Part shown: positions 1-64,000 of the stretch, one piece after another
How the letters are laid out: every line of letters starts with the position of its first letter
How positions within the stretch are numbered: the stretch's first letter is position 1
Notes under the pieces: generated by a model
Databases searched by the model: none
What the model was told of the DNA's origin: nothing
The model's input: only the letters and a program-made list of their open reading frames with translations
Assembly (NCBI RefSeq): GCF_024436055.1
Contig: NZ_JANFNH010000004.1
Location: 62,001 to 126,000 of the forward strand
Direction of reading: 5' to 3'
Source of the DNA: Streptantibioticus rubrisoli
GTDB lineage: Bacteria; Actinomycetota; Actinomycetes; Streptomycetales; Streptomycetaceae
DNA: 64,000 bases
Made by a program: the position numbers and the translations under genes

Positions 1-13
1 GCCCGGCGAGAGC

Positions 14-180
14 TTGGGGGAGGAGTCGCGGGGCCAGGGGCGCAGCCCAGTGGGGGGCTTGGGGGCGGGAGCCTCCAGGGTTCAGGGGCGCAGCTCCGGC
101 GGGGGCTTGGGGCGGAGCCCCAGGGGTTCGGGGGCACAGCCCCAGTGGGGTTCGGGGGCGCAGCCCCTGGGGCGGGACGG
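14..180. repeat. G-rich degenerate tandem repeat upstream of dnaE2
   Basis: Several imperfect units of roughly 30 bp share a self-complementary core such as GGGGGCGCAGCCCC, GGGGCGCAGCCC or GGGGGCACAGCCCC, joined by G-runs and GGGGTTCGGGGG spacers. I see no coding signal or ribosome-binding site in it. The G-tracts could form hairpins or G-quadruplexes. Together with bases 1-13 and 181-227 it fills the space before the first gene. Repeats of this look are common between Streptomyces genes, so a special role is not implied. Confidence 0.6.
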
Positions 181-227
181 GAGGGGATTTACCCCTTTTG
201 CGACTTACGGGCACTGTGACACTGTGT

Positions 228-243
228 TCGAACGAGTATTCGA
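228..243 (+). promoter_or_regulatory. LexA-binding SOS box of the dnaE2 operon
   Basis: The sequence TCGAACGAGTATTCGA is a near-perfect inverted repeat (TCGAAC-N4-ATTCGA, one mismatch to the symmetric TCGAAC-N4-GTTCGA). This is the actinobacterial and Gram-positive type of LexA operator. It ends 80 bp before the dnaE2 start codon, which also argues against a start upstream of 324. Regulation by DNA damage through LexA and RecA is the expected consequence. It is inferred from the motif, not shown. Confidence 0.8.
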
Positions 244-323
244 AGATCTGGTTTAAGGTGGACCTGAGAAGGCCCGAAGGGGCGGAAGCGAAGGGAGGGG
301 CGCGTGGGAGGCGGGAGGTGTGT

Positions 324-3300
324 ATGGCTGGCTTTACACACCTGCATGCGCTCTCCGGGTTTTCCATGCGGTACGGGGCCAGCCACCCGGAGCGGCTGGC
401 CGAGTGCGCCGCCGAGCGGGGGATGGACGCGCTGGCGTTGACCGATCGGGACACCGTCGCGGGGGCGGTGCGGTTCGCCGTGGCGTGCCGGAAGGTCGGG
501 GTGCGCCCGGTCTTCGGGGCCGGGCTCGCCGTGCCGGAGGCTCCGGAGCAGGCGGCCGGGAGCGGCGCGGTGCGGCGGCCCGCGCCGGTTCGGGGCGGGG
601 CCTTCATCGACGAGTCGGTGCCCCGCGCGATCTTCCTCGCCCGGGACGGTGCGGCCGGTTGGGCCGCGCTGTGCCGACTGGTCTCCGCCGCCCACCGCGC
701 CCCCGACCGCCCCCGGCTGACCTGGCAGGACCTGACCGGCGAAGGGCTGACCGTCCTGCTGGGCGCCGAGTCCGAGGTCGGCCGGGAACTGGCCGCCGGA
801 CGGCCCGACCGGGCCGCGCGGCTGCTCGCGCCCTGGCGGGAGGTGTACGGGGACGCGCTGCGCCTGGAGGCCGCGTACCACGGACGGCACGGCACCGGCC
901 CCGGCTCACTGCGGCTCGCCGCCCGTACCCTCGGCTTCGCCGCCGCACAGGGGGTGCGGCCGGTGCTGAGCAACGCCGTGCGGTACGCGGACCCCGGCCA
1001 GGGCGAGGTCGCCGACGTGCTGGACGCGGCGCGACTGCTGGTACCCATCGACACCCGCAGGCAGGAGTCGCTGGACAGCGGAGAGCGCTGGCTCAAGGAC
1101 ACCGCGTCCATGGTCAGGATCGCCGAGCGGATCGCCGAGGCCGCCGGATACCGGCGCGCCGTCGCGTACCGGCTGCTGGATGAGACGGCCCGCACCGCCG
1201 CGCTGTGCGCCGTCGACCCGGTGGACGACCTCGGGATGGGGCAGGTGCACCTCCCCGAGCCGGACCTGGTCGGCGCGGGCAGGCGCAGCGCCGACCGGGT
1301 GCTGCGATCCCGCTGTGCCGCCGCCATGGTGGTCAAGGGATACGACCGCAGCCGCGAGCACTGGGACCGGCTGGAACACGAGCTGGGCATCATCCAACGG
1401 CTGCGCTACGCCGGGTACTTCCTCACCGTCGCCCAGGTCGTGGACGACACACGGGCTCTCGGCATCCGGGTCGCGGCCCGTGGCTCGGGCGCGTCCTGTC
1501 TGGTCAACCACCTGCTGGGGATCGCCAATGCCGACCCGGTCGAACACGGTCTGCTCATGGAGCGGTTCCTGTCCGACCGCCGGGCCGCGCTGCCCGACAT
1601 CGACATCGATGTGGAGTCCGCCCGGCGCCTTGAGGTCTACCGGGCGATCTTCGATCGCTTCGGCGCCGACCGCGTGGCGACCGTCGCCATGTCCGAGACC
1701 TACCGGGTCCGGCACGCCGTGCGGGACGTGGGCGCCGCCCTCGGTATGGACCCGATGGAGACCGACCGGCTGGCGAAGTCCTTCCCGCACATCCGGGCCC
1801 GCGACGCCCGTGCCGCGCTCGCCGAACTGCCCGAGCTGCGCGGGATCGACGCGGACCGGTACGGGCGGATGTGGGAGCTGGTGGAGGCGCTGGACGGGCT
1901 GCCGCGCGGGGTCGCCATGCACCCGTGCGGAGTGCTGCTCTCCGACGCCGGGCTGCTGGACCGAACCCCGGTCATGCCGACCAGCGGCGAGGGCTTCCCG
2001 ATGTCCCAGTTCGACAAGGACGACGTGGAGGAGCTCGGGCTGCTCAAGCTCGATGTGCTCGGGGTGCGGATGCAGTCCGCGATGGCGCACGCGGTCAAGG
2101 AGGTGGAGCGCGCCTCGGGCGAGCGGATCGACCTGGACGCGGTGCCGCCCGGCGACCGCGCGACCTATCAACTGATCAGGTCCAGCGAGACGTTGGGCTG
2201 CTTCCAGATCGAGTCGCCGGGTCAGCGCGACCTGATCGGGCGGCTGCAACCCAGCACCTTCCACGACCTGGTGGTCGACATCTCGCTGTTCCGGCCGGGA
2301 CCGGTGGCCGCCGACATGGTGCGTCCCTTCATCGAGGCCAGGCACGGCCGCAGGCAGCCGCGCTATCCGCATCCCGACCTGCTGGAAGTGCTGAAGGAGA
2401 CCTATGGAGTCGTCGTCTTCCATGAACAGGTGATCGAGATCATCCGGATCATGACCGGCTGCGGGCGCGCCGAGGCCGACGAGAAGCGGCGCGCGCTGTC
2501 CGACCCCGACCTCCAGGGCAGGGTGCGGGCCTGGTTCACCGCGCGGGCGCGCGGCCGGAAGTACTCGCCCGAGGTCATCAGGCACACCTGGGAGATCCTG
2601 GAGGCCTTCGGCTCCTACGGCTTCTGCAAGGCGCACGCGGTCGCGTTCGCCGTACCGACCTACCAGTCCGCCTGGCTCAAGTCCCACTATCCGGCGGCCT
2701 TCTACGCCGGAGTGCTCACCCACGATCCCGGTATGTATCCCAAGCGGCTGCTGCTCGCCGACGCCCGGCGGCGCGGGGTGCCGGTGCTGCCGTTGGATGT
2801 GAACCGGTCCGGCACGGATTATCGGATCGAACTGGTGTCCGGTAAATGGGGGCTGCGGCTGGCACTGTCCGAGGTGCAGGGCATCAGCGAGCAGGAGGCC
2901 GCCCGGCTGGTCGCCGGGCAGCCGTACTCCTCGCTGTCGGACCTGTGGCAGCGCGCCCGCCCCAGCCGCCCGGTCGCCGAACGGCTGGTCAGGGTGGGCG
3001 CGTTGGACGCCTTCGGCCCGAACCGGCGCGACCTGCTGCTGCAGACCGCCGAGCTGCACCGCGGTGGCAAATCCGCCCGGGACGGCCAACTCCCGCTGCC
3101 CACCGGTGAGATGGTGTCCGGCCCGGCCCGCAGCGGCCTGCCCGACATGGACGACGGTGAGCGACTGGGCGCCGAACTCGGGGTGCTCGGCATGGACGCC
3201 TCCCGCCACCTGATGGACGACCACCGCGCGTTCCTGGGGGAGTTGGGGGTGACCCCGGCGAACCGGCTGGGCGTGGTTCGGGGCGGTGAGACCGTGCTGG

Positions 3301-3755
3301 TCGCCGGGGCGAAGGCGGCCACCCAGACCCCGCCGGTCCGCTCCGGGCGCCGTGTCATCTTCACCACCCTGGACGACGGCACCGGCCTGGTCGACCTCGC
3401 CTTCTTCGACGACAGCCACGCCGCCTGCGCGCACACCGTCTTCCACTCCTGGCTGCTGCTGGTGCGCGGGGTGGTGCAGCGGCGCGGCCCGCGCAGCCTC
3501 AGCGTGGTCGGCTCCGCCGCGTGGAACCTCGCGGAACTCGCCGAACTGCGCAGGGCGGGCGGGCTGTCGGCGGTCGCGGAGCGGCTGGCCGCGGTGGCGG
3601 CGGGGCCGCAGGAGGGCACGGACGGTGCCGACGGCCGCCGCCTCCACCTGCCCACCGGCTACCAGCTGCACCCGTGGGCCGACCTCCAGCCGCCGGGCGA
3701 GGGCGCCGCCACCGGCCGCAAGCTGTGGCACTCGAGTCCGGGGAGCGCGGGATGA
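324..3755 (+). CDS. dnaE2: Error-prone DNA polymerase III alpha subunit DnaE2 (ImuC)
   Basis: Replicative-type polymerase used for translesion synthesis and damage-induced mutagenesis. The 1143-residue product has an N-terminal PHP domain starting FTHLHALSGFSMRYG, then the C-family polymerase core. The catalytic acidic triad PDIDIDVES (D425, D427, D429) is intact, and fingers, HhH and C-terminal OB-fold regions follow. The length is typical of DnaE2 and slightly shorter than replicative DnaE1. The ATG at 324 is chosen because GGGAGGTG lies just upstream and the preceding in-frame codons overlap the SOS box. Its stop overlaps the next start (ATGA), so it is translationally coupled to the imuB-like gene. 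No imuA'-like gene is visible nearby. Confidence 0.95.
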   Translation: MAGFTHLHALSGFSMRYGASHPERLAECAAERGMDALALTDRDTVAGAVRFAVACRKVGVRPVFGAGLAVPEAPEQAAGSGAVRRPAPVRGGAFIDESVPRAIFLARDGAAGWAALCRLVSAAHRAPDRPRLTWQDLTGEGLTVLLGAESEVGRELAAGRPDRAARLLAPWREVYGDALRLEAAYHGRHGTGPGSLRLAARTLGFAAAQGVRPVLSNAVRYADPGQGEVADVLDAARLLVPIDTRRQESLDSGERWLKDTASMVRIAERIAEAAGYRRAVAYRLLDETARTAALCAVDPVDDLGMGQVHLPEPDLVGAGRRSADRVLRSRCAAAMVVKGYDRSREHWDRLEHELGIIQRLRYAGYFLTVAQVVDDTRALGIRVAARGSGASCLVNHLLGIANADPVEHGLLMERFLSDRRAALPDIDIDVESARRLEVYRAIFDRFGADRVATVAMSETYRVRHAVRDVGAALGMDPMETDRLAKSFPHIRARDARAALAELPELRGIDADRYGRMWELVEALDGLPRGVAMHPCGVLLSDAGLLDRTPVMPTSGEGFPMSQFDKDDVEELGLLKLDVLGVRMQSAMAHAVKEVERASGERIDLDAVPPGDRATYQLIRSSETLGCFQIESPGQRDLIGRLQPSTFHDLVVDISLFRPGPVAADMVRPFIEARHGRRQPRYPHPDLLEVLKETYGVVVFHEQVIEIIRIMTGCGRAEADEKRRALSDPDLQGRVRAWFTARARGRKYSPEVIRHTWEILEAFGSYGFCKAHAVAFAVPTYQSAWLKSHYPAAFYAGVLTHDPGMYPKRLLLADARRRGVPVLPLDVNRSGTDYRIELVSGKWGLRLALSEVQGISEQEAARLVAGQPYSSLSDLWQRARPSRPVAERLVRVGALDAFGPNRRDLLLQTAELHRGGKSARDGQLPLPTGEMVSGPARSGLPDMDDGERLGAELGVLGMDASRHLMDDHRAFLGELGVTPANRLGVVRGGETVLVAGAKAATQTPPVRSGRRVIFTTLDDGTGLVDLAFFDDSHAACAHTVFHSWLLLVRGVVQRRGPRSLSVVGSAAWNLAELAELRRAGGLSAVAERLAAVAAGPQEGTDGADGRRLHLPTGYQLHPWADLQPPGEGAATGRKLWHSSPGSAG

Positions 3756-4843
3756 CCAGGCGTCAGGTATACGATGTGGTGACCCGTTTCACCGAATCGC
3801 CCGGAACCGGCGCCGCGCGACGGCTCACCCTGGTGACCGCGGCGCGGGACGTACCGCATGTGCTGTACGTCCATCTGCACCCCGCCGAGGGCGCCGCCTT
3901 GACCGAGGAGTCGTACGGGGCACTGCTCGCCCTGCTCGGTGAGATCACCCCGGTGGTGGAGGCGCTGCCGCCCGATGCCGCGCTCCTCGACGTACGGGGC
4001 AGCCTGCGCTACTTCGGGCGCACCGCCGAGGAGTTGGCCGACCTGATCAGGGTGCGGGCGCTGGTCCGCTACGGCGTGGACTGCACCATCGGTGTCGCCG
4101 TCAACCCCGTGCTGGCCCGGATGGTCGCGTACGACGGTCCGCAGGGCGCGGTGCGCACGCTGTCCGCCGCGCCGGAGGCGATCGCCGCCTTCCTCGCCGG
4201 CAAGCCCGCCGCCGCGCTGCACGGCGTGGGGCCCGCCACCGCGCGGCTGCTCGGCGACTACGGGCTGGACAGCGTCGGCCGGATCGCCGCCGTACCGCTG
4301 GGCACCCTGCAACGGATCCTCGGCGCGAGCGCGGGGCGGCGGGTGTACGAGCGGGCCCGCGGCCTCGATCCGACACCGGTCACCCCGAACGCTCCGGCCC
4401 GCTCGATCGGCGGCGAACGGCGCTTCGACCGCGACGAGTTGGACCCGGTACGGCACCGCCGCGCACTGCTGTCGCTCACCGACGAACTGGGCGCGCGGCT
4501 ACGGGGCGCGGGCCAGGTCGCCCGCTCGCTGACCCTCACCGTCCGCTACGCCGACCGCTCGACCACCACCCGTACCCGCGCACTGCCCGAGCCGACCGGG
4601 CACACCGCGGCGCTCACCGACACCGCGTACCGGATGTACGCGGCGCTCGGGCTGCAACGCGCCCGGGTGCGGGCGGTGGCGCTGCGCGCCGAAGGGCTGA
4701 CGGACGCCGAACTCGCCGCCCACCAGCTCACCTTGGACCCCGGCGACGACAGGGCCCGCCGCATCGAGGAGGTCACCGACCGCGCCCGCGCCCGCTTCGG
4801 CGCGGGTGTGCTCGGCCCGGCGGCGGTGCTCGGGGTGGCGTGA
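3752..4843 (+). CDS. imuB: ImuB-like Y-family polymerase homologue, catalytically degenerate
   Basis: This 363-residue Y-family protein is coupled to dnaE2 by an ATGA overlap. The palm, HhH thumb (HGVGPATARLLGDYG, about residues 155-170) and a little-finger-like C-terminus are recognisable. The metal-binding positions are not those of an active polymerase. The DxD of motif I is replaced by VHLH (H41, H43), and the usual SxDE motif reads PPDAA, keeping D75 but carrying Ala for Glu. This fits ImuB, which acts as a scaffold linking DnaE2 to the sliding clamp rather than polymerising DNA. It is shorter than mycobacterial ImuB. A divergent DinB paralogue is the alternative name. Location in the SOS-box operon supports a mutasome role. 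Confidence 0.8.
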   Translation: MTRRQVYDVVTRFTESPGTGAARRLTLVTAARDVPHVLYVHLHPAEGAALTEESYGALLALLGEITPVVEALPPDAALLDVRGSLRYFGRTAEELADLIRVRALVRYGVDCTIGVAVNPVLARMVAYDGPQGAVRTLSAAPEAIAAFLAGKPAAALHGVGPATARLLGDYGLDSVGRIAAVPLGTLQRILGASAGRRVYERARGLDPTPVTPNAPARSIGGERRFDRDELDPVRHRRALLSLTDELGARLRGAGQVARSLTLTVRYADRSTTTRTRALPEPTGHTAALTDTAYRMYAALGLQRARVRAVALRAEGLTDAELAAHQLTLDPGDDRARRIEEVTDRARARFGAGVLGPAAVLGVA

Positions 4844-5049
4844 CGCCGGGGTGCGTGGCGGCGCCCACGGCCGGAGGCGGCTGACCCCCGTCGCGTTCAC
4901 ACGACCGCCGCAGCCTGCGAATACCCGGCGCCCTGACCGCCGGAGGCACCAAGTAGTGGTGACAGTTCCACTAAGCCGTGGCCAATTCTTTACCGACGTA
5001 AAACTAGCGAGTGTTGTTACTTGCTCGTAACTTGAGCTTCACGCAGCAT

Positions 5050-5069
5050 CTTGTGGTCCGGATCACAAG
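5050..5069. promoter_or_regulatory. Crp-like palindrome upstream of the lipase gene
   Basis: CTTGTGGTCCGGATCACAAG is symmetric at nine of ten base pairs and contains the GTG-N8-CAC arrangement of Crp/FNR-family sites. It ends 57 bp before the lipase start. A smaller inverted repeat, GTTAC-ttgctc-GTAAC, lies upstream at 5016-5031. The remainder of the 4844-5126 intergenic stretch shows no gene. The identity of the regulator is inferred from the motif only. Confidence 0.5.
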
Positions 5070-5126
5070 CGCCAACTCGGGAGTTGCTCCCAGCCTCAGC
5101 CCTGCCTGAAATGTGAGGAGACCACG

Positions 5127-5984
5127 TTGAAGCTGCCCCTGAAGCGGCGGAGCCGGGCCGTAGGCCTCATCTCGGCACTGGTGCTCGCCGCGGCCACCGC
5201 CGTCGCCTCCCCCGCGGCGGCGGACGACGCACCGACCAGCGGATGGAACAACTACGACTGCAAACCCTCGGCCGACCACCCGCGGCCGGTCGTGCTTGTG
5301 CACGGCACCCTGGGCAACGGAACGGACAACTGGCTGGCGCTGGCGCCGTACCTGGTGAACCGCGGGTACTGCGTCTTCTCCTTCGACTACGGACAACTAT
5401 CCGGCGTACCCGTCTTCGACGGACTGGGACCGATCGCCCAATCCGCCCAGCAACTGGCCGACGAGGTCGACAAGGTGCTGGCCGCCACCGGCGCGCAGAA
5501 GGTGGACCTGGTCGGCCACTCCCAGGGCGGCATGATGCCGCGGTACTACCTGAAGTTCCTCGGCGGCGCCCCGAAGGTCAACACCCTGGTCGGCATCGCC
5601 CCCTCCAACCATGGCACCACCCTGGACGGCCTGACCAAGCTGCTGCCCTACTTCCCCGGCGCCGCGAAGCTGTTGGAGGAGAACACTCCGGGGCTGACCG
5701 ACCAGGTGGCCGGGTCGCCGTTCATCCAGAAGCTCAACGCGGGCGGCGACACCGTGCCCGGAGTGCACTACACCGTGATCGCCACCCGGTACGACGAAGT
5801 CGTCACGCCGTACACCTCGCAGTTCCTCAACGGCCCCGACGTACACAACGTCCTGGTCCAGGACCTGTGTCCGCTCGACATCTCCGAGCATGTGGCGATC
5901 GGCCTGATGGACCGGGTGGCGTTCCACGAGACCGCCAACGCCCTCGACCCCGCACACGCCACCCCCACCAACTGCCTGTCGTGA
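5127..5984 (+). CDS. Secreted triacylglycerol lipase/esterase (alpha/beta hydrolase)
   Basis: Extracellular serine hydrolase of 285 residues. A basic n-region and hydrophobic core (about residues 1-32, ending SPAAA-DD) form a signal peptide. The mature part has the oxyanion-loop motif VLVHG (56-60), the nucleophile elbow GHSQGG with S132, a likely acid D223 in ATRYDEVVTP, and H255 in ISEHVAIG. Four cysteines (44, 82, 248, 283) could form two disulphides. It matches the Streptomyces LipA/Lipase_2 type. The start is a TTG preceded by GTGAGGAG at 5113-5120. A Crp-like palindrome lies upstream, and the gene converges on the LPMO gene with hairpins between them. Confidence 0.9.
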   Translation: MKLPLKRRSRAVGLISALVLAAATAVASPAAADDAPTSGWNNYDCKPSADHPRPVVLVHGTLGNGTDNWLALAPYLVNRGYCVFSFDYGQLSGVPVFDGLGPIAQSAQQLADEVDKVLAATGAQKVDLVGHSQGGMMPRYYLKFLGGAPKVNTLVGIAPSNHGTTLDGLTKLLPYFPGAAKLLEENTPGLTDQVAGSPFIQKLNAGGDTVPGVHYTVIATRYDEVVTPYTSQFLNGPDVHNVLVQDLCPLDISEHVAIGLMDRVAFHETANALDPAHATPTNCLS

Positions 5985-5993
5985 CACCCGGGT

Positions 5994-6035
5994 GACGGTG
6001 GCCACCGTCGGGCGGAACCGCTACGAGCGGTTCCG
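5994..6035. terminator. Paired hairpins between convergent lipase and LPMO genes
   Basis: A 16-bp perfect palindrome (GACGGTGGCCACCGTC, 5994-6009) is followed by a 9-bp stem with a five-base loop (CGGAACCGC/GCGGTTCCG, 6013-6035). The second stem overlaps the LPMO stop codon. Without a U-tract it is an inferred bidirectional, GC-type terminator. Confidence 0.6.
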
Positions 6036-6938
6036 GCCGACAGCCTTGCGCCGGGCACCGGTCAGCACGACCCCGCAGCCGACGGCGACGGCGGCGGCGC
6101 CACCGATGCCCAGCGCCACGGTGAGGCTGGAACTCCCGGTCTCGGCAAGCGCCTGGTCGCGCACCGGTGAAGCCGAGCCGTCCGGGGCGGGTGCGTTGGC
6201 GGCGGGCCGCATACCCGGCATGTCCTTCATCGAGGACTTGGCGGCCCCCGCGGCGAGTTGGGCGTCGCTCGGCGCGGAGGCCGTCGGCGCCGGGCCGCTC
6301 TGCTTGCCGCCACCGAACACCACGTCAGAGCAGGTGTAGAAGGCCTCCGGGCTGTCGGACCTTTGCCAGATGCTGTAGATGAGCTGCCGCCCGGTGCGCT
6401 GCGGCACATTGCCGGTGAAGGTGTAACTGCCGCCGCTGAGCGGTGGGTTGGTGGCGGTGGCGAACGGCTGGGCCTCCAGGTCCGACCACTTCAGCGGCTT
6501 GCCGGGGTCGTACCCGTCCTTGGTGATGTACAGCGCGAAGGTGCCCTTGTGCGGGGCCGTCGCCTTGTAGGAGAACGTGAACCGGCCGCTGCTCATGGGC
6601 GTCGCGGGCCAGTCGTCGCGCGCCAGGTCCAACCCCTTGAACTCGTCCGCACCGGCGCTGCACAGCTTCCCGTCCGGGATGAGCTGCCTGCTGCGGCCAC
6701 CCGCGTTGGCGAGCCGCACCCCGTTCCAGTCATAGAACGCCTGCGTACCGCCAGCCGCCACCGCGGCCCGGCACGCGGGGGAGGTGGGATGCTCCGGTCC
6801 CTCCTGGTAACAGGCGAGCACCCGGCTCACCGGGCTCTGCATCGAACCGTGCGCCCTGGCAGGTGTCGCGGTCAACGCCATGAACAGTAACGGCGACCCG
6901 ATGACAACGGCGACGGTGGCCTTACGGCGTAGCGGCAT
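6021..6938 (-). CDS. AA10 lytic polysaccharide monooxygenase with LAXTG sortase signal
   Basis: Copper oxidase that cleaves chitin or cellulose, 305 residues. The signal peptide ends PARA-H, so mature His30 forms the histidine brace with H130 (TAPHKGTF), and F208 in FYTCSDVVF is the likely axial residue. After the catalytic domain comes a low-complexity Pro/Ala linker. The C-terminus holds LAETG (264-268), a hydrophobic span and RRKAVGRNRS. That is a class-E sortase sorting signal of the kind found on chaplins, so the enzyme is predicted to be covalently attached to peptidoglycan rather than released. The ATG at 6938 has AGGAGA upstream and gives a standard signal peptide. Confidence 0.92.
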   Translation of the reverse strand: MPLRRKATVAVVIGSPLLFMALTATPARAHGSMQSPVSRVLACYQEGPEHPTSPACRAAVAAGGTQAFYDWNGVRLANAGGRSRQLIPDGKLCSAGADEFKGLDLARDDWPATPMSSGRFTFSYKATAPHKGTFALYITKDGYDPGKPLKWSDLEAQPFATATNPPLSGGSYTFTGNVPQRTGRQLIYSIWQRSDSPEAFYTCSDVVFGGGKQSGPAPTASAPSDAQLAAGAAKSSMKDMPGMRPAANAPAPDGSASPVRDQALAETGSSSLTVALGIGGAAAVAVGCGVVLTGARRKAVGRNRS

Positions 6939-7057
6939 GATGGCTTCTCCTGTCGGTGGGGGACGCCGCCCTGGCACGGCGGCGCAATGGGAGAGACCTG
7001 CACGCTAGCTGCCGCAAGCCCGCCGGAATCCCGGCTTACGGACCCGTTAAGGCGCCG

Positions 7058-7468
7058 CTAAGCGGGCACACAGGAACGGATGAGCGCCCGCCGCAGCGCA
7101 GGCGCCGTGCCGAGCACGAACAGCCCGAACAGGGTGATCGGCAACAGCCCGACCGGGCGCAGAAAGTCGGCGGGACGCGCGAGTACGGCACCCCACTGCA
7201 CCCACCAGTTGGCGGCGACGTCCACCGCCATGACGCCCGCTCCGAGCAGCGGCCCCATCGGATGCGCGCGGGCGACCAGCACGGCGGACACCGGGTCGAG
7301 CAACAACAGTGCGTGGAAGAACAGTTGGACGGGCAGCGGCGCGTAGTCGTAGGCGTGCGGGCCACCCGCGGCCAGGAAGTAGGCGTGCGCCGCCGTACCC
7401 TCGGCGAGCCCGATGACGTATCCCGTCGCCACCCACCGCGCCCACCCCGGGCGCCCCCGCCAGTACAT
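7058..7468 (-). CDS. Small membrane protein, EXPERA/DUF-like, unknown function
   Basis: A 136-residue polytopic protein with about four hydrophobic segments (roughly 12-32, 44-65, 72-92 and 105-122) and a short basic tail. The first segment contains an acidic residue (IGLAEG), and the protein is rich in His and Trp near the membrane edges. I do not recognise a specific function. It is divergent from the carboxyltransferase gene, with under 50 bp between starts. An ATG at 7489 (MAPRVSG) would add seven residues and cannot be excluded. No strong Shine-Dalgarno sequence is visible. Confidence 0.7.
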   Translation of the reverse strand: MYWRGRPGWARWVATGYVIGLAEGTAAHAYFLAAGGPHAYDYAPLPVQLFFHALLLLDPVSAVLVARAHPMGPLLGAGVMAVDVAANWWVQWGAVLARPADFLRPVGLLPITLFGLFVLGTAPALRRALIRSCVPA

Positions 7469-7516
7469 GCCGCTCACTCTAGGCGCCATGGTGCGCGGTC
7501 GTGGCAGGGTGATGGC

Positions 7517-9181
7517 ATGACCGCACTGCACCTGTTCAAGACCGTCCTCGACCCCGGGACCTGGCACAGCTGGGACGAGCCGGTGGCGGTCCCCGCCTCC
7601 GCTGACCCGGACTACCGGGCGGACCTGGAGCGGGCCCGGCAGCGCAGCGGTCTTGACGAGTCGGTGGTGACCGGCGAAGGGCGCGTCAAGGGGCGCCGGG
7701 TCGCCCTGATGGCCTGCGAGTTCGGTTTCCTCGGCGGCTCGATCGGGGTCGCGGCGGGGGAGCGGCTGGTCAGGGCGGTGGAACGGGCCACCCGCGAGGG
7801 GCTGCCGCTGCTCGCCTCCCCCGCCTCCGGTGGGACCCGCATGCAGGAGGGGACCATCGCCTTCCTCCAGATGGTCAAGGTGGCCGCCGCGGTCGCCGAC
7901 CACAAGGCCGCGGGCCTGCCCTACCTCGTCTACCTGCGGCATCCGACGACCGGGGGAGTGCTGGCCTCCTGGGGGTCACTCGGCCATGTCACCGCGGCCG
8001 AGCCCGGTGCGCTCATCGGCTTCCTCGGCCCCCGGGTCCATCAGGCGCTCTACGGGGAGGAGTTCCCCCACGGCGTCCAGGTCGCCGAGAACCTGCTCGC
8101 ACACGGCTTGCTGGACGCGGTCCTTCCGGCCGAGCAACTCGCGGGAGTGGCAGCACGGGCGCTGGACGTGCTGTGCGGGGGAGTCGAGACCGGCGGGGGT
8201 GGTGCGCACCGGCGTGCGGAGGAAGCGGGGGTGTCTCAGGCGGGAGTCAAGCAGGTCGCGCGAAGTCCGCTGCGGTTCGGTAGCGCCCTGAAGGGGCGCG
8301 GGGAACTGCGCGACCAGCCACAATGGCGCGGCAGGCGAACGACGGCACATCGCCGCACTCCCAGCGGAGCGCCTGGCGTAGAACCGGGGGCGACGCAGTC
8401 CCCCCTGCCCTCCGTGCCGCCCACCGCCGAATCGATCCGTCGCTCCCGGCGCCCCGAACGCCCTGATCTGCGCGCCCTGTTGCGCACCGCCGGGCGCGCC
8501 GTCACCCCGCTCAGCGGCACCGGCGCGGGGGAGCGCGACCCCGGGCTGCTGCTGGCGCTGGCCCGGTTCGGCTCGGCGCGCTGCGTGGTGCTCGGCCATG
8601 ACCGACACGGCCCGGACGGGCCGCGGTTGGGCCCCGCGGGCCTGCGCGAGGCGCGGCGCGGAATGCGGATCGCCGCCGAGTTGCGTCTTCCGCTGCTCAC
8701 CGTCATAGACACCGCGGGTGCCGCGCTCTCCCAGGAGGCGGAGGAGGGCGGCCTCGCCGGAGAGATCGCCCGCTGCCTCGCCGACCTGGTGACCCTCCCG
8801 GCGCCCACTTTGTGCCTGCTGCTCGGACAGGGCGCGGGCGGCGGCGCGCTCGCCCTGCTGCCCGCCGACCGGGTGCTGGCGGCCAGGCACGCCTGGCTCT
8901 CCCCGCTCCCGCCGGAGGGCGCCTCGGCGATCCTGTACCGCACGACCGAGCGCGCGTACGAGGTGGCCGACCGGCAGGGCGTCCGCTCCGCCGACCTTCG
9001 GTCGCACCGCATCGTGGACCGGATCGTCGAGGAGACCCCCGACGCCGCCGACGCCCCCGAACCGTTCCTCGCCGAGCTCGGCCGCGTTCTCGACGCCGAG
9101 CTCAGCGCCCTGCGCGCGATGGACGCCGCCGCCCGGCTGGCCGCCCGCCGGGCCCGCTACCGAAGCCTGGGGCTGGGGTGA
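7517..9181 (+). CDS. Fused carboxyltransferase (AccD-AccA type) of an acyl-CoA carboxylase
   Basis: This 554-residue protein carries two crotonase-fold carboxyltransferase halves. The N-terminal half (about 45-225) has VALMACEFGFLGGSIG, ASPASGGTRMQEG and WGSLGHVTAAEPGALIGFLG, all AccD-like. The C-terminal half (about 305-540) has RIAAELRLPLLTVIDTAGA and LGQGAGGGALALL, AccA-like. It should transfer carboxyl groups from carboxybiotin to an acyl-CoA. No biotin carboxylase or BCCP gene is nearby, and no N-terminal zinc finger is present. The linker residues 250-285 are encoded exactly by a 108-bp copy of an otherwise intergenic repeat. The start at 7517 has AGGGTG upstream. Confidence 0.85.
   Translation: MTALHLFKTVLDPGTWHSWDEPVAVPASADPDYRADLERARQRSGLDESVVTGEGRVKGRRVALMACEFGFLGGSIGVAAGERLVRAVERATREGLPLLASPASGGTRMQEGTIAFLQMVKVAAAVADHKAAGLPYLVYLRHPTTGGVLASWGSLGHVTAAEPGALIGFLGPRVHQALYGEEFPHGVQVAENLLAHGLLDAVLPAEQLAGVAARALDVLCGGVETGGGGAHRRAEEAGVSQAGVKQVARSPLRFGSALKGRGELRDQPQWRGRRTTAHRRTPSGAPGVEPGATQSPLPSVPPTAESIRRSRRPERPDLRALLRTAGRAVTPLSGTGAGERDPGLLLALARFGSARCVVLGHDRHGPDGPRLGPAGLREARRGMRIAAELRLPLLTVIDTAGAALSQEAEEGGLAGEIARCLADLVTLPAPTLCLLLGQGAGGGALALLPADRVLAARHAWLSPLPPEGASAILYRTTERAYEVADRQGVRSADLRSHRIVDRIVEETPDAADAPEPFLAELGRVLDAELSALRAMDAAARLAARRARYRSLGLG
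8264..8371 (+). repeat. Dispersed Streptomyces repeat, copy A, inside a coding sequence
   Basis: This 108-bp stretch begins AGTCCGCTGCGGTTCGG and ends CCCAGCGGAGCG. It closely matches the intergenic copy at 44287-44395 and more loosely the copy at 33411-33507. It contains a hairpin-forming GCGCCC-N-GGGGCGC segment. Its length is a multiple of three, it starts on a codon boundary of the carboxyltransferase gene and contains no in-frame stop, so it is translated as 36 extra linker residues. Confidence 0.85.
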
Positions 9182-9229
9182 ACTCGCAGGTCAGAGGCGG
9201 TTGTCAGTGGGGGGTGTCAAGATCTCGGC

Positions 9230-10306
9230 ATGACTACAGAAAGTAATGGAACGAACGGAATGAGTGATCCTGCCGTACGGCGGGCGTGGGCGGCACGGTT
9301 GCGCGGCTGGCTGCCGGACCGTGCGAGCGATGTGCTCGCCCTCGGGTGCGGCGCGGCCGATCTACCGCTGCTCGCCGCCGAGTTGGGGCACCGGGTGACG
9401 GTGGTCGAGCCGCTCTCCCGCACCGCCGTACCCGTCGGGACGGGTGTCCGGGTAGTGGTCGGCGAAGCGGCCCGACCACCGCTCGCCGAGCGGCGGTTCG
9501 ACGCGGTGCTGGCCCACAGCGTGCTGCGCACGGTGGCCGATCCGGCGGCGGCGCTGAGCCGTTGGGCGGAGCTGGTGCGGCCCGCGGGACGGTTGGTGGT
9601 GCTCGAAGAGGGCGGTCCCGGCGGCGTCCCAGCCGCCGCCCTCGCCGAACTCGCCGCATCGCTCGCGTCGTACACCCACGTCGAACAGCTGGGCCGTGAT
9701 CCGCGGTCCGGCGAGGGCCGGGCGGCGGACGCGCACTACGCCGCCGTGATCCACCCAGCGCCGCCACGACGGCACGCCGAGATCGTGGACGTACACCTCA
9801 TACTGCGCCGAGCCGACAGCGTCCTGCTCGCTCGCCGCTCCAACACCGGCTACGCGGACGGGCTGTGGAACGCGCCCAGTGGCCACGTCGAGGACGGCGA
9901 GGACGTACGCACGGCGATGATCCGGGAAGCGTACGAGGAGATCGGTGTGGTCATCGATCCGGCGGATCTGCGGGTCGCGCTGGTGATGCAGCACCGGGCG
10001 CCGAATGGGAGTGCGCGCACCGGATGGTTCTTCGAGGCGCTCCGGTGGAGCGGGAAGGCGGTCAACCGCGAGCCGCACAAGTGCGCGGGCATCGAGTGGT
10101 TCGAACTGGACGCGCTGCCGGACGACATGGTCGCCTACTGCAGAGCGGGCGTCGACGCCTACCGGGCAGGGGATCGCTTCGTGCTGCACTGGCACCACCC
10201 GGGCGACTCGATCGGCTACCGACCCCGAAGCCCGGGCCGGGCGGTGGTGTTGCCGCACAATGAACCCGACACACGACCGTCACAGCCAGCTGGAGACCGT
10301 ACGTGA
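9230..10306 (+). CDS. Bifunctional SAM methyltransferase-Nudix hydrolase fusion
   Basis: A 358-residue two-domain protein. Residues about 25-165 form a class I methyltransferase fold with motif I VLALGCGAADLPLL, an acidic strand end (VVEP) and the post-I stretch FDAVLAHSVL. Residues about 180-330 form a Nudix domain with an intact Nudix box beginning GHVEDGEDVRTAMIRE and ending AYEEIGV. The Nudix half should hydrolyse a nucleoside diphosphate-linked substrate, and the methyltransferase substrate is unknown. Its stop overlaps the next gene's GTG start (GTGA), so it is coupled to a small GntR regulator. An ATG at 9260 is an alternative start. No clear Shine-Dalgarno sequence precedes either. 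Confidence 0.85.
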   Translation: MTTESNGTNGMSDPAVRRAWAARLRGWLPDRASDVLALGCGAADLPLLAAELGHRVTVVEPLSRTAVPVGTGVRVVVGEAARPPLAERRFDAVLAHSVLRTVADPAAALSRWAELVRPAGRLVVLEEGGPGGVPAAALAELAASLASYTHVEQLGRDPRSGEGRAADAHYAAVIHPAPPRRHAEIVDVHLILRRADSVLLARRSNTGYADGLWNAPSGHVEDGEDVRTAMIREAYEEIGVVIDPADLRVALVMQHRAPNGSARTGWFFEALRWSGKAVNREPHKCAGIEWFELDALPDDMVAYCRAGVDAYRAGDRFVLHWHHPGDSIGYRPRSPGRAVVLPHNEPDTRPSQPAGDRT

Positions 10307-10674
10307 CACTCAAGATCAGCGTCGATCCCGATTCGGCCGCCGCGCCGTTCGAGCAGGTACGGGAACAGGTCGCCGCCCAGGCGCGCGGCGGTGCGCTCCC
10401 GGTGGGCTACCGGATGCCCACCGTACGCGGTCTGGCTGAGGAACTCGGGCTGGCGGCCAACACGGTGGCGAAGGCCTATCGGGTGCTGGAGGCGGACGGG
10501 GTGATCGAAACCCGCGGCCGACACGGCACCTTCATCGCCGCCGCGGGCGATGCCGCGCAGCGGCAGGCGGCGGCCGCGGCGGCGGAGTACGCACAGCGCG
10601 CCCACCGCCTCGGCCTGGACCGCTCCGCCGCGCTGGCTGCCATCGACGACGCGCTGCGTGCCGTCTACGGATAA
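10303..10674 (+). CDS. Short GntR-family regulator (YtrA subfamily)
   Basis: A 123-residue regulator. The winged HTH (about 14-80) carries AAPFEQVREQVAAQARGGAL, then YRMPTVRGLAEELGLAANTV and the wing DGVIETRGRHGTFIA. Only a short helical tail (about 85-123) follows, as in YtrA-type GntR proteins that lack a ligand-binding domain and often control transporters or membrane functions. The GTG start overlaps the stop of the methyltransferase-Nudix gene. Its 3' end overlaps the convergent CoA-transferase gene by 10 bp. Target genes are unknown. Confidence 0.9.
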   Translation: MTLKISVDPDSAAAPFEQVREQVAAQARGGALPVGYRMPTVRGLAEELGLAANTVAKAYRVLEADGVIETRGRHGTFIAAAGDAAQRQAAAAAAEYAQRAHRLGLDRSAALAAIDDALRAVYG

Positions 10675-12104
10675 CGGATACGGGAGAGCGGCTGGACCCA
10701 GACCGGCTGGTCGGCGCCCCAACGGCCAGGCGGGCAAGCCCAGTTGGCCGGACCGCCAACGAAGGACACCGGGGGGAGGGCATGGACAAGACGGCCGATC
10801 GGCGCATCGGCCCGCGCCAGATGGCGCGCTGGATCGTACGGCTCGTAGCCGTCCTCGTCGTCCGCCGCCCGCGCGCTCAGCCCGTGCGTCAGCCAGTGCC
10901 CCGTCGCAGCGAGGCTGAACCGCAGCCACGCTCCGCCGCCCGTGTCGTGCTGCTCGGTCAGCGCGCGCAGCACGGCGGCCGCCACCAGATGCCCGGTGCC
11001 GTGGTCGAGCGCCTGGGCGGGCAGCGCACCGGGACGGCCGTCCGGCCCGGCCTGCGCCATGGCGATGCCGGTCGCCGCCTGTACCAGACTGTCGAATCCG
11101 CGCCGCCTGGCCCACGGCCCCTGATGTCCCCAGGCGCCCAACTCGGCGACGACCAGCCCGGGTTGGCGCTCCAGCAGCGCCGCCGCCGACAGGCCGAGCC
11201 GGTCCAGCGCGCCGGGACGGTAGCCGAGGAGTACCACGTCCGCCGTGTCGAGCAGTTCGTCGAAGACCGCGCGGTCCGGCTGGTGTGCCAGATCGAGCCG
11301 GGCCGACCGCTTGCCGAAGCCGGTGTCCGCGTGGGCGTCCGCCGACTCGGGCAGCCGGGGCGAGTCGATCCGCAGTACATCCGCACCCAGCAGCGCCAAC
11401 GTCCGCCCCGCCACCGGCCCGGCGATCACCCGGGTCAGATCCAGCACCCGGACCCCCGCGCCGGGCAGCAGCGCACCGTCGGGCAGTGGGCGCGCCGGCC
11501 GCCGAGGTGCGCCGTCCAACCGCCGGGCGCGCACCAGCGGCTCGGCCGCCGCCGCGCGGCCCGCCGGATGCCGGGCCCACTGCTCGGCGGTGCGCACGGC
11601 GACGGCCAGGCCGCCCGCCGCGTACACCCGCTCCTGTATCTCCTCGGCGGGCAACTCGCCGACGACCGCGGCGAGTTGACCGGCCAGCTCCGTGTCCTGG
11701 CCGTTGTCGCGGATACCGAGGCAGGCCAGCAAACGAGCGCGGTGGTGCGGGTAGTTGGCGTGGGTGCGCACCCAGCCGTCGGCGGCGCGCCAGAAGCCCG
11801 ACAGCGGCGCGAAGTTGACCGGCTCCCGGCCGCCGATGCGCAGATGCCGTTCGCTGGTGAACGAGGTGGCCACCGCGCCGTCGTCTACCCGTACCGCGGG
11901 CACCGGGCGGCCGGTGCGGCGTGCCGCCAACTCCGCGGCGGCCAGCGAGCAGACGGCGACGGTCGCCCGGGCCAGCTCCCGTACCGGCAGCCGCGCGGGC
12001 AGCCCCGCGCCGGGCCTGCCGTACGACACCCGCTCCAGCAACCGCGGGGCGCCGCCGAGGGCGGACCAGGCTTGCCCGGTGGCCTCCTGAGGATCATGTG
12101 TCAT
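10665..12104 (-). CDS. Family III CoA-transferase (CaiB/BaiF type)
   Basis: A 479-residue member of the formyl-CoA/carnitine CoA-transferase family. The C-terminal half has the conserved entry VRVLDLTRVIAGPVAGRTLALLGADVLRID (written here as a family region, about 218-247), the RGFDSLVQAATGIA segment, and PAQALDHGTGH, whose Asp is the expected CoA-thioester-forming residue. The N-terminal half appears to be a shortened, diverged duplicate of the fold, as in longer CaiB-like proteins. Acyl substrates cannot be told from sequence. It lies downstream of the DUF5925 ATPase on the same strand, 35 bp apart, and overlaps the GntR gene convergently. Confidence 0.85.
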   Translation of the reverse strand: MTHDPQEATGQAWSALGGAPRLLERVSYGRPGAGLPARLPVRELARATVAVCSLAAAELAARRTGRPVPAVRVDDGAVATSFTSERHLRIGGREPVNFAPLSGFWRAADGWVRTHANYPHHRARLLACLGIRDNGQDTELAGQLAAVVGELPAEEIQERVYAAGGLAVAVRTAEQWARHPAGRAAAAEPLVRARRLDGAPRRPARPLPDGALLPGAGVRVLDLTRVIAGPVAGRTLALLGADVLRIDSPRLPESADAHADTGFGKRSARLDLAHQPDRAVFDELLDTADVVLLGYRPGALDRLGLSAAALLERQPGLVVAELGAWGHQGPWARRRGFDSLVQAATGIAMAQAGPDGRPGALPAQALDHGTGHLVAAAVLRALTEQHDTGGGAWLRFSLAATGHWLTHGLSARAADDEDGYEPYDPARHLARADAPIGRLVHALPPVSFVGGPANWACPPGRWGADQPVWVQPLSRIRYP

Positions 12105-12139
12105 GCGGCAATCATGCTCCGGTCAGCAATGGCGCCGCC

Positions 12140-13321
12140 CTACAGGTACAGACCGTCCGCCGCCTCGGCCTGGTTGGGCAGCAGGGGCGGGGTGCCGCGG
12201 CGGAGCGCGTAGAGCTCCGCCAGGGTCGATCCGTCCCGGCCGACGCCCTGGGACGTACCGAGCCAGGCGATGGCCTCCTCGCGGGTCAGCGAGCCGACCT
12301 CGATCCGGCTCAGGCAGCGGCCGGGCCGTACCACCGCCGGATGCAGCCGCTCCAACTCCTCGTTGGTGGTGATGCCGACCAGCACGTTGCGGCCCTGACC
12401 CAGCAGCCCGTCGGTCAGGTTGAGCAGCCGGGACAGCGCCTGGCCCGCGGCGTGCTTGGCCTGGCCGCGGATCAGCTCGTCGCAGTCCTCAAGTAGCAGC
12501 AGCCGCCAGCGGGGCGCGCTCTCGGGGTGCGGATCGTGGTCGTCCTCACCGATGGCCAGGTCCATCAGATAGCCGGGGTCGTTGAACAGCCGCTCGGGGT
12601 CGAGCACACAGTCCACCTGGCACCACTCCTGCCAGGAGCGTGCCAAGGTGCGCAGGCACGAGGTCTTCCCGGTGCCCGGCGGGCCGTGCAGCAGCAGTAG
12701 CCGACCGGTGATGTCCTGCGGCGTCAGCTTCATCAGCGCGTCCATCGCCTCGGCCACCGGTGCGGTGTAGTTGCCCCGTACCTCCGGCCAACTCGACGCG
12801 CTGATGGCGCGGGTGTGCCGGACGGGGCCGCGGCGGTGGGAGAAGTGCCAGAAGCCCATCTGCACCAACTCCGGCCGCGGCTCCGGCTCATCCTCCGCGC
12901 CGTCCAGCGCCTGGTCGAGGACCCACCGCGCCAACTCGTCCTCCACCGCGGTGACCGTGATGTCCGCGCCGCGCTTCCAGCGGGAGACCAGGATCGTCCA
13001 GCCGTCCCCCTCGGCGAGCACCGAGCGGCGGTCCTTCTCGCAGGCCTGCCGCAGCACCCGGGCGCCGCCCGGCAGCAGCGTCGCCCCGGACCTGACCCGC
13101 TGCACCGAGTGGCCGCGCGCGTACGGCTGGGCGCCGGAGGCGAACCGGCCGAGCAGCATGGCGTCCACGATGTCGGACGGCGAGTCATTGCCCGCGGTGT
13201 TCAGCCGGATCGGCAGCGCCGCGTCAGGCAGGCGGTCATCGGTCGGGTGCATCGTGGACATGACGCCCATGATCTGCCAGAACGGGTCGGGTCGCGCGGT
13301 ATTTTCCGGGGTGATCGGCAA
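12140..13321 (-). CDS. AAA ATPase with N-terminal DUF5925 domain
   Basis: A 393-residue protein. Residues about 35-180 are the DUF5925 region typical of actinobacteria (ALPIRLNTAGNDSPSDIVDA). Residues about 205-370 are a AAA module with Walker A GPPGTGKTS, Walker B LLLLEDCDEL and sensor-like LVGITTNEEL and PAVVRPGRCL. The function is unknown, and it is presumably a chaperone-like or remodelling ATPase. The longest start is a TTG at 13321 with GTGAGGG upstream, and family comparison (from memory) would also fit ATG at 13261 or 13252. The Shine-Dalgarno sequence is part of a perfect inverted repeat (13326-13340). It is divergent from the GH39 gene. Confidence 0.85.
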   Translation of the reverse strand: MPITPENTARPDPFWQIMGVMSTMHPTDDRLPDAALPIRLNTAGNDSPSDIVDAMLLGRFASGAQPYARGHSVQRVRSGATLLPGGARVLRQACEKDRRSVLAEGDGWTILVSRWKRGADITVTAVEDELARWVLDQALDGAEDEPEPRPELVQMGFWHFSHRRGPVRHTRAISASSWPEVRGNYTAPVAEAMDALMKLTPQDITGRLLLLHGPPGTGKTSCLRTLARSWQEWCQVDCVLDPERLFNDPGYLMDLAIGEDDHDPHPESAPRWRLLLLEDCDELIRGQAKHAAGQALSRLLNLTDGLLGQGRNVLVGITTNEELERLHPAVVRPGRCLSRIEVGSLTREEAIAWLGTSQGVGRDGSTLAELYALRRGTPPLLPNQAEAADGLYL

Positions 13322-13325
13322 GGAA

Positions 13326-13340
13326 AACCCTCACAGGGTT
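13326..13340. promoter_or_regulatory. Inverted repeat between DUF5925 ATPase and GH39 genes
   Basis: AACCCTCACAGGGTT is a perfect six-base inverted repeat with a three-base spacer. It sits in the 65-bp divergent promoter region and overlaps the Shine-Dalgarno sequence of the TTG start at 13321. It could be an operator or an mRNA hairpin occluding that site. Confidence 0.4.
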
Positions 13341-13386
13341 CACCAAAACGGTCGTTACGCGCGCTTCTCGGCCTTACAGTGCCAAG

Positions 13387-14775
13387 GTGAGCGCTCGTCA
13401 CGCGGCCGGGAGTTTCGGCCTCTTACGTGCTGGCTGGCAACGCGTCATCGTGCTGTTCGTCGTCGCGATGGCCGGACTCGGCCTGCTGCTGACCATGTTC
13501 GGCACCACGGGTCACGGGGCAGGGAGCCGGTCCACCGGCACCGCCGCGCCCGGCGTCTACGGCACCCCCGGCACCGGTGCGCCGCCCAGCGTCCGGCTCG
13601 GCTGGGGCTTCACCCACACCGAGTACAGCGCCGACCGGGGCACCGCGGCCGCCGAGGGCAGTGCCGACAAACTGCTGGCCGCCCAGCCGCTGCCGCAGAA
13701 CCAGGCCATCATGGGCTGGGGCTCCGACAACCCCGAGCCCTCGCCCGGCCGGTACGACTTCAGCGGCCTGGACAGCCGGATCGCCCTGATCCGCAGGACC
13801 GGCGGCACACCGGTGCTCACCCTGTGCTGCGCCCCCGACTGGATGAAGGGCGGCGCCCCCGGCACCACCGACTGGTCACGCATCGAGGCCGCGCCCACCC
13901 CGGGCCACTACGCCGACTTCGCCGACCTGGCCGCCAAGATCGCCCGGCGCTATCCGGACGTGCACGAATTCGTCGTCTGGAACGAGTTCAAGGGCTTCTG
14001 GAACGACAGCCCAGGCCGCTGGAACTACGAGGACTACACGCGCCTGTACAACCTGGTCTACCGGGCGGTGAAAGCCGTCAATCCGCAGAACCTGGTGGGC
14101 GGCCCGTACCTGAACATGGACAGCGTCGCACCAGGAACCAAGGACAACGCCTCGTCGGTCAGCGGCCCTTGGGGCAGTCTGGACCAGCGGGTGCTCGACG
14201 CCCTCGACTACTGGATGCGCAACAAGGCGGGCGCCGACTTCCTGGTGGTTGACGGATCGAGCACCACCCATGACGGCGCCCTGGTGCCCGACGACTTCAA
14301 CGCCACGCAGAAGTTCTACGACCTGAGCAGGTGGCTGCGCCAGGACACCGGTCTGCCCCTGTGGTGGGCCGAGTGGTACGTCAAGCCCGACCACACCGTC
14401 TGGCCGGAGAAACAGCTGATGGCGGTGCAGGCCACCGCCATGACGCAGCTCGCCCTGGGCGGCACCGACACCGCCTTCTACTGGAACCCCGAATCCGAGA
14501 GCGGAGACTGCTCCGGCTGCCTGTGGACCGGCACCGAGGCCGACGACCAGGGCGGCACCCCGCTGCCCATGCTGAGCCTGCTGCGCCGCTTCGCCGCCGC
14601 GTTCCCACCGGGCGCCCCACTGCGCACCCCCGCCGTGGACAACGCCAACGTAAGGGCGTTGGCCAGCGGCCGCACGCTGCTGGCGGTGAACACCACCGAC
14701 CGGCAGATCACTGCCCGCATCGACGGCACGACCGTCAACCTGGCACCCTACGCGGTCAGTTGGACCACCCGGTGA
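13387..14775 (+). CDS. Membrane-anchored GH39-like glycoside hydrolase
   Basis: Clan-A glycosidase of 462 residues. One N-terminal transmembrane segment (about 19-38) places the catalytic domain outside the cell. The TIM-barrel has the acid/base motif VVWNE (E200) and the nucleophile motif WWAEW (E329). Family members include beta-xylosidases, and PslG, which trims exopolysaccharide, is a relative. Its position beside glycosyltransferases, a deacetylase and a flippase makes an exopolysaccharide-processing role more likely than xylan use. The start is GTG with a weak ribosome-binding site. It is convergent with the flippase-fusion gene, 13 bp between stops. Confidence 0.85.
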   Translation: MSARHAAGSFGLLRAGWQRVIVLFVVAMAGLGLLLTMFGTTGHGAGSRSTGTAAPGVYGTPGTGAPPSVRLGWGFTHTEYSADRGTAAAEGSADKLLAAQPLPQNQAIMGWGSDNPEPSPGRYDFSGLDSRIALIRRTGGTPVLTLCCAPDWMKGGAPGTTDWSRIEAAPTPGHYADFADLAAKIARRYPDVHEFVVWNEFKGFWNDSPGRWNYEDYTRLYNLVYRAVKAVNPQNLVGGPYLNMDSVAPGTKDNASSVSGPWGSLDQRVLDALDYWMRNKAGADFLVVDGSSTTHDGALVPDDFNATQKFYDLSRWLRQDTGLPLWWAEWYVKPDHTVWPEKQLMAVQATAMTQLALGGTDTAFYWNPESESGDCSGCLWTGTEADDQGGTPLPMLSLLRRFAAAFPPGAPLRTPAVDNANVRALASGRTLLAVNTTDRQITARIDGTTVNLAPYAVSWTTR

Positions 14776-14788
14776 CCCGCCCGCCACC

Positions 14789-17700
14789 TCAGCTCAACGT
14801 GGCGAAGCGGTCCACCAGGGAAGCCAGGAACACCGCGAGCAACGGCAGCGCCAGGTAGAAGGACACTTTCATACCGCGCCGCCGCCGCGGCTCCGGCACC
14901 ACGACCCGTACCACCTCGCGGGTGCCCAGCAGCACCAGCAGCAGCACCGCCGCGACGGCGCCCACCACCGTCCACGGCGTCCACGTCACCACCGGGCCGA
15001 CCTTGCCGACCACCGGACGCGGCACCGCGCCCTTGGGCAGCGCCGCCAACTGGTACACAGCGGCGTCCTGGTTGGACATCACCTCGCGCAGGTCCTTACG
15101 GGCGTCCAGTGCGGCCACCACACGGGAGCGCCAGTCGGCCGGGTAGCCCGCGTCCAGTTGCAGATAGCTGGCGGTACCGGAGCTGATCAGCAGGTACGAC
15201 TGCGGGCCCGCCGCCTTCAGATCGGCGACCATGCCGCCGACCCGCGACGGATCACGCGGCGCCAGCACTCCGCGGTAGTTGACCTTCTCCATGTCCCGGG
15301 CCATCCACGGCAGGTTGGGCGTGGGATCGTTGGCCGGGTCCTTGCTGGGCCACAGCAGCCGGGCGGACGGCGTGTCATGGCCGTAGACGTAGTCCAGCGC
15401 CGCGACCTCGCCGGTGCGCACCCGCTCGAACGGCTCGTTGCCCCAACGGGCCACAAGGAAGCCGCCCGTCAGCGCCAGGCCCACCAGCGGCAGGACGACC
15501 AGCGCGGCCCAACGGCGCTCCGGCGAGGTGCGCGGGAAGAACGCCAACGCGGCCAGCACGCACGCCCCCGGCAGCGCGAACAGGAAGACCCGCAGCGCCA
15601 TCTCACCGCCGTAGGACTGCATGCCGAACCCGAGGAACGGCACCAGCAGCAGGATCAGCAGCGCCCGGTCACTGATCCCGGCCCGGCGCCTGCGCAGCCA
15701 GCCGAACGCGGCCAGCGCCATCACCCCCGCGGCCAGCAACACCCTTGAGTACAGCACCACCTTGTGGATCGGCGAGCCGCCCTGGATGCGTCCCGAGACG
15801 CTGGAGGAGACGTTGCCGCCCAGCGAACCCAGGCCGCCGAAGAGCTCGTTGAAGTGCCCAGACCAGTACGGCTCGGCCAGGAAACCCACCCAGGCGACCA
15901 CCATGACCCCGCACAGCAGCGGCAGCCCGTACAGCGTCGAGCGCTTCCAGACCACCAGTGCCGCCGCCACCCCGAGCATCATGAACGGGGTGAGTTGGTG
16001 GCTGACCACGGACGCCGCGAACAGCGCCAGCACCCCACCGAGCAGCACCGCCCGGTCGGCCCGGCCCGCCGGACGCACCTGAGCCTCACCCGGCAGCCGC
16101 CTGCCGTCCCCGGGACGCGGCGAGCGGAACCAGACCAGCAGTACGGCCACGAACATGACGTAGAACAGGTAGTTGACCGACTGCGGTGAGAAGTAGTCCT
16201 GGCCGACCCAGCCGCACAGCACGAACAACCAGGCGGCGCACCACTTGGCCCGCCACCCGGCCCGGACCGCGTGCAGCAGCAGCATCAGCGGTGCCAGGTA
16301 GAGCAGTTCGACCGCCAGTGGCCACCAACGCAGCACCTCGGTCAGATCGGTGACCCCGCACGCCTTGGTGACCAGTGCGACGCCCCCGAAGAACCCCGGC
16401 CAGGAGAACCGCGCGTCAAGGTAGGGGACCACATGGCCGGTTCGGCCGATGTACTCGATGAACCCCGCGTGCTGCCAGGCGGTCGGGAAGCGCGGCTGCG
16501 ACTCCAGCACGGCGGGCACGGCGTGCAGCGACACCACGGTCGCCAGCAGCACGGCCAGCAGCAGCCAGGGACGGCAGCCGGGCAGTGACAGCGCCCAGCA
16601 GAACGCCAGCACCAGCAACGCCGCGCCCACCAGCGTGAGGTGCGGCAGTACCGAGACCAGTCCCAGACCGTTCATCCGGTCCAGCGAGGCGTCGCCCATG
16701 CCGCGCAGCGGCAGCCAGTACAGCGTCAGCGCCACGACCAGCGCCAGCCAGCCGCCCAGCCCGGCCCAGGACCAGCCCGCGATCCGCTGGCGCAGCGGAA
16801 CCCGCGAGCGCTCGACCGGCTGCGCGGGCGGTGGCGCGGAGACCGGATGCGGGGTGGGACCCTCGGCACGGGACTCCTGGTGGGTCTGGGCATGCGCCGG
16901 AACGTAGGGGCGCCGCTCCATGTGGTCGAAGTCCAGTCGGACGCCCAGCGGCAGGGTGTCCTGGTCGACCGCGGCGCGCAGCGCCCAACTGGTGCCGAAC
17001 ACCAGCGTGTCGGTGTCCAACGGCACCGGCTCCGACGGCTCCGCCTGAACAGGCGCGGCGGTTGGCGCCGGGGTCCGCAGGATCCGGGCCAGCCCGAAGC
17101 AGGCGATCACCGCGATCACCGTCTGACTGGACAGTTCCGCGACTCCCGCCCCGACGATCCCCAGCGGCGGTAGCAGCAGCAGCGTCGACCCCAGCACCAG
17201 GACGCACAGCAGCCCTTGGAGCATCGCGATCCGCGAGGTGCGGCTCTGTGCCCGCAGCACGCCGAAGTACGCCTCGAACAGCACCCGAGTGAGCGAGGCG
17301 ACCGCCATGAAACGCAGCAGCGGCCCACCCTTGGCCGCGTACCCCGCACCGAAGACATGCAGTATCTGCGGTGCGAAGACCACCAGGGTCATGCAGATCG
17401 GAACCATGATCCGGGCCATCCGGCGCAGCGCCGCGCGGCAGTTCTCGGCGATCCGCGACGGATCGTGCGCGCCCTCCACGGTGAGCGAGGCGCCCATGTT
17501 GATCGCCAGCAGGTCGACCGTGCCGCCGATGGTGGAGGTGATGTAGAAGTAGGCGTTGTTCTCCGCGCTGATCCGCGCCGCGACGATCACCGGCACCAGG
17601 TAGAGCACGGCCAGCGCGAACAGCGACCCGGTGTAGTCCCCGGCCAGGAACCGCCCGATCTCCCGCGTGGACGGCGGATCGGTCTTGTCCTGGGTCGCCT

Positions 17701-18439
17701 TGACATGGCGCGGGATCAGCCGGCGGAAGACCAGCCAGCCCAGCGGCAGTACCGACAGCGCGATCGCCGCGACCCAGGAGACGAACACCCCGGTCGCCGG
17801 GATCACCGTGGCCAGCGCGATCAGCAGGCCCAGCTTGGCGGTGGAGAACACCGTGTTGCCGAACGGCACCCACACCGCGCTGCGCAGCCCGGTCAGCACC
17901 CCGTCCTGCAGGGTGAGCACCGACCAGGCCACCACCGAGCCGACGAACGCCAGCCCCGGCACCACCCCGCTGAGGAAGTGGTACGAGGGACCCCACCACC
18001 CCAGCGTGAGCAGGAACAGCCCGGCCGCGGCCGCCACCACCAGCGAACTCGCCAGATAGGTACCGGAGATAAGCCGCGCCGTGCGCCTGCCCGCGACGGG
18101 GATGAACCGGGCCAGCGCACCGGTGAGGGTGACCGCGGTGATCCCGGCGAGGAACTTCATCGCCGCGATCGCGGCCGAGCCCCGGCCCACCGCGTCATCG
18201 GTGTAGTAGCGGGCGGCGACCAGCCAGTAGCCGACCCCGAGCACCGCGGAGACCCCGGTGTTGAGCATCAGCGCATAGGCGTTGCGGAACAGCGGATCGC
18301 CCCCGCCACGCCGCCCCGGCAGCCGCAACCGGCCGCGTCTGGGCGGACGTTCGGCGACGCCGGAGACCGCCGTGCGGCCGGGTGGCCGCTGGCCGGTCGT
18401 GCTCGTACCGGATGTCTCCTGGGTGGTCGTCTCAGACAC
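14789..18439 (-). CDS. Polysaccharide flippase fused to a GT-C-like polytopic membrane domain
   Basis: A 1216-residue membrane protein of two parts. Residues about 50-480 form a MATE/Wzx-type lipid-linked oligosaccharide flippase (start DPLFRNAYALMLNTG, about 12-14 membrane spans). After a Pro-rich cytosolic linker (about 490-580) comes a second array of about 11-12 spans, then an extracytoplasmic domain (about 1030-1165, with SYLLISSGTASYLQL and AVYQL) and two final spans, resembling GT-C glycosyltransferases or polymerase proteins of capsule loci. Export and polymerisation or transfer of the glycan could thus be in one chain. The start is GTG, overlapping the deacetylase stop by eight bases. 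It is the last gene of a four-gene coupled operon. Confidence 0.85.
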   Translation of the reverse strand: MSETTTQETSGTSTTGQRPPGRTAVSGVAERPPRRGRLRLPGRRGGGDPLFRNAYALMLNTGVSAVLGVGYWLVAARYYTDDAVGRGSAAIAAMKFLAGITAVTLTGALARFIPVAGRRTARLISGTYLASSLVVAAAAGLFLLTLGWWGPSYHFLSGVVPGLAFVGSVVAWSVLTLQDGVLTGLRSAVWVPFGNTVFSTAKLGLLIALATVIPATGVFVSWVAAIALSVLPLGWLVFRRLIPRHVKATQDKTDPPSTREIGRFLAGDYTGSLFALAVLYLVPVIVAARISAENNAYFYITSTIGGTVDLLAINMGASLTVEGAHDPSRIAENCRAALRRMARIMVPICMTLVVFAPQILHVFGAGYAAKGGPLLRFMAVASLTRVLFEAYFGVLRAQSRTSRIAMLQGLLCVLVLGSTLLLLPPLGIVGAGVAELSSQTVIAVIACFGLARILRTPAPTAAPVQAEPSEPVPLDTDTLVFGTSWALRAAVDQDTLPLGVRLDFDHMERRPYVPAHAQTHQESRAEGPTPHPVSAPPPAQPVERSRVPLRQRIAGWSWAGLGGWLALVVALTLYWLPLRGMGDASLDRMNGLGLVSVLPHLTLVGAALLVLAFCWALSLPGCRPWLLLAVLLATVVSLHAVPAVLESQPRFPTAWQHAGFIEYIGRTGHVVPYLDARFSWPGFFGGVALVTKACGVTDLTEVLRWWPLAVELLYLAPLMLLLHAVRAGWRAKWCAAWLFVLCGWVGQDYFSPQSVNYLFYVMFVAVLLVWFRSPRPGDGRRLPGEAQVRPAGRADRAVLLGGVLALFAASVVSHQLTPFMMLGVAAALVVWKRSTLYGLPLLCGVMVVAWVGFLAEPYWSGHFNELFGGLGSLGGNVSSSVSGRIQGGSPIHKVVLYSRVLLAAGVMALAAFGWLRRRRAGISDRALLILLLVPFLGFGMQSYGGEMALRVFLFALPGACVLAALAFFPRTSPERRWAALVVLPLVGLALTGGFLVARWGNEPFERVRTGEVAALDYVYGHDTPSARLLWPSKDPANDPTPNLPWMARDMEKVNYRGVLAPRDPSRVGGMVADLKAAGPQSYLLISSGTASYLQLDAGYPADWRSRVVAALDARKDLREVMSNQDAAVYQLAALPKGAVPRPVVGKVGPVVTWTPWTVVGAVAAVLLLVLLGTREVVRVVVPEPRRRRGMKVSFYLALPLLAVFLASLVDRFATLS

Positions 18440-19244
18440 GGGCTCCGCGTACCTTCCCCAGTGCTCGGCGGGTTCTGCGCACCATGGCATAACTTTTCGT
18501 CAGTGCCCGGTCCTTGGCGAAGTTCCGGGCGACGGCGCGGCCCTCGACGAGTCGTTCGAACTCGGTTATGGAGGTGGAGCGCCGCACGGTGACCCGGCGC
18601 AGCGCGTACGGCCCCTGCGCCCGGGAGGCCAGCCGGTTGCCGACGGCGAGCGAGATGCCGAACCCGGCGGTACGCACCATGCGCCGCACCCGCTGGCTTG
18701 AGTAGCCGTACGGGTAGGCGAAGGAGACCGGTGGGGCGTCCAGTTCCTCGGTGAGGATCTCCTTGCAGCGCAGCACCTCGAACCACAGCCGGTCGTCGGA
18801 GAGCTGGTCCAACTGCGGATGGCTGTGGCTGTGCCCGCCGATCTCCACCCCGGACGCCGCCAGCTCACGCACCTGGTCCCAGTGCAGCATGATGTCCAGC
18901 GCGCCCGGCGCCTGGTCCTGCGCGGCCCGCCCGAGCACCCAGCCGGTCGAGGTGAACAGGGTCGCCGGGAAGTCGTGCCGCCGCAGCTCCGGCAGCGCGT
19001 GCCGGTGTACGCCCTCGTATCCGTCGTCGAACGTGATGAGCACCGGCCGTGCGGGCAGCGCACGCCGACCGTCCCGCCAGACGGCGGCCAACTGACGCGT
19101 GGTCAGCGGTGTGAAGCCGCGCTGCGCCAGCAACTCCATCTGTTCGGCGAAGGCTGACGGTGTCACCGAAAGCCCGCGCGCCGCCCTCGCCGGGGTGTCG
19201 GCGACCGCGTGGTACATCAAGATGGGCACCCCACCTGCGATCAT
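18432..19244 (-). CDS. Polysaccharide deacetylase (NodB/CE4)
   Basis: A 270-residue CE4 enzyme expected to remove N-acetyl groups from an amino-sugar polymer. It shows motif 1 TFDDGY (D73 as base, D74 as metal ligand), motif 2 GGHSHSHPQ (H138 and H142 as zinc ligands) and motif 3 FAYPYG (175-180). No signal peptide is obvious. It opens MIAGGVPILMYHAV, so it may act in the cytoplasm or on the membrane face. The ATG start overlaps the stop of the upstream GT2 gene (ATGA), and its own stop lies inside the flippase start. This makes it part of the exopolysaccharide operon. Confidence 0.92.
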   Translation of the reverse strand: MIAGGVPILMYHAVADTPARAARGLSVTPSAFAEQMELLAQRGFTPLTTRQLAAVWRDGRRALPARPVLITFDDGYEGVHRHALPELRRHDFPATLFTSTGWVLGRAAQDQAPGALDIMLHWDQVRELAASGVEIGGHSHSHPQLDQLSDDRLWFEVLRCKEILTEELDAPPVSFAYPYGYSSQRVRRMVRTAGFGISLAVGNRLASRAQGPYALRRVTVRRSTSITEFERLVEGRAVARNFAKDRALTKSYAMVRRTRRALGKVRGARV

Positions 19245-20275
19245 GCCACCGCTCCCGGTCTGTGCTTCGTGTTGTGTTCGGCTTGCTGGGGCGCGTCGGA
19301 CCCGGCCGCCGTCGTGGCGATCACGAACCGGCCGCCGCGCCGGGAGCGCACGGTGCCGACGGCGTACCCGGCCGCCGTCGTGGCCAGCCCGGCCACGATC
19401 GCACCGGCCCGGGCCAGCCCGTCGACCTGTCCGAGCAGCGCGTCGCGTACGCCGCGGGCCACCCCGGACGGCAACACCCTTGTGGTGTAACGGCGTTCGG
19501 CCGAGAGCCCCGCCTCGGCGCCCACGCTGCGGGCCACCAGCGCCTTGGACAGCCCCTCGGCGTAGCAGCGGGTGCGGAAGTAGCCGAACCGCTCGCGTGC
19601 GGGCGGCACCCGGTGGTGGATGACCGCCCGGTCGTCGATCAGCAGCAGCGCGTCCGGGCGGGCCCGCCGCAGCCGGATGCACAGCTCGGTCTCCTCGCAG
19701 CCCAGCGGGCGCTTGTCGCCGTCCCGCCCGATCCCGGTGGCGAAGCCGCCCGCGGCGTCGAACGCGGTGCGCCGGAACGAGGCGTTCCCGCCCAGCACGT
19801 TGCGCACCGGCACCCGGCCGGGCGGCAGGCCCAGATAGGTGCAGCCCACCACCCACTCGAACTCGCGGGGGAACCACGCCGGGCGGCGGCCGGACGCCCA
19901 GGCGGGCATGGTCCTGCCGCCCACCGCCATCACCCGCGGGTCCTCGTAGGCCGCCACGAAGTGCCGCAGCCAGTCCCGTTCGGCCACCGCGTCGTCGTCC
20001 AGGAACGCGATGACGGTTCCGTTGGACGCGGCGATTCCGGTGTTGCGGCCCGCGGACAGGCCGCGCGGCCCCGCGTTGGGCAGCACGGTGACGGTGTCGT
20101 CGTCCGCGTACTGCTTCCGCAGCCGGGCGAGCAGCGTGGCGTTGTGGTCCACCACGAGCAGTGTCTCCTGTGCCGGGAGGGACTGCGCCCGCACCGAGGC
20201 CACCGCGGCGAGGATGTCGCCCCAGCGGTCCTCGGTGTAGACGCAGATCACCACGGAGACGGTCTCCGTGCTCAA
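19241..20275 (-). CDS. GT2 family glycosyltransferase
   Basis: A 344-residue GT-A fold enzyme. The nucleotide-sugar site begins VSVVICVYTEDR, FLDDDAV supplies the DXD-type metal site, LGGNASFRR is the acceptor loop and GCEETELCIRLR holds the catalytic-base region. A hydrophobic C-terminal stretch (about 287-312) may attach it to the membrane. It probably adds a sugar to a lipid-linked precursor exported by the neighbouring flippase fusion. The start is an unusual TTG whose bases overlap the previous gene's TGA (TTGA), with GGGGGAGGG immediately upstream. Confidence 0.88.
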   Translation of the reverse strand: MSTETVSVVICVYTEDRWGDILAAVASVRAQSLPAQETLLVVDHNATLLARLRKQYADDDTVTVLPNAGPRGLSAGRNTGIAASNGTVIAFLDDDAVAERDWLRHFVAAYEDPRVMAVGGRTMPAWASGRRPAWFPREFEWVVGCTYLGLPPGRVPVRNVLGGNASFRRTAFDAAGGFATGIGRDGDKRPLGCEETELCIRLRRARPDALLLIDDRAVIHHRVPPARERFGYFRTRCYAEGLSKALVARSVGAEAGLSAERRYTTRVLPSGVARGVRDALLGQVDGLARAGAIVAGLATTAAGYAVGTVRSRRGGRFVIATTAAGSDAPQQAEHNTKHRPGAVA

Positions 20276-21111
20276 GAACCCTCCCCCAGGTTGGCGCTGG
20301 CGGGCAGCACCGCCGGGCGGGAGCGCAGCCGACGGGTTCCGCGCTCCCGCAGGATGACCTTCAGCACGCGCAGACCGTCGCGTACCGCTCGTAGGTTGCT
20401 GGCGCCGTGGATGCGTAGATGTTCATGGCTGGGAATCTCCTGCACCTTCAGGCCAGCCTTGACCACCCGGATGTTCATCAGGGTTTCCACCTCGAAACCG
20501 GCGCAGTCCAGCGCGATGTGGTCCAGGCAGTGTCTCCAGAAGGCGTTGTAGCCGTAGCACAGGTCCGTGTAGCGGGCCCCGAACTTGGCGTTGACCAGTG
20601 CGCAAAGTATCCAGTTGCCGAGCTTGCGGATCGGCGTCATGTCGTCGGTGCCGCCGCCGTTGGCGAAGCGCGAGCCCTTGGCGAAGTCGGCTCCCGAGAC
20701 CAGGGCGGAGACATAGCTGACGATCTCGTTGCCGTCGGCCGAGCCGTCGGCGTCCACCATCACGATGATCTCGCCGGTGGCCGCGGCGAATCCGCTGATC
20801 AGGGCGTCGCCCTTGCCCTTGCCGCGCTGCTCGACGACGGTCACCGAGGGCCACAGTTCACGGGCGACCTTCACGGTGTCGTCGGTGGAGTGCCCGTCGA
20901 CCAGGATGACCTCGTGGATCCAGGGCGGCAGCGTGGCGAACACATGCGGAAGGTTCTCCGCCTCGTTCATCGCCGGAATGACCACGCTGACCGGCGGAGT
21001 GATCGCCAGGTGCGAGGAGATCGGCCGGAAGCGCGCCTCAGTGACGGTGTCCTTTGGTGGGCTGGAACTCAGCGATGGGCCGGGTACGGCCGGTTGAACA
21101 TAAGAGCTCAT
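20272..21111 (-). CDS. GT2 glycosyltransferase (dolichyl-phosphate mannosyltransferase-like)
   Basis: A 279-residue enzyme with VSVVIPAMNEAENL at the nucleotide site (about 41-54), a VDADGS metal motif (about 119-124) and QRGKGKGDAL typical of DPM1/undecaprenyl-phosphate glycosyltransferases. There are no C-terminal membrane spans. It likely primes or extends a polyprenyl-linked glycan. It is the first gene of the coupled run GT2, GT2, deacetylase, flippase fusion. The ATG at 21111 has GAGGG about 12 bases upstream. A 546-bp non-coding region lies before it. Confidence 0.88.
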   Translation of the reverse strand: MSSYVQPAVPGPSLSSSPPKDTVTEARFRPISSHLAITPPVSVVIPAMNEAENLPHVFATLPPWIHEVILVDGHSTDDTVKVARELWPSVTVVEQRGKGKGDALISGFAAATGEIIVMVDADGSADGNEIVSYVSALVSGADFAKGSRFANGGGTDDMTPIRKLGNWILCALVNAKFGARYTDLCYGYNAFWRHCLDHIALDCAGFEVETLMNIRVVKAGLKVQEIPSHEHLRIHGASNLRAVRDGLRVLKVILRERGTRRLRSRPAVLPASANLGEGS

Positions 21112-21657
21112 GAATCCGTTTCCCTCTCGTCCGGTCGACCGCCCGCGCCGGGCGGCCCGTGTCGTGGGTCCGGTTCGAAAGGGGGGTCTCACCTGGTCCG
21201 TGCCGTCTTCGCCCAGGGCGTTGCCGCCCATGGGTGAACACACCTTGCGAACCTGGTGAGTTGGCGTATGTGACCGGCCGCGCGGTGCGCGGCCCGGCAC
21301 ATGCGCAGTGTCCGAGCACGGCACCCCCCTACCGCGCCCCGCACCGTGCCATCGCGGCCTAGTGAGCCCCCTCCCCTGAGGTCTCCTGGGGCCGCCCTTC
21401 CCTGATGGCTGGTGCGGGTGGATGTCCGACGGTATTGATGATTGTGACTCTAAGGCAAGACCCGGCGCCGTGATTCATAATTGGCAGAAAATACTACCGA
21501 GCTGTCTTCTTGATCTTGCATTGGTGATCGAACTTGCGAGGAAACGAGCCATTCCTTTCGGCTCGTAGGGAAAATGGACCGGCTGCCGCGTTGTACGCGA
21601 AGCGGCCGTGATCCGGCGCGAAGGAGCGCCGGGTGCGAACGGGCGCACTGGGGCGCG
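21112..21657. other. Non-coding spacer with AT-rich core between two exopolysaccharide operons
   Basis: No gene is supported in these 546 bp. Bases about 21421-21577 are far more AT-rich than the surroundings (for example TTCATAATTGGCAGAAAATA), and probably hold the promoter of the leftward GT2 operon. TAGTAT and similar hexamers are present on the minus strand. A terminator-like hairpin for the upstream operon sits at 21544-21566. A reading frame across 21450-21782 on the minus strand has no coding-like composition. Confidence 0.6.
21544..21566 (-). terminator. Terminator-like hairpin after the CelD-like acetyltransferase gene
   Basis: Read on the minus strand, a seven-base stem ACGAGCC/GGCTCGT with a nine-base loop is followed by TTTCCTC. 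This is the closest thing to a classic intrinsic terminator in the window. It lies about 90 bp past the acetyltransferase stop codon. Confidence 0.55.
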
Positions 21658-22767
21658 TCAGCGTCCGGTCCGCAGCCGACCCAGCCGCTTGAGCAACTGA
21701 TCGGCGTTGCTGTGGAGTTGGGGGCGCGCCAGCACCGCGTTGCGGGCCGCCCGCACCGGCGCACGCCTGAGCAGATGACCAACCGCGACCGGGTGGCGCC
21801 GTGTCACCCAGCCTTCGGACACCGAAAGTTCACGGGTTTTGAGCGACTCTTTGTATTCTTTTTCACCGCGGCCTAGATCGAGATAGGAGATACCGTTCGC
21901 CGCAGCCGCCTCGGCCATTCTCAGATGCAACGCAAGACCGGGCGAGTATTTACCGAACGCGCTGTCGTACGCCGGGAACCAACAGGCGAGCACCCGCTCG
22001 GAACGCAAACCGAAGTGCGCCGCCACCGGACGCCCACCCGCGTAGAGCACCGACAACTGTCCGGCGAACTGCGTGCCGCGGGTGTGGAACAGGTGCTCCA
22101 CCAACCGCACGATCCACGGCCGGGCGAACCGGTCGCTGCGGCCCGTCCTGCGGTACTGCGCCGACTTCCAGGCCATCAGTGTGCGCAGCACCGTCGGATC
22201 GCGCTCGTCGTGCACGTACCGCACCCCACCCGCGTCCCGGTCCAGCTTGCGCTCCTTGGCCAGCGTGGTGCGGACGAACTTCGGCGCGTGCCCGCGCAGA
22301 TACCTCAGATAGGCCTGGTACCCCTGCTCCACGTCGATCACCGGTGAGGGGTACGAGCCGGTTGCACCGATCTCGAAGGGCTTCTCGCCCTCCAGCAGAT
22401 GGTCGAACTCCCAGACCGCCAACCGGCAGGCGCGCAGCAACTCCTGGGCGTCCCACTGGAAGCCGGGCCGGTGCACCAGCCCCTGGCAGTCGGACAACCC
22501 CAGACCCACCGCCCGGCCCACCCCCAACGCGGTGCGCTGGAACGGGAAGAACGCCGCGGGAACCGTGGGCGCGCCGTCCTCGTAGACCACCGCCACCCGC
22601 ACCCCGCGCCGGAAGCGGTCCACCGCCAGCGTGAACTCCGGTGACAGGAAGGGATTGGCGAGCGACGGACTGCCGCACACCCAGGCCCGCGACTGCAGGC
22701 CGGTCCATGCCGCGCGGTCGGACTCGGTCAACTCGGCCGGGCGCAGCACACGTATTCGCGGTCTCAA
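21658..22767 (-). CDS. CelD/BcsL-like GNAT acetyltransferase
   Basis: A 369-residue protein with a tandem-GNAT (FemAB-like) fold of the kind annotated as an acetyltransferase of cellulose or exopolysaccharide synthesis. Recognisable parts are APKFVRTTLAKERKL in the middle, then GGRPVAAHFGLRSERVLACW and YLDLGRGEKEYKESLKT near the C-terminus. It may acylate the exopolysaccharide or its precursor. The start is TTG, overlapping the TGA of the upstream small membrane protein (TTGA). The same arrangement occurs at 20275. No Shine-Dalgarno sequence independent of the upstream coding end is obvious, consistent with coupling. Confidence 0.82.
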   Translation of the reverse strand: MRPRIRVLRPAELTESDRAAWTGLQSRAWVCGSPSLANPFLSPEFTLAVDRFRRGVRVAVVYEDGAPTVPAAFFPFQRTALGVGRAVGLGLSDCQGLVHRPGFQWDAQELLRACRLAVWEFDHLLEGEKPFEIGATGSYPSPVIDVEQGYQAYLRYLRGHAPKFVRTTLAKERKLDRDAGGVRYVHDERDPTVLRTLMAWKSAQYRRTGRSDRFARPWIVRLVEHLFHTRGTQFAGQLSVLYAGGRPVAAHFGLRSERVLACWFPAYDSAFGKYSPGLALHLRMAEAAAANGISYLDLGRGEKEYKESLKTRELSVSEGWVTRRHPVAVGHLLRRAPVRAARNAVLARPQLHSNADQLLKRLGRLRTGR

Positions 22768-23138
22768 GGATCGCGCCTTCGCACCGCGCTTCCGTAACTA
22801 CCGACGCCCAGCGGCAGCAGGAAAAGCGCCGCGCTCAACGCCGCGACGACCGCCACCCCACCGCGGACCGACCACAGGTGCAGCATCAGCAGCACCTGGC
22901 CGACCAGCACGTCGAACGTGATCGAGCCGACGACGGCGACCACCACCCGGGTCGGCGGATCAAGGCCGCGCAGCGTACTGGCCAGCGCGGCCCCGGGCGC
23001 GGCGATCATGAAGAAGAAGGTGAACGGCGCGCGCAACGGCGAACTGATGTCGGCCAGAGCGAGTGCGGCACCGGCCACTCCCGTGCCGACGGCGGCACCA
23101 GCGAGAAGTGGCAGAGATTCCTTGGCAATTGGATGCAT
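22764..23138 (-). CDS. Small membrane protein of the exopolysaccharide cluster
   Basis: A 124-residue protein with four predicted membrane spans (about 10-28, 37-53, 64-84 and 92-112) and a short basic end. No enzymatic motif is visible. It is the first gene of a two-gene leftward operon with the CelD-like acetyltransferase, coupled through TTGA. The ATG at 23138 has a GGGGGG run upstream, and an in-frame extension to 23189 is possible but adds Cys-rich residues unlike a membrane protein start. Its function is unknown, and a role in glycan export or assembly is inferred from location only. Confidence 0.7.
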   Translation of the reverse strand: MHPIAKESLPLLAGAAVGTGVAGAALALADISSPLRAPFTFFFMIAAPGAALASTLRGLDPPTRVVVAVVGSITFDVLVGQVLLMLHLWSVRGGVAVVAALSAALFLLPLGVGSYGSAVRRRDP

Positions 23139-23354
23139 TGGCGACTTGCCCCCCGGCTTCAATGTCGCGCAGTCACGGCAGCCCGTCAAGCAGTCCGGAC
23201 ACCTTGCGACACACCACCACCGATCGGGGGAATCTCCGGGCGCCTACCCACCCGGTGGGCCGTTCGCTGCTACGACGTACGCGGCAGCACACCCCACGCA
23301 AACCCACGCACATCCCACGCACACGGCCACGCACATCCCACCAAGAGAGGTCCC

Positions 23355-24155
23355 ATGAGGCTCACCCGGCTTGTCGTCACCCTGTCCGCCCTGCCTCTCC
23401 TCGCGGCCCTCACCCTGTGGGGCCCAAGCAGCGCGGACGCGGTGGGGCCGCCCGGCTATGTGGCGCTCGGCGATTCGTACTCCGCCGGGGTGGGCGCGGG
23501 CGGCACCATCGCGTCCAGCGGAAGCTGCCGACGCAGCACCAACGCCTATCCGCGGCTGTGGGCCGTGCGGACCGCCCCCGCGTCGTTCGGCTTCCCCGCG
23601 TGCGACGGGGCCACCACGACGGACGTCCTCAACGGCCAACTGGACCAGCTCAGTTCGGCCACCGGTCTGGTCAGCATCACCGTAGGCGGCGACGACGCGG
23701 GCTTCGCCGATGTGATGGCCACCTGCGCGGTGCCCACCGGCCTGCTGTGTCTGCCACGGGTGGACCGGGCCCGGGGCTTCGTGCGCGACACCCTGCCGGG
23801 GCGGCTGGACGCCCTCTACTCCGCGATTCGTGACCGGGCGCCGGGCGCGCGGGTGGTGGTGCTCGGCTACCCGCGCTTCTACCAACTCGACGGCGGCTGC
23901 CTGGCCGGGCTTGAGGAGGCCAAGCGCGTGGCCATCGACACGGCGATCGACGAGTTGGACACCGTCATCGCCAAGCGCGCCGCCGCGCACGGCTTCGTCT
24001 TCGGTGACGTACGCGGCGCCTTCGCCGCCCACGAGATCTGCGGCCGGGACCCCTGGCTGCACAGCGTGACCGTTCCGCTCGGTGACTCGTACCACCCGAC
24101 CGCGGTGGGACAGTCGCGCGGGTACCTTCCGGTGTTCACCGCGGCCGCCATCTGA
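23355..24155 (+). CDS. Secreted SGNH/GDSL lipase-esterase with altered oxyanion-hole residue
   Basis: A 266-residue secreted hydrolase. The signal peptide (about 1-29) ends SSADA. Block I is VALGDSYSAG (S41 nucleophile) and block V is GDSYHPT (D244, H247). Six cysteines fit the three disulphides of Streptomyces SGNH lipases. Block III, normally GGND in this subgroup, reads VGGDDAGF, so the oxyanion-hole Asn is Asp (D113), a one-base change. Activity may be reduced. The ATG start has AGAGAGG upstream. Short repeats of CCACGCACA type (23288-23345) lie in its leader and promoter region. Confidence 0.88.
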   Translation: MRLTRLVVTLSALPLLAALTLWGPSSADAVGPPGYVALGDSYSAGVGAGGTIASSGSCRRSTNAYPRLWAVRTAPASFGFPACDGATTTDVLNGQLDQLSSATGLVSITVGGDDAGFADVMATCAVPTGLLCLPRVDRARGFVRDTLPGRLDALYSAIRDRAPGARVVVLGYPRFYQLDGGCLAGLEEAKRVAIDTAIDELDTVIAKRAAAHGFVFGDVRGAFAAHEICGRDPWLHSVTVPLGDSYHPTAVGQSRGYLPVFTAAAI

Positions 24156-24318
24156 CGTTCGCCTCGGCACTCGGCCAACTACCGTGCGTACCCGTGGTGT
24201 CGGGGGCAACACGCCTGTTCGGCAGGTGAATCCGAGGGCTGTGGATGCGCGGGTGACGCGGCGGGGAGGTAGGGTTACGCTGCCCGGGCCGGGTGCCTCG
24301 TACGGGTGGGGAGAAGTA

Positions 24319-24579
24319 ATGGAGCAAATAGTGCGCAGCAGGCCGCGTGTGCCTGCGATCAACTGCGGGAGCAGCGCGACCAGTGCGCGCCTCGACCGTC
24401 ATCTGGCGGTGCTCGGCGGCCCCGCCGTGCCGCCGCGCGAGACGGCTGACGCGACGCTGCTGATGCGGGAGTTGACGGCCCGGGACACCTGCCCGGCCAG
24501 GGAGAACCGCGGCGCCCGCGTCTCGCTGTTCGCACCGCTGCGCCGGCTGCGCCGGTCGCTGTTCGGTAGCCGCGGCTGA
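24319..24579 (+). CDS. Small conserved Streptomyces protein, unknown function
   Basis: An 86-residue basic protein beginning MEQIVRSRPRVPAINCGSSA and ending LFAPLRRLRRSLFGSRG. The ATG has GGGGAGAAG correctly spaced, and codon positions are strongly GC-biased, so I consider it real. I recall near-identical small proteins in other Streptomyces genomes with the phrase ARLDRHLAVLGGPAVP, but no function. The amphipathic Arg-rich tail could bind nucleic acid or membrane. A stable hairpin follows the stop. Confidence 0.75.
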   Translation: MEQIVRSRPRVPAINCGSSATSARLDRHLAVLGGPAVPPRETADATLLMRELTARDTCPARENRGARVSLFAPLRRLRRSLFGSRG

Positions 24580-24591
24580 CCTGACGCCGCC

Positions 24592-24624
24592 TGGACCGAC
24601 GGGACCCCCGTGCCCCTCGGTCCA
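24592..24624. terminator. Hairpin between small protein gene and ABC permease gene
   Basis: TGGACCGA (24592-24599) pairs with TCGGTCCA (24617-24624), with a further inner ACGGG/CCCGT pairing. It separates convergent genes. There is no U-tract, so it is inferred as a GC-type terminator. Confidence 0.5.
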
Positions 24625-24726
24625 CCCGGCGCACCCTTCCCCGAGGCCATCCGGCGCCCCAACCCGGCAGGGGGCGCCGACACCGTGCGGTGCGGACATC
24701 ACCAAGGTGATTCCCGTTCGCGCCGG

Positions 24727-25542
24727 TCAGCGACCGCTGCGCGCGAACCGCCGTACCGCCAGCGGCACGAAGACCGCGAGCAGCACCAGGGACCACACCA
24801 GCGCGCCCGCCACCGGATGCGCCACCGGCCAGGCCGCGCCGGGCTGTGGCAGCGCGTTGCCGGTCAGGTCGCGGCAGGCGGCGACCACCGCGCTGATCGG
24901 GTTCCACTCGGCCACCGTGCGCAGCCAGCCGGGCATGCTGGTCGGCGGCACGTAGGTGTTGGAGATCAGCGTCAGCGCGAAGATCAGGCTGCTGAGCTGG
25001 CCCGCCGCCTCCTCGTTGCCGAGCAGCAGTCCCAGGTACTGCCCGATCCATCCGGCGGCGAACCGGAACAGCAGCACCAGCCCCAGCGCGCCGAGCGCGC
25101 TCGCCGCACCGCCCCTGATGCGCCAGCCCACCGCCAGGCCCGCCAGCACCATGGGCACCATCGCGACGGCGGCGACGAACACCTCCGACAGCGCCTGCCC
25201 CAGTGGTACCGCGCTACGGCTCACCGGCAGGCTGCGGAACCGGTCCATCACCCCGCGCTGCGCGTCATAGGCGGCGGTGATCATGCCGGTCATCATGCCG
25301 TTCGCGGCGATCGACACGAACAGCCCCGGCACCAGGTACGCGCGGTAGTCCGCGCCGTCCGGCAGGGCCATCGCACCGCCGAAGACATACCCGAACAACA
25401 GCAGCATCAGGATGGGTGCGGCGAGGGTGAGCACGATCAGACTCGGTGCGCTGCGCAGCCGTTGCAGATGGCGGATCATCATCGCCCAGCCGTCGTAGGC
25501 CCATTGGCCGGGGCGGTCGACTGCGACGGAGGGAGTGGTCAT
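24727..25542 (-). CDS. ABC-2 type permease (DrrB-like)
   Basis: A 271-residue exporter membrane subunit with six spans. The ABC-2 signature region QRGVMDRFRSLPVSRSAVPLG follows the third span, as in daunorubicin-type DrrB. It pairs with the ATPase encoded just upstream on the same strand, the two reading frames overlapping by ATGA. Probable drug or lipid export, substrate unknown. The operon is divergent from a TetR gene with a palindromic operator between them. Confidence 0.92.
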   Translation of the reverse strand: MTTPSVAVDRPGQWAYDGWAMMIRHLQRLRSAPSLIVLTLAAPILMLLLFGYVFGGAMALPDGADYRAYLVPGLFVSIAANGMMTGMITAAYDAQRGVMDRFRSLPVSRSAVPLGQALSEVFVAAVAMVPMVLAGLAVGWRIRGGAASALGALGLVLLFRFAAGWIGQYLGLLLGNEEAAGQLSSLIFALTLISNTYVPPTSMPGWLRTVAEWNPISAVVAACRDLTGNALPQPGAAWPVAHPVAGALVWSLVLLAVFVPLAVRRFARSGR

Positions 25543-26489
25543 GCGGCTGTCTCCTCAGCGGGGTTGGTGAGGCGTAGGAAGGCCTCGTCCAATGTCGGGC
25601 GGCGCAAGGTGGCGTCGATCAACGGGACTCGGGCGGCGTCGAGTTCGCGGACGACCAGCGGCAGGGTCAGGGTCGGATCGGTGGCCACCGCACCGGCGGT
25701 GCGGCGTTCCGCGTCGACCACGACCGCGGAGCCGGTCAGCGCGGTGAGCACGTCGGCCGCGGCGGTCAGCGCCCGCTCGTGCTCGACCACCACCTCGGCG
25801 TAGGAACCGATCTCGGCCTTGAGCTGGGCTGGGGTGCCGCGCACGGTGGCGCGTCCCTCGTCGACGAGCACCACCTCGTGGGCCAGGCGGTCGGCTTCCT
25901 CCAGGTACTGCGTGGTCAGCAGCACGGTCGTGCCGGAGTCGGCGAGTTCGCGGACCGCCGTCCAGATCCCGTCCCGGCTGACCGGGTCGAGGCCTGTGGT
26001 CGGCTCGTCCAGGAAGAGCACCCGCGGCCTGCTGAGCATGCAGGCGGCGAGGTCCAGTCGGCGGCGCATACCGCCGGAGTAGGTACGGGTCGGCCGGTCC
26101 GCGGCCTCGCCCAGGCCGAACCGCTCCAGCATCCCGTCCGCCCGGGCCCGGCCCGACGCACCGCGCAGCCGGTGCAACCGGGCGAACAGCCTCAGGTTCT
26201 GTCGCCCGGTCAAGTCACCGTCCACGCCGGTGTGTTGACCGGTGACGCTGATGCCGGCCCGTACGGCGTGCGGCTCGGTGCGCACGTCGTGGCCCGCGAC
26301 CCGCGCGGTACCGGCGTCCGGGGGGCTCAGCGTGGTCAGCACGCGGACGGCGGTGGTCTTGCCCGCGCCGTTGCGGCCGAGCAGTCCGCACACGGTGCCT
26401 TCGGGGACGGCCAGATCGAGCCCGCGCAGCGCGTGGACCTTGCCGAAGTGTTTCTCCAGCCCCTCACTGAGTACAGCGTACGTAGTCAT
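25539..26489 (-). CDS. ABC transporter ATP-binding protein (DrrA-like)
   Basis: A 316-residue ATPase. Walker A is GRNGAGKTT (38-46), the signature YSGGMRRRLDLA, and Walker B VLFLDEPTTGLDP followed by switch-His-like LTTQYLEEADRL. The C-terminal extension (about 220-316) is typical of DrrA exporters. The start at ATG 26489 is preferred to the upstream ATG at 26501. The second TetR-type site lies within the first codons (26470-26486), so the repressor may also block elongation or initiation there. Confidence 0.93.
   Translation of the reverse strand: MTTYAVLSEGLEKHFGKVHALRGLDLAVPEGTVCGLLGRNGAGKTTAVRVLTTLSPPDAGTARVAGHDVRTEPHAVRAGISVTGQHTGVDGDLTGRQNLRLFARLHRLRGASGRARADGMLERFGLGEAADRPTRTYSGGMRRRLDLAACMLSRPRVLFLDEPTTGLDPVSRDGIWTAVRELADSGTTVLLTTQYLEEADRLAHEVVLVDEGRATVRGTPAQLKAEIGSYAEVVVEHERALTAAADVLTALTGSAVVVDAERRTAGAVATDPTLTLPLVVRELDAARVPLIDATLRRPTLDEAFLRLTNPAEETAA
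26470..26486. promoter_or_regulatory. Secondary TetR operator overlapping the start of the DrrA-like gene
   Basis: AGTACAGCGTACGTAGT on the plus strand carries the core GTAC-N3-GTAC seen in the main operator. On the minus strand it reads ACTACGTACGCTGTACT, matching the first 15 of the main site's ACTACGTACGGTGTAC with one difference. Centre-to-centre distance to the main site is 41 bp, about four helical turns. Confidence 0.5.
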
Positions 26490-26508
26490 GGCCCGCAGCA
26501 TAGCCCAC

Positions 26509-26525
26509 TACGTACGGTGTACGTA
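26509..26525. promoter_or_regulatory. TetR operator between the exporter operon and its regulator
   Basis: TACGTACGGTGTACGTA is a perfect seven-base inverted repeat with a three-base spacer. It lies in the 81-bp divergent region and just ahead of a TAGGAT -10-like hexamer (26528-26533) reading toward the tetR gene. It is the expected binding site of the adjacent TetR. Confidence 0.75.
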
Positions 26526-26570
26526 ACTAGGATGGTGGGACGAGGGAAGCGCGACGACAGGTGATGAGCG

Positions 26571-27266
26571 ATGCCAGGCAGTGAGTCTTCGGACGTACCC
26601 GATGTGATCTGGGAGCGCCCGGAGCGTGCCGCCCGTGGGCCCAGGCCCGCGCACAGCCGTGCGGAGATCGCCGACGCGGCGGTCCGGGTCGCGGACGCGG
26701 ACGGGCTTGACGCGGTCTCGATGCGCAAGGTCGCCGCGGAGATCGGCTGCGGCACGATGTCGCTCTACAACTACGTGGCGGGCAAGGAGGACCTGTACGA
26801 GTTGATGGTGGACGCGGTCAGCGGTGAGTACGTCTTCCCCGACCGGCCGTCGGGGGACTGGCGCGCCGACCTGCTGGCACTGGCCCGCCAGACCCGGGCC
26901 CTGATGCACCGGCACCCCTGGCTGACCAAGGTGCTGTCGCAGCGCTACATACTGGGCCCCAACGTGCTGCGGTACTCCGAGTACTGCCTGTGGGTGCTGG
27001 AGAGTCTGGACCGTGACTCCGGGACCAAGATGGAGCTGATCGGGGTGATCAACGGGTTGGTCACGGCGTACGTGGCCAACGAGTTGGCGATGGGTGAGGG
27101 CGCCCCGCAGGAAGTGGCCACCCGCATGGCTTATCTGGCACGTGAGTTGGGCGGCGGTCAGTACCCCCGCCTGGCGGCGGCGCTGGGGAGCGCTCCCGCG
27201 CTCACGGACCCGGATGCCACCTTCGACCGCGTCCTCGGGCGGATCCTCAACGGGTACGCGGCGTAG
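26571..27266 (+). CDS. TetR-family repressor of the DrrAB-like exporter
   Basis: A 231-residue regulator. The HTH (about 30-75) contains SRAEIADAAVRVADADGLDAVSMRK followed by CGTMSLYNYVAGKEDL, written here in parts. The C-terminal domain (about 90-225) is the TetR_C type seen in tetracycline and antibiotic-efflux regulators. It is divergent from the exporter operon, with a perfect palindrome plus a second partial site. Autorepression and drug-responsive control are inferred. Confidence 0.9.
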   Translation: MPGSESSDVPDVIWERPERAARGPRPAHSRAEIADAAVRVADADGLDAVSMRKVAAEIGCGTMSLYNYVAGKEDLYELMVDAVSGEYVFPDRPSGDWRADLLALARQTRALMHRHPWLTKVLSQRYILGPNVLRYSEYCLWVLESLDRDSGTKMELIGVINGLVTAYVANELAMGEGAPQEVATRMAYLARELGGGQYPRLAAALGSAPALTDPDATFDRVLGRILNGYAA

Positions 27267-27353
27267 GACCGCGGGCTCGCCCGGGGAAGGGTCCGCGGCG
27301 GCGAGCGACCACGGGGGTGGGGTTCGGCGGTGTCGATCCCACCGCGGCCCGCG

Positions 27354-28508
27354 TCACAGCAGGGCGAACTGGCCGCCAGGCCCCTCCTCCGGGTGGTCGA
27401 GTACGGAGGCGGGCCGCCGTGCCGAGGGGGGCACCGGGAGTACGCCCGCGGCACGTAGCTCCGCCGCGCCGGTACGCGGACCCGCGTCCAGGGCGGCGGC
27501 CAACTCCGTTCGCCGCGCCCGGAGTTCGGAGAGCAGCGCCAGCACCGTGATGAGCTCCAGCAGATCCGACGTCCACTCCTGCGGCCACGCGGCGGGACCG
27601 ATCGCCGCCAGCGCACCGGCCTGCTCCGTCCCCTTACGAGCGTCGAACCACGCCTGAAGCACGCGTACTCCGCCCGCGTGGAAGTCCCAAGCCTCGCGCG
27701 GTACCGGCGAGATGCGCCCCTCACCCACGAACAGGGCCTCCTCCTGGTCGTCGTACCGCAGCGAGTCCGGCCGGTCGGGCAACGGCGCGCGTACATACGG
27801 TCGCCGCCCGCCGGGCAGCCGTGGCCGGGTACCGGTGCGCGCGCCACGGGTGTGGACATCCAGCATCTCGCGGCCCAACTCAACTCCCGCGTCCCACAGT
27901 TCACCGCTCGCCGGGAGCGGCACCACCCGGCCCGCGCAGAACGCGGTGATCCACGCCAGCAGGTCCTCGGCACGGACCTCCCGTTCACAACGCTTGCCGA
28001 GATGGTCGAGCAGTCCGGGCGCGACATTGGGCTCCACCCCGCCGGGGCGGCGGTACAGCGGACGGATCCGGCCCGGCCCGTCCGGCAGCAGCGCGGTGCA
28101 CACCACCGCGGAGCCGGAATCCTGCTCAACGGCGAAGACCTGCCGATGGTCCGCGACCCGCCACAACTGAGGGCGGGCGGCGTCCAGCAACCGGTTGTCG
28201 GGAATCAGCCACTGCTGGTCGTACGGCCCGTGCAGCACCCGCACCGGATCGGGGCACGGCCCCCGCTCGTCGGCCAGGGTGCCCGACGGCGCGGGATGCC
28301 CGGGCAGTTGCGCCACGACGCTGCGCACGGTACGGGAGCGGCTCGGGCAGAACAGCGTCTCGCGCTCGCCGCGCAGCAGGGCGTCCCAACGGGCCCGCAG
28401 CGACTTCGAGTCCGGGGCCATCACCCAGCCCCTGCCGAACCGAGGCGGTGCGGTGGACCATGGCATCAGGTCGTCGAGCAGGGGCGCGTCGTCGCTCACC
28501 GCACGCAT
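27354..28508 (-). CDS. Orphan type ISP restriction-modification C-terminal (specificity-like) domain protein
   Basis: A 384-residue protein that matches the C-terminal domain of type ISP restriction enzymes (LlaBIII-like): LLDDLMPWSTAPPRFGRGW at the start, DQQWLIPDNRLLDAARPQLW and LYRRPGGVEPNVAPGLLDHL in the middle. It has no methyltransferase motifs (no NPPY), no nuclease or helicase domain, and no such genes beside it. Streptomyces genomes commonly carry this solo form (recalled, not checked), and its role is unknown. The ATG at 28508 is tentative, and a GTG at 28499 is possible. Confidence 0.75.
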   Translation of the reverse strand: MRAVSDDAPLLDDLMPWSTAPPRFGRGWVMAPDSKSLRARWDALLRGERETLFCPSRSRTVRSVVAQLPGHPAPSGTLADERGPCPDPVRVLHGPYDQQWLIPDNRLLDAARPQLWRVADHRQVFAVEQDSGSAVVCTALLPDGPGRIRPLYRRPGGVEPNVAPGLLDHLGKRCEREVRAEDLLAWITAFCAGRVVPLPASGELWDAGVELGREMLDVHTRGARTGTRPRLPGGRRPYVRAPLPDRPDSLRYDDQEEALFVGEGRISPVPREAWDFHAGGVRVLQAWFDARKGTEQAGALAAIGPAAWPQEWTSDLLELITVLALLSELRARRTELAAALDAGPRTGAAELRAAGVLPVPPSARRPASVLDHPEEGPGGQFALL

Positions 28509-28521
28509 GGTAGTGGGACCG

Positions 28522-28577
28522 GGCGGCGCCTTCCCGGGGGATGCCCCCCAGCCGGTACACCCACCCTGGGCGCCGCC
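28522..28577. terminator. Hairpin between GntR gene and type ISP-like gene
   Basis: GGCGGCGCC (28522-28530) pairs with GGCGCCGCC (28569-28577), and a smaller GGGGG/CCCCC hairpin lies in the loop. It could end the hmgA-gntR transcript before the next leftward gene. Confidence 0.45.
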
Positions 28578-28590
28578 GCGAGGCGGATCA

Positions 28591-29337
28591 CTACCGCGCC
28601 TCCATCGTGACCGAGAAGGTGAACCGGTCGCCGCGGTAGTGGATGCGCGCCACGTCGACCGCCCGGCCGTCCGCGTCGTAGGTGACCCCGGTGTAGTGCA
28701 GGATCGGGCTGCACAGCGGTACGTCCAGCAGACGCGCGGTCTCCGGATCGGCCAGCCTGGCCTCCACGGTGTCGGTGATCCGGCTGATCCGCACCCCCAG
28801 CCGGTCCCGCAGCACCTTGGTCATCGGCCAGTGTTCGAGATCGGCGAGGTCGATGCGGTCGGCCAGTTCCGGCAGGACGTGGTTCTCCGCCCAGTTGGTG
28901 GGCTCACCGCTGTCGTCCCGGCGCAGCCTGCGGTAGGAGACCAGCTCGGCCGCGCCGGGGAAGTGCTCACTGATCTCGGCGGGCACCGGCACCGTGCCGT
29001 GGCCGAGGATCGTGGCCCGCATGCCCGACTGCTGGGCCACGATCGCGTCCACCGAACCCAGCAGCCGGACCGGTGCGGCCCGCCGGGCCCCCGGTTCGAT
29101 GAAGGTGCCGCGCCGCCGGTGGCGGCTGATCAGCCCCTCCTCCTCAAGGGACTTCAGCGCCTGCCGCATGGTGAGCACGCTGACGCCGTAGTGCGCGGCC
29201 AGGTCGTCCTCGGTCGGCAGCCGGAGCGGTGCGTCCGCGCTGCGGCCGAGTATGGAGGCGCGCAGTGACTGCGACACCTGGTACCACAACGGGAGTTTGC
29301 GGTTCAGGGTGAGCGAATCAGGGGCGAATGAGGTCAA
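28591..29337 (-). CDS. GntR/HutC-family regulator next to hmgA
   Basis: A 248-residue HutC-type regulator. The N-terminal wHTH has LPTEDDLAAHYGVSVLTMRQ and a GTFIE wing end. The UTRA effector domain follows (about 90-245, with VSYRRLRRDDSGEPTNWAEN and ITRITDTVEA-like strands). The start is TTG with CGGAG at good spacing. It lies 33 bp downstream of hmgA on the same strand, so it may be cotranscribed and could sense an aromatic or amino-acid catabolite such as homogentisate. The long inverted repeat upstream of hmgA is a candidate target. Confidence 0.85.
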   Translation of the reverse strand: MTSFAPDSLTLNRKLPLWYQVSQSLRASILGRSADAPLRLPTEDDLAAHYGVSVLTMRQALKSLEEEGLISRHRRRGTFIEPGARRAAPVRLLGSVDAIVAQQSGMRATILGHGTVPVPAEISEHFPGAAELVSYRRLRRDDSGEPTNWAENHVLPELADRIDLADLEHWPMTKVLRDRLGVRISRITDTVEARLADPETARLLDVPLCSPILHYTGVTYDADGRAVDVARIHYRGDRFTFSVTMEAR

Positions 29338-29370
29338 GTCCGCTCCGGCGTACGTGGGTTCGTGGGCGGG

Positions 29371-30720
29371 CTACGCCCTGAAGTGACGTTCCAGACCCTG
29401 CCACACCGCGTCGTAGTCCTGCTGGCGGTGGTCCGCGTGCAGCGCCTGCGCGGTCGGCACCACCGGCCAGCGGGTCTCGAACATGAACGCCAGGCCGTCG
29501 TCGACCTTCTGCGGCTTGAGCTCGGCGGCGCTCGCCTTGTCGAAGGTCTCCCGGTCGGGGCCGTGCGCGGACATCATGTTGTGCAGCGACGAGCCGCCCG
29601 GCACGAAGCCCTCCGCCTTCGCGTCGTAGGCGCCCTCCACCAGGCCCATGAACTCGCTCATCACGTTCCGGTGGAAGTACGGGGGCCGGAAGGTGTCCTC
29701 GCCCACCAGCCAGCGCGGTGCGAAGACCACGAAGTCCACGCTCGCGAGCCCCGGGGTGTCGGTCGGCGAGGTGAGCACGGTGAAGATGGACGGGTCCGGG
29801 TGGTCGTAGGAGATCGAGCCGATCACGTTGAACCGGTGCAGGTCGTACACGTACGGCACGTAGTTGCCGTGCCAGGCGACGACGTCCAGCGGGGAGTGGT
29901 CGTAGGTGGCGGTCCACAGGTTGCCGCCGAACTTGTTCACCACCTCGACCTGGCGGTCTCCGTCGTCTTCGTAGGCGGCGACCGGTGCCAGGAAGTCCCG
30001 TGCGTTGGCGAGCCCGTTGGCGCCGATCGGGCCGAGGTCGGGCAGCCGGAACGGCTGGCCGTAGTTCTCGCAGACGTAGCCGCGCGCCTCGGCGTCCAGC
30101 AGCTCCACGCGGAACCGCATTCCGCGCGGAACCAGCGCGATGTGCCCCGGCTCGGCGCGCAGCAGCCCCAACTCGGTGCGCAGCAGCAGCCCGCCGTGCT
30201 GGGGGACGATCAGCAGCTCGCCGTCGGCGTCGGAGAAGACCCGGTCGGTCATCGAGCGGTTGGCCGCGTACCAGTGGATGGCCATGCCGCTGCGCTGCAG
30301 TACGTCGCCGTTGCCGCCGACGGTCACCAGGCCGTCCAGGAAGTCGGTGGGCTCCTGCGGCACCGGCAGCGGGCTCCAGCGCAGCCGGTTGGGGTCCGGC
30401 ACGGTCTCGGTGAACGGCGCGCTGCGCAGGTGCCTGCTGTCGATGCGGTGGAACGGGGGATGTGCGGCCGACGGCCGGATGCGGTAGAGCCAGCTGCGCC
30501 GGTTGTGGTGGCGCGGCTCGGTGAACGCGGTGCCGGACAGCTGCTCCGCGTACAGCCCGAGGGGTGCGCGCTGCGGTGAGTTGCGGCCGACCGGCAGTGC
30601 GCCCGGTACCGCCTCACTGACGTGTTCGTTGCCGAAGCCGGAGGAGTACGTGAGCGCCTCGGCGGCCTTGCGGGCCGCCTCCACGCCGTTGTCCCCTGCC
30701 CCGTCCCGCGTGCTGCCCAT
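29371..30720 (-). CDS. hmgA: Homogentisate 1,2-dioxygenase
   Basis: Non-haem iron enzyme that opens the ring of homogentisate to maleylacetoacetate in tyrosine and phenylalanine degradation. It is 449 residues, full length for the family. The iron ligands are visible: H350 and E356 in [15 protein letters not shown]386 in MMSAHGPD. It begins with the expected [19 protein letters not shown] block. The ATG at 30720 has GGGAG eight bases upstream. The other pathway genes (maleylacetoacetate isomerase, fumarylacetoacetase) are not adjacent. A perfect 14-bp inverted repeat lies 22 bp upstream of the start. Confidence 0.97.
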
Positions 30721-30742
30721 GGCGTGCTCCCGACCTCCGAGT

Positions 30743-30776
30743 GCTGGAATCCTATGCCCGAACATAGGATTCCAGC
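30743..30776. promoter_or_regulatory. Perfect 14-bp inverted repeat upstream of hmgA
   Basis: GCTGGAATCCTATG (30743-30756) and CATAGGATTCCAGC (30763-30776) are exact reverse complements separated by CCCGAA. Unusually for this DNA, the arms are AT-containing. The location suggests an operator or a leader hairpin controlling hmgA. Confidence 0.65.
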
Positions 30777-30816
30777 GGCGTGCCGTCAATCACCCCCGGC
30801 ATGCTGGTGCCCCGGT

Positions 30817-30833
30817 AACTAGCGCCGTTAGTT
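30817..30833. promoter_or_regulatory. AACTAGC-type TetR operator, ALDH/ADH operon
   Basis: AACTAGCGCCGTTAGTT is an inverted repeat (six of seven arm bases) 43 bp upstream of the aldehyde dehydrogenase GTG. A matching site, AACTAGCAGCGCTAATT, lies at 34170-34186 beside the tetR gene. The shared sequence makes both likely targets of that TetR. Confidence 0.7.
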
Positions 30834-30876
30834 TGAGGTCTGCAGGCAGCCGTACCCGGCTCGGAAGGACGACGAC

Positions 30877-32295
30877 GTGCAGGCTCACGACGGGATGTAC
30901 ATCGACGGCGAGTGGCGGCGCGCCGCGGGCCAGGACCGGATCGAGGTGGTCAACCCGGCTGACGAGACGCCCATCGCCTCGGTGCCGGCCGGTACCGCCG
31001 AGGACGTGGACAGCGCGGTGCGCGCCGCCCGTGCCGCCTTCCGAGGCTGGGCCGAGACACCGCCCGCCGAGCGTGCCGCCCGGATCGCCGCGCTCGCCGA
31101 ACGGCTCACCGCCCGGCGCGAGGAGATCGCCCGGACCGTGACCGCCGAACTCGGCGCACCGCACACCTTCAGCGGCAGGGTCCACACCGCCATGCCGATC
31201 TCGGTCGCCGCCTCCTACGCCCAACTGCTGGAGGGCTACGAGTTCACCGAGAAGGTCGGCAACTCCGTGGTCCACCACGAACCCGTGGGCGTCGTCGCGG
31301 CGATCACCCCGTGGAACTACCCGCTGCACCAGATCGTCGCCAAGGTGGTGCCCGCGCTGGCCGCCGGGTGCGCGGTCGTCCTCAAGCCCGCCGAGGACAC
31401 CCCGCTGGTGGCCCGGCTGTTCGCCGAGGCGGTGCACGAAGCGGGCTTCCCCGCGGGGGTGTTCAACCTGGTCACCGGGCTCGGCCCGGTCGCGGGCCAG
31501 GCGCTCGCCGAGCACGCGGGCGTGGACCTGGTCTCCTTCACCGGATCGACCGCCGTCGGCAAGCTGATCGCGGCCACCGCCGCCCGCTCGGTGAAGCGGG
31601 TGGCGCTGGAACTCGGCGGCAAGTCCGCCAACGTCATCCTGCCCGACGCCGACCTGGCCCGCGCGGTCAACATCGGCGTCGCCAACGTCATGGCCAACTC
31701 CGGCCAGACGTGCAGCGCCTGGACCCGGATGCTGGTCGACGCCGACCGCTACGAGGAGGCGGTCGAGTTGGCCAGGGCCGCGGTCGCCAAGTACGTACCC
31801 GGTGACCCCACCGACCCGGACACCCGGCTCGGCCCCCTGGTCAGCGCCGCACAACGGGAGCGGGTGCGCGGCTACATCGCCAGCGGTCTGGCACAGGGCG
31901 CGCGGCTGGTGGCGGGTGGCCCCGAGGCGCCGGAGGGCAGCGAGCGCGGGTACTACGTCCGGCCGACCGTGTTCGCCGATGTGACACCGCAGATGACCAT
32001 CGCCCAGGAGGAGATCTTCGGGCCGGTGCTGTCGATCATGCGGTACGAGAACGAGGAGCACGCCCTGGAGATCGCCAACGGCACGGTCTACGGCCTGGCC
32101 GGGGCGGTGTGGTCGCAGGACGAGGCGGCGGCGGTGGCGTTCGCCCGGCGGATGGAGACCGGCCAGGTGGACATCAACGGCGGCCGGTTCAACCCCCTGG
32201 CGCCGTTCGGCGGTTACAAGCAGTCCGGCGTCGGACGGGAACTCGGCGCCCACGGGCTGGCGGAGTTCCTCCAGACCAAGTCCCTGCAGTTCTGA
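30877..32295 (+). CDS. NAD(P)-dependent aldehyde dehydrogenase
   Basis: A 472-residue aldehyde dehydrogenase oxidising an aldehyde to the acid. Visible motifs are the cofactor region [19 protein letters not shown], the general base E245 in [10 protein letters not shown], catalytic C279 in NSGQTCSAW, and the C-terminal FGPVLSIM and [10 protein letters not shown]. The GTG start has GGAAGGAC upstream. It is followed 31 bp later by a zinc alcohol dehydrogenase, so an alcohol to aldehyde to acid conversion is likely. The promoter carries an AACTAGC-type operator shared with the TetR/acyl-CoA dehydrogenase pair. Confidence 0.93.
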
Positions 32296-32326
32296 TCATC
32301 CGTCGTCGCGTTCGTTAGGAGAGACC

Positions 32327-33409
32327 GTGGTCCGCGCCGCCGTACTGCCCGCCGTGGGTGCGCCGTTGGAGATCGTCGAGATCGGCCTGCCGGATCCCGG
32401 CCCCGGTCAGGTCAGGGTCCGGCTCGCCGCCGCCGGGGTGTGCCACTCCGATCTGTCGCTGGCCAACGGGACGTTGCGGCAACCCGTTCCCGCGGTGCTC
32501 GGACACGAGGGCGCGGGCACGGTCACCGCGGTGGGCGAGGACGTCGCCGGTGTCGCGGTGGGGGACCGGGTGGTGCTCAACTGGGCGCCGTCCTGCGGCG
32601 GTTGCCACTTCTGCGGGCTGGGCGAGCCCTGGCTGTGCGCCAACGCCGCGGCGGGTGCGGCGGCTCCGTACGCGGTGTGCGCGGCGGACGGCGCCGAGCT
32701 GTACCCGGGGCTGGGCACCGCCGTCTTCGCCGAGGAGACGGTGGTCGCCGCGGGCGCGGTGCTGCCGCTGCCGGACGGGGTGCCGCTGACCGAGGCCGCG
32801 TTGCTGGGGTGCGCGGTGCTCACCGGGTACGGCGCGGTGCACCACGCCACCCGGTTGCGGGCGGGGGAGACGGTCGCCGTGTTCGGCGTCGGCGGGGTGG
32901 GGCTCGCGGTGCTCCAGTCGGCCAGGATCGCCGGGGCCGGTGCGGTGATCGCCGTCGATGTCGCCCCGGGCAAGGAGGAGTTGGCGCGCGCCGCGGGTGC
33001 CACCGACTTCGTGCTCGCCGCCGATGACACCGCCAAGCGGATCCGCCAGCTCACCGGCGGGTACGGGGCCGACGCCGCGATCGAGTGCGTCGGGCGCGCC
33101 GACACCATCCGTACCGCCTGGTCCGCCACCCGGCGCGGCGGCCGGACGACGGTGGTCGGCATCGGCGGCAAGGAGCAGCAGGTCACCTTCAGCGCCCTGG
33201 AGATCTTCCACTTCGCCCGCACCCTGACCGGTTGCGTCTACGGCAACAGCGATCCGGCCAGGGACCTCCCGGTCCTCGCCGAACATGTCCGTACCGGCGG
33301 ACTCGACCTGTCCGCGATGGTGACCGACCGGATCGGCCTGGACGGGATCCCCGAGGCGTTCGACGCGATGCTCCAGGGCCGCGGCGGGCGCGCGCTGGTG
33401 GTCTTCTAG
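32327..33409 (+). CDS. Zinc-dependent alcohol dehydrogenase (MDR family)
   Basis: A 360-residue class III-like medium-chain dehydrogenase. Catalytic zinc ligands are C39 (GVCHSD), H60 (LGHEGAG) and later Cys in LGCAVLTGYG. The structural zinc site is C90, C93, C96, C104. The Rossmann motif VFGVGGVGLAVLQ is intact. The GTG start has TTAGGAGAG correctly placed. It forms an operon with the upstream aldehyde dehydrogenase, and the specific alcohol is unknown. It is convergent with the tetR gene, with a dispersed repeat copy filling the gap. Confidence 0.93.
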   Translation: MVRAAVLPAVGAPLEIVEIGLPDPGPGQVRVRLAAAGVCHSDLSLANGTLRQPVPAVLGHEGAGTVTAVGEDVAGVAVGDRVVLNWAPSCGGCHFCGLGEPWLCANAAAGAAAPYAVCAADGAELYPGLGTAVFAEETVVAAGAVLPLPDGVPLTEAALLGCAVLTGYGAVHHATRLRAGETVAVFGVGGVGLAVLQSARIAGAGAVIAVDVAPGKEELARAAGATDFVLAADDTAKRIRQLTGGYGADAAIECVGRADTIRTAWSATRRGGRTTVVGIGGKEQQVTFSALEIFHFARTLTGCVYGNSDPARDLPVLAEHVRTGGLDLSAMVTDRIGLDGIPEAFDAMLQGRGGRALVVF

Positions 33410-33410
33410 A

Positions 33411-33507
33411 CGCTGGCGGCGCCCCGAAAGGGCGCGCAGGACTGCGCGGTCGGCCACAATGGCGCCGCAGCCGATCGACGGAATGTCGCCGTACCCCCGG
33501 CGGAGCG
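33411..33507 (+). repeat. Dispersed Streptomyces repeat, copy B (diverged)
   Basis: This 97-bp segment fills the gap between the convergent ADH and tetR genes. It shares the ordered blocks GCGCCCCGAAAGGGCGC, ACTGCGCGGTCGGCCACAATG and CGGCGGAGCG with copies A and C, but is shorter and diverged. The GCGCCC/GGGCGC hairpin may act as a terminator here. Confidence 0.65.
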
Positions 33508-33508
33508 C

Positions 33509-34141
33509 TCAGCGGAGCCGCTCGTACTGCAGGGCCAGGCCGTCCACGAGGGCGCGCAGGCCCGCCTCGAACGCGCCCTCGTCCACGCGGCGTTGGTGCT
33601 CCGGAAGCAGATGGGCCTGGCCGAGGTGCGGATAGTCGGCCGGGTCGTAGGCGGTCGGATCGTCCACGAACCCCCGGGCGAAGGAGCCGAGCGCCGATCC
33701 GGCGACGAAGTACCGCATCATCGCGCCGATCCGGGTGGCGTGCGCGGGCGGCCAGCCCGCGGCCACCATGCCGCCGAACACCGCGTCGGCCAGCCGCAGT
33801 CCGGCCGGTCGGCGGCCGGGCCCCTGGGCCAGGAACGGCACGATGTGCGGATGCGCGGCCAGCGCCGCGCGGTACGACCGCGCCCAGCGCACGAGAGCGT
33901 CCGGCCAGGGCGTGCCGTCGTCGAACATCGACAGGTCCACCTGGGCGACGACGGTGTCCGCGACCGCGTCCAGGATCTCGTCCTTGGTGCGGAAGTGGTT
34001 GTACAACGACGGCCCGCTGACGCCGAGTTCGGCGGCGAGCCGCCGGGTGGAGACCGTCTGCAGCCCTTCCGCGTCCACCAGCGCCAGCGCCGTGGCGACG
34101 ATGCGCTCTCGGCTGAGCAGGGGCTTGCGGGGGCGTGCCAT
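33509..34141 (-). CDS. TetR-family regulator of the ALDH/ADH/ACAD genes
   Basis: A 210-residue TetR protein. The HTH region (about 10-55) contains SRERIVATALALVDAEGLQTVSTRR and SGPSLYNHFRTKDEIL, given in parts. The C-terminal domain resembles the TetR_C_1 subgroup. The start is ATG 34141 (MARPRKPLLS). It is divergent from the acyl-CoA dehydrogenase gene, and the AACTAGC-type palindrome at 34170-34186 lies between. The same motif upstream of the aldehyde dehydrogenase suggests that this protein controls both units. Confidence 0.88.
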   Translation of the reverse strand: MARPRKPLLSRERIVATALALVDAEGLQTVSTRRLAAELGVSGPSLYNHFRTKDEILDAVADTVVAQVDLSMFDDGTPWPDALVRWARSYRAALAAHPHIVPFLAQGPGRRPAGLRLADAVFGGMVAAGWPPAHATRIGAMMRYFVAGSALGSFARGFVDDPTAYDPADYPHLGQAHLLPEHQRRVDEGAFEAGLRALVDGLALQYERLR

Positions 34142-34169
34142 GCGGCACATAGTAGAGGCCGCCATGGAA

Positions 34170-34186
34170 AACTAGCAGCGCTAATT
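34170..34186. promoter_or_regulatory. AACTAGC-type TetR operator, tetR/acyl-CoA dehydrogenase
   Basis: AACTAGCAGCGCTAATT is an inverted repeat that matches the site at 30817-30833 at 14 of 17 positions. It is 28 bp from the tetR start and 15 bp from the acyl-CoA dehydrogenase start, so it can control both. Confidence 0.7.
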
Positions 34187-34201
34187 TATGAGGGGTGCGC
34201 C

Positions 34202-35353
34202 GTGGACCTTGAGCTGAACGAGGAGCAGGCCGCGGTTCGGCAGCTCGCCAGGGACTTCGTGGAGCGCGAGGTCACCCCTTACGCGGCGGCCTGGGACCGC
34301 GCGGAGCGGGTGGACCGCGGGATCGTCAAGAAGCTGGGGGACCTGGGCTTCCTCGGCATGACGATCCCGGAGCAGTACGGCGGTTCGGGCGGCGACCACC
34401 TCGCGTACTGCCTGGTCACCGAGGAGTTGGGGCGCGGTGACTCCTCGGTGCGCGGGATCGTCTCGGTCTCGCTGGGCCTGGTGGCCAAGTCCGTCGCGGC
34501 GTGGGGGAGTGAGGAGCAGAAGCGGCAGTGGCTGCCCCGACTGTGCTCCGGTGCGGCGGTCGGCTGCTTCGGCCTCACCGAGCCGGGCACCGGCTCGGAC
34601 GCGGCCAACCTCACCACCAGGGCGGTACGGGACGGTGACGGCTATGCCGTGACCGGCGGCAAGATGTTCATCACCAACGGGACGTGGGCGGACGTGGTCC
34701 TGGTCTTCGCCCGTACCGGCGCGCAGCCCGGGCACAAGGGAATCAGCGCGTTCCTGGTGCCCACCGACACCCCCGGTGTGGAACGCCGGGAGGTGCACGG
34801 CAAGTTGGGGCTGCGCGGCCAGGCGACCGCGGAGATCGTGTTCGACGGTGCCCGGGTGCCCGCCAGCGCGATGCTGGGCCCCGAGGGCAAGGGGTTCGCG
34901 GTCGCCATGTCCGCGCTCGCCAAGGGGCGGATGTCGGTGGCGGCCGGGTGCGTGGGGATCGCGCAGGCCTGCCTGGACGCGGCGGTGGCGTACGCGGGGC
35001 AGCGTGAGCAGTTCGGCGCGCCGATCGCCCAGCACCAGTTGGTGCAGGAGCTGATCGCCGACATCGCCGTGGACGTGGCCGCCGCCCGCCTGCTGACCTG
35101 GCAGGTGGCCGACCACATCGACCGCGGCCTGCCGTTCGCCACCCAGTCCTCGATCGCCAAGCTGCACGCCAGCGAGGCGGCGGTGCGCTGCGCCAACAAC
35201 GCCCTCCAGGTCTTCGGCGGCTACGGCTACATCGACGAGTACCCGGTCGGCAAACTCCTGCGCGACGCACGGGTGATGACCCTCTACGAGGGCACCACCC
35301 AGATCCACAAGCTCCTGATAGGCCGTGCTCTGACGGGCGTGTCGGCCTTCTAG
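34202..35353 (+). CDS. Acyl-CoA dehydrogenase
   Basis: A 383-residue FAD enzyme introducing the alpha,beta double bond into an acyl-CoA. The signatures are present: CFGLTEPGTGSDAA, the FAD/ETF-side stretch AKGRMSVAAGCVGIAQ, QVFGGYGYIDEYPVGKLLRDARV given in part as FGGYGYIDEYPV, and catalytic E363 in YEGTTQIHKL as in short-chain enzymes. The start is GTG 34202. A palindromic operator lies only 15 bp upstream, so the leader is short. It is divergent from its likely regulator. Substrate class is short or branched acyl-CoA by similarity, not proven. Confidence 0.93.
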   Translation: MDLELNEEQAAVRQLARDFVEREVTPYAAAWDRAERVDRGIVKKLGDLGFLGMTIPEQYGGSGGDHLAYCLVTEELGRGDSSVRGIVSVSLGLVAKSVAAWGSEEQKRQWLPRLCSGAAVGCFGLTEPGTGSDAANLTTRAVRDGDGYAVTGGKMFITNGTWADVVLVFARTGAQPGHKGISAFLVPTDTPGVERREVHGKLGLRGQATAEIVFDGARVPASAMLGPEGKGFAVAMSALAKGRMSVAAGCVGIAQACLDAAVAYAGQREQFGAPIAQHQLVQELIADIAVDVAAARLLTWQVADHIDRGLPFATQSSIAKLHASEAAVRCANNALQVFGGYGYIDEYPVGKLLRDARVMTLYEGTTQIHKLLIGRALTGVSAF

Positions 35354-35378
35354 GCACGGGCCGGTAGCGCCGGGTCCG

Positions 35379-35990
35379 CTACCCGGGGCGGACCATGCGC
35401 AGCACAAGGTCGGCGTACAACTCGCCGATCTGGTCGGGGGTGCGGCGGCCGTCCGGGTTGAACCAGCGGGCCACGTCGATGCACAGGGACAGCACCGCGA
35501 GCGTGGTGCCGGAGACGTCGGGGACGTCGAAGTCGCCGGAGCGCACGCCGTCCTCGATGATCGAGCGCATCGTCGCCTCGCTGCGCCGACGCAGTTCGAC
35601 GATCTCCGCGTAGTGCTCCGGGCCGAGCGCGCCCAACTCGTACTGGACCACCCGGCCGGTGGTGTGGTGCTCGGCGTGCCAGCGGACGAAGGAGCGCACC
35701 GCGGTGCGCAGCCGGCCGGCCGGGGTACCACCGCCCTCGGCGGCCTGCCGGAGCAGGGTGAGGGAGCGGCGGTGACCCACGCCGCTGATCTGGTAGAGCA
35801 GTTCTTCCTTGGTCTTGTAGTGGATGTAGAGCGCGGCCGGGCTCATCCCGGCGCGCCCGGCGATGTCGCGCGTCGTCGTGGCGTGGTACCCCCGCTCGGC
35901 GAAGGCCTCCACCGCGGCAACCACCAGCCGTCTCGCCGCATCCGGGGTGATGTCACCCCACACCTCGGTCTCCATCGCCTGAGCATCCAT
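35379..35990 (-). CDS. TetR-family regulator (KstR2-like)
   Basis: A 203-residue TetR protein with the HTH stretch GYHATTTRDIAGRAGMSPAA then LYIHYKTKEELLYQISG, much like KstR2 and related regulators of cholesterol-ring and propionate-type catabolism (from memory). A TGAGCAACCGCTTAG site lies 22 bp upstream of its ATG, and the matching TGAGCAAGCGCTTAG is upstream of the MaoC gene transcribed in the same direction. It is convergent with the acyl-CoA dehydrogenase gene. An ATG at 35975 is an alternative start. Confidence 0.87.
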   Translation of the reverse strand: MDAQAMETEVWGDITPDAARRLVVAAVEAFAERGYHATTTRDIAGRAGMSPAALYIHYKTKEELLYQISGVGHRRSLTLLRQAAEGGGTPAGRLRTAVRSFVRWHAEHHTTGRVVQYELGALGPEHYAEIVELRRRSEATMRSIIEDGVRSGDFDVPDVSGTTLAVLSLCIDVARWFNPDGRRTPDQIGELYADLVLRMVRPG

Positions 35991-36011
35991 GCGGACACCT
36001 TACCGCCACCC

Positions 36012-36026
36012 TGAGCAACCGCTTAG
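36012..36026. promoter_or_regulatory. KstR2-like operator upstream of tetR
   Basis: TGAGCAACCGCTTAG differs at one base from the site before the MaoC gene (36559-36573, other strand). It lies between the MaoC stop and the tetR start. Confidence 0.6.
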
Positions 36027-36055
36027 CCGCCTGCCGCCGGGTGGCCCCGGGCGCC

Positions 36056-36517
36056 TCACAGGTAGAACCGGGCCACCGTCTCCGCCACGCACACCGGCCT
36101 GTCCCCGCCCTCCCGCTCGATGGTCACCCGGGTGACCAGTTGCACCCCGTCCGCCACCTCGCTCACCTCGGCGATCACCGCGGACGCCCGCAGCCGTGAG
36201 CCGACCGGCACGGGAGCGGGGAAACGCACCTTGTTCACACCGTAGTTGACCCCCATCCGCACCCCCTCGACCCGCATCAGCTCCGGCATCAGCGAGGGGA
36301 TCAGGGAGAGCGTCAGGTACCCGTGCGCGATGGTGCTGCCGAACGGACCCCGCGCGGCCTTCTCCGGGTCGACATGGATCCACTGGTGGTCGCCGGTCGC
36401 CTCCGCGAACAGATCGATCCGCTTCTGGTCGATCTCGATCCACGGCGAGTGGCCGAGCTCCTCCCCGACGGCCGCCCGCAGTTCGTCGACCGACGTGAAG
36501 ACCCTGGCCTGCGACAT
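36056..36517 (-). CDS. MaoC-family (R)-specific enoyl-CoA hydratase
   Basis: A 153-residue hot-dog-fold hydratase. It carries the catalytic motif AEATGDHQWIHVDPEKA with D43 and H48, then the hydratase-2 loop GPFGSTIAHGYLTLSLIP. It hydrates trans-2-enoyl-CoA to the (R)-3-hydroxyacyl-CoA in beta-oxidation-like routes. The ATG has GGGAGG upstream. The promoter holds a TGAGCAAGCGCTTAG palindrome shared with the downstream tetR gene, so the two probably form one regulatory unit. Confidence 0.93.
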   Translation of the reverse strand: MSQARVFTSVDELRAAVGEELGHSPWIEIDQKRIDLFAEATGDHQWIHVDPEKAARGPFGSTIAHGYLTLSLIPSLMPELMRVEGVRMGVNYGVNKVRFPAPVPVGSRLRASAVIAEVSEVADGVQLVTRVTIEREGGDRPVCVAETVARFYL

Positions 36518-36558
36518 CTGTTGCCTCCCACATGCTTGGGTGCCGGAGCGATTGCTGT

Positions 36559-36573
36559 CTAAGCGCTTGCTCA
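36559..36573. promoter_or_regulatory. KstR2-like operator upstream of the MaoC gene
   Basis: On the minus strand the site reads TGAGCAAGCGCTTAG, centred on the perfect palindrome AAGCGCTT. It fits the recalled KstR2 pattern ANCAAGNNCTTGNT at most defined positions. It is 41 bp upstream of the MaoC start. Confidence 0.6.
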
Positions 36574-36701
36574 GCATGGTTCGCCGGAGGCCGCGTGTCA
36601 ACGTGGCCGAAGTGTTCGCTCGCCGCCGCGATGCAGACCCGCCCGCGACGGCGAGACGGCTCAACAGCGGCGGCCCGCACCGGCCGCGCCCGACTGCGGG
36701 C

Positions 36702-37313
36702 TCACCGCACCGCGTACCGGCTCTCCCACGCGGCGGCCCGGGCCGCCGCGAGAGCCTCGGCGGACAGCACCGGCACCGGCACCACGATGCCGCACTCCGT
36801 GCACACCGGCCCCGCGGCCGGATCGTGGCGCAACCCTTCCCGCCACACGATGCGCGTGGCACCGCAGACCGGGCAGCAGTCGCCGGGCGCCGAGTCGAGG
36901 GCGGTGATCAGTCGGCGCAGCACCTCGGCGAGCCGCCCCGTCGGATGGACGGCCGGATCGTCGCACCACGCGACGCCGTTGCCGCCCCAGGTGCGGCGGT
37001 GCCAGTCGTCAAGGCTGGTGGGACGGCGAATGCCGTCGTGCTTCTCACGCTTGCGACGGGCGGCGAACTGCGCCTCGTAGGCCAGCCATACCGCCCGCGC
37101 CTCCTCCAACTCCTCCAGTGCCGCCATCAGTTGTGTTTGGCGCGGATGTCGGTCGTCCGGCGCGAATCCGGCGCGCAGGCACAGGTGGTGCCAGGTCGCC
37201 CGGTGGCCGTACGGTGCGAAGCGCTCCAGGCACCGGCGTAGTGAGGTGCGTTGCTCGGCGTCTATCAGACGGGGGTCGCGTACCCGTCTCGCGAGACTGC
37301 GGAACCCGGCCAT
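36702..37313 (-). CDS. Hypothetical protein with C-terminal zinc ribbon
   Basis: A 203-residue protein. The N-terminal part (1-95) is Arg-rich and helical. The C-terminal part contains CCPVCGATRIVW and, about 20 residues later, VCTECGIVV, so two CxxC knuckles probably bind zinc. No catalytic motif is recognisable. The ATG has GGAGGTGG upstream, and codon use is typical, so it is a real gene. It could be a nucleic-acid-binding protein. It stands alone between the MaoC gene and the penicillin acylase gene. Confidence 0.75.
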   Translation of the reverse strand: MAGFRSLARRVRDPRLIDAEQRTSLRRCLERFAPYGHRATWHHLCLRAGFAPDDRHPRQTQLMAALEELEEARAVWLAYEAQFAARRKREKHDGIRRPTSLDDWHRRTWGGNGVAWCDDPAVHPTGRLAEVLRRLITALDSAPGDCCPVCGATRIVWREGLRHDPAAGPVCTECGIVVPVPVLSAEALAAARAAAWESRYAVR

Positions 37314-37335
37314 CTCGTACCACCTCCGTCACAGT

Positions 37336-37353
37336 GGACCACAGCGGACCACA
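37336..37353. repeat. Direct repeat GGACCACA x2 upstream of the penicillin acylase gene
   Basis: Two copies of GGACCACA start 10 bp apart (37336 and 37346), one helical turn. They sit in the divergent region between the zinc-ribbon gene and the acylase gene. They may be an activator site, but may equally be chance. Confidence 0.35.
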
Positions 37354-37531
37354 TCACCTCGTGGCGCTATGGAATGGACGTACCGGCCCTTCGATCGGCT
37401 CCCGGCGTGAAGGAGTTGTGGAGACGAGGGCCGTAGATCCAGCCGAGATCGCAGACATGACGGCGGCTCATCTTCCCGCATAGCCCTACCGACGGTAACG
37501 TCCGTCGCATTCCCCCCAGGGAGGAGCAGGA

Positions 37532-40351
37532 ATGCGACGACGCACCCGCACTCTCAGAACCGCGGCGGCGACCGCGCTACTCGCGCTGGGCGTCACCGTG
37601 ATCGGACCCGTACCTCACTCGGCGGTCGCCGCCGACCCCGGCGACGACTACTGCCAGGGCCAGTGCGACGACATCCTTCCGCCCGGTGAGAACGGCAACG
37701 CCACCCTCGCCGACATCCTCGGCAACAAGCTGTTCGGCACCCATCCCGCGCACACCGAGGACCAACTCGGCACCTATGGCGCACTGCCCGGCGGCTACGG
37801 TTCGCTGACCGACGCCACACTCGGCGACTACTACAACAGCTCGTCGTTCGGCGTCCCGCCCGACCAGATCGAATCCGTGCAGCACCCGCGTTCCGACGTC
37901 ACCGTCACCCGTGACAGGTCCACCGGCGTCCCGCACATCCAGGGCACCACCCGCTCCGGCACCGAGTTCGGCGCCGGATACGCAGCGGCCGAGGACCGGT
38001 TGTGGTTGATGGACCTCTTCCGGCACGTCGGCCGTGGTGAGTTGACCTCCTTCGCGGGCGGCGCCGCCGCCAACCAGGGCCTGGAGCAGCAGTTCTTCAG
38101 CGCCGCCCCCTACACCGAGGCCGATCTGCAGGCCCAGGTGGACCGGATCGCCAGCACCAACGGCGCCCGCGGCCAGCAGGCGCTCGCCGACGCGCAGTCG
38201 TACGTGGACGGCATCAACGCCTACATCGGCCAGGCCAAGCCCGGCCGGTACTTCCCCGGCGAGTACGACCTCACCGGCCACATCAACGCCATCACCAACG
38301 CCGGGGAGATCGAACCGTTCAAGCTCACCGACCTGATCGCGCTGGGCGCCGTGGTGGGCGCGCTGTTCGGCTCGGGCGGCGGCGGCCAGGTCCAGTCGGC
38401 GCTCGCTCTCCAGGCCGCCCAGAACAAGTACGGGGTGGTCAAGGGCACCCAGGTCTGGGAGGCGTTCCGGGAGCGCAACGACCCGGAAGCCGTGCTCACC
38501 GTGCACGACGGGCAGACCTTCCCCTACGCCGACCAGCCCGCCCATCCGCGCGGCGAGGCGTTGCCCGACCCGGGCTCTGTCGTCCCGGAGCAGCTCGTCT
38601 ACGACCGCACCGGTTCCGCCGCCTCCAGCAGCAGGGCCCCGGCGCGTACCCCCTTACACGTTCCGGCGAAACTGCGGCCGCTCCAGGGCATCTTCGACAA
38701 CGGTGTACTGCCCGGCAACCTGCTCTCCACGCCCAGGAAGGGCATGTCCAACGCACTGCTGGTTTCGGGTAAGTACACCGCCAGCGGGCACCCCGTCGCC
38801 GTGTTCGGCCCGCAGACCGGCTACTTCGCCCCGCAGTTGCTGATGCGCGAGGAGTTGCGGGGACCCGGGATCAGCGCCCGGGGCGCGGCCTTCGCGGGCC
38901 TGAACATGTACGTCGAACTCGGCCGCGGCCAGGACTACGCGTGGAGCGCCACCTCCGCGGGGCAGGACGTCACCGACACCTATGCAGTCGAACTGTGCGA
39001 CCCCAGTGGGAAGACGCCCACCATCGAGTCCGACTCCTACCTGTGGCACGGCAGTTGTGTGCCGTTCGAGAAGATCGAGCGCACCGACTCCTGGTCGCCG
39101 ACGATCGCCGACTCCACCGCCGCGGGCTCGTACCGGATGCAGGTCTACCGCACCAGGTACGGTCTGGTGACCGCCCGCGCCACGGTCGGCGGCAAGCCCG
39201 TCGCGTACACCTCGCTGCGCAGCTCCTACCAGCACGAGGCCGACTCGATCATCGGCTTCCAGATGCTCAACGACCCCGGCTTCGTCCATGACGCCAGGAG
39301 CTTCCAGCAGGCGGTGCAGCACATCGACTACACCTTCAACTGGTTCTACGCCGACTCCCAGGACATCGCCTACTACAACTCGGGCACCAACCCGGTGCGC
39401 GCCGCGGACGTCGACCCCTCGCTGCCGGTGCTCGCGGAGCAGAGTTACGAGTGGCAGGGCTTCAACCCGGCCGACAACACCTCGGCGGACACCCCGCCGT
39501 CCGAGCACCCGCAGTCCATCGACCAGGACTACTACGTCTCCTGGAACAACAAGCAAGCCAAGGACTACAGCTCGTCCGGGTTCGGCGACGGCTCCGTGCA
39601 CCGCGCCAACCTGCTTGACGACCGGGTCAAGCGCCTGGTGAAGCAGGGCGGAGTCACCCGTGCCGCGCTCACCCAGGCGATGGCCGACGCGGCCGTCACC
39701 GACCTGCGCGGCGAGGACGTGCTGCCCGAACTGCTCGCGGTACTGCGCGGCAAGCCCATCACCGACCCCCAACTCGCCAGCGCCGTAGCGGAACTGGCGA
39801 ACTGGAGCAACGACGGCGCCAAGCGCAAGGAGAACTCGCCCGGCTCGCACACCTATGCCGACTCCGACGCGATCCGCATCATGGACGCCTGGTGGCCGCT
39901 GCTCGTCAAGGGCGAGTTCGAGCCCGGGCTCGGCAGCGACCTGTACAACGCGCTGACCGCCAACCTCGGCGTGGACGAATCACCGTCGGCAGGGCACGGG
40001 CCGACCGGCTCGCACGCCGGAAGCTCCTTCCAGCTCGGCTGGTGGTCGTACGCGGACAAGGACCTGCGCGCGGTGCTGGGCAGGCCGGTCCAGGGCGGCC
40101 TGGCCGAGAAGTACTGTGGGGGCGGCGATCTGCCCGCCTGCCAGTCGATGCTGCTGACCACCCTCAAGCAAGCGGTGGCCACCCCGGCCGACCAGCTCTA
40201 TCCGGGCGACGGCACCGGGTGCGCGGCGGGTGACCAGTGGTGCGCGGACTCCATCGTGCAGCGGCCGCTCGGCGGCATCAGCGACGACCGCATCTCCTGG
40301 CAGAACCGCCCGACCTACCAGCAGGTGGTCGAATTCCCCAGCCACCGCTAG
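37532..40351 (+). CDS. Secreted penicillin acylase-family Ntn-hydrolase
   Basis: A 939-residue precursor of the penicillin/acyl-homoserine-lactone/aculeacin acylase family, which hydrolyses side-chain amides. A signal peptide (about 1-33) ends SAVAA. The alpha-chain region includes GVPHIQGTTRSGTEFGAGYA and EDRLWLMDLFRHVGRGEL. Autocleavage should expose S406 (KGM-SNALLVSG) as the N-terminal nucleophile of the beta chain. It is longer than typical acylases (about 780-850), with an N-terminal extension of about 90 residues. GGGAGGAGC precedes the ATG. A 15-bp stem terminator follows. The natural substrate is unknown. Confidence 0.93.
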   Translation: MRRRTRTLRTAAATALLALGVTVIGPVPHSAVAADPGDDYCQGQCDDILPPGENGNATLADILGNKLFGTHPAHTEDQLGTYGALPGGYGSLTDATLGDYYNSSSFGVPPDQIESVQHPRSDVTVTRDRSTGVPHIQGTTRSGTEFGAGYAAAEDRLWLMDLFRHVGRGELTSFAGGAAANQGLEQQFFSAAPYTEADLQAQVDRIASTNGARGQQALADAQSYVDGINAYIGQAKPGRYFPGEYDLTGHINAITNAGEIEPFKLTDLIALGAVVGALFGSGGGGQVQSALALQAAQNKYGVVKGTQVWEAFRERNDPEAVLTVHDGQTFPYADQPAHPRGEALPDPGSVVPEQLVYDRTGSAASSSRAPARTPLHVPAKLRPLQGIFDNGVLPGNLLSTPRKGMSNALLVSGKYTASGHPVAVFGPQTGYFAPQLLMREELRGPGISARGAAFAGLNMYVELGRGQDYAWSATSAGQDVTDTYAVELCDPSGKTPTIESDSYLWHGSCVPFEKIERTDSWSPTIADSTAAGSYRMQVYRTRYGLVTARATVGGKPVAYTSLRSSYQHEADSIIGFQMLNDPGFVHDARSFQQAVQHIDYTFNWFYADSQDIAYYNSGTNPVRAADVDPSLPVLAEQSYEWQGFNPADNTSADTPPSEHPQSIDQDYYVSWNNKQAKDYSSSGFGDGSVHRANLLDDRVKRLVKQGGVTRAALTQAMADAAVTDLRGEDVLPELLAVLRGKPITDPQLASAVAELANWSNDGAKRKENSPGSHTYADSDAIRIMDAWWPLLVKGEFEPGLGSDLYNALTANLGVDESPSAGHGPTGSHAGSSFQLGWWSYADKDLRAVLGRPVQGGLAEKYCGGGDLPACQSMLLTTLKQAVATPADQLYPGDGTGCAAGDQWCADSIVQRPLGGISDDRISWQNRPTYQQVVEFPSHR

Positions 40352-40365
40352 GAGTTCACCGCAGA

Positions 40366-40402
40366 TGGTGTGCGCTCCCGCCGACCACGGGAGCGCACAC
40401 CA
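40366..40402. terminator. Strong hairpin between convergent acylase and alpha/beta-fold genes
   Basis: TGGTGTGCGCTCCCG (40366-40380) pairs perfectly with CGGGAGCGCACACCA (40388-40402) around a seven-base loop, giving a 15-bp stem. It starts 14 bp after the acylase stop and should serve both directions. Confidence 0.8.
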
Positions 40403-40418
40403 CCGGGCAACCGGCCGC

Positions 40419-41639
40419 CTAATGCGCTATCCGGCCCGCCAGCAGCACCAGCCGGGCCAGCCCGGCGTGGCAGATGTCCATGTGCGCGCCCATCGGCGGA
40501 TAGCCGCGCCGCACCACACTGGAGACGTCCACGCTCACCAGCCCGGACCGCGGGAAGTGCCGCCCGGCCGACGGCGCGGTGTCGGCGAGCGTCAGGCGTA
40601 CGGCGTCGCTCGCGGTGGGCAGCCCGTGGTACCCCACCGCGGCCGGGCTTCCGGTGCTGCCCGAGGTCCGCCACGCCAGCGGGTACAGCGTGCCGAGCCC
40701 GTCGTCGTAGCGCGAATGGCACACCACCATCGGCCCGCCCAGCCGTTGCCGGGTGCCGCGCAGCGCGTGCGAGGTGACCGCGCCCTGCAGCAGCGTCACC
40801 GAGGCGGCGATCGCCCCGGCCGCCCGCACCCCGGAGAGCGCCAGGCGGGCGCCGAACCCGTGGCCGAGCAGATGGACCCGCACCCTGGGGGCCACGTCGG
40901 CGAGTTGGTCGAGCAGTTCGGCGAGCCCGATCTCGCCTATCAGGTCGGCCTGGCGGCAGATCCGGTAGTAGACGAGTTGGCGCAGCACCTCCCGGGCGCC
41001 GCTCCACCGGCGGAAGGAGGCCGCGTCCGGCGCGTTCTCGCGGGCCATCGGAACGGTTTCCGCGCCGGTGCTCTCCAGCGCCGCCGCGAACTCCTCGCAG
41101 ATCCGTTCGGCATCACCGGTGAGTATCGCCAGCCGGGCCTCGGGGGCGAACCTGCGGGCCAGTTCGATGAACTCGACGAGCCGCCCCGGTGACGCCGGTC
41201 GCTCCCGCAGCAGCGTCGCCATGCGCCGTATCTCGTGGGACCGCGACGGAAACAGAGCGAGCAGACCGTCCAGTGTGTCCTTGTCCAGGCCGCGCTGGAC
41301 CGCCAGGTTCGCCGCCTGCTCCGCGAGCATCGACGGCCGGTAGTCCACCAGCGGTTCCTCGGTGAAGCGCAACGAGGGCCAGTACACACCCGCGTAGCCC
41401 ACCACCGCGTCCTTGCGGCCGCGTTCCAGTAACGCGGGGAAGGGGGTGAAGAAGCGGCGGTAGACGCGGATCGCGGTGGGCAGGTCGTTGTTCCAGCCGT
41501 GTGCGAAGAGGATCAGGTCCGTGATCCCGCTCCCGGCCGCGCCCAGTATCAGCCGGTCCCGCTGTTCGGGATCGGCGCTGCCCTCCGCGTCGATGGTCAC
41601 CGTCCAGTACGGATCGACCCCCATGGCCCCCATCGGCAT
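40419..41639 (-). CDS. Alpha/beta hydrolase-fold protein lacking the nucleophile serine
   Basis: A 406-residue protein with an alpha/beta hydrolase core: strand and oxyanion segment LILFAHGWNND (about 43-52) and elbow HLLGHGFGARLAL (257-268). The position of the expected Ser in GHSxG is Gly261. A later VCHSRYDDGLGTLYP and the GYPPMGAHMDI region could supply acid and His-like residues. It may be a non-catalytic or differently acting member. No signal peptide is seen. The start is uncertain among ATGs at 41639, 41633 and 41624, and 41639 follows an AGGGGGG run. It is divergent from the SDR/acyl-CoA ligase operon. Confidence 0.75.
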   Translation of the reverse strand: MPMGAMGVDPYWTVTIDAEGSADPEQRDRLILGAAGSGITDLILFAHGWNNDLPTAIRVYRRFFTPFPALLERGRKDAVVGYAGVYWPSLRFTEEPLVDYRPSMLAEQAANLAVQRGLDKDTLDGLLALFPSRSHEIRRMATLLRERPASPGRLVEFIELARRFAPEARLAILTGDAERICEEFAAALESTGAETVPMARENAPDAASFRRWSGAREVLRQLVYYRICRQADLIGEIGLAELLDQLADVAPRVRVHLLGHGFGARLALSGVRAAGAIAASVTLLQGAVTSHALRGTRQRLGGPMVVCHSRYDDGLGTLYPLAWRTSGSTGSPAAVGYHGLPTASDAVRLTLADTAPSAGRHFPRSGLVSVDVSSVVRRGYPPMGAHMDICHAGLARLVLLAGRIAH

Positions 41640-41760
41640 GCCCCCCTGCCGTTCTTCCCCGCCGCCCCCAGCGTCCCCCCGGCCAGTGTGAGCTACACCC
41701 ATCACCGCCGGAAGACGCTGTTCCGGCCAGCTGTCCGAGAATCTCACCCCTTCCCGAGGT

Positions 41761-41780
41761 CATACCGACCGGTTAGTATG
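41761..41780. promoter_or_regulatory. TACCGAC-type TetR operator, SDR/acyl-CoA ligase operon
   Basis: CATACCGACCGGTTAGTATG is symmetric at eight of ten pairs and lies 49 bp upstream of the SDR start. It shares the 11-mer TACCGAC(C/T)GGT with sites before the tetR gene at 44470 and the kinase gene at 48437. Confidence 0.75.
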
Positions 41781-41829
41781 CGCCCTAGTCGCAGACGGAG
41801 ACGATCCGACCAACCGAAGGGACTCCGGC

Positions 41830-42612
41830 GTGGGCGCGCACCAGGACACACGGATTGTGGTCACCGGCGCAGGACGCGGCATCGGGGCCGCCCTGGCCCG
41901 CAGATTCGCCGCCGAAGGCGCCCGCCTGGTGGTCAACGACCTGGACGCCGACGCCGCGCGGGCCGTCGCCGACGAACTGGGCGCGGTGGCCGTCCCCGGC
42001 GACGCCGCCAGCGAGCACGGGGTGGGCGAGCTGATCAGCAAGGCCCGCACCGCGCTCGACGGGCCGGTGGACGTCTACTGCGCCAACGCGGGCGTACCGA
42101 CCGGCGGCGGGCCCGAGGCGCCGGAGGCGGACTGGGCGCAGGCGTGGGAGGTCAACGTGATGGCCCATGTGCGGGCCGCCCGGGCGCTGCTGCCCGAGTG
42201 GCTGGAGCGCGGCCAGGGCCGGTTCGTCTCCACGGTCTCCGCCGCCGGACTGCTCACCATGATCGGCGCGGCCCCCTACTCCGTCACCAAGCACGGCGCG
42301 TTCGCCTTCGCCGAGTGGCTCTCGCTGACCTACCGGCACCGCGGCATCCATGTGCACGCGGTCTGCCCGCAGGGCGTGCGCACCGACATGCTGGACGGCA
42401 CCGGCGCCGCGGGGCAACTGGTGCTCACCCCCACCGCGATCGAACCCGAGAAGGTCGCCGACGCCGTGCTCGCCGGAATCGCCGACGAACGCTTCCTGAT
42501 CCTGCCGCACCCCGAAGTCGCCGAGTTCTACGCCAACCGGGCCAGCGAACCCGACCGCTGGCTGGGCGGAATGAACAAGCTGCAGCGGCGACTTGAGGAC
42601 GGCAAGGCGTGA
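41830..42612 (+). CDS. Short-chain dehydrogenase/reductase (operon with acyl-CoA ligase)
   Basis: A 260-residue classical SDR. The cofactor motif TGAGRGIG (12-19), the structural CANAG and the catalytic S137, Y150 and K154 (YSVTK) are all intact. An acidic residue after strand 2 (VVNDLDAD) favours NAD(H). In the levulinate pathway an SDR reduces a 4-ketoacyl-CoA to the 4-hydroxyacyl-CoA, and the setting here (ligase in the same operon, kinase plus ACAD11-like pair under the same operator) fits such a role. The GTG start has GAAGGGA upstream. The stop overlaps the ligase start (GTGA). Confidence 0.9.
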   Translation: MGAHQDTRIVVTGAGRGIGAALARRFAAEGARLVVNDLDADAARAVADELGAVAVPGDAASEHGVGELISKARTALDGPVDVYCANAGVPTGGGPEAPEADWAQAWEVNVMAHVRAARALLPEWLERGQGRFVSTVSAAGLLTMIGAAPYSVTKHGAFAFAEWLSLTYRHRGIHVHAVCPQGVRTDMLDGTGAAGQLVLTPTAIEPEKVADAVLAGIADERFLILPHPEVAEFYANRASEPDRWLGGMNKLQRRLEDGKA

Positions 42613-44273
42613 GGTACGCCGACAAACCCTGGCTCCAGCACCTCAGCCCCGAACACCTCGCACCGGTCGATCCGCCGCCCACCATGCTGCACGCGTTCCG
42701 CGCCTCGGCCCGCCGCGTCCCCGACCGCACCGCACTCGCCTACTTCGACGGACGAGTGAGCTACGCCGAGGCCGACGCGCTCTCCGACGGCATCGCCAAC
42801 CACCTTCTGGCACACGGCTTCCGGCCCGGCGACCGCACCGCGATCGTGCTGCAGAACACCCCGCAGTTCGTCCTCGCGCTGCTCGGCACCTGGAAGGCGG
42901 GCGGCACCGCGGTGCCGGTCAGCCCGATGTACAAGGGCCGGGAGCTCGAACACGTGCTGCGCGACGCCCAGGTGACGGCCGTCGTCTGCCACGAGCGCGG
43001 CTGGACCTCGTACATCCGCCAGACCGTCGCCGACTCACCGGTCAGCATCGCGCTCACCACCAGCGAGTCGGACCTGCAAAGCCGCGACGACCACCGGGTG
43101 CTGCCGCCCGACGCCCGCACCCGCCCCGAGGACTGCGACGACCTGCTGGCCGCCGCCCGCGCTGCGGCGGGCGCGCCGGTGCCCGATCCGGGGCTCGGCC
43201 CCGACGACGCCGCGCTGCTCACCTACACCTCCGGTACCACCGGCATGCCCAAGGGCGCGCTCAACACCCACGGCAACATGGCCTACAACGCACAACGCCA
43301 GTGCCAGGTCCTCCAGTTGCCCGACGGCGCGACCGTCTTCGCGCTGGCGCCGCTGTTCCACATCAGTGGAATGGTCTCGCAACTCGCCGCCGCCATCACC
43401 GGCGGTTCCACCCTGGCGATGGCGTACCGCTTCGAGGCGGGTGCGGTGCTGGACGCCATCCGCGAGCACCGGCCCGGGTACATGGTGGGCCCGTCCACCG
43501 CCTACATCGCGCTGATGGCCAGGCCCGACGCCAGCGCCGACGACTTCGCCTCCTTCAAGTGGCTCAGCTCCGGCGGCGCACCGCTGCCGCCCGCCGTGGT
43601 CGAGGAGTTCCAGCGGCGGTTCGGCCACTACCTGCGCAACGGCTACGGGCTCACCGAGTGCACCGGTGCCTGCGCCAGCGTGCCGCCCGGCAGGCAGGCC
43701 CCGGTCGACCCGGTCTCCGGGACGCTGGCGGTGGGTGTGCCCGGACCTGACACCGTGATCCGGATCGTCGACGAGAGCGGCGCCGACGTGCCGTTCGGCG
43801 AGCACGGTGAGATCGCGGTGCGCGGCCCCATGGTGGTGCCCGGCTACTGGCGGCGGCCCGAGGAGTCGGCCGCCACGCTTCCGGAGGGTGAACTGCGCAC
43901 CGGCGACATCGGGTTCATGGACGAGACGGGCTGGCTCTATGTGGTCGACCGCAAGAAGGACATGATCAGCGCCTCCGGTTTCAAGGTGTGGCCACGCGAG
44001 GTCGAGGACGTGCTGTACACCCACCCCGCCGTACGGGAGGCGGCGGTCGTCGGCGTACCCCACCCCTACCGTGGCGAGACGGTCAAGGCGTACGTCAGCC
44101 TCAGACCCGGTACCTCGGTGGACTCCCGCGCGCTGATGGCGTACTGCAGGGAGCGGCTCGCGGCGTACAAGTACCCGCGCGAGGTGGAGTTCCTCGCCGA
44201 ACTGCCCAAGAACACCAGCGGAAAGATCCTCCGCCGCGAGCTGCGCGGGCTGCCGGGGCAACGAACCGGCTAA
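42609..44273 (+). CDS. Acyl-CoA synthetase (AMP-forming)
   Basis: A 554-residue ANL-superfamily ligase that activates a carboxylic acid to its CoA thioester. Core motifs are YTSGTTGMPKGAL (about 205-217), GYGLTECTGA, TGDIGFMDETGWLYVVDRKKD (given as family region) and the C-terminal PKNTSGKILRREL with the catalytic Lys. The GTG start overlaps the SDR stop, so the two are coupled and share the TACCGAC operator. Chain length cannot be read from the sequence. An LvaE-like short 4-keto acid ligase and a medium-chain ligase are both possible. Confidence 0.93.
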   Translation: MRYADKPWLQHLSPEHLAPVDPPPTMLHAFRASARRVPDRTALAYFDGRVSYAEADALSDGIANHLLAHGFRPGDRTAIVLQNTPQFVLALLGTWKAGGTAVPVSPMYKGRELEHVLRDAQVTAVVCHERGWTSYIRQTVADSPVSIALTTSESDLQSRDDHRVLPPDARTRPEDCDDLLAAARAAAGAPVPDPGLGPDDAALLTYTSGTTGMPKGALNTHGNMAYNAQRQCQVLQLPDGATVFALAPLFHISGMVSQLAAAITGGSTLAMAYRFEAGAVLDAIREHRPGYMVGPSTAYIALMARPDASADDFASFKWLSSGGAPLPPAVVEEFQRRFGHYLRNGYGLTECTGACASVPPGRQAPVDPVSGTLAVGVPGPDTVIRIVDESGADVPFGEHGEIAVRGPMVVPGYWRRPEESAATLPEGELRTGDIGFMDETGWLYVVDRKKDMISASGFKVWPREVEDVLYTHPAVREAAVVGVPHPYRGETVKAYVSLRPGTSVDSRALMAYCRERLAAYKYPREVEFLAELPKNTSGKILRRELRGLPGQRTG

Positions 44274-44286
44274 GCAGATCGGGCCG

Positions 44287-44395
44287 AGTCCGCTGCGGTC
44301 CGGCAGCGCCCTTGAAGGGGCGCGGGGAACCGCGCGACCAGCCACCATCGTGCCGCGCACGATCGATGGCACATCGCGGCACTCCCAGCGGAGCG
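44287..44395 (+). repeat. Dispersed Streptomyces repeat, copy C (intergenic)
   Basis: This 109-bp element lies between the ligase gene and tetR. It starts AGTCCGCTGCGGTCCGG, ends CCCAGCGGAGCG and is nearly identical to copy A in its first 60 bases. GCGCCC and GGGGCGC flank TTGAA and can form a hairpin. This is the normal intergenic habitat of the repeat. Confidence 0.8.
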
Positions 44396-44404
44396 TTCAG
44401 CGAC

Positions 44405-44418
44405 GTACCGGTCGGTAC
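44405..44418. promoter_or_regulatory. TACCGAC-type operator upstream of tetR
   Basis: GTACCGGTCGGTAC is a perfect six-base inverted repeat with a GT spacer. On the minus strand it contains TACCGACCGGT, the core of the operators at 41761 and 48447. It ends 51 bp before the tetR ATG, suggesting autoregulation. Confidence 0.7.
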
Positions 44419-44469
44419 GCTGGCAGTCCACCATGGGGGAGCTGTACCAAGAGGAAGGGAACGACGGCC

Positions 44470-45066
44470 ATGGCAGACGGCGGCAACACCCAGGCGGCGA
44501 CGGTTCCGCAACGGCTGCTGGCCGAGGCCACCCGCCTCTTCGCCGACCGGGGCTTCGACCGCACTTCCGTCCAGGAGATCGTGGAGGCCGCCGGGGTGAC
44601 CAAGGGCGCGCTCTACCACTACTTCGGCAGCAAGGACGACCTGCTGCACGAGGTCTACGCGCGGGTGCTGCGGCTGCAGACCGAACGGCTGGAGGAGATC
44701 GCCTCCGGCGCCGGGACGGTCGCCGAACGGCTGCACCGCGCCGCCGCCGACGTCGTGGTGACCAGCATCGAGAACCTGGACGACACCAAGATCTTCTTCC
44801 GGTCGATGCACCAGCTCAGCCCGGAGAAGCAGAAGGCGGTACGAGCCGAACGCCGCCGCTACCACGAGCGGTTCCGCGCACTGGTCGAGGAGGGCCAGCG
44901 GGAGGGCACCTTCCGCCCCGAGCTGCGCCCCGACCTCGTCGTGGACTACTTCTTCGGCTCGGTCCACCATCTGGGCACCTGGTTCCGCGCGGGCGGACCG
45001 CTGTCCGCCGCCCAGGTGGCCAAGGAGTTCGCAGATCTGCTGCTGTACTCGGTACGGCGGCCCTGA
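44470..45066 (+). CDS. TetR-family regulator of the putative 4-hydroxyacyl-CoA regulon
   Basis: A 198-residue TetR protein. The HTH is LLAEATRLFADRGFDRTSVQ then VTKGALYHYFGSKDDLLHEV, typical of fatty-acid-responsive regulators of this class. The C-terminal helical domain ends with a stretch of the PsrA/FadR-like TetR type. The ATG at 44470 has GGAAGGGA upstream. It precedes a quinone oxidoreductase gene by 17 bp. Three copies of a shared operator (own promoter, SDR/ligase, kinase/ACAD) make it the likely common regulator, with an acyl-CoA as inferred ligand. Confidence 0.88.
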   Translation: MADGGNTQAATVPQRLLAEATRLFADRGFDRTSVQEIVEAAGVTKGALYHYFGSKDDLLHEVYARVLRLQTERLEEIASGAGTVAERLHRAAADVVVTSIENLDDTKIFFRSMHQLSPEKQKAVRAERRRYHERFRALVEEGQREGTFRPELRPDLVVDYFFGSVHHLGTWFRAGGPLSAAQVAKEFADLLLYSVRRP

Positions 45067-45083
45067 GGTTACGGAGAACCCCT

Positions 45084-46070
45084 GTGAAGGCATGGCGCGT
45101 ACACGAGACCGGGGAGCCGCGCGAGGCGATGCGCCTCGAAGAGGTCCCCGACCCGGTGCCAGGACCCGGTGAAGTGCTGGTGCGGGTGCGCGCCGCCAAC
45201 GTCAACTTCCCCGACGCACTGCTGTGCCGGGGCCAGTACCAGATCCGCCCCGAGCCGCCGTTCACCCCCGGTGTCGAAATGTGCGGCCAGATACTGGAGT
45301 TGGGGCCGGGCGTGACCGGACTCCAGCCGGGCGCGCGGGTGATCGCCCCGGTCACGCCGCCCCGGGGGGCGTTCGCCGAGCTGGTCGTCGTCCCGGCGGC
45401 GACCGTACTGCCCGCGCCCGACGCCCTCGATGACGCCGAGGCCGCCGCGCTGCACATCGGTTACCAGACCGGCTGGTTCGGGCTGCACCGCAGGGCCGCG
45501 CTGAGCGCCGGTGAGACCCTGCTGGTGCACGCGGCGTCGGGCGGCGTCGGCAGTGCCGCGGTACAGCTGGGCAAGGCCGCGGGCGCCACGGTGATCGGCG
45601 TGGTGGGGGGCAAGGAAAAGGCCGCGGTGGCCGCCGAGTTGGGCTGCGACATCGTGGTGGACCGGCGTTCGGAGGACTTCGTTGCCGTCGTCAAGGAGGC
45701 GACCGGCGGCCGCGGGGCGGACGTGGTCTACGACCCGGTGGGCGGCGACGCGTACACCCGCTCCACCAAGTGCGTCGCCTTCGAGGGCCGCATCGTGGTG
45801 GTCGGTTTCACCAGCGGCACCATCCCCACTCCCGCCCTCAACCACGCCCTGGTCAAGAACTACTCGATCCTGGGCCTGCACTGGGGCCTGTACAACACCC
45901 ACGACCCGGCCGCGATCCACCACTGCCACGAGCAACTGACCCGTCTGGCCGCGGAGTCGAGGATCAAGCCACTGGTTACGGAGCGGCTGCCACTGGCAGA
46001 AGCGGCAGCCGCCGTACAGCGCGTGGCCGACGGCACCACGACCGGCCGCCTGGTCGTCAGCCCGGCCTGA
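45084..46070 (+). CDS. NADPH:quinone oxidoreductase-like MDR protein
   Basis: A 328-residue zinc-free medium-chain reductase. The N-terminal GroES-like domain (AANVNFPDALLCRGQYQ) and a Rossmann domain with HAASGGVGSAAVQLGKAAGA (given as a family region, about 150-170) identify the quinone oxidoreductase/enoyl reductase group. It could reduce an enoyl thioester or a quinone. The GTG start has ACGGAGAA upstream, and it is cotranscribed with the preceding tetR gene, so it belongs to the TACCGAC regulon. It is followed by a convergent hairpin region. Confidence 0.9.
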   Translation: MKAWRVHETGEPREAMRLEEVPDPVPGPGEVLVRVRAANVNFPDALLCRGQYQIRPEPPFTPGVEMCGQILELGPGVTGLQPGARVIAPVTPPRGAFAELVVVPAATVLPAPDALDDAEAAALHIGYQTGWFGLHRRAALSAGETLLVHAASGGVGSAAVQLGKAAGATVIGVVGGKEKAAVAAELGCDIVVDRRSEDFVAVVKEATGGRGADVVYDPVGGDAYTRSTKCVAFEGRIVVVGFTSGTIPTPALNHALVKNYSILGLHWGLYNTHDPAAIHHCHEQLTRLAAESRIKPLVTERLPLAEAAAAVQRVADGTTTGRLVVSPA

Positions 46071-46084
46071 CGACGCCCCCAGCC

Positions 46085-46174
46085 GCCGGACGGGCCCGCA
46101 TCGAGCCCGTCCGGCGATTGAGGACAAGCCGCGCCAGCGGCGCAAACCGGGGGCCCCGGGGGCGAAGCCCCCGG
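46085..46174. terminator. Two hairpins between the oxidoreductase and the ACAD11-like gene
   Basis: GCCGGACGGGC (46085-46095) pairs with GCCCGTCCGGC (46105-46115) and is followed by GATTGAGGAC, a widespread Streptomyces intergenic element. A second stem CCGGGGGC/GCCCCCGG with a GAA loop lies at 46156-46174. They separate convergent genes and probably end both transcripts. Confidence 0.65.
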
Positions 46175-46194
46175 AGGGGCCGGGCGGGCGGGAA

Positions 46195-47403
<1,209 letters not shown>

Positions 47404-47408
47404 GCCGT

Positions 47409-48437
47409 TCAGTCCTTCGTGTTGAGGATGTTCAGGCCGCGGTCGATGAAGGCCGGGACCAGGGTGCCGATGCGGTCGAAGCCCGCGCCCACCGTCTGGC
47501 CGAGGGTGAAGCGGTAGTGGATGCCCTCCAGGATCACCGCGAGCTTGAAGTAGGCGAACGCGGTGTACCAGCCGACCGTGGAGGCGTCCCGTCCGGAGCG
47601 CTCGGCGTAACGGGCGACCAGCTCGGCGGGTTCGGGATGACCGGGCGCGCCGGCGGTGGTGGCGACCGGTGAGTCGGCGACGGGCAGCCGCTCGCTGTAC
47701 ATGACCAGCAGGCCGAGGTCGGTGAGCGGATCGCCGAGGGTGGACATCTCCCAGTCGAGCACCGCGCGGATCCGGTCGTCCGGGCCGACGAGCACGTTGT
47801 CCAGCCGGTAGTCGCCGTGCACCACGGTGGGCGGGCCGGAGATCGGTAGCCGGGCGCCGAGCCGGTCCCGCAGCGCGTCGATGCCGGGCAGTTCGCGGTT
47901 GCGGGAGGCGGCGAGCTGCTTGTCCCAGCGGCGCAACTGCCGTTCCAGGAAGCCCTCCGGGCGCCCGAAGTCCGCCAGCCCGGCCGCGGCCGGATCCACC
48001 GCGTGCAGATCGACCAGCGTGTCGACCAGCCCCAGGACCACCTCGCGGGTGCGCTCGGGACCGATCCCGGCAAGCTGCCCGGCGGTGCGGTACGGCACCC
48101 CGTCGACGTGTTCCATCACGTAGAACGGCGCCCCGATCACCGTCTCGTCGCGGCACAGCAGCAGTGGCCGCGGCACCGGTACGGGCGTCGGGTACAGCCC
48201 GGCCAGCACGGTGAACTCGCGTCCCATGTCGTGTGCTGTGGCCAGTACGTGCCCGAGCGGCGGCCTGCGCACCACCCAGCGGGAGGAGCCGTCGGTCACG
48301 GCGTAGGTGAGGTTGGAACGACCGCCCTCTATCAGCCGCCCGGTGAGCGGTCCGCTGACGAGGCCGGGCCGCTCGCGGTCCACGTAGGTGCGCAACCGCT
48401 CCAGATCCAGGCCGGGGGGATTGTCAGTCGTGGTCAT
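47409..48437 (-). CDS. Aminoglycoside phosphotransferase-fold kinase (ACAD10/11-kinase/LvaA-like)
   Basis: A 342-residue kinase-fold protein. The N-lobe has [11 protein letters not shown], the glycine-rich-loop equivalent typical of the kinase half of ACAD10/11 rather than of drug-resistance enzymes. The C-lobe has HGDYRLDN (H207, D209, N214) and VLDWEMS (D228). The predicted reaction is ATP-dependent phosphorylation of the 4-hydroxyl of a 4-hydroxyacyl-CoA. It is cotranscribed with the ACAD11-type dehydrogenase, and a TACCGAC-type operator ends 10 bp before its ATG. It should not be read as an antibiotic-resistance gene. Confidence 0.87.
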
Positions 48438-48446
48438 CCGACCATC

Positions 48447-48464
48447 ATGCCGACCAGTCGGTAT
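48447..48464. promoter_or_regulatory. TACCGAC-type operator upstream of the kinase/ACAD operon
   Basis: On the minus strand the site reads ATACCGACTGGTCGGCAT, matching the symmetric pattern ATACCGACCGGTCGGTAT at 16 of 18 positions. Its closeness to the start codon implies that bound repressor would block initiation directly. Confidence 0.7.
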
Positions 48465-48498
48465 GGAGTCCAGAGGGTATCGCCGCAAGGGCGACGAA

Positions 48499-48512
48499 GA
48501 GAACGCGTTCTA
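48499..48512. promoter_or_regulatory. KstR-like box upstream of SDR gene
   Basis: GAGAACGCGTTCTA contains the perfect 12-bp palindrome AGAACGCGTTCT and fits the KstR pattern TNNAACNNGTTNNA at all defined bases except the first. It lies 88 bp upstream of the SDR start. The regulator is not encoded nearby as far as I can tell. Confidence 0.5.
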
Positions 48513-48599
48513 AGTCTCGCGGGCATCCGCTACCTTCGTGCCGCGATCAAGATCGAACCGATCGGGGTGGCCGACGACCGGCCACAGGGAGGGAACACG

Positions 48600-49364
48600 A
48601 TGAATCGATTCGACGGACGGAAAGTGCTGGTCACCGGCGCAGGATCAGGCATCGGGCAGGCGACCGCGCTGCGGCTGCTGGGCGAGGGGGCGACCCTGGT
48701 GGCCGCCGACATCAGCGAGGAGGGCCTGAAGCGGACGGCGGAGCGCGCCGACGCCGAGGGGCTGGCGGCGCGACTGACCACCGCCGCCCTGGACATCGCC
48801 GACGAGGCGGCCGTCGAGCGCGTGGTCGGCGGCGCCGTGTCCGGTCTCGGCGGCCTGGACGTGCTGGTCAACGCGGCCGGAATCCTGCGCAGTTCGCACA
48901 CCCACCTCACGACCCTGGAGTTCTGGAACCGGATCATCGGGGTCAACCTCACCGGCACCTTCCTGGTCACCCGCGCCGCACTGCCCTCGCTGCTGGCCAG
49001 CGGCCGGGGTGTGGTGATCAACTTCAGCTCCACCTCGGCCTCGTTCGCGCACCCGTACATGGCCGCCTACGCGGCCAGCAAGGGCGGCATCCAGTCCTTC
49101 ACCCACGCCCTCGCGCTGGAGTACAGCAAGCAGGGCCTGCGGGCCGCCTGTGTCGCGCCTGGCAGCATCCAGTCCGGTATGACCGCCGACCCCGGACTGC
49201 CGGAGGACACCGACTGGAGCCTGCTGTCCAAGCTGCTCCCGGCGATCGGCGAGGGCTTCGCGCCACCGGAGACGGTCGCCTCGGTCATCGCGATGCTCGC
49301 CTCCGACGACGGTGCCTTCATCACCGGCACCGAGATCAGGGTGGACGGCGGCACGCACATGTAG
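48600..49364 (+). CDS. Short-chain dehydrogenase/reductase
   Basis: A 254-residue classical SDR with TGAGSGIG (12-19), NAAG (91-94) and the catalytic S144, Y157 and K161 (YAASK), ending in the standard ITGTEIRVDGGTHM. An Asp after strand 2 (VAADISEE) points to NAD(H). It may be a 3-hydroxyacyl or hydroxysteroid dehydrogenase. The upstream KstR-like palindrome hints at sterol or fatty acid control. GGGAGGGA precedes the ATG at 48600. It is divergent from the kinase/ACAD operon but has its own operator. Confidence 0.92.
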   Translation: MNRFDGRKVLVTGAGSGIGQATALRLLGEGATLVAADISEEGLKRTAERADAEGLAARLTTAALDIADEAAVERVVGGAVSGLGGLDVLVNAAGILRSSHTHLTTLEFWNRIIGVNLTGTFLVTRAALPSLLASGRGVVINFSSTSASFAHPYMAAYAASKGGIQSFTHALALEYSKQGLRAACVAPGSIQSGMTADPGLPEDTDWSLLSKLLPAIGEGFAPPETVASVIAMLASDDGAFITGTEIRVDGGTHM

Positions 49365-49461
49365 GGCGTTGCGTGCTCCGCGAACCCAGATGCCGGGCGG
49401 CCCCACCAGGTGGGCGCCATTGACCCCCACTTTGGCGGACGCCTAGCCTCTGACTCTGTGG

Positions 49462-49476
49462 GTGAACGTCATTCAC
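49462..49476. promoter_or_regulatory. Inverted repeat at the start of the glucarate dehydratase gene
   Basis: GTGAACGTCATTCAC is a five-base inverted repeat (GTGAA/TTCAC) directly before the ATG at 49479. It may be an operator on a leaderless or short-leader transcript. If translation starts at GTG 49458 instead, the repeat lies inside the gene. Confidence 0.4.
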
Positions 49477-49478
49477 CT

Positions 49479-50789
49479 ATGGGAACGGTGGTCGGCGGTG
49501 CCTCGGCGCTCGCCATCGCCGAGGTACGGCTGACCCCGGTGCTGGTCGCCGATCCGCCGCTGTTGAACACCCAGGGCGTCCACCAGCCGTACACCCCGCG
49601 GCTGGTCATCGAGGTGGTCACGGCGGACGGCACCACCGGCGTCGGGGAGACGTACGGCGACACCTGCTACCTGGACCTGGCCCGCCCGCTGGCCCGGGCG
49701 CTGCCCGGACGCTCGGTCACCGATCTGAACGGCTTGTTCACCTTGGCCGAGAGCGTGTGCGGCGAGCCGGACGGGGTGTCCGAGTCCGTGGACAGCGGTG
49801 GGCTGCGCGGGGTGCGGACCGCCGACAAGCTGCGCCTGTCCGTTGTCTCCGGCTTCGAGGTGGCCTGCCTCGACGCGCTCGGCAAGGCCCTCGGCCTGCC
49901 CGTGCACGCCCTGCTCGGCGGGCGGGTCCGGTACCGGGTGGAGTACGGCGGGTACCTGTTCTACCGCTGGGCCGAACACCCGGTCAGTGGTGCGCCGTTG
50001 GACGACTGGGGTGCGGCGCTCGACCCGGAGGGGATCGTGGCCCAGGCCCGGCGCCTGGCGGCCGACTTCGGCTTCACCTCGTTCAAGCTGAAGGGCGGCG
50101 TCTTTCCACCTGATCAGGAGATCGCCGCTGTGCGGGCGCTGGCCCGGGCGTTCCCCGGACACCCGTTGCGCCTTGACCCCAATGGTGCCTGGTCGGTGGA
50201 GACCGCGCGGTACGTCGCGGGGCAACTCGCCGGGGTGCTGGAGTACTTGGAGGACCCGACGAGCGGTACCGCCGGTATGGCGCGGCTGGCCCGGTGCGCC
50301 GGGATGCCGCTGGCGACGAACATGTGCGTGACGACGTTCGCGGAGATCCCGGAGGCTTTCACCAAGGGCGCCGTCCAGGTGGTGCTCTGCGACCACCACT
50401 ACTGGGGCGGGCTGCGCCGCACCCGCGAACTGGCCGCCGTCTGCCGGGCGTTCGGGGTGGGGCTGGCCATGCACTCCAACACCCATCTGGGTATCAGCCT
50501 GGCCGCGATGACCCATGTGGCGGCCACCCTCCCCAACCTCGACCACGCCTGTGACTCGCATTATCCCTGGCTGACCGAGGACGTCATCACCGCGCGGCAC
50601 ACCTTCCAGGGCGGCCGTCTCACCGTCGGCGACGCGCCCGGCCTCGGTGTGGAACTCGACCGCACCGCCCTGGAGGCCCTGCACTGGCGGTGGTTGGACG
50701 ACGACGGCACCCTGCGCGACCGCGACGACACCGCCGCCATGCGCAGGGCCGACCCGGCCTGGGCCACCCCGGCCGTACCGCGCTGGTAG
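49479..50789 (+). CDS. Glucarate dehydratase-like enolase-superfamily enzyme
   Basis: A 436-residue enzyme expected to dehydrate D-glucarate to 5-keto-4-deoxyglucarate. Superfamily residues are present: KLK (K203, K205), DPNGAW (D233, N235), LEDP (E258, D259), NMCVTTF (N281), CDHHYWGG and MHSNTHLGIS with H332, the motif of glucarate dehydratases. The capping region VHQPYTPRLVIEV also matches. No Shine-Dalgarno sequence is evident before ATG 49479, and GTG 49458 is possible. It is convergent with the gluconate permease gene, suggesting a small sugar-acid utilisation locus. Confidence 0.9.
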   Translation: MGTVVGGASALAIAEVRLTPVLVADPPLLNTQGVHQPYTPRLVIEVVTADGTTGVGETYGDTCYLDLARPLARALPGRSVTDLNGLFTLAESVCGEPDGVSESVDSGGLRGVRTADKLRLSVVSGFEVACLDALGKALGLPVHALLGGRVRYRVEYGGYLFYRWAEHPVSGAPLDDWGAALDPEGIVAQARRLAADFGFTSFKLKGGVFPPDQEIAAVRALARAFPGHPLRLDPNGAWSVETARYVAGQLAGVLEYLEDPTSGTAGMARLARCAGMPLATNMCVTTFAEIPEAFTKGAVQVVLCDHHYWGGLRRTRELAAVCRAFGVGLAMHSNTHLGISLAAMTHVAATLPNLDHACDSHYPWLTEDVITARHTFQGGRLTVGDAPGLGVELDRTALEALHWRWLDDDGTLRDRDDTAAMRRADPAWATPAVPRW

Positions 50790-50813
50790 TCCGGGGCGGC
50801 AGGCCTTCGGGGT

Positions 50814-52214
50814 CTACAACACCACCGACAGAGCCAGCACCAACACGATCGCCACCACGGAGATCACCGTCTCCATCGCCGACCAGGACTTCAGGGTCTG
50901 CGGGACGTCCATCCCGAAGTACTCCTTGACCAGCCAGAAGCCCGCGTCGTTCACATGGGAGAAGAACAGCGAACCGGCGCCCACCGCGAGCACCAGCAGC
51001 GCCGTGTGCGTGGTGGTCATCCCCGTGGCCAGCGGGGCGACAAGTCCGGCCGCCGAAATGGTGGCCACCGTCGCGGAACCCGTGGCGACCCGGACCAGCA
51101 GCGCGATCATCCACCCCAGCAGCAGCGGCGAAATGTGCCAGCTGTGCGACCAGTTGAGGATCATCTGGCCGATACCAGCGTCCACCAGCACCTGCTTGAA
51201 CCCGCCGCCCGCGCCGACGATCAGCACGACGCCCGCGATCGGAGCGAGTGACCGCTCCACGGCCGCCGATATCCGCTCCCTGGAGAACCCGGCTGGCCGC
51301 GCCAGCGTGAACATGGCCAGCAGCACCGCGGCGAGCAGCGCCACCATGGGAGTGCCGATCACGTCGAACGCCCGGTAGACCAGGCTGCTCTGGTCCTTCA
51401 CCAGCACGTCGACCAGCGCCTTGGCCAGCATCAGCACCACCGGCAGCAGCATGGTGCACACCGTCGGCACGAAGCCGGGCCGCCGGGTGAGCTCGTCGCG
51501 GGCGCGGGCGGGCGTCAACCGCTCCGGCGGCACCGCCTTGACCCAGCGGTCGGCCAGCCGCCCGAACAGCGGTCCGGCGATGACCACCGTCGGGATCGCC
51601 ACCAGCACGCCGAGCGCCAGCGTCGTCCCCAGGTCCGCGTGGATCGCGGCGACGGCGGCCAGCGGCCCGGGGTGCGGCGGCACCAGACCGTGCATCACCG
51701 ACAGGCCCGCCAGCGCCGGAACGCCCACCCGCATCAGCGACTGGTTGCCGCGCCGGGCGACCAGCAGCACCACGGGGACCAGCAGCACGATCCCCACCTC
51801 GAAGAACAGCGGCAGCCCGACCAACGCCGCGATCAGCGTCATCGCCCACGGCAGTCGCTGCTGTCCGGTCCTGGCCAAGATGGTGTCGACGATCTGGTCG
51901 GCGCCGCCGGAGTCGGCCAGCAGCTTGCCCAGTATCGAGCCCAGCGCGATCAGCACACCGGTGCTCGCGACCGTCGCGCCGAGGCCGGTGGTGAAGCTGG
52001 TGACCGCCTTCGCCAGCGGTGCCCCGGCGACCGCGCCGAGCACGCCGGAGCCGATGGTGAGCGCCAGGAAGGCGTGCATCTTCCAGCGGGTGATCAGCAG
52101 CACGATGACGGCGATGCCGACCAGCGCGGCGATGCCGAGCTGGGTGCCACCTGCGTGGGTGATCGGCGGCGGGGCCGGGGTCGCGGCCAGCAGCTCGACG
52201 CTGAGTGCGGGCAT
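50814..52214 (-). CDS. gntP: Gluconate:H+ symporter (GntP family)
   Basis: A 466-residue permease with about 12-14 membrane spans. Family features include GLSVMHGLVPPHPGPLAAV and LFFSHVNDAGFWLVKEYFGM near the C-terminus. It imports gluconate or a related sugar acid. It lies 40 bp downstream of the gluconokinase gene on the same strand, forming a gntK-gntP operon divergent from gntR. Confidence 0.94.
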   Translation of the reverse strand: MPALSVELLAATPAPPPITHAGGTQLGIAALVGIAVIVLLITRWKMHAFLALTIGSGVLGAVAGAPLAKAVTSFTTGLGATVASTGVLIALGSILGKLLADSGGADQIVDTILARTGQQRLPWAMTLIAALVGLPLFFEVGIVLLVPVVLLVARRGNQSLMRVGVPALAGLSVMHGLVPPHPGPLAAVAAIHADLGTTLALGVLVAIPTVVIAGPLFGRLADRWVKAVPPERLTPARARDELTRRPGFVPTVCTMLLPVVLMLAKALVDVLVKDQSSLVYRAFDVIGTPMVALLAAVLLAMFTLARPAGFSRERISAAVERSLAPIAGVVLIVGAGGGFKQVLVDAGIGQMILNWSHSWHISPLLLGWMIALLVRVATGSATVATISAAGLVAPLATGMTTTHTALLVLAVGAGSLFFSHVNDAGFWLVKEYFGMDVPQTLKSWSAMETVISVVAIVLVLALSVVL

Positions 52215-52254
52215 GGGAACTCCGTAGGACGCGGGGACGGGGGGAGAGGTGGGG

Positions 52255-52749
52255 CTAGTCGGGCAGTGCGGCGAGCGCCTGCTCGGCGATCTGCGCCGGG
52301 CCGCCCTCGATGGGGATCACGGCACCGGCCTCGTCGGGCTCCAGCGGCTCCAGCGCCTCCAGTTGGGAGCGCAGCAGCCCGGCGGGCATGAAGTGCTCCA
52401 TGCGCGCCGCGAGCCGTGCGGCGATCAACTCCTCGGGCCCGTCGAGGTGGATGAAGAAGAGGTCCGGCGCGGCGGCCCGCAACCGGTCGCGGTAGCGGCG
52501 CTTGAGCGCCGAGCAGCTGATCACGCCGCCCTTGCCCCCGCGCTCGGTGATCCAGGCGGCGATGGCGTCCAGCCAGGGCGCCCGGTCGGCGTCGTCCAGC
52601 GGATGACCGGCCGACATCTTGGCGATGTTGGCGGGCGGGTGGAAGTCATCCGCCTCGGCGTAGGGGACCGCGAGCCGTTCCGCGAGCAGTCCGCCCACCG
52701 TGGACTTGCCCGAACCGGACACCCCCATGACGACGACCAGGTGTGACAT
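52255..52749 (-). CDS. gntK: Gluconokinase
   Basis: A 164-residue P-loop kinase that phosphorylates D-gluconate to 6-phosphogluconate. It carries Walker A GVSGSGKST, the family segments EADDFHPPANIAKMSAGHPL and LDDADRAPWL, and SCSALKRRYRDRLR. The length is normal. The start is ATG 52749 (MSHLVVVMG) with GAGG upstream. An extension to 52794 would run into the regulator's operator. It is first in the gntK-gntP operon. Confidence 0.96.
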   Translation of the reverse strand: MSHLVVVMGVSGSGKSTVGGLLAERLAVPYAEADDFHPPANIAKMSAGHPLDDADRAPWLDAIAAWITERGGKGGVISCSALKRRYRDRLRAAAPDLFFIHLDGPEELIAARLAARMEHFMPAGLLRSQLEALEPLEPDEAGAVIPIEGGPAQIAEQALAALPD

Positions 52750-52792
52750 CCGCTGAGACCTCTTCCTCTGAAGGACGCGTTCAATAAACGCC

Positions 52793-52807
52793 ATAGGTAC
52801 TACTTAT
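52793..52807. promoter_or_regulatory. FadR-type GntR operator between gntK and gntR
   Basis: ATAGGTACTACTTAT is an inverted repeat (six of seven arm positions) with the GTA-N-TAC core typical of FadR-subfamily GntR sites. It is the only clear palindrome in the 115-bp divergent region. Confidence 0.65.
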
Positions 52808-52864
52808 TCAAGAGTCTGTGATGTAAAAGTCATATGAGAGTGCGGGCGGAATAAGCTGTGCCCC

Positions 52865-53581
52865 ATGCCTCAGCAGGAAGCCCGGCAGGGCGAAGGCGGT
52901 CTGCACGCCCGCGTACTGGCCGAACTCGGCCCGGCCATCGCCTCCGGGGAGTATCCGCCGGGCACCGTGCTGCGCATCGACGAACTGGAACAGCGCTACG
53001 GCGTCTCGCGCACCGTCGTCCGCGAGGCGGTCCGGGTCCTGGAGGCGATGCACCTGGTGGAGACCCGGCGCCGGGTCGGTATCACCGTGCGCCGCACCGA
53101 GGAGTGGAACGTCTTCGACCCGGCGGTGATCCGCTGGCGGCTGGCCGGACCGGACCGGCTGCGCCAAGTGCGCTCACTGACCATGCTGCGCACCGCCGTC
53201 GAACCGGTCGCCGCCTCACTCGCCGCCGTCGCCGCCGACCCAGGCCAGTGCCGCCGCCTCACCGCGCTGGCCGCCGAGATGGCCGCCGCGGGCCGGGCCG
53301 GGGACCTGCAGGAGTACCTGGTGCACGACGTGGCCTTCCACCGGGTGGTGCTGGAGGCCTCCGGCAACGAGATGTTCGCCCGCCTCGGCGATGTGGTCGC
53401 CGAGGTGCTCACCGGCCGCACCGAGCACCACCTGATGTTCAGCGCCCCCGACCCGGCGGCCGTCACCCTGCACGTCCAGGTCGCCGAGGCGGTACGGGCC
53501 CAGGACGCCGAGGCCGCGGAGCGGCTGATGCGGGAGATCTGCGTCGGCGCACTACGTGAGCTGGACATCCTCGCGCCCTGA
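52865..53581 (+). CDS. gntR: GntR-family (FadR subgroup) gluconate operon regulator
   Basis: A 238-residue regulator. The N-terminal wHTH contains LRIDELEQRYGVSRTVVREA and the wing RRVGITVR. The all-helical FCD domain (about 95-235) has the metal/ligand-binding HDVAFHRVVLEASGNEMFARL (family region). It probably represses gntK-gntP and itself, releasing DNA on binding gluconate or 6-phosphogluconate, as in the family. The ATG start has only a weak ribosome-binding site. Confidence 0.92.
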   Translation: MPQQEARQGEGGLHARVLAELGPAIASGEYPPGTVLRIDELEQRYGVSRTVVREAVRVLEAMHLVETRRRVGITVRRTEEWNVFDPAVIRWRLAGPDRLRQVRSLTMLRTAVEPVAASLAAVAADPGQCRRLTALAAEMAAAGRAGDLQEYLVHDVAFHRVVLEASGNEMFARLGDVVAEVLTGRTEHHLMFSAPDPAAVTLHVQVAEAVRAQDAEAAERLMREICVGALRELDILAP

Positions 53582-53622
53582 TACTGCTCCGACGCGCCCC
53601 TTGTGCTGCCAGTAGCTCGTTA

Positions 53623-53638
53623 TTGCATGTAATGTGCA
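53623..53638. promoter_or_regulatory. Possible Nur box upstream of the nickel transporter gene
   Basis: TTGCATGTAATGTGCA contains TGCA half-sites in a roughly symmetric arrangement resembling the recalled Streptomyces Nur operator (TTGCA-N5-TTGCAA). It lies in a locally AT-rich stretch 97 bp before the start codon. Match is partial. Confidence 0.4.
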
Positions 53639-53735
53639 GTAGCGGTTCAATGCCGAAAGCGCTCTGACGGCAGCCGAGCTGTGCGGGAGCCGCGCCCGCG
53701 CACCGTACGCACCGACGCACAGGGGGACCCGACCC

Positions 53736-54872
53736 ATGGCCACGACCGGTATCCAGCCAGCTCCGGCGCTCAGCCGAACACGCCAGATACGCCAGTCGCT
53801 GACCCGCGCCGAGTGGTCACGGCTGGGCGGCATGGCCGGTTTCATCCTGCTGCTGCACATCGTCGGCTTCGGTGTCCTGGTCGCCTTCGTGGTCCCCGGG
53901 CACTACAAGCTCGGGACCGGCGCCTTCGGCCTGGGCACCGGCCTGACCGCGTACACCCTGGGCATGCGGCACGCCTTCGACGCCGACCACATCGCGGCCA
54001 TCGACAACACCACCCGCAAGCTGATGGCCGACGGCCAACGGCCGTTGTCGGTGGGGTTCTGGTTCTCGCTCGGCCACTCCTCCGTGGTCTTCGGGTTGAC
54101 CTTCCTGCTCGCGCTGGGCATCAAGGCGGTCGGCACCGGCTTGGCCGACGCCAACTCCCAACTGCACAACGTCGGCGGCCTGATCGGCACACTGGTCTCC
54201 GGCTTCTTCCTGGTGCTGATCGCCGCCATCAACCTGGTGGTGCTGATGGGCCTGGTCAGGGTGTTCCGCGGCATGCGGCGCGGCGAGTACGACGAGGCCG
54301 AACTGGAAGCGCAGTTGAACAAGCGCGGCCTGATGAACAGGATCCTCGGCCGGACCACCGGCGCGGTCCGCAAGCCCTGGCACATGTACCCGATCGGCTT
54401 CCTGTTCGGCCTCGGCTTCGACACCGTCACCGAGGTCAGCCTGCTGGTGATGGCCGCGGGCTCGGTCGCCTCCGGGCTGCCCTGGTACGCGATCATCTGC
54501 CTGCCGGTGCTGTTCGCCGCCGGGATGTCGCTGCTGGACGCCATCGACGGCTCGTTCATGAACTTCGCCTACGGCTGGGCCTTCTCCAAGCCGGTCCGCA
54601 AGGTCTACTACAACCTCACCATCACCGGACTGTCGATCGCCGTCGCCCTGATCATCGGCGGCATCGAACTGCTCGGCTTGATCGGCGACAAGCTCTCGCT
54701 CACCGGCCCGTTCTGGGACTGGGTCGGCTCCGTCGACCTCAACACCGTGGGGTTCTGGATCGTCGGCCTGTTCGTGGTCACCTGGGCCGTGGCGCTCGCG
54801 GTGTGGAAGTTCGCCCGCATCGAGGAGAAGTGGGACCACGGTACGCGCACCGCCGAGGAACCCGCCCGCTAG
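53736..54872 (+). CDS. nicT: NiCoT-family nickel/cobalt transporter
   Basis: A 378-residue high-affinity Ni2+ (or Co2+) permease with eight predicted spans. The metal-selectivity motif RHAFDADHIAAIDN has H79, D84 and H85. The second conserved region is FSLGHSSVVF and the third LGFDTVTEV. GGGGGA precedes the ATG. It lies alone, convergent with the Nudix gene with a five-base gap. Nickel control by a Nur-type repressor is suggested by the upstream motif. No urease or hydrogenase genes are in the window. Confidence 0.94.
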   Translation: MATTGIQPAPALSRTRQIRQSLTRAEWSRLGGMAGFILLLHIVGFGVLVAFVVPGHYKLGTGAFGLGTGLTAYTLGMRHAFDADHIAAIDNTTRKLMADGQRPLSVGFWFSLGHSSVVFGLTFLLALGIKAVGTGLADANSQLHNVGGLIGTLVSGFFLVLIAAINLVVLMGLVRVFRGMRRGEYDEAELEAQLNKRGLMNRILGRTTGAVRKPWHMYPIGFLFGLGFDTVTEVSLLVMAAGSVASGLPWYAIICLPVLFAAGMSLLDAIDGSFMNFAYGWAFSKPVRKVYYNLTITGLSIAVALIIGGIELLGLIGDKLSLTGPFWDWVGSVDLNTVGFWIVGLFVVTWAVALAVWKFARIEEKWDHGTRTAEEPAR

Positions 54873-54877
54873 CCCGC

Positions 54878-55426
54878 TCAGTCAGCGCTGCCGCCGACGG
54901 TGCCCTCTCCACTGCGTACGGCCTGGAGTTGCAGGTACGCTTCCAGCCCGTCCGGCACCCACTCCCACTCGCCGAGCCTGCGCTCCAGTTCCTCCTCGGT
55001 GACGAAGGCGTGCCAGGCGATCTCCTCCGGCTGCGGATGAACAGGCAGCGCGCACTCCACCTCGTAGACCTTCGACCACCAGGTGTGCTCGGGGGTCTCG
55101 TACAGGAACCGCAAGACCGGCGTCGGCCGCGGCAGCCCCTGCACGCCCAGTTCCTCCTCGGCCTCCCGCAGCGCCGCCTCGTCGTAGCTCTCGCCCGCGC
55201 CGACCACCCCGCCGACGAACATGTCGTAACGCGACGGGAAGACAAGCTTGTCGGGGGTGCGGCGATGCACGAAGATCCGCCCCCGCGGGTCGCGGGCGAG
55301 CACGAAGACGCATCGGTGCCGCAGCCGCTTGCGGTACGCCTCACCACGCGGCGCCTGACCCGTCACGCGGTCGTTCTCGTCCACGATGTCCAGCAACTCG
55401 TCCGCCGAGCGTCCCTCGTCAGCCAT
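54878..55426 (-). CDS. Nudix hydrolase (YfcD/IDI-like)
   Basis: A 182-residue Nudix protein. The Nudix box starts GGVVGAGESYDEAALREAEE and continues EELGV, complete in all catalytic positions. The N-terminal stretch DELLDIVDENDRVTGQAPRG followed by HRCVFVLARD resembles YfcD-type hydrolases and isopentenyl-diphosphate isomerases. The substrate is unknown. The ATG is at 55426. It is divergent from a LysR regulator gene, 120 bp apart, which might control it. Confidence 0.9.
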   Translation of the reverse strand: MADEGRSADELLDIVDENDRVTGQAPRGEAYRKRLRHRCVFVLARDPRGRIFVHRRTPDKLVFPSRYDMFVGGVVGAGESYDEAALREAEEELGVQGLPRPTPVLRFLYETPEHTWWSKVYEVECALPVHPQPEEIAWHAFVTEEELERRLGEWEWVPDGLEAYLQLQAVRSGEGTVGGSAD

Positions 55427-55546
55427 GACGCCATCCAAGCAGAGCGCCCGCCGCGGTCGGCGCAACTTCGGCGCGTACGGTCGGTGCATCCGGCGCGGTT
55501 CGCCGGTAGCCAAGCACCGACCAGCCGTTGACCCAAGGACGCGACC

Positions 55547-56458
55547 GTGGAAATACGCCAGCTCCAGTACTTCACCGCTGTCGCCGAGGAGTTGCACTTC
55601 GGGCGCGCGGCGGAACGGCTGCACATCGGCCAACCCGCGGTCAGCCAGCTGATCCGCCGCCTGGAGCGCGAACTCGGCGTCGAACTCTTCGACCGTTCGT
55701 CCCGGCACGTACGGCTCACCCCCGCCGGTACCCGGCTCCTGCCGGAGGCGCGAGCGGTACTGGCCGCGGTGGCACGGGCGCGGGCGGTCGTGGCGGAGCA
55801 GTTGGCGGCGGAGCGCGACAGCCTGCGCGTCGGCACCAGCACGGGCATGGGGGAGCGGCTGGACGATGTGCTGACCGCGTTCGCCGAACTCATCCCGCAA
55901 GCCGCCGTCGAGCTGCGCTACGTGCCCACCCGGGAGCGCCTTGAACAGGTGGCGCAGGGCGTGCTGGACGCCGCGTTCGTACGCGGAGAGCAGGAGGAGG
56001 ACGAGCGGTTGCGCATCGTCCCGGTATGGCAGGAGCCGCTGCTCGCCGTCCTTCCGGCGGCGCATCCGCTCGCCGCCCGCGATGAGTTGCCGCTGGCGGA
56101 GCTGGCCGCGCTGCCGCTGCGGCTGACCCCGCGCCGCAACAACCCACCCCTGGTGGACCTGGTGTTGTCCGCGTGCCGTGCCGCGGGCTTCGAGCCGGTA
56201 CCGGGACCACCCAGTACCGCACTGCAGGACACCCTGACGGCGATCGGCTCCGGCACACCCATGTGGACCGTTGTGTACGCCGCGCACGCGGCCCAGTTGA
56301 GGGCCTCAAGGGTGGCGTTCGTGCCGTTCCGCGTGCCGGGATTGACGATCACCACCTCACTCGCGCTGCACCGCTCCCGGCCACCACGGCTTGCGCGGGA
56401 ACTGCTGGAGGCGTGTGCACGGGCGCGGGTGCGGTGGACCGGCGATCACGTTCGCTGA
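55547..56458 (+). CDS. LysR-family transcriptional regulator
   Basis: A 303-residue LTTR. The HTH region is MEIRQLQYFTAVAEELHFGR then AAERLHIGQPAVSQLIRRLE, with the remaining residues forming the two-lobed effector domain. The GTG start has AAGGAC upstream. The neighbouring targets could be the divergent Nudix gene or the downstream tautomerase gene, 115 bp away. The effector is unknown. Confidence 0.92.
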   Translation: MEIRQLQYFTAVAEELHFGRAAERLHIGQPAVSQLIRRLERELGVELFDRSSRHVRLTPAGTRLLPEARAVLAAVARARAVVAEQLAAERDSLRVGTSTGMGERLDDVLTAFAELIPQAAVELRYVPTRERLEQVAQGVLDAAFVRGEQEEDERLRIVPVWQEPLLAVLPAAHPLAARDELPLAELAALPLRLTPRRNNPPLVDLVLSACRAAGFEPVPGPPSTALQDTLTAIGSGTPMWTVVYAAHAAQLRASRVAFVPFRVPGLTITTSLALHRSRPPRLARELLEACARARVRWTGDHVR

Positions 56459-56573
56459 TCGCAGTGAGTGGCGGATGCGCCTTGGTGCGGGTCGCCCGCC
56501 GCGGTGAACTGGGGACATGCCGGTGAGCGGTCCGGAACGGCCGGACCCCGCCGGGGAGTTGAAGGAGTGCGTC

Positions 56574-56756
56574 ATGCCCAACGTCATCGTGCAGCAGGGT
56601 CCCCGCAGCGTCGAGCTCAAGCGCGACCTGGTCCGCCGGATCACCGACGCGTTCGTCGACGCCTACCAGATTCCGGTCGACACCGTGTCTGTCTGGATCC
56701 AGGAGACCCCGGCCGACAGCTGGGGCTCGGGTGGGAAGCTCACCGCCGACAAGTGA
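56574..56756 (+). CDS. 4-oxalocrotonate tautomerase-family protein
   Basis: A 60-residue subunit. After removal of Met the catalytic Pro1 is exposed (MPNVIVQQGPRS), with K16 and R-rich helix residues (LKRDLVRRITDAF) as expected. VSVWIQETPADSWGSGGK matches the family C-terminus. It catalyses keto-enol tautomerisation or acts as a related dehalogenase/hydratase. AAGGAG precedes the ATG at correct spacing. It is encoded alone, after a LysR gene and before a strong terminator. Confidence 0.93.
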   Translation: MPNVIVQQGPRSVELKRDLVRRITDAFVDAYQIPVDTVSVWIQETPADSWGSGGKLTADK

Positions 56757-56768
56757 GGCCGCTCATCG

Positions 56769-56814
56769 GAACGGGTCCGTTCGCCTGATCTCCATCAGGT
56801 TGGCGGACCCGTTC
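56769..56814. terminator. Hairpin after the tautomerase gene
   Basis: GAACGGGTCCG (56769-56779) pairs with CGGACCCGTTC (56804-56814), with an inner CCTGAT/ATCAGG stem and CTCC loop. It separates the convergent tautomerase and RNase genes. Confidence 0.75.
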
Positions 56815-56837
56815 GGGCGTGTGGGGGGACAGGGGGT

Positions 56838-57272
56838 TCAGCAGCTCGGGTCGATCTGGCTGAACGAGGAGTAGTGGTCGGCGGTGTAGTAGTCCGTGCC
56901 GTCGTCACCGGTGACGATGCGGCGGGCGCCACGGGTGCTCACGCCGGGGGTGATGACGGTGTACGCGTGGTAGTAGCCGTACGACTCCGACGGGAGGACG
57001 CCCTCCCGGTTGTCGAAGACCTCACCGTCCTTGGAGAACGGGAACGGCCCGCCCTGGGCGATCAGGTTGAGCGTGTCGTCGGCCTGGCTGGGCAGGGCGG
57101 ACTGGCACACGGTGCCGACGTCGAAGGGCTGTACGGCCAGGGCCGAGGCGGCGGGCGCGGCGGTGGCGGCCTGCGCGGGTCCGGCCAGCGCGGTGGCGGG
57201 GCCGATAATGATCGTTCCGGCGAGGATCATCGCGGAACCACGAGAAAGCAACGCGCGTAGAGGCATTCGCAT
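56838..57272 (-). CDS. Secreted RNase Sa-type ribonuclease with catalytic Glu replaced by Ala
   Basis: A 144-residue precursor. A signal peptide (MRMPLRALLSRGSAMILAG...) precedes a mature domain closely similar to guanyl-specific RNase Sa: GTVCQSALPSQADDTLNLIA, FPFSKDGEVFDNREGVLPSE and the two Cys of the single disulphide (VCQ and DPSC). Arg (TRGARRIVTG) and His (ADHYSSF) of the active site are kept. The general-base Glu of the YYHEYTV motif is Ala (SYGYYHAYTVITPG, codon GCG instead of GAG). Cleavage should be strongly impaired. No barstar-like inhibitor gene is adjacent. Starts at 57272 and 57266 are both possible. Confidence 0.9.
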   Translation of the reverse strand: MRMPLRALLSRGSAMILAGTIIIGPATALAGPAQAATAAPAASALAVQPFDVGTVCQSALPSQADDTLNLIAQGGPFPFSKDGEVFDNREGVLPSESYGYYHAYTVITPGVSTRGARRIVTGDDGTDYYTADHYSSFSQIDPSC

Positions 57273-57669
57273 ATGGCCAGTGTGGTGTGGCGTATGCGTG
57301 ACGTGAAAGTGTCTCGCGGGAGGATTCACTTGACGTTTACCTGACAACTCTGCGGCGTGGTCGACATGTGGCGGAACCGTGTTGACCAGGTGTCCGGCAG
57401 GTGGCCTGACGGTAAGCCGGATCGAACGGCTCCGCTTGAGCCGTGGCGAACGTACACCGATTCGGACATCGGGTCAGGTATCGGCGCGGCTGATCTTGCG
57501 CGTGGTTGGGTGATGCGCGTCAGCCATGTGGGCTGTGTCGAAGGGCGGCTTCTCGCCAGCGCTTACTCCGGTGACGGGGTCCGGCGCCTTGAACAGGCCG
57601 CGATCCAGGCGGAGTTCGCCATGCGGCCCTCATGTGGTCTGAACGGAAGATCGGAGGGAGGCTCCGGGG
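57273..57669. other. 397-bp stretch without a supported gene
   Basis: Reading frames here lack a ribosome-binding site and coding-like composition. The part next to the RNase gene is relatively AT-rich and should hold its promoter (TTGTCAGG, read leftward, as a possible -35). A small hairpin, ACGGCTC/GAGCCGT with a five-base loop, lies at 57426-57444. I see nothing else in it. Confidence 0.5.
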
Positions 57670-58443
57670 TCAGTCGAGCCGTACCGCCAGCTTGTCCAAC
57701 GCCTCCAGCAGCGCGGGCAGTTCGGGCCCCCGCCCGATCGGCAGTACCTCGCCCGGCTCCTCGTCCAGCAGCACGAAGGCGATGTCGTCCGTCCTGGCGA
57801 CCATGCTCCAACCCGGCCCGTCCACGCGCAGCGACCGCGCCCCGCCCTCCGCGTAGGAGGACCGGATGCGTCCTGGCGGTGGTGGGTCGTCCGTGTACGC
57901 CTCGGCCTCCGCGAGCACCCGGCGTACCGCGGGATGGCCGTCGCCCTCGCCCGGTGCCGCGAAGTCCTTCGCGTCGTCCACCTGTGCCCGCCAGGTGCGC
58001 CACTGCAGTGCGACCTCGTCGGCGCCCAGACGGCGTTGGGCGGGCCCCCACCGCTCGGTGTCCGGCGGCGTGAGCGGCGGACGGCCGCCCTCCTCCTCCG
58101 GTGGGTCGTGCGGCTCGGGCAGTCCGGGCGCCGCGACGGCCAGCGCGAGCGGCCAACCGGGCAGCGAGTCGATGATGTCCCGTTCGCCGGGCGACAGGTC
58201 GTACGGCAGTCCGCAGTCCCAGGTGGCGATGGCCAGCGCGACCAGCGCGGTGTCCCGGGTCACGACCGTCCACCGCGCACCGTTGCCGTCCTGGCCCAGC
58301 ACGAGCCCGTAGCCTCGGGTGACCGGCCGCAGATCCAGCGCCGCGCAGGCCGCCGGGTAGTCGTCGCCAAGCGCGCCGGGGAACTGCGCGGGCGTCAACA
58401 GCACGGCCGTCAGCACATAGAGCGCGTCGTCGTCTCCGGACAC
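57670..58443 (-). CDS. Hypothetical protein, DUF-type, unknown function
   Basis: A 257-residue acidic protein with no signal peptide, membrane span or catalytic motif that I recognise. It has Trp-rich segments (VALQWRTWRAQVDDAKDF, WDCGLPYDLSPGERD), a Pro/Glu-rich middle (about 110-135) and a C-terminus ending ALDKLAVRLD. Codon bias is typical, so it is real. The start is taken as GTG 58443 because CGGGAGA lies six bases upstream. GTG 58488 would add 15 Arg-rich residues. It is divergent from the frameshifted zinc-ribbon gene. Confidence 0.7.
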   Translation of the reverse strand: MSGDDDALYVLTAVLLTPAQFPGALGDDYPAACAALDLRPVTRGYGLVLGQDGNGARWTVVTRDTALVALAIATWDCGLPYDLSPGERDIIDSLPGWPLALAVAAPGLPEPHDPPEEEGGRPPLTPPDTERWGPAQRRLGADEVALQWRTWRAQVDDAKDFAAPGEGDGHPAVRRVLAEAEAYTDDPPPPGRIRSSYAEGGARSLRVDGPGWSMVARTDDIAFVLLDEEPGEVLPIGRGPELPALLEALDKLAVRLD

Positions 58444-58592
58444 CTGAGTCTCCCGGTCGTGGTCCGTCCGCCAGAGTCGTGCGCGCACCTTAACCAGCAG
58501 GTAACGGCGGAGTCGAGGGTTAATGCGCCGCCTTACGCGCCCCCAGGGAAACCGTTCGCCCCTCGTGTCCCGCCACGGCTACCCTGCCGGTC

Positions 58593-58923
58593 ATGCCGCG
58601 CCGTAGCCACTTCGTCTGCCTGCCGTGCCGGGTCTGTGTCAAGAAGGCACCCGACCGCGGGTGGGCGCGCCACGGCGGCTGTCCGCGTTGCGGCGCCGAA
58701 CTGATCGACGCGGGCACCGCGTTCGCCGCGCCGCTCGGACGCCGCCGCCTGGCGGGCGCTGGCCGCCGTACTCCAAGCGGGCCTGCGCTTCCATACCTCG
58801 GACTGCCTCGGGAGCGGCCCCGGCTACCGTCCGCGCACCCCGCGCGAGGTGCGTGTCCGGCTCGCCCACGCCGCCGCCACCGGTACGCCGGTGGCCCGGG
58901 CCCTGGCCTGCCGGGAGCCGTGA
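58593..58923 (+). pseudogene. Frameshifted small zinc-ribbon protein gene
   Basis: The first frame encodes MPRRSHFVCLPCRVCVKKAP, then GGCPRCGAELIDAGTAF, a CxxC...CxxC zinc ribbon. Around 58731-58738 coding character switches to the +1 frame, which continues DAAAWRALAAVLQAGLRFHT, then PGYRPRTPREVRVRLAHAA, and ends at TGA 58921. GC at third positions is high in the first frame before the switch and in the second after it, and low otherwise. The joined product (about 109 residues) matches my memory of a conserved Streptomyces protein. One extra base, a sequencing error or a programmed shift would explain it. Confidence 0.7.
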
Positions 58924-58927
58924 GGCG

Positions 58928-59542
58928 TCACTCGCCCAGCCGGACGGCCAGCGCGAGGTAGCGCTCCTCGGCGTCGTCGTACTCGGTCAGCCGCCAGCCC
59001 GTGGCGGCCAGCAGCGGGCGCAGGTTGGGTTCCGCGCGTACGTCGTCGTCGGACAGGCGGTGTCCGCGGCGGGCGGCCAGAGGGGCGCGGCCGATGGGAT
59101 GGAAGAGGGCGAGCCGGGCGCCGGGGCGGCAGACCCGGGCGAACTCCCGCAGCCCGGCGGCCGGATCGGGCAGATGGTGCACGAGCCCGGCGGCGAAGAC
59201 CGCGTCCAGGCAGCCGTCGCGCAGTGGCAGCCGGGCCGCGTCCGCCTCCACCAGCAGCGCGGCGCTGTCGCGCCCGGCCCGTACGGCGGCGCGGAGCATC
59301 TCGGGGGTGAGGTCGGCGCCGATGACCGTGCCGTGCGGGCCGACGGCGGCGCGCAGGGCGGGCAGCGCGCGGCCGGTCCCGCAGCCCGCGTCGAGCGCCG
59401 ACTGACCGGCGCGCAACCCGAGTTCGGCGACGCCCGCCTGGTAAGCGGGTGTGTCGTCCGGGTACTTGCTGTCCCAGGTGTCGGCTTTGCCGCCGAAGAA
59501 TGCCCGAACGCTCGCCGGGTCGTTGTTCATGTCGTGCGGCAT
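58928..59542 (-). CDS. Class I SAM-dependent methyltransferase
   Basis: A 204-residue methyltransferase (Methyltransf_11 type). Motif I is ALDAGCGTGRALPAL, motif II GADLTPEML, then LPLRDGCLDAVFAAGLVHHL. The N-terminal SVRAFFGGKADTWDSKYPDD resembles UbiE/arsenite-methyltransferase-like enzymes. The substrate is unknown. ATG 59542 has GAGGAG upstream, and ATG 59530 is an alternative. It ends five bases after the frameshifted gene and is divergent from the conservon. Confidence 0.9.
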   Translation of the reverse strand: MPHDMNNDPASVRAFFGGKADTWDSKYPDDTPAYQAGVAELGLRAGQSALDAGCGTGRALPALRAAVGPHGTVIGADLTPEMLRAAVRAGRDSAALLVEADAARLPLRDGCLDAVFAAGLVHHLPDPAAGLREFARVCRPGARLALFHPIGRAPLAARRGHRLSDDDVRAEPNLRPLLAATGWRLTEYDDAEERYLALAVRLGE

Positions 59543-59649
59543 GGCGGTCGGCTCCTCACGGTCGGCGGCGGGCCTCATGCTGTCATGATCACGCGCCACC
59601 CGAACACGTTCGGGCGGGTGTGACGGGTCCTGCCGACGAGACGCTCAGT

Positions 59650-59663
59650 TGTGACATGTCACA
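59650..59663. promoter_or_regulatory. Perfect 14-bp palindrome upstream of the conservon
   Basis: TGTGACATGTCACA is fully self-complementary and lies in the 294-bp divergent region between the methyltransferase gene and cvnA. Its TGTGA/TCACA halves resemble Crp/FNR-type half-sites but with a four-base spacer. The regulator is unknown. The rest of this gap shows nothing further. Confidence 0.5.
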
Positions 59664-59836
59664 GTCGCCGGGTCCGCCGGGGGAGCGCGTACCAGACTGT
59701 GCGGGTCCCGCACCGGACCCGGTGCCGCACGCGGTACCCCGGCCTGTGTCGGGTCTGTGATGAACCCGCGAAGAACCCGTGGGGCGGCGGCTCCGCTCGT
59801 TCCGCGTGCCATCAGCGACCGAGGATCCTCCCGACC

Positions 59837-62305
59837 ATGCGCCTGCGCCCCCGCACCATCCGCACGCAGCTCCTGGTACTGCTCCTCGTGCCCATGGTCT
59901 CGCTCGCCGCCCTGTGGACGTACAGCTCCTTCACCACCGTCCGCGGCGCCTGGGCGCTCATCCGGGTCTCCGCGGCGTACCGCTACTACGGCACGCCGAC
60001 CGCCGAACTCGTCGAGGGACTTGAACAGGAGCGTCGCACCGCCGTGGAATACGTGGCCTCCGGCGGTACCAGGGGCCGCCCGGAACTGGCCGCGGCGCAA
60101 CGGGTGACCGACCAGCGCCTCGCCGTGCTGCGCGACCACACCCGGTGGCGCCGTCACAGCCCCACCCTGACCGCCGACCAGAAGGCGCGCGTCGACGACC
60201 TGCTCAAGGGCGTGGACGGACTGGACCGGTTACGTGAACAGGTCACCGTCCGGCGCACCAACTGGTCGCAGATCCTTGATCGTTACTCGGCGGTGATCGC
60301 CCCCGCCTTCCGGCTGTGCGGTTCGCTGACCGAACTCCAGACCGGGGAGGTGGCCCGGATGGGCGCGGTGGTGGTCGAACTCGCCAGGGCCCGCGAACTG
60401 CTCTCCCGCGAGGACGCCATGGTGGCCGGCGGTCGTGCCGCCAACGGCATGACCGAGGGGCAGTACCGCGACCTGATCGGCACCATCGACGGCCGCCAAC
60501 TGCTGCACGAGATCTACGCACCGGAACTGCCGCCCGCCGACAGTGCGAAGCTCCAGGAGTTCGAGAACGGCAGCGTCGGCTGGTCCCTGTACTCCCTTGA
60601 GGAGTCGGCCCGCACCGCGACCCCGTTGACCGTCGCCACCGGGTTCGGTGTCCAGCAGTGGCGGCAGACCGCCAACGCCGCCCTGGCGCAGCTGGAGACC
60701 ATCGACGACCAGGCCGCCCGGCACGTCGGCGACGAGGCCCACACCCAGGGCATGACCGTGCTGGCCAAGGCCGCGGGCGTCAGCCTCGCCGGGCTGGGCG
60801 CGGTCATCGGCTCACTGCTGATCTCGCTGCGGATCAGCCGCCAGATCGCCGGGCGGCTCACCGCGTTGCGGGACGCGGCCGAGGAGTTGTCGGGCAAGCG
60901 GCTGCCGGAGGTCATGCGGCGGTTGCGGGAGGGCGTCCCCGTCGATGACGTGACCGGCTTCGCGGACACCGGGCAGTTCACCGACGACGAACTCGGCGAT
61001 GACGAGATCGGCCAGGTGGGACGGGCGTTCGGGGTGGCACAGCGGGCGGCGGTGCGCGCGGCGGTCGAACAGGCCCGGCTGCGCCGCGGGGTGTCCGCGG
61101 TCTTCACCACCCTGGCCCGGCGCAGCCAGGTGCTGCTGCACCGGCAGTTGACGCTGCTGGACGCCATGGAGCGGCGTACCGAGGATCCGGCGGAACTGGC
61201 CGACCTGTTCAGGCTCGACCATATGACGACCCGCATGCGGCGGCACGCCGAGGGCCTGCTGATCCTCTCCGGCGACGCCCCCGGGCGGGCGTGGCGGCGT
61301 CCGGTGCGGCTGGTGGAGGTCGTCCAGGCGGCGGTCGGCGAGGTGGAGGACTACCGGCGGATCGTGGTGCACCGGCTGCCCAGGGTGGCGCTGGCGGGCG
61401 GCGCGGTCGCCGATGTGCTCCATCTGCTGGCCGAGTTGATGGAGAACGCCACCGCGTTCTCACCACCGGACACCAGCGTCGAGGTCGGCTGCGAGGAGGT
61501 GCCCGACGGGCTCGCCATCCGGATCGAGGACCACGGCCTGGGCATGAGCGAGGAGCGCATCGCCGAGGCCAACCGCGAACTGCGCGTCGCCGCCGACACA
61601 GTTGACCTCCCGGAGACCGACCGGCTCGGCCTGTTCACCGTCGGACGGCTCGCGGCCCGCCACGGCGTGCGGGTCGCTCTGCACCGCGCCGACGGGCAGG
61701 GCACCGCCGCCGTCGTCCTGCTGCCCGTGGAACTGCTCGGTCCGGTCGAGGAGCACCGGGAGGAACCGGACGGTCCGCCGCAGCGGCTGGAAACGGTCGG
61801 TGTGCGCGCGGGTCGTGTGAAAGAGCGTGGCGCGGGGGAAGTTGTCGTAGGGGAGGGCGAACGCGTCGGTGGGGAGGGTGATCGCACGAGCCGCGTCAGG
61901 AACGGCGCACGCAAGGGCGGGGAGCGTCAGCCGGTGGCCGTGCCGACCGCGCCCCGGGCCAGTGCACCGGACACCCGCACCACCACCGCGGCCGGGCTTC
62001 CGCTACGGGTACCCAGGGGGCGGGCCCCCAAGCGCGGCCCGGCACGGCGACTGCACGACGAGCCGCCCACCCATGAGCGAACCGTGCACGACCACCTTGG
62101 GACGGCCGACGAGGCGTCCCAAGGGCACGGTACAGACAGGACAGTTGGGGTGGACGGGAAAGACGTGACAGTCGGGACGGACAGGGAACGATCGCCAGAG
62201 GCGGCCCGTTCCACTTACGCGGCCTACGCACGAGGCCTGGCCCGTGGGCGCTCGGGGCTGGCCGCCGCACAGAAGTCGAGAGAGGAAGACGGGGGATCAC
62301 CGTGA
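59837..62305 (+). CDS. cvnA: Conservon sensor histidine kinase-like protein CvnA (NIT domain)
   Basis: An 822-residue membrane sensor. One N-terminal span (about 8-30) is followed by an extracellular nitrate/nitrite-sensing-like domain (about 35-300), a second span (about 313-338) and a HAMP-like segment. A HATPase_c domain has N-box LLAELMENATAFS (N537) and G-box IEDHGLGMSEE. A long charged, disordered tail (about 645-822) ends before CvnB. In Streptomyces conservons CvnA works with CvnB, C and D as a membrane-associated G-protein-like system affecting development and secondary metabolism. The ATG at 59837 has GAGGAT upstream. The stop overlaps cvnB (GTGA). Confidence 0.92.
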   Translation: MRLRPRTIRTQLLVLLLVPMVSLAALWTYSSFTTVRGAWALIRVSAAYRYYGTPTAELVEGLEQERRTAVEYVASGGTRGRPELAAAQRVTDQRLAVLRDHTRWRRHSPTLTADQKARVDDLLKGVDGLDRLREQVTVRRTNWSQILDRYSAVIAPAFRLCGSLTELQTGEVARMGAVVVELARARELLSREDAMVAGGRAANGMTEGQYRDLIGTIDGRQLLHEIYAPELPPADSAKLQEFENGSVGWSLYSLEESARTATPLTVATGFGVQQWRQTANAALAQLETIDDQAARHVGDEAHTQGMTVLAKAAGVSLAGLGAVIGSLLISLRISRQIAGRLTALRDAAEELSGKRLPEVMRRLREGVPVDDVTGFADTGQFTDDELGDDEIGQVGRAFGVAQRAAVRAAVEQARLRRGVSAVFTTLARRSQVLLHRQLTLLDAMERRTEDPAELADLFRLDHMTTRMRRHAEGLLILSGDAPGRAWRRPVRLVEVVQAAVGEVEDYRRIVVHRLPRVALAGGAVADVLHLLAELMENATAFSPPDTSVEVGCEEVPDGLAIRIEDHGLGMSEERIAEANRELRVAADTVDLPETDRLGLFTVGRLAARHGVRVALHRADGQGTAAVVLLPVELLGPVEEHREEPDGPPQRLETVGVRAGRVKERGAGEVVVGEGERVGGEGDRTSRVRNGARKGGERQPVAVPTAPRASAPDTRTTTAAGLPLRVPRGRAPKRGPARRLHDEPPTHERTVHDHLGTADEASQGHGTDRTVGVDGKDVTVGTDRERSPEAARSTYAAYARGLARGRSGLAAAQKSREEDGGSP

Positions 62306-62727
62306 ACAGTGCCACCACCTCGGGGGACCGGGCCGGACTCGGTTGGCTGCTGGACGACTTGACCGATCGCGTCGAGTCCGTCAAGCACGCCCTGGTCCTG
62401 TCTAGCGACGGGCTGGTGACGGGCGCCAGCCGCGACTTGGAGGCAGCGGACGCGGAGCACCTGGCCGCGGTCTCGTCTGGGTTCCACAGCCTGGCCAAGG
62501 GCGCCGGGCTGCACTTCGGGGCCGGGGTGGTGCGTCAGACGATGGTCGAGTTCGATGGTGGATTCCTGTTCGTCACCGCCGCGGGCGACGGAAGCTGCCT
62601 GTCGGTACTGACCGGTGCCGGGGCCGACGTGGGGCAGATCGCCTACGAGATGACGCTGCTGGTGCACCGCGTCGGCGAGCATCTCGGCGTCGCTCCCCGA
62701 GCCACCGACGACCCCGCCGGGACGTGA
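62302..62727 (+). CDS. cvnB: Conservon roadblock/LC7-domain protein CvnB
   Basis: A 141-residue roadblock/LC7 (MglB-like) protein: LGWLLDDLTDRVESVKHALV, LSSDGLVTGAS and the central GGFLFVTAAGDGSCLSVLTG, given as family regions. Such proteins act as GTPase-activating or scaffold partners of the CvnD GTPase. The GTG start overlaps the cvnA stop. It is followed six bases later by cvnC. Confidence 0.94.
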   Translation: MNSATTSGDRAGLGWLLDDLTDRVESVKHALVLSSDGLVTGASRDLEAADAEHLAAVSSGFHSLAKGAGLHFGAGVVRQTMVEFDGGFLFVTAAGDGSCLSVLTGAGADVGQIAYEMTLLVHRVGEHLGVAPRATDDPAGT

Positions 62728-62733
62728 CCGCAG

Positions 62734-63135
62734 GTGGACCGGCTGCCGGGTGAATCGGGCGCGCTCTGGTACGACGACGAGGCCGGGCCGATGGTCCGCC
62801 CCTACACCGTCACCCGCGGGCGCACCCGGCCCGACGCCGCCGCGGTCGACATCGAACTGATCACGGTCCTCGCCGCCGAGCCGGGCGCCGATCCCGAGAC
62901 GTGTGGCGACGCCCTCGGCGAGGACCATCTCGCCTTGCTGCGGCGCTGCGAGGGCCATCCGCGCTCGGTCGCCGAACTGGCTTCGCAGACGGACCTTCCG
63001 GTGGCCGTGGTCCGCGTCCTGCTCGGCGACCTGCTGGATGCGGGGCGCATCCACGTGGTGTCACCGGCTGTCTCGGGCGAGGCGCCGGACGTCGGCGTGC
63101 TGCGGCATGTCATCGACGGGTTGAAGTCTCTTTAG
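62734..63135 (+). CDS. cvnC: Conservon DUF742 protein CvnC
   Basis: A 133-residue DUF742 protein with VRPYTVTRGRTRP near the start and the winged-helix-like CEGHPRSVAELASQTDLPVA then VVRVLLGDLLDAGRIHV. It is the standard third member of a conservon. The fourth member, a CvnD Ras-like GTPase with a GxxGxGKT P-loop, normally follows within a few bases. Here a 186-bp gap and an unrelated DUF6397 gene follow instead. The start is GTG. Confidence 0.93.
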   Translation: MDRLPGESGALWYDDEAGPMVRPYTVTRGRTRPDAAAVDIELITVLAAEPGADPETCGDALGEDHLALLRRCEGHPRSVAELASQTDLPVAVVRVLLGDLLDAGRIHVVSPAVSGEAPDVGVLRHVIDGLKSL

Positions 63136-63218
63136 GCGCAGGGCGTTCGGCCGTGTCAGCGAAGCTGTCGCCTGCCCGTTCGCAAGCGTCTCCCCCTTCG
63201 GGTCGCGCCGGATCCGAG

Positions 63219-63278
63219 TTATCCACAGGCTCACTCCACTGTCCGTACGTCGGTCTATCGTGATTACTGACAGTGATC
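63219..63278. promoter_or_regulatory. Promoter region of the DUF6397 gene with DnaA-like box and inverted repeat
   Basis: TTATCCACA at 63219-63227 matches a DnaA box. GATTACTG-A-CAGTGATC at 63262-63278 is an inverted repeat with one mismatch, placed 43 bp before the next start codon. TATCGT just before it could be a -10 element. A single DnaA-like box is weak evidence for DnaA control. Confidence 0.35.
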
Positions 63279-63321
63279 GACGGGTCGGTCGGAAGTGGCC
63301 GGACTAGAAGGGGGAGTCGTC

Positions 63322-64000
63322 ATGGGCGTCATGGGGCGGCAGATCGGGATCACGCAGGAGTGGCCGCAGGTAGCCTGCGGTCTGTCGGCGGCACGGGCCG
63401 AACTCGGGCTAGAGCAGCGGGAGTTCGAGCTGGCGGTGCAGCTTGGAGAGGTGCGTACCGTACCGGGCGAGCTCCGCGGTGCGGTGGGTGAGCATCGAAT
63501 GGTGGCTCGCGCGGAGGTGGAGCGGCTGCGGGCCGAGGACGGTTTTCCCGGTACGTTGCGTGACCGGATCCGTCTGGTGGGCACGGTGGCGGGCGCGGAG
63601 GCGCTAGGCGTCAGCCGGGACCGGTTCGGCACGTTGGCCAGAGCGGGTTGTTTCCGCCCGGCACGCTGGTACGTCAACCGGTACCAGGCCGTGGTGTGGC
63701 TCTATCTCGCCCGCGAGGTACGGGAGTTCGGCGCGCTCAACCCCCATCTGCTGGCGCGGCGACTGCCGAGTGGGCTGCGGGCGCGCATCGAGTCGGGCGG
63801 TGATCTACGGGCGCGCGGTTGGCGGTCCCGGTGCGTTGAGCGGCTGGTCGCCGACGCCACCGACGCCTGGCAGGAGGCGGCGGTGTGGGCGGCCCTGCTC
63901 GGCCCGCGGGAGACGGCGCGGGTGGCACCGGACCGGCGGGAGCGGGATCACCTTCACCAACTGCTACCGGCTCTCTCCCCCGGCAAGCCGGGTATCTACG
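63322..64000 (+). CDS. DUF6397 family protein, truncated by the window end
   Basis: The frame is open from ATG 63322 (AAGGGGGAG upstream) to the last base, at least 226 residues. It opens MGVMGRQIGITQEWPQVACG and has LSAARAELGLEQREFELAVQ and GVSRDRFGTLARAGCFRPAR, a helix-turn-helix-like or mobile-element-regulator-like pattern, then WYVNRYQAVVWLYLAREVRE. This matches the Streptomyces DUF6397 family as I remember it. Its function is unknown. It occupies the position where cvnD would be expected. Confidence 0.8.
   Translation, partial: MGVMGRQIGITQEWPQVACGLSAARAELGLEQREFELAVQLGEVRTVPGELRGAVGEHRMVARAEVERLRAEDGFPGTLRDRIRLVGTVAGAEALGVSRDRFGTLARAGCFRPARWYVNRYQAVVWLYLAREVREFGALNPHLLARRLPSGLRARIESGGDLRARGWRSRCVERLVADATDAWQEAAVWAALLGPRETARVAPDRRERDHLHQLLPALSPGKPGIY

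Follow-up and report, generated by a model that had tools for sequence, protein, structure and literature searches.

A dispersed intergenic repeat has probably become protein-coding by insertion into the interdomain linker of a carboxyltransferase gene in Streptantibioticus rubrisoli

A copy of an amplified, noncoding repeat family lies in frame within a fused carboxyltransferase gene of Streptantibioticus rubrisoli, a soil actinobacterium whose genus is related to Streptomyces, and has very probably arrived there by recent insertion. The gene was studied in a window of 64,000 nucleotides (the whole stretch analyzed, on contig C49) from a draft assembly of 7.26 Mb in 103 contigs. Our strongly favored reading is that this copy, here called copy A, derives from a ~130-bp nonautonomous REP- or MITE-like element that amplified in the host species and landed in the preexisting, disordered, and length-variable linker of an already fused gene. 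The original prediction had recognized an in-frame captured repeat as part of the interdomain linker, which our analysis supports, and had offered two histories, the fusion of formerly separate genes with retention of an intergenic repeat or a later insertion. Comparison with the congener G001, whose site is near-empty and whose flanking sequences align with ours on both sides around a single ~135-bp gap, favors the second.

The host gene occupies positions 7517–9181 of the plus strand and encodes 554 amino acids, an assignment that draws on Pfam matches, fused orthologues, and dN/dS. An AccD-like (Carboxyl_trans, PF01039) domain matches residues 39–183 (7631–8065) and is followed in the same protein by an AccA-like (ACCA, PF03255) domain at residues 307–552 (8435–9172), the arrangement of fused beta/alpha acetyl-CoA carboxylase-type proteins. 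The NCBIfam accD and accA equivalog models also match, with scores below their cut-offs, and we therefore treat the product as a putative carboxyltransferase of AccD/AccA type and assign it no substrate. Between the domains lies a linker (residues 223–300; 8183–8416) for which tblastn comparisons show hypervariable length among orthologues and AlphaFold2 predicts disorder, with pLDDT below 50 at residues 223–296 and well-modeled domains on both sides. Neither carboxyltransferase domain is disrupted, and dN/dS relative to congeners of 0.09–0.16 in both gene halves indicates purifying selection between species; most of this signal is older than the insertion of copy A.

Copy A spans positions 8247–8377 of the plus strand, comprising a 5′ extension (~8247–8281), a core (8282–8371), and a 3′ tip (8372–8377), as delimited by alignment to other copies and by its absence from G001. 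It was originally described as the 108 bp from 8264 to 8371, starting on a codon boundary and inserting 36 residues at positions 250–285 between the AccD-like and AccA-like halves. Position 8264 is indeed the first base of codon 250, the interval encodes SPLRFGSALKGRGELRDQPQWRGRRTTAHRRTPSGA, and it falls between the two Pfam matches. The reading frame is kept, but the limits of that interval were a choice: similarity to other copies extends past them by ~17 bp on the 5′ side and 6 bp on the 3′ side, so that a length of exactly 108 bp carries no weight. Likewise, copy A does lack stop codons, but this is unremarkable since the same phase is open in 23/34 full-length short-type copies, and thus no special coding adaptation of the repeat is needed. 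The boundaries given here are approximate because the linker evolves quickly and contains short internal repeats, and placement of the gap in the affine-gap pairwise alignment with G001 is ambiguous because GGAATCGGGGGCG-like motifs occur on both sides. The predicted full-length protein includes VKQVARSPLRFGSALKGRGELRDQPQWRGRRTTAHRR, a stretch of peptide derived from copy A.

Fusion of the two domains is widespread among relatives, and the repeat is confined to a single orthologue. A tblastn search with both gene halves covered 110 orthologue loci, the window's own included, from Streptomycetaceae to Arthrobacter, Brevibacterium, Dietzia, and Nocardia; some genomes are present twice, and the loci do not represent as many independent species. 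A single fused frame is found at 108 of the 109 classifiable loci, with one further locus partial, and element HMMs matched inside the gene in no orthologue other than the window's own. These data bear on the proposal that two adjacent genes with a repeat between them fused and that the intergenic repeat became the linker. Such a history would suit an element that is normally intergenic and a copy that sits at a domain junction, and we nevertheless consider it highly improbable: loci in several actinobacterial families are fused without the repeat, and the G001 orthologue is fused through a linker of 33 residues, so that the proposal would require the gene to have split and fused again in the host lineage. 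The AccD- and AccA-like domains had already fused when the element arrived, the fusion being much the older event. In one orthologue only (L044, in G026) do the two halves occupy different frames; its 62-nt linker also lacks the repeat, and the frame difference is due to a sequencing error or to a later split of the fused gene. At another locus (L083, Actinacidiphila oryziradicis, 2501–3974), fixed-frame translation loses similarity early in the alignment, which suggests a frameshift in the record.

Linker length differs greatly among these orthologues, from 15 to 187 amino acids (median 23), relative to 78 in the window. Orthologues lacking the repeat therefore do not share a conserved linker of the window's length, a pattern that would have implied convergence or misalignment. 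Long linkers have also arisen by other means: those of G002 (L032, 102 amino acids) and G018 (L033, 96 amino acids) owe their added length to low-complexity Gly/Ala/Asp-rich repeats unrelated to the element. The longest, of ~187 amino acids, is found in Streptomyces albus NRRL F-4971 (L116).

The repeat to which copy A belongs is a dispersed family that is abundant in the host genome and scarce in its congeners. That the similarity exceeds chance, as originally proposed, is borne out by 42 BLAST matches of copy A in its own genome, the best off-site match having 93% identity (E = 1.6e-32). The element consists of a 5′ extension beginning with a (C)TRAGCAGG-like tip, a core running from AGCGCCCTGAAGGGGCGCGGGGAACTGCGCGACCAGCC to CCCAGCGGAGCGC, and a 3′ tip, YYAGC; as read from alignments, inverted similarity between the two tips is limited to the brief motif (C)TRAGC. 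The 5′ extension is missing from some copies, and another subtype has ~25 additional bases in the core. A covariance model scored 150 candidates in the host genome and matched at 147 places, compared with three in each of the congeners G001 and G002, and combining covariance-model matches with fetched regions gave a census of 134 distinct copies. Contiguous sequence totaling 1.18 Mb holds 25 copies, in keeping with ~150 per genome. In size (~110–155 bp), noncoding character, and copy number, the family resembles MITEs. The model matched in 48/150 sampled genomes (the host and both congeners included), more weakly in many other Streptomycetaceae, and this breadth together with the excess of ~134–147 copies over three suggests that an old, family-wide element was amplified in the host species. 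Judged on this one gene, there is a slight chance that the element was lost from relatives instead of gained in the host. Streptomyces morookaense (L127) has divergent copies at 1763–1910 and 3992–4058, one closely upstream and one closely downstream of the orthologous gene, with none inside it. Rfam 15 returned no match at gathering score and nothing convincing at a relaxed E-value, and a conserved RNA fold was dropped as a candidate feature after two-sided changes were found in only 1/23 consensus pairs.

Two further copies, B and C, lie in the window. Copy B (33414–33512, plus strand) has a 3′ tip covering the stop codon of a minus-strand gene beginning (window coordinates) at 33509. Copy C (44274–44401, plus strand) directly follows the TAA (44271–44273) of the upstream gene and lies outside genes, as first described, but is not near-identical to copy A (86% identity over 94 bp). 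The presence of ~130 dispersed copies in a draft of 103 contigs raises the concern that assembly misplaced a repeat into the gene. We give this explanation very little credence, because this short element is bordered on either side by sequence collinear with the congener and the sequence of copy A is unique in the genome.

Several features suggest that copy A is young. Among 31 full-length short-type copies it is the closest to the consensus (6.5% divergence in a leave-one-out comparison, in which the median is 12%). Its codons also retain the low GC3 of the element, at 0.73 relative to 0.91–0.93 in the flanking domains; together, low divergence and low GC3 suggest recent insertion. The mRNA would be read through the element, adding a basic peptide of ~42–44 residues with, in our interpretation, no specific function. 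Recruitment of the peptide as a basic docking or nucleic acid-binding segment maintained by selection would be consistent with its strong basic character (11 K/R and 2 D/E over 44 residues) and with the preserved frame, but is quite unlikely given that the insert occurs in one genome only, remains close to the repeat consensus, has unadapted codons, and is surrounded by a linker that differs freely from one relative to the next. It is also unlikely that the insertion impaired the enzyme and that the gene is now decaying ahead of its removal. Since the insertion is young, dN/dS between species says little about the time since it occurred, yet an open frame runs across the two halves with no other lesion seen, and an in-frame, stop-free state is what a tolerated insertion would be expected to show. 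Under the favored account of insertion into a tolerant linker, copy A would have survived because its net length keeps the frame, its phase can be read, and the linker accommodates extra residues.

Copies of the repeat are closely tied to gene ends, and those within genes are exceedingly rare. A simple codon-usage gene caller allowed 133 of the 134 copies to be classified. An opposite-strand gene ends at the 3′ tip of the element in 78 of these, and in 67/133 the stop codon of that gene begins exactly after GGAGCGC, relative to 0.5% expected if copies were scattered at random over gaps of 110 bp or more. For another 34 copies, a same-strand gene ends at or near the 5′ end. The repeat occurs between convergent and tandem genes alike. 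Stop codons at the 3′ tip are TGA in 43 cases, TAG in 28, and TAA in seven, relative to a background of 807, 227, and 72, respectively (P = 0.0014, chi-square test), with TAG over-represented. No copy except A lies entirely within a confidently called gene, and the gene that holds copy A is conserved, with orthologues that lack the insert; a second candidate (L175) was discounted because its ORF scored weakly. That a single copy is intragenic although ~84% of the sequence is coding indicates strong avoidance or purging of genes, and insertions into genes would mostly have been purged. One possibility, which we advance tentatively and with some doubt, is that an undescribed Streptomycetaceae repeat inserts specifically at stop codons, perhaps at CTAG-like sites, with tips that retain a stop for either gene, that it underwent a burst of ~50-fold in one species, and that copy A is a rare off-target insertion turned into protein.

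Comparison of filled sites with their counterparts in G001 is consistent with movement of the element by transposition or a similar process. The site of copy C is empty in G001, with 4 bp between the flanks, and the flanks abut at the site of copy 23386. At the site of copy 315210 they are separated by 11 bp, with extra sequence to the left of the element in the host genome, and at that of copy 378152 by 19 bp, with a more complex left side. G001 has unrelated sequence rather than an empty site at the position of copy B. The genes adjoining copies B, C, and 315210 end at the same codon in both genomes, with TAG in G001 and TAA or TGA in the host. Comparisons of filled and empty sites for six copies revealed no consistent target-site duplication. 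No match to the Y1 transposase (PF01797) was found in the host genome in a search that detected its controls, and mobilization of the RAYT/IS200 type was rejected on this ground. Three DDE_3 loci are present in the host genome and make an IS630/mariner-like mechanism generating TA duplications conceivable, but such duplications were not consistently seen between filled and empty sites.

Insertion of short repeats in frame into bacterial proteins has already been published for REP, RPE, and MITE elements, and copy A is a fresh example. The palindromic elements of Rickettsia (RPEs; Ogata et al. 2000, 2002, as reviewed in PMC10969869) are dispersed repeats of ~100–150 bp, many of them in frame in unrelated protein genes whose products they lengthen by a few dozen residues, with nearly half of the copies within genes. 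The repeat described here is alike in size, dispersal, and in-frame peptide, and differs in having 1/133 copies in a gene and a high-GC actinobacterial host. GTAG- and CGTC-tagged REPs lie next to gene 3′ ends, the flanking gene often takes its stop codon from their tips, and some are wholly inside ORFs, where they encode 20–82 residues (PMC3733652). Our family shares the 3′-end location, the tips on stop codons, and the occasional intragenic copy, whereas its elements measure ~130–155 bp rather than 20–40 bp (PMC3733652) and its host genome lacks a RAYT-type Y1 transposase. Enterobacterial RU/ERIC elements are noncoding mobile units of 103–168 bp that are mostly intergenic and sometimes fused with host frames (PMC2759123). 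The same size, noncoding nature, mostly intergenic location, and occasional fusion characterize our family, which occurs in an unrelated host group and is provisionally likened to these and other bacterial MITEs. Searches for repeat-sequence strings and for a named Streptomyces repeat, in literature that includes few subscription journals, found no publication on the family, and neither it nor its host group seems to have been described there. With an empty site, a filled site, and ~130 family copies, copy A offers a near single-step case in which noncoding repeat DNA of a high-GC actinobacterium would have come to encode protein, and it adds to a phenomenon documented chiefly in Rickettsia and proteobacteria. 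A family tied to stop codons could also be used to study how elements choose their sites and why insertions into genes are nearly absent.

A different gene in the host genome also appears to have acquired coding sequence from the repeat. An extra ribosomal protein S18 gene (L378, G000:C16:566032–566247), in a genome with two further S18 genes, has a predicted C terminus of DQPRRSCRRSMT followed by a stop, which comes from a 5′-truncated copy; here the repeat would have been captured as coding sequence a second time, at a C terminus.
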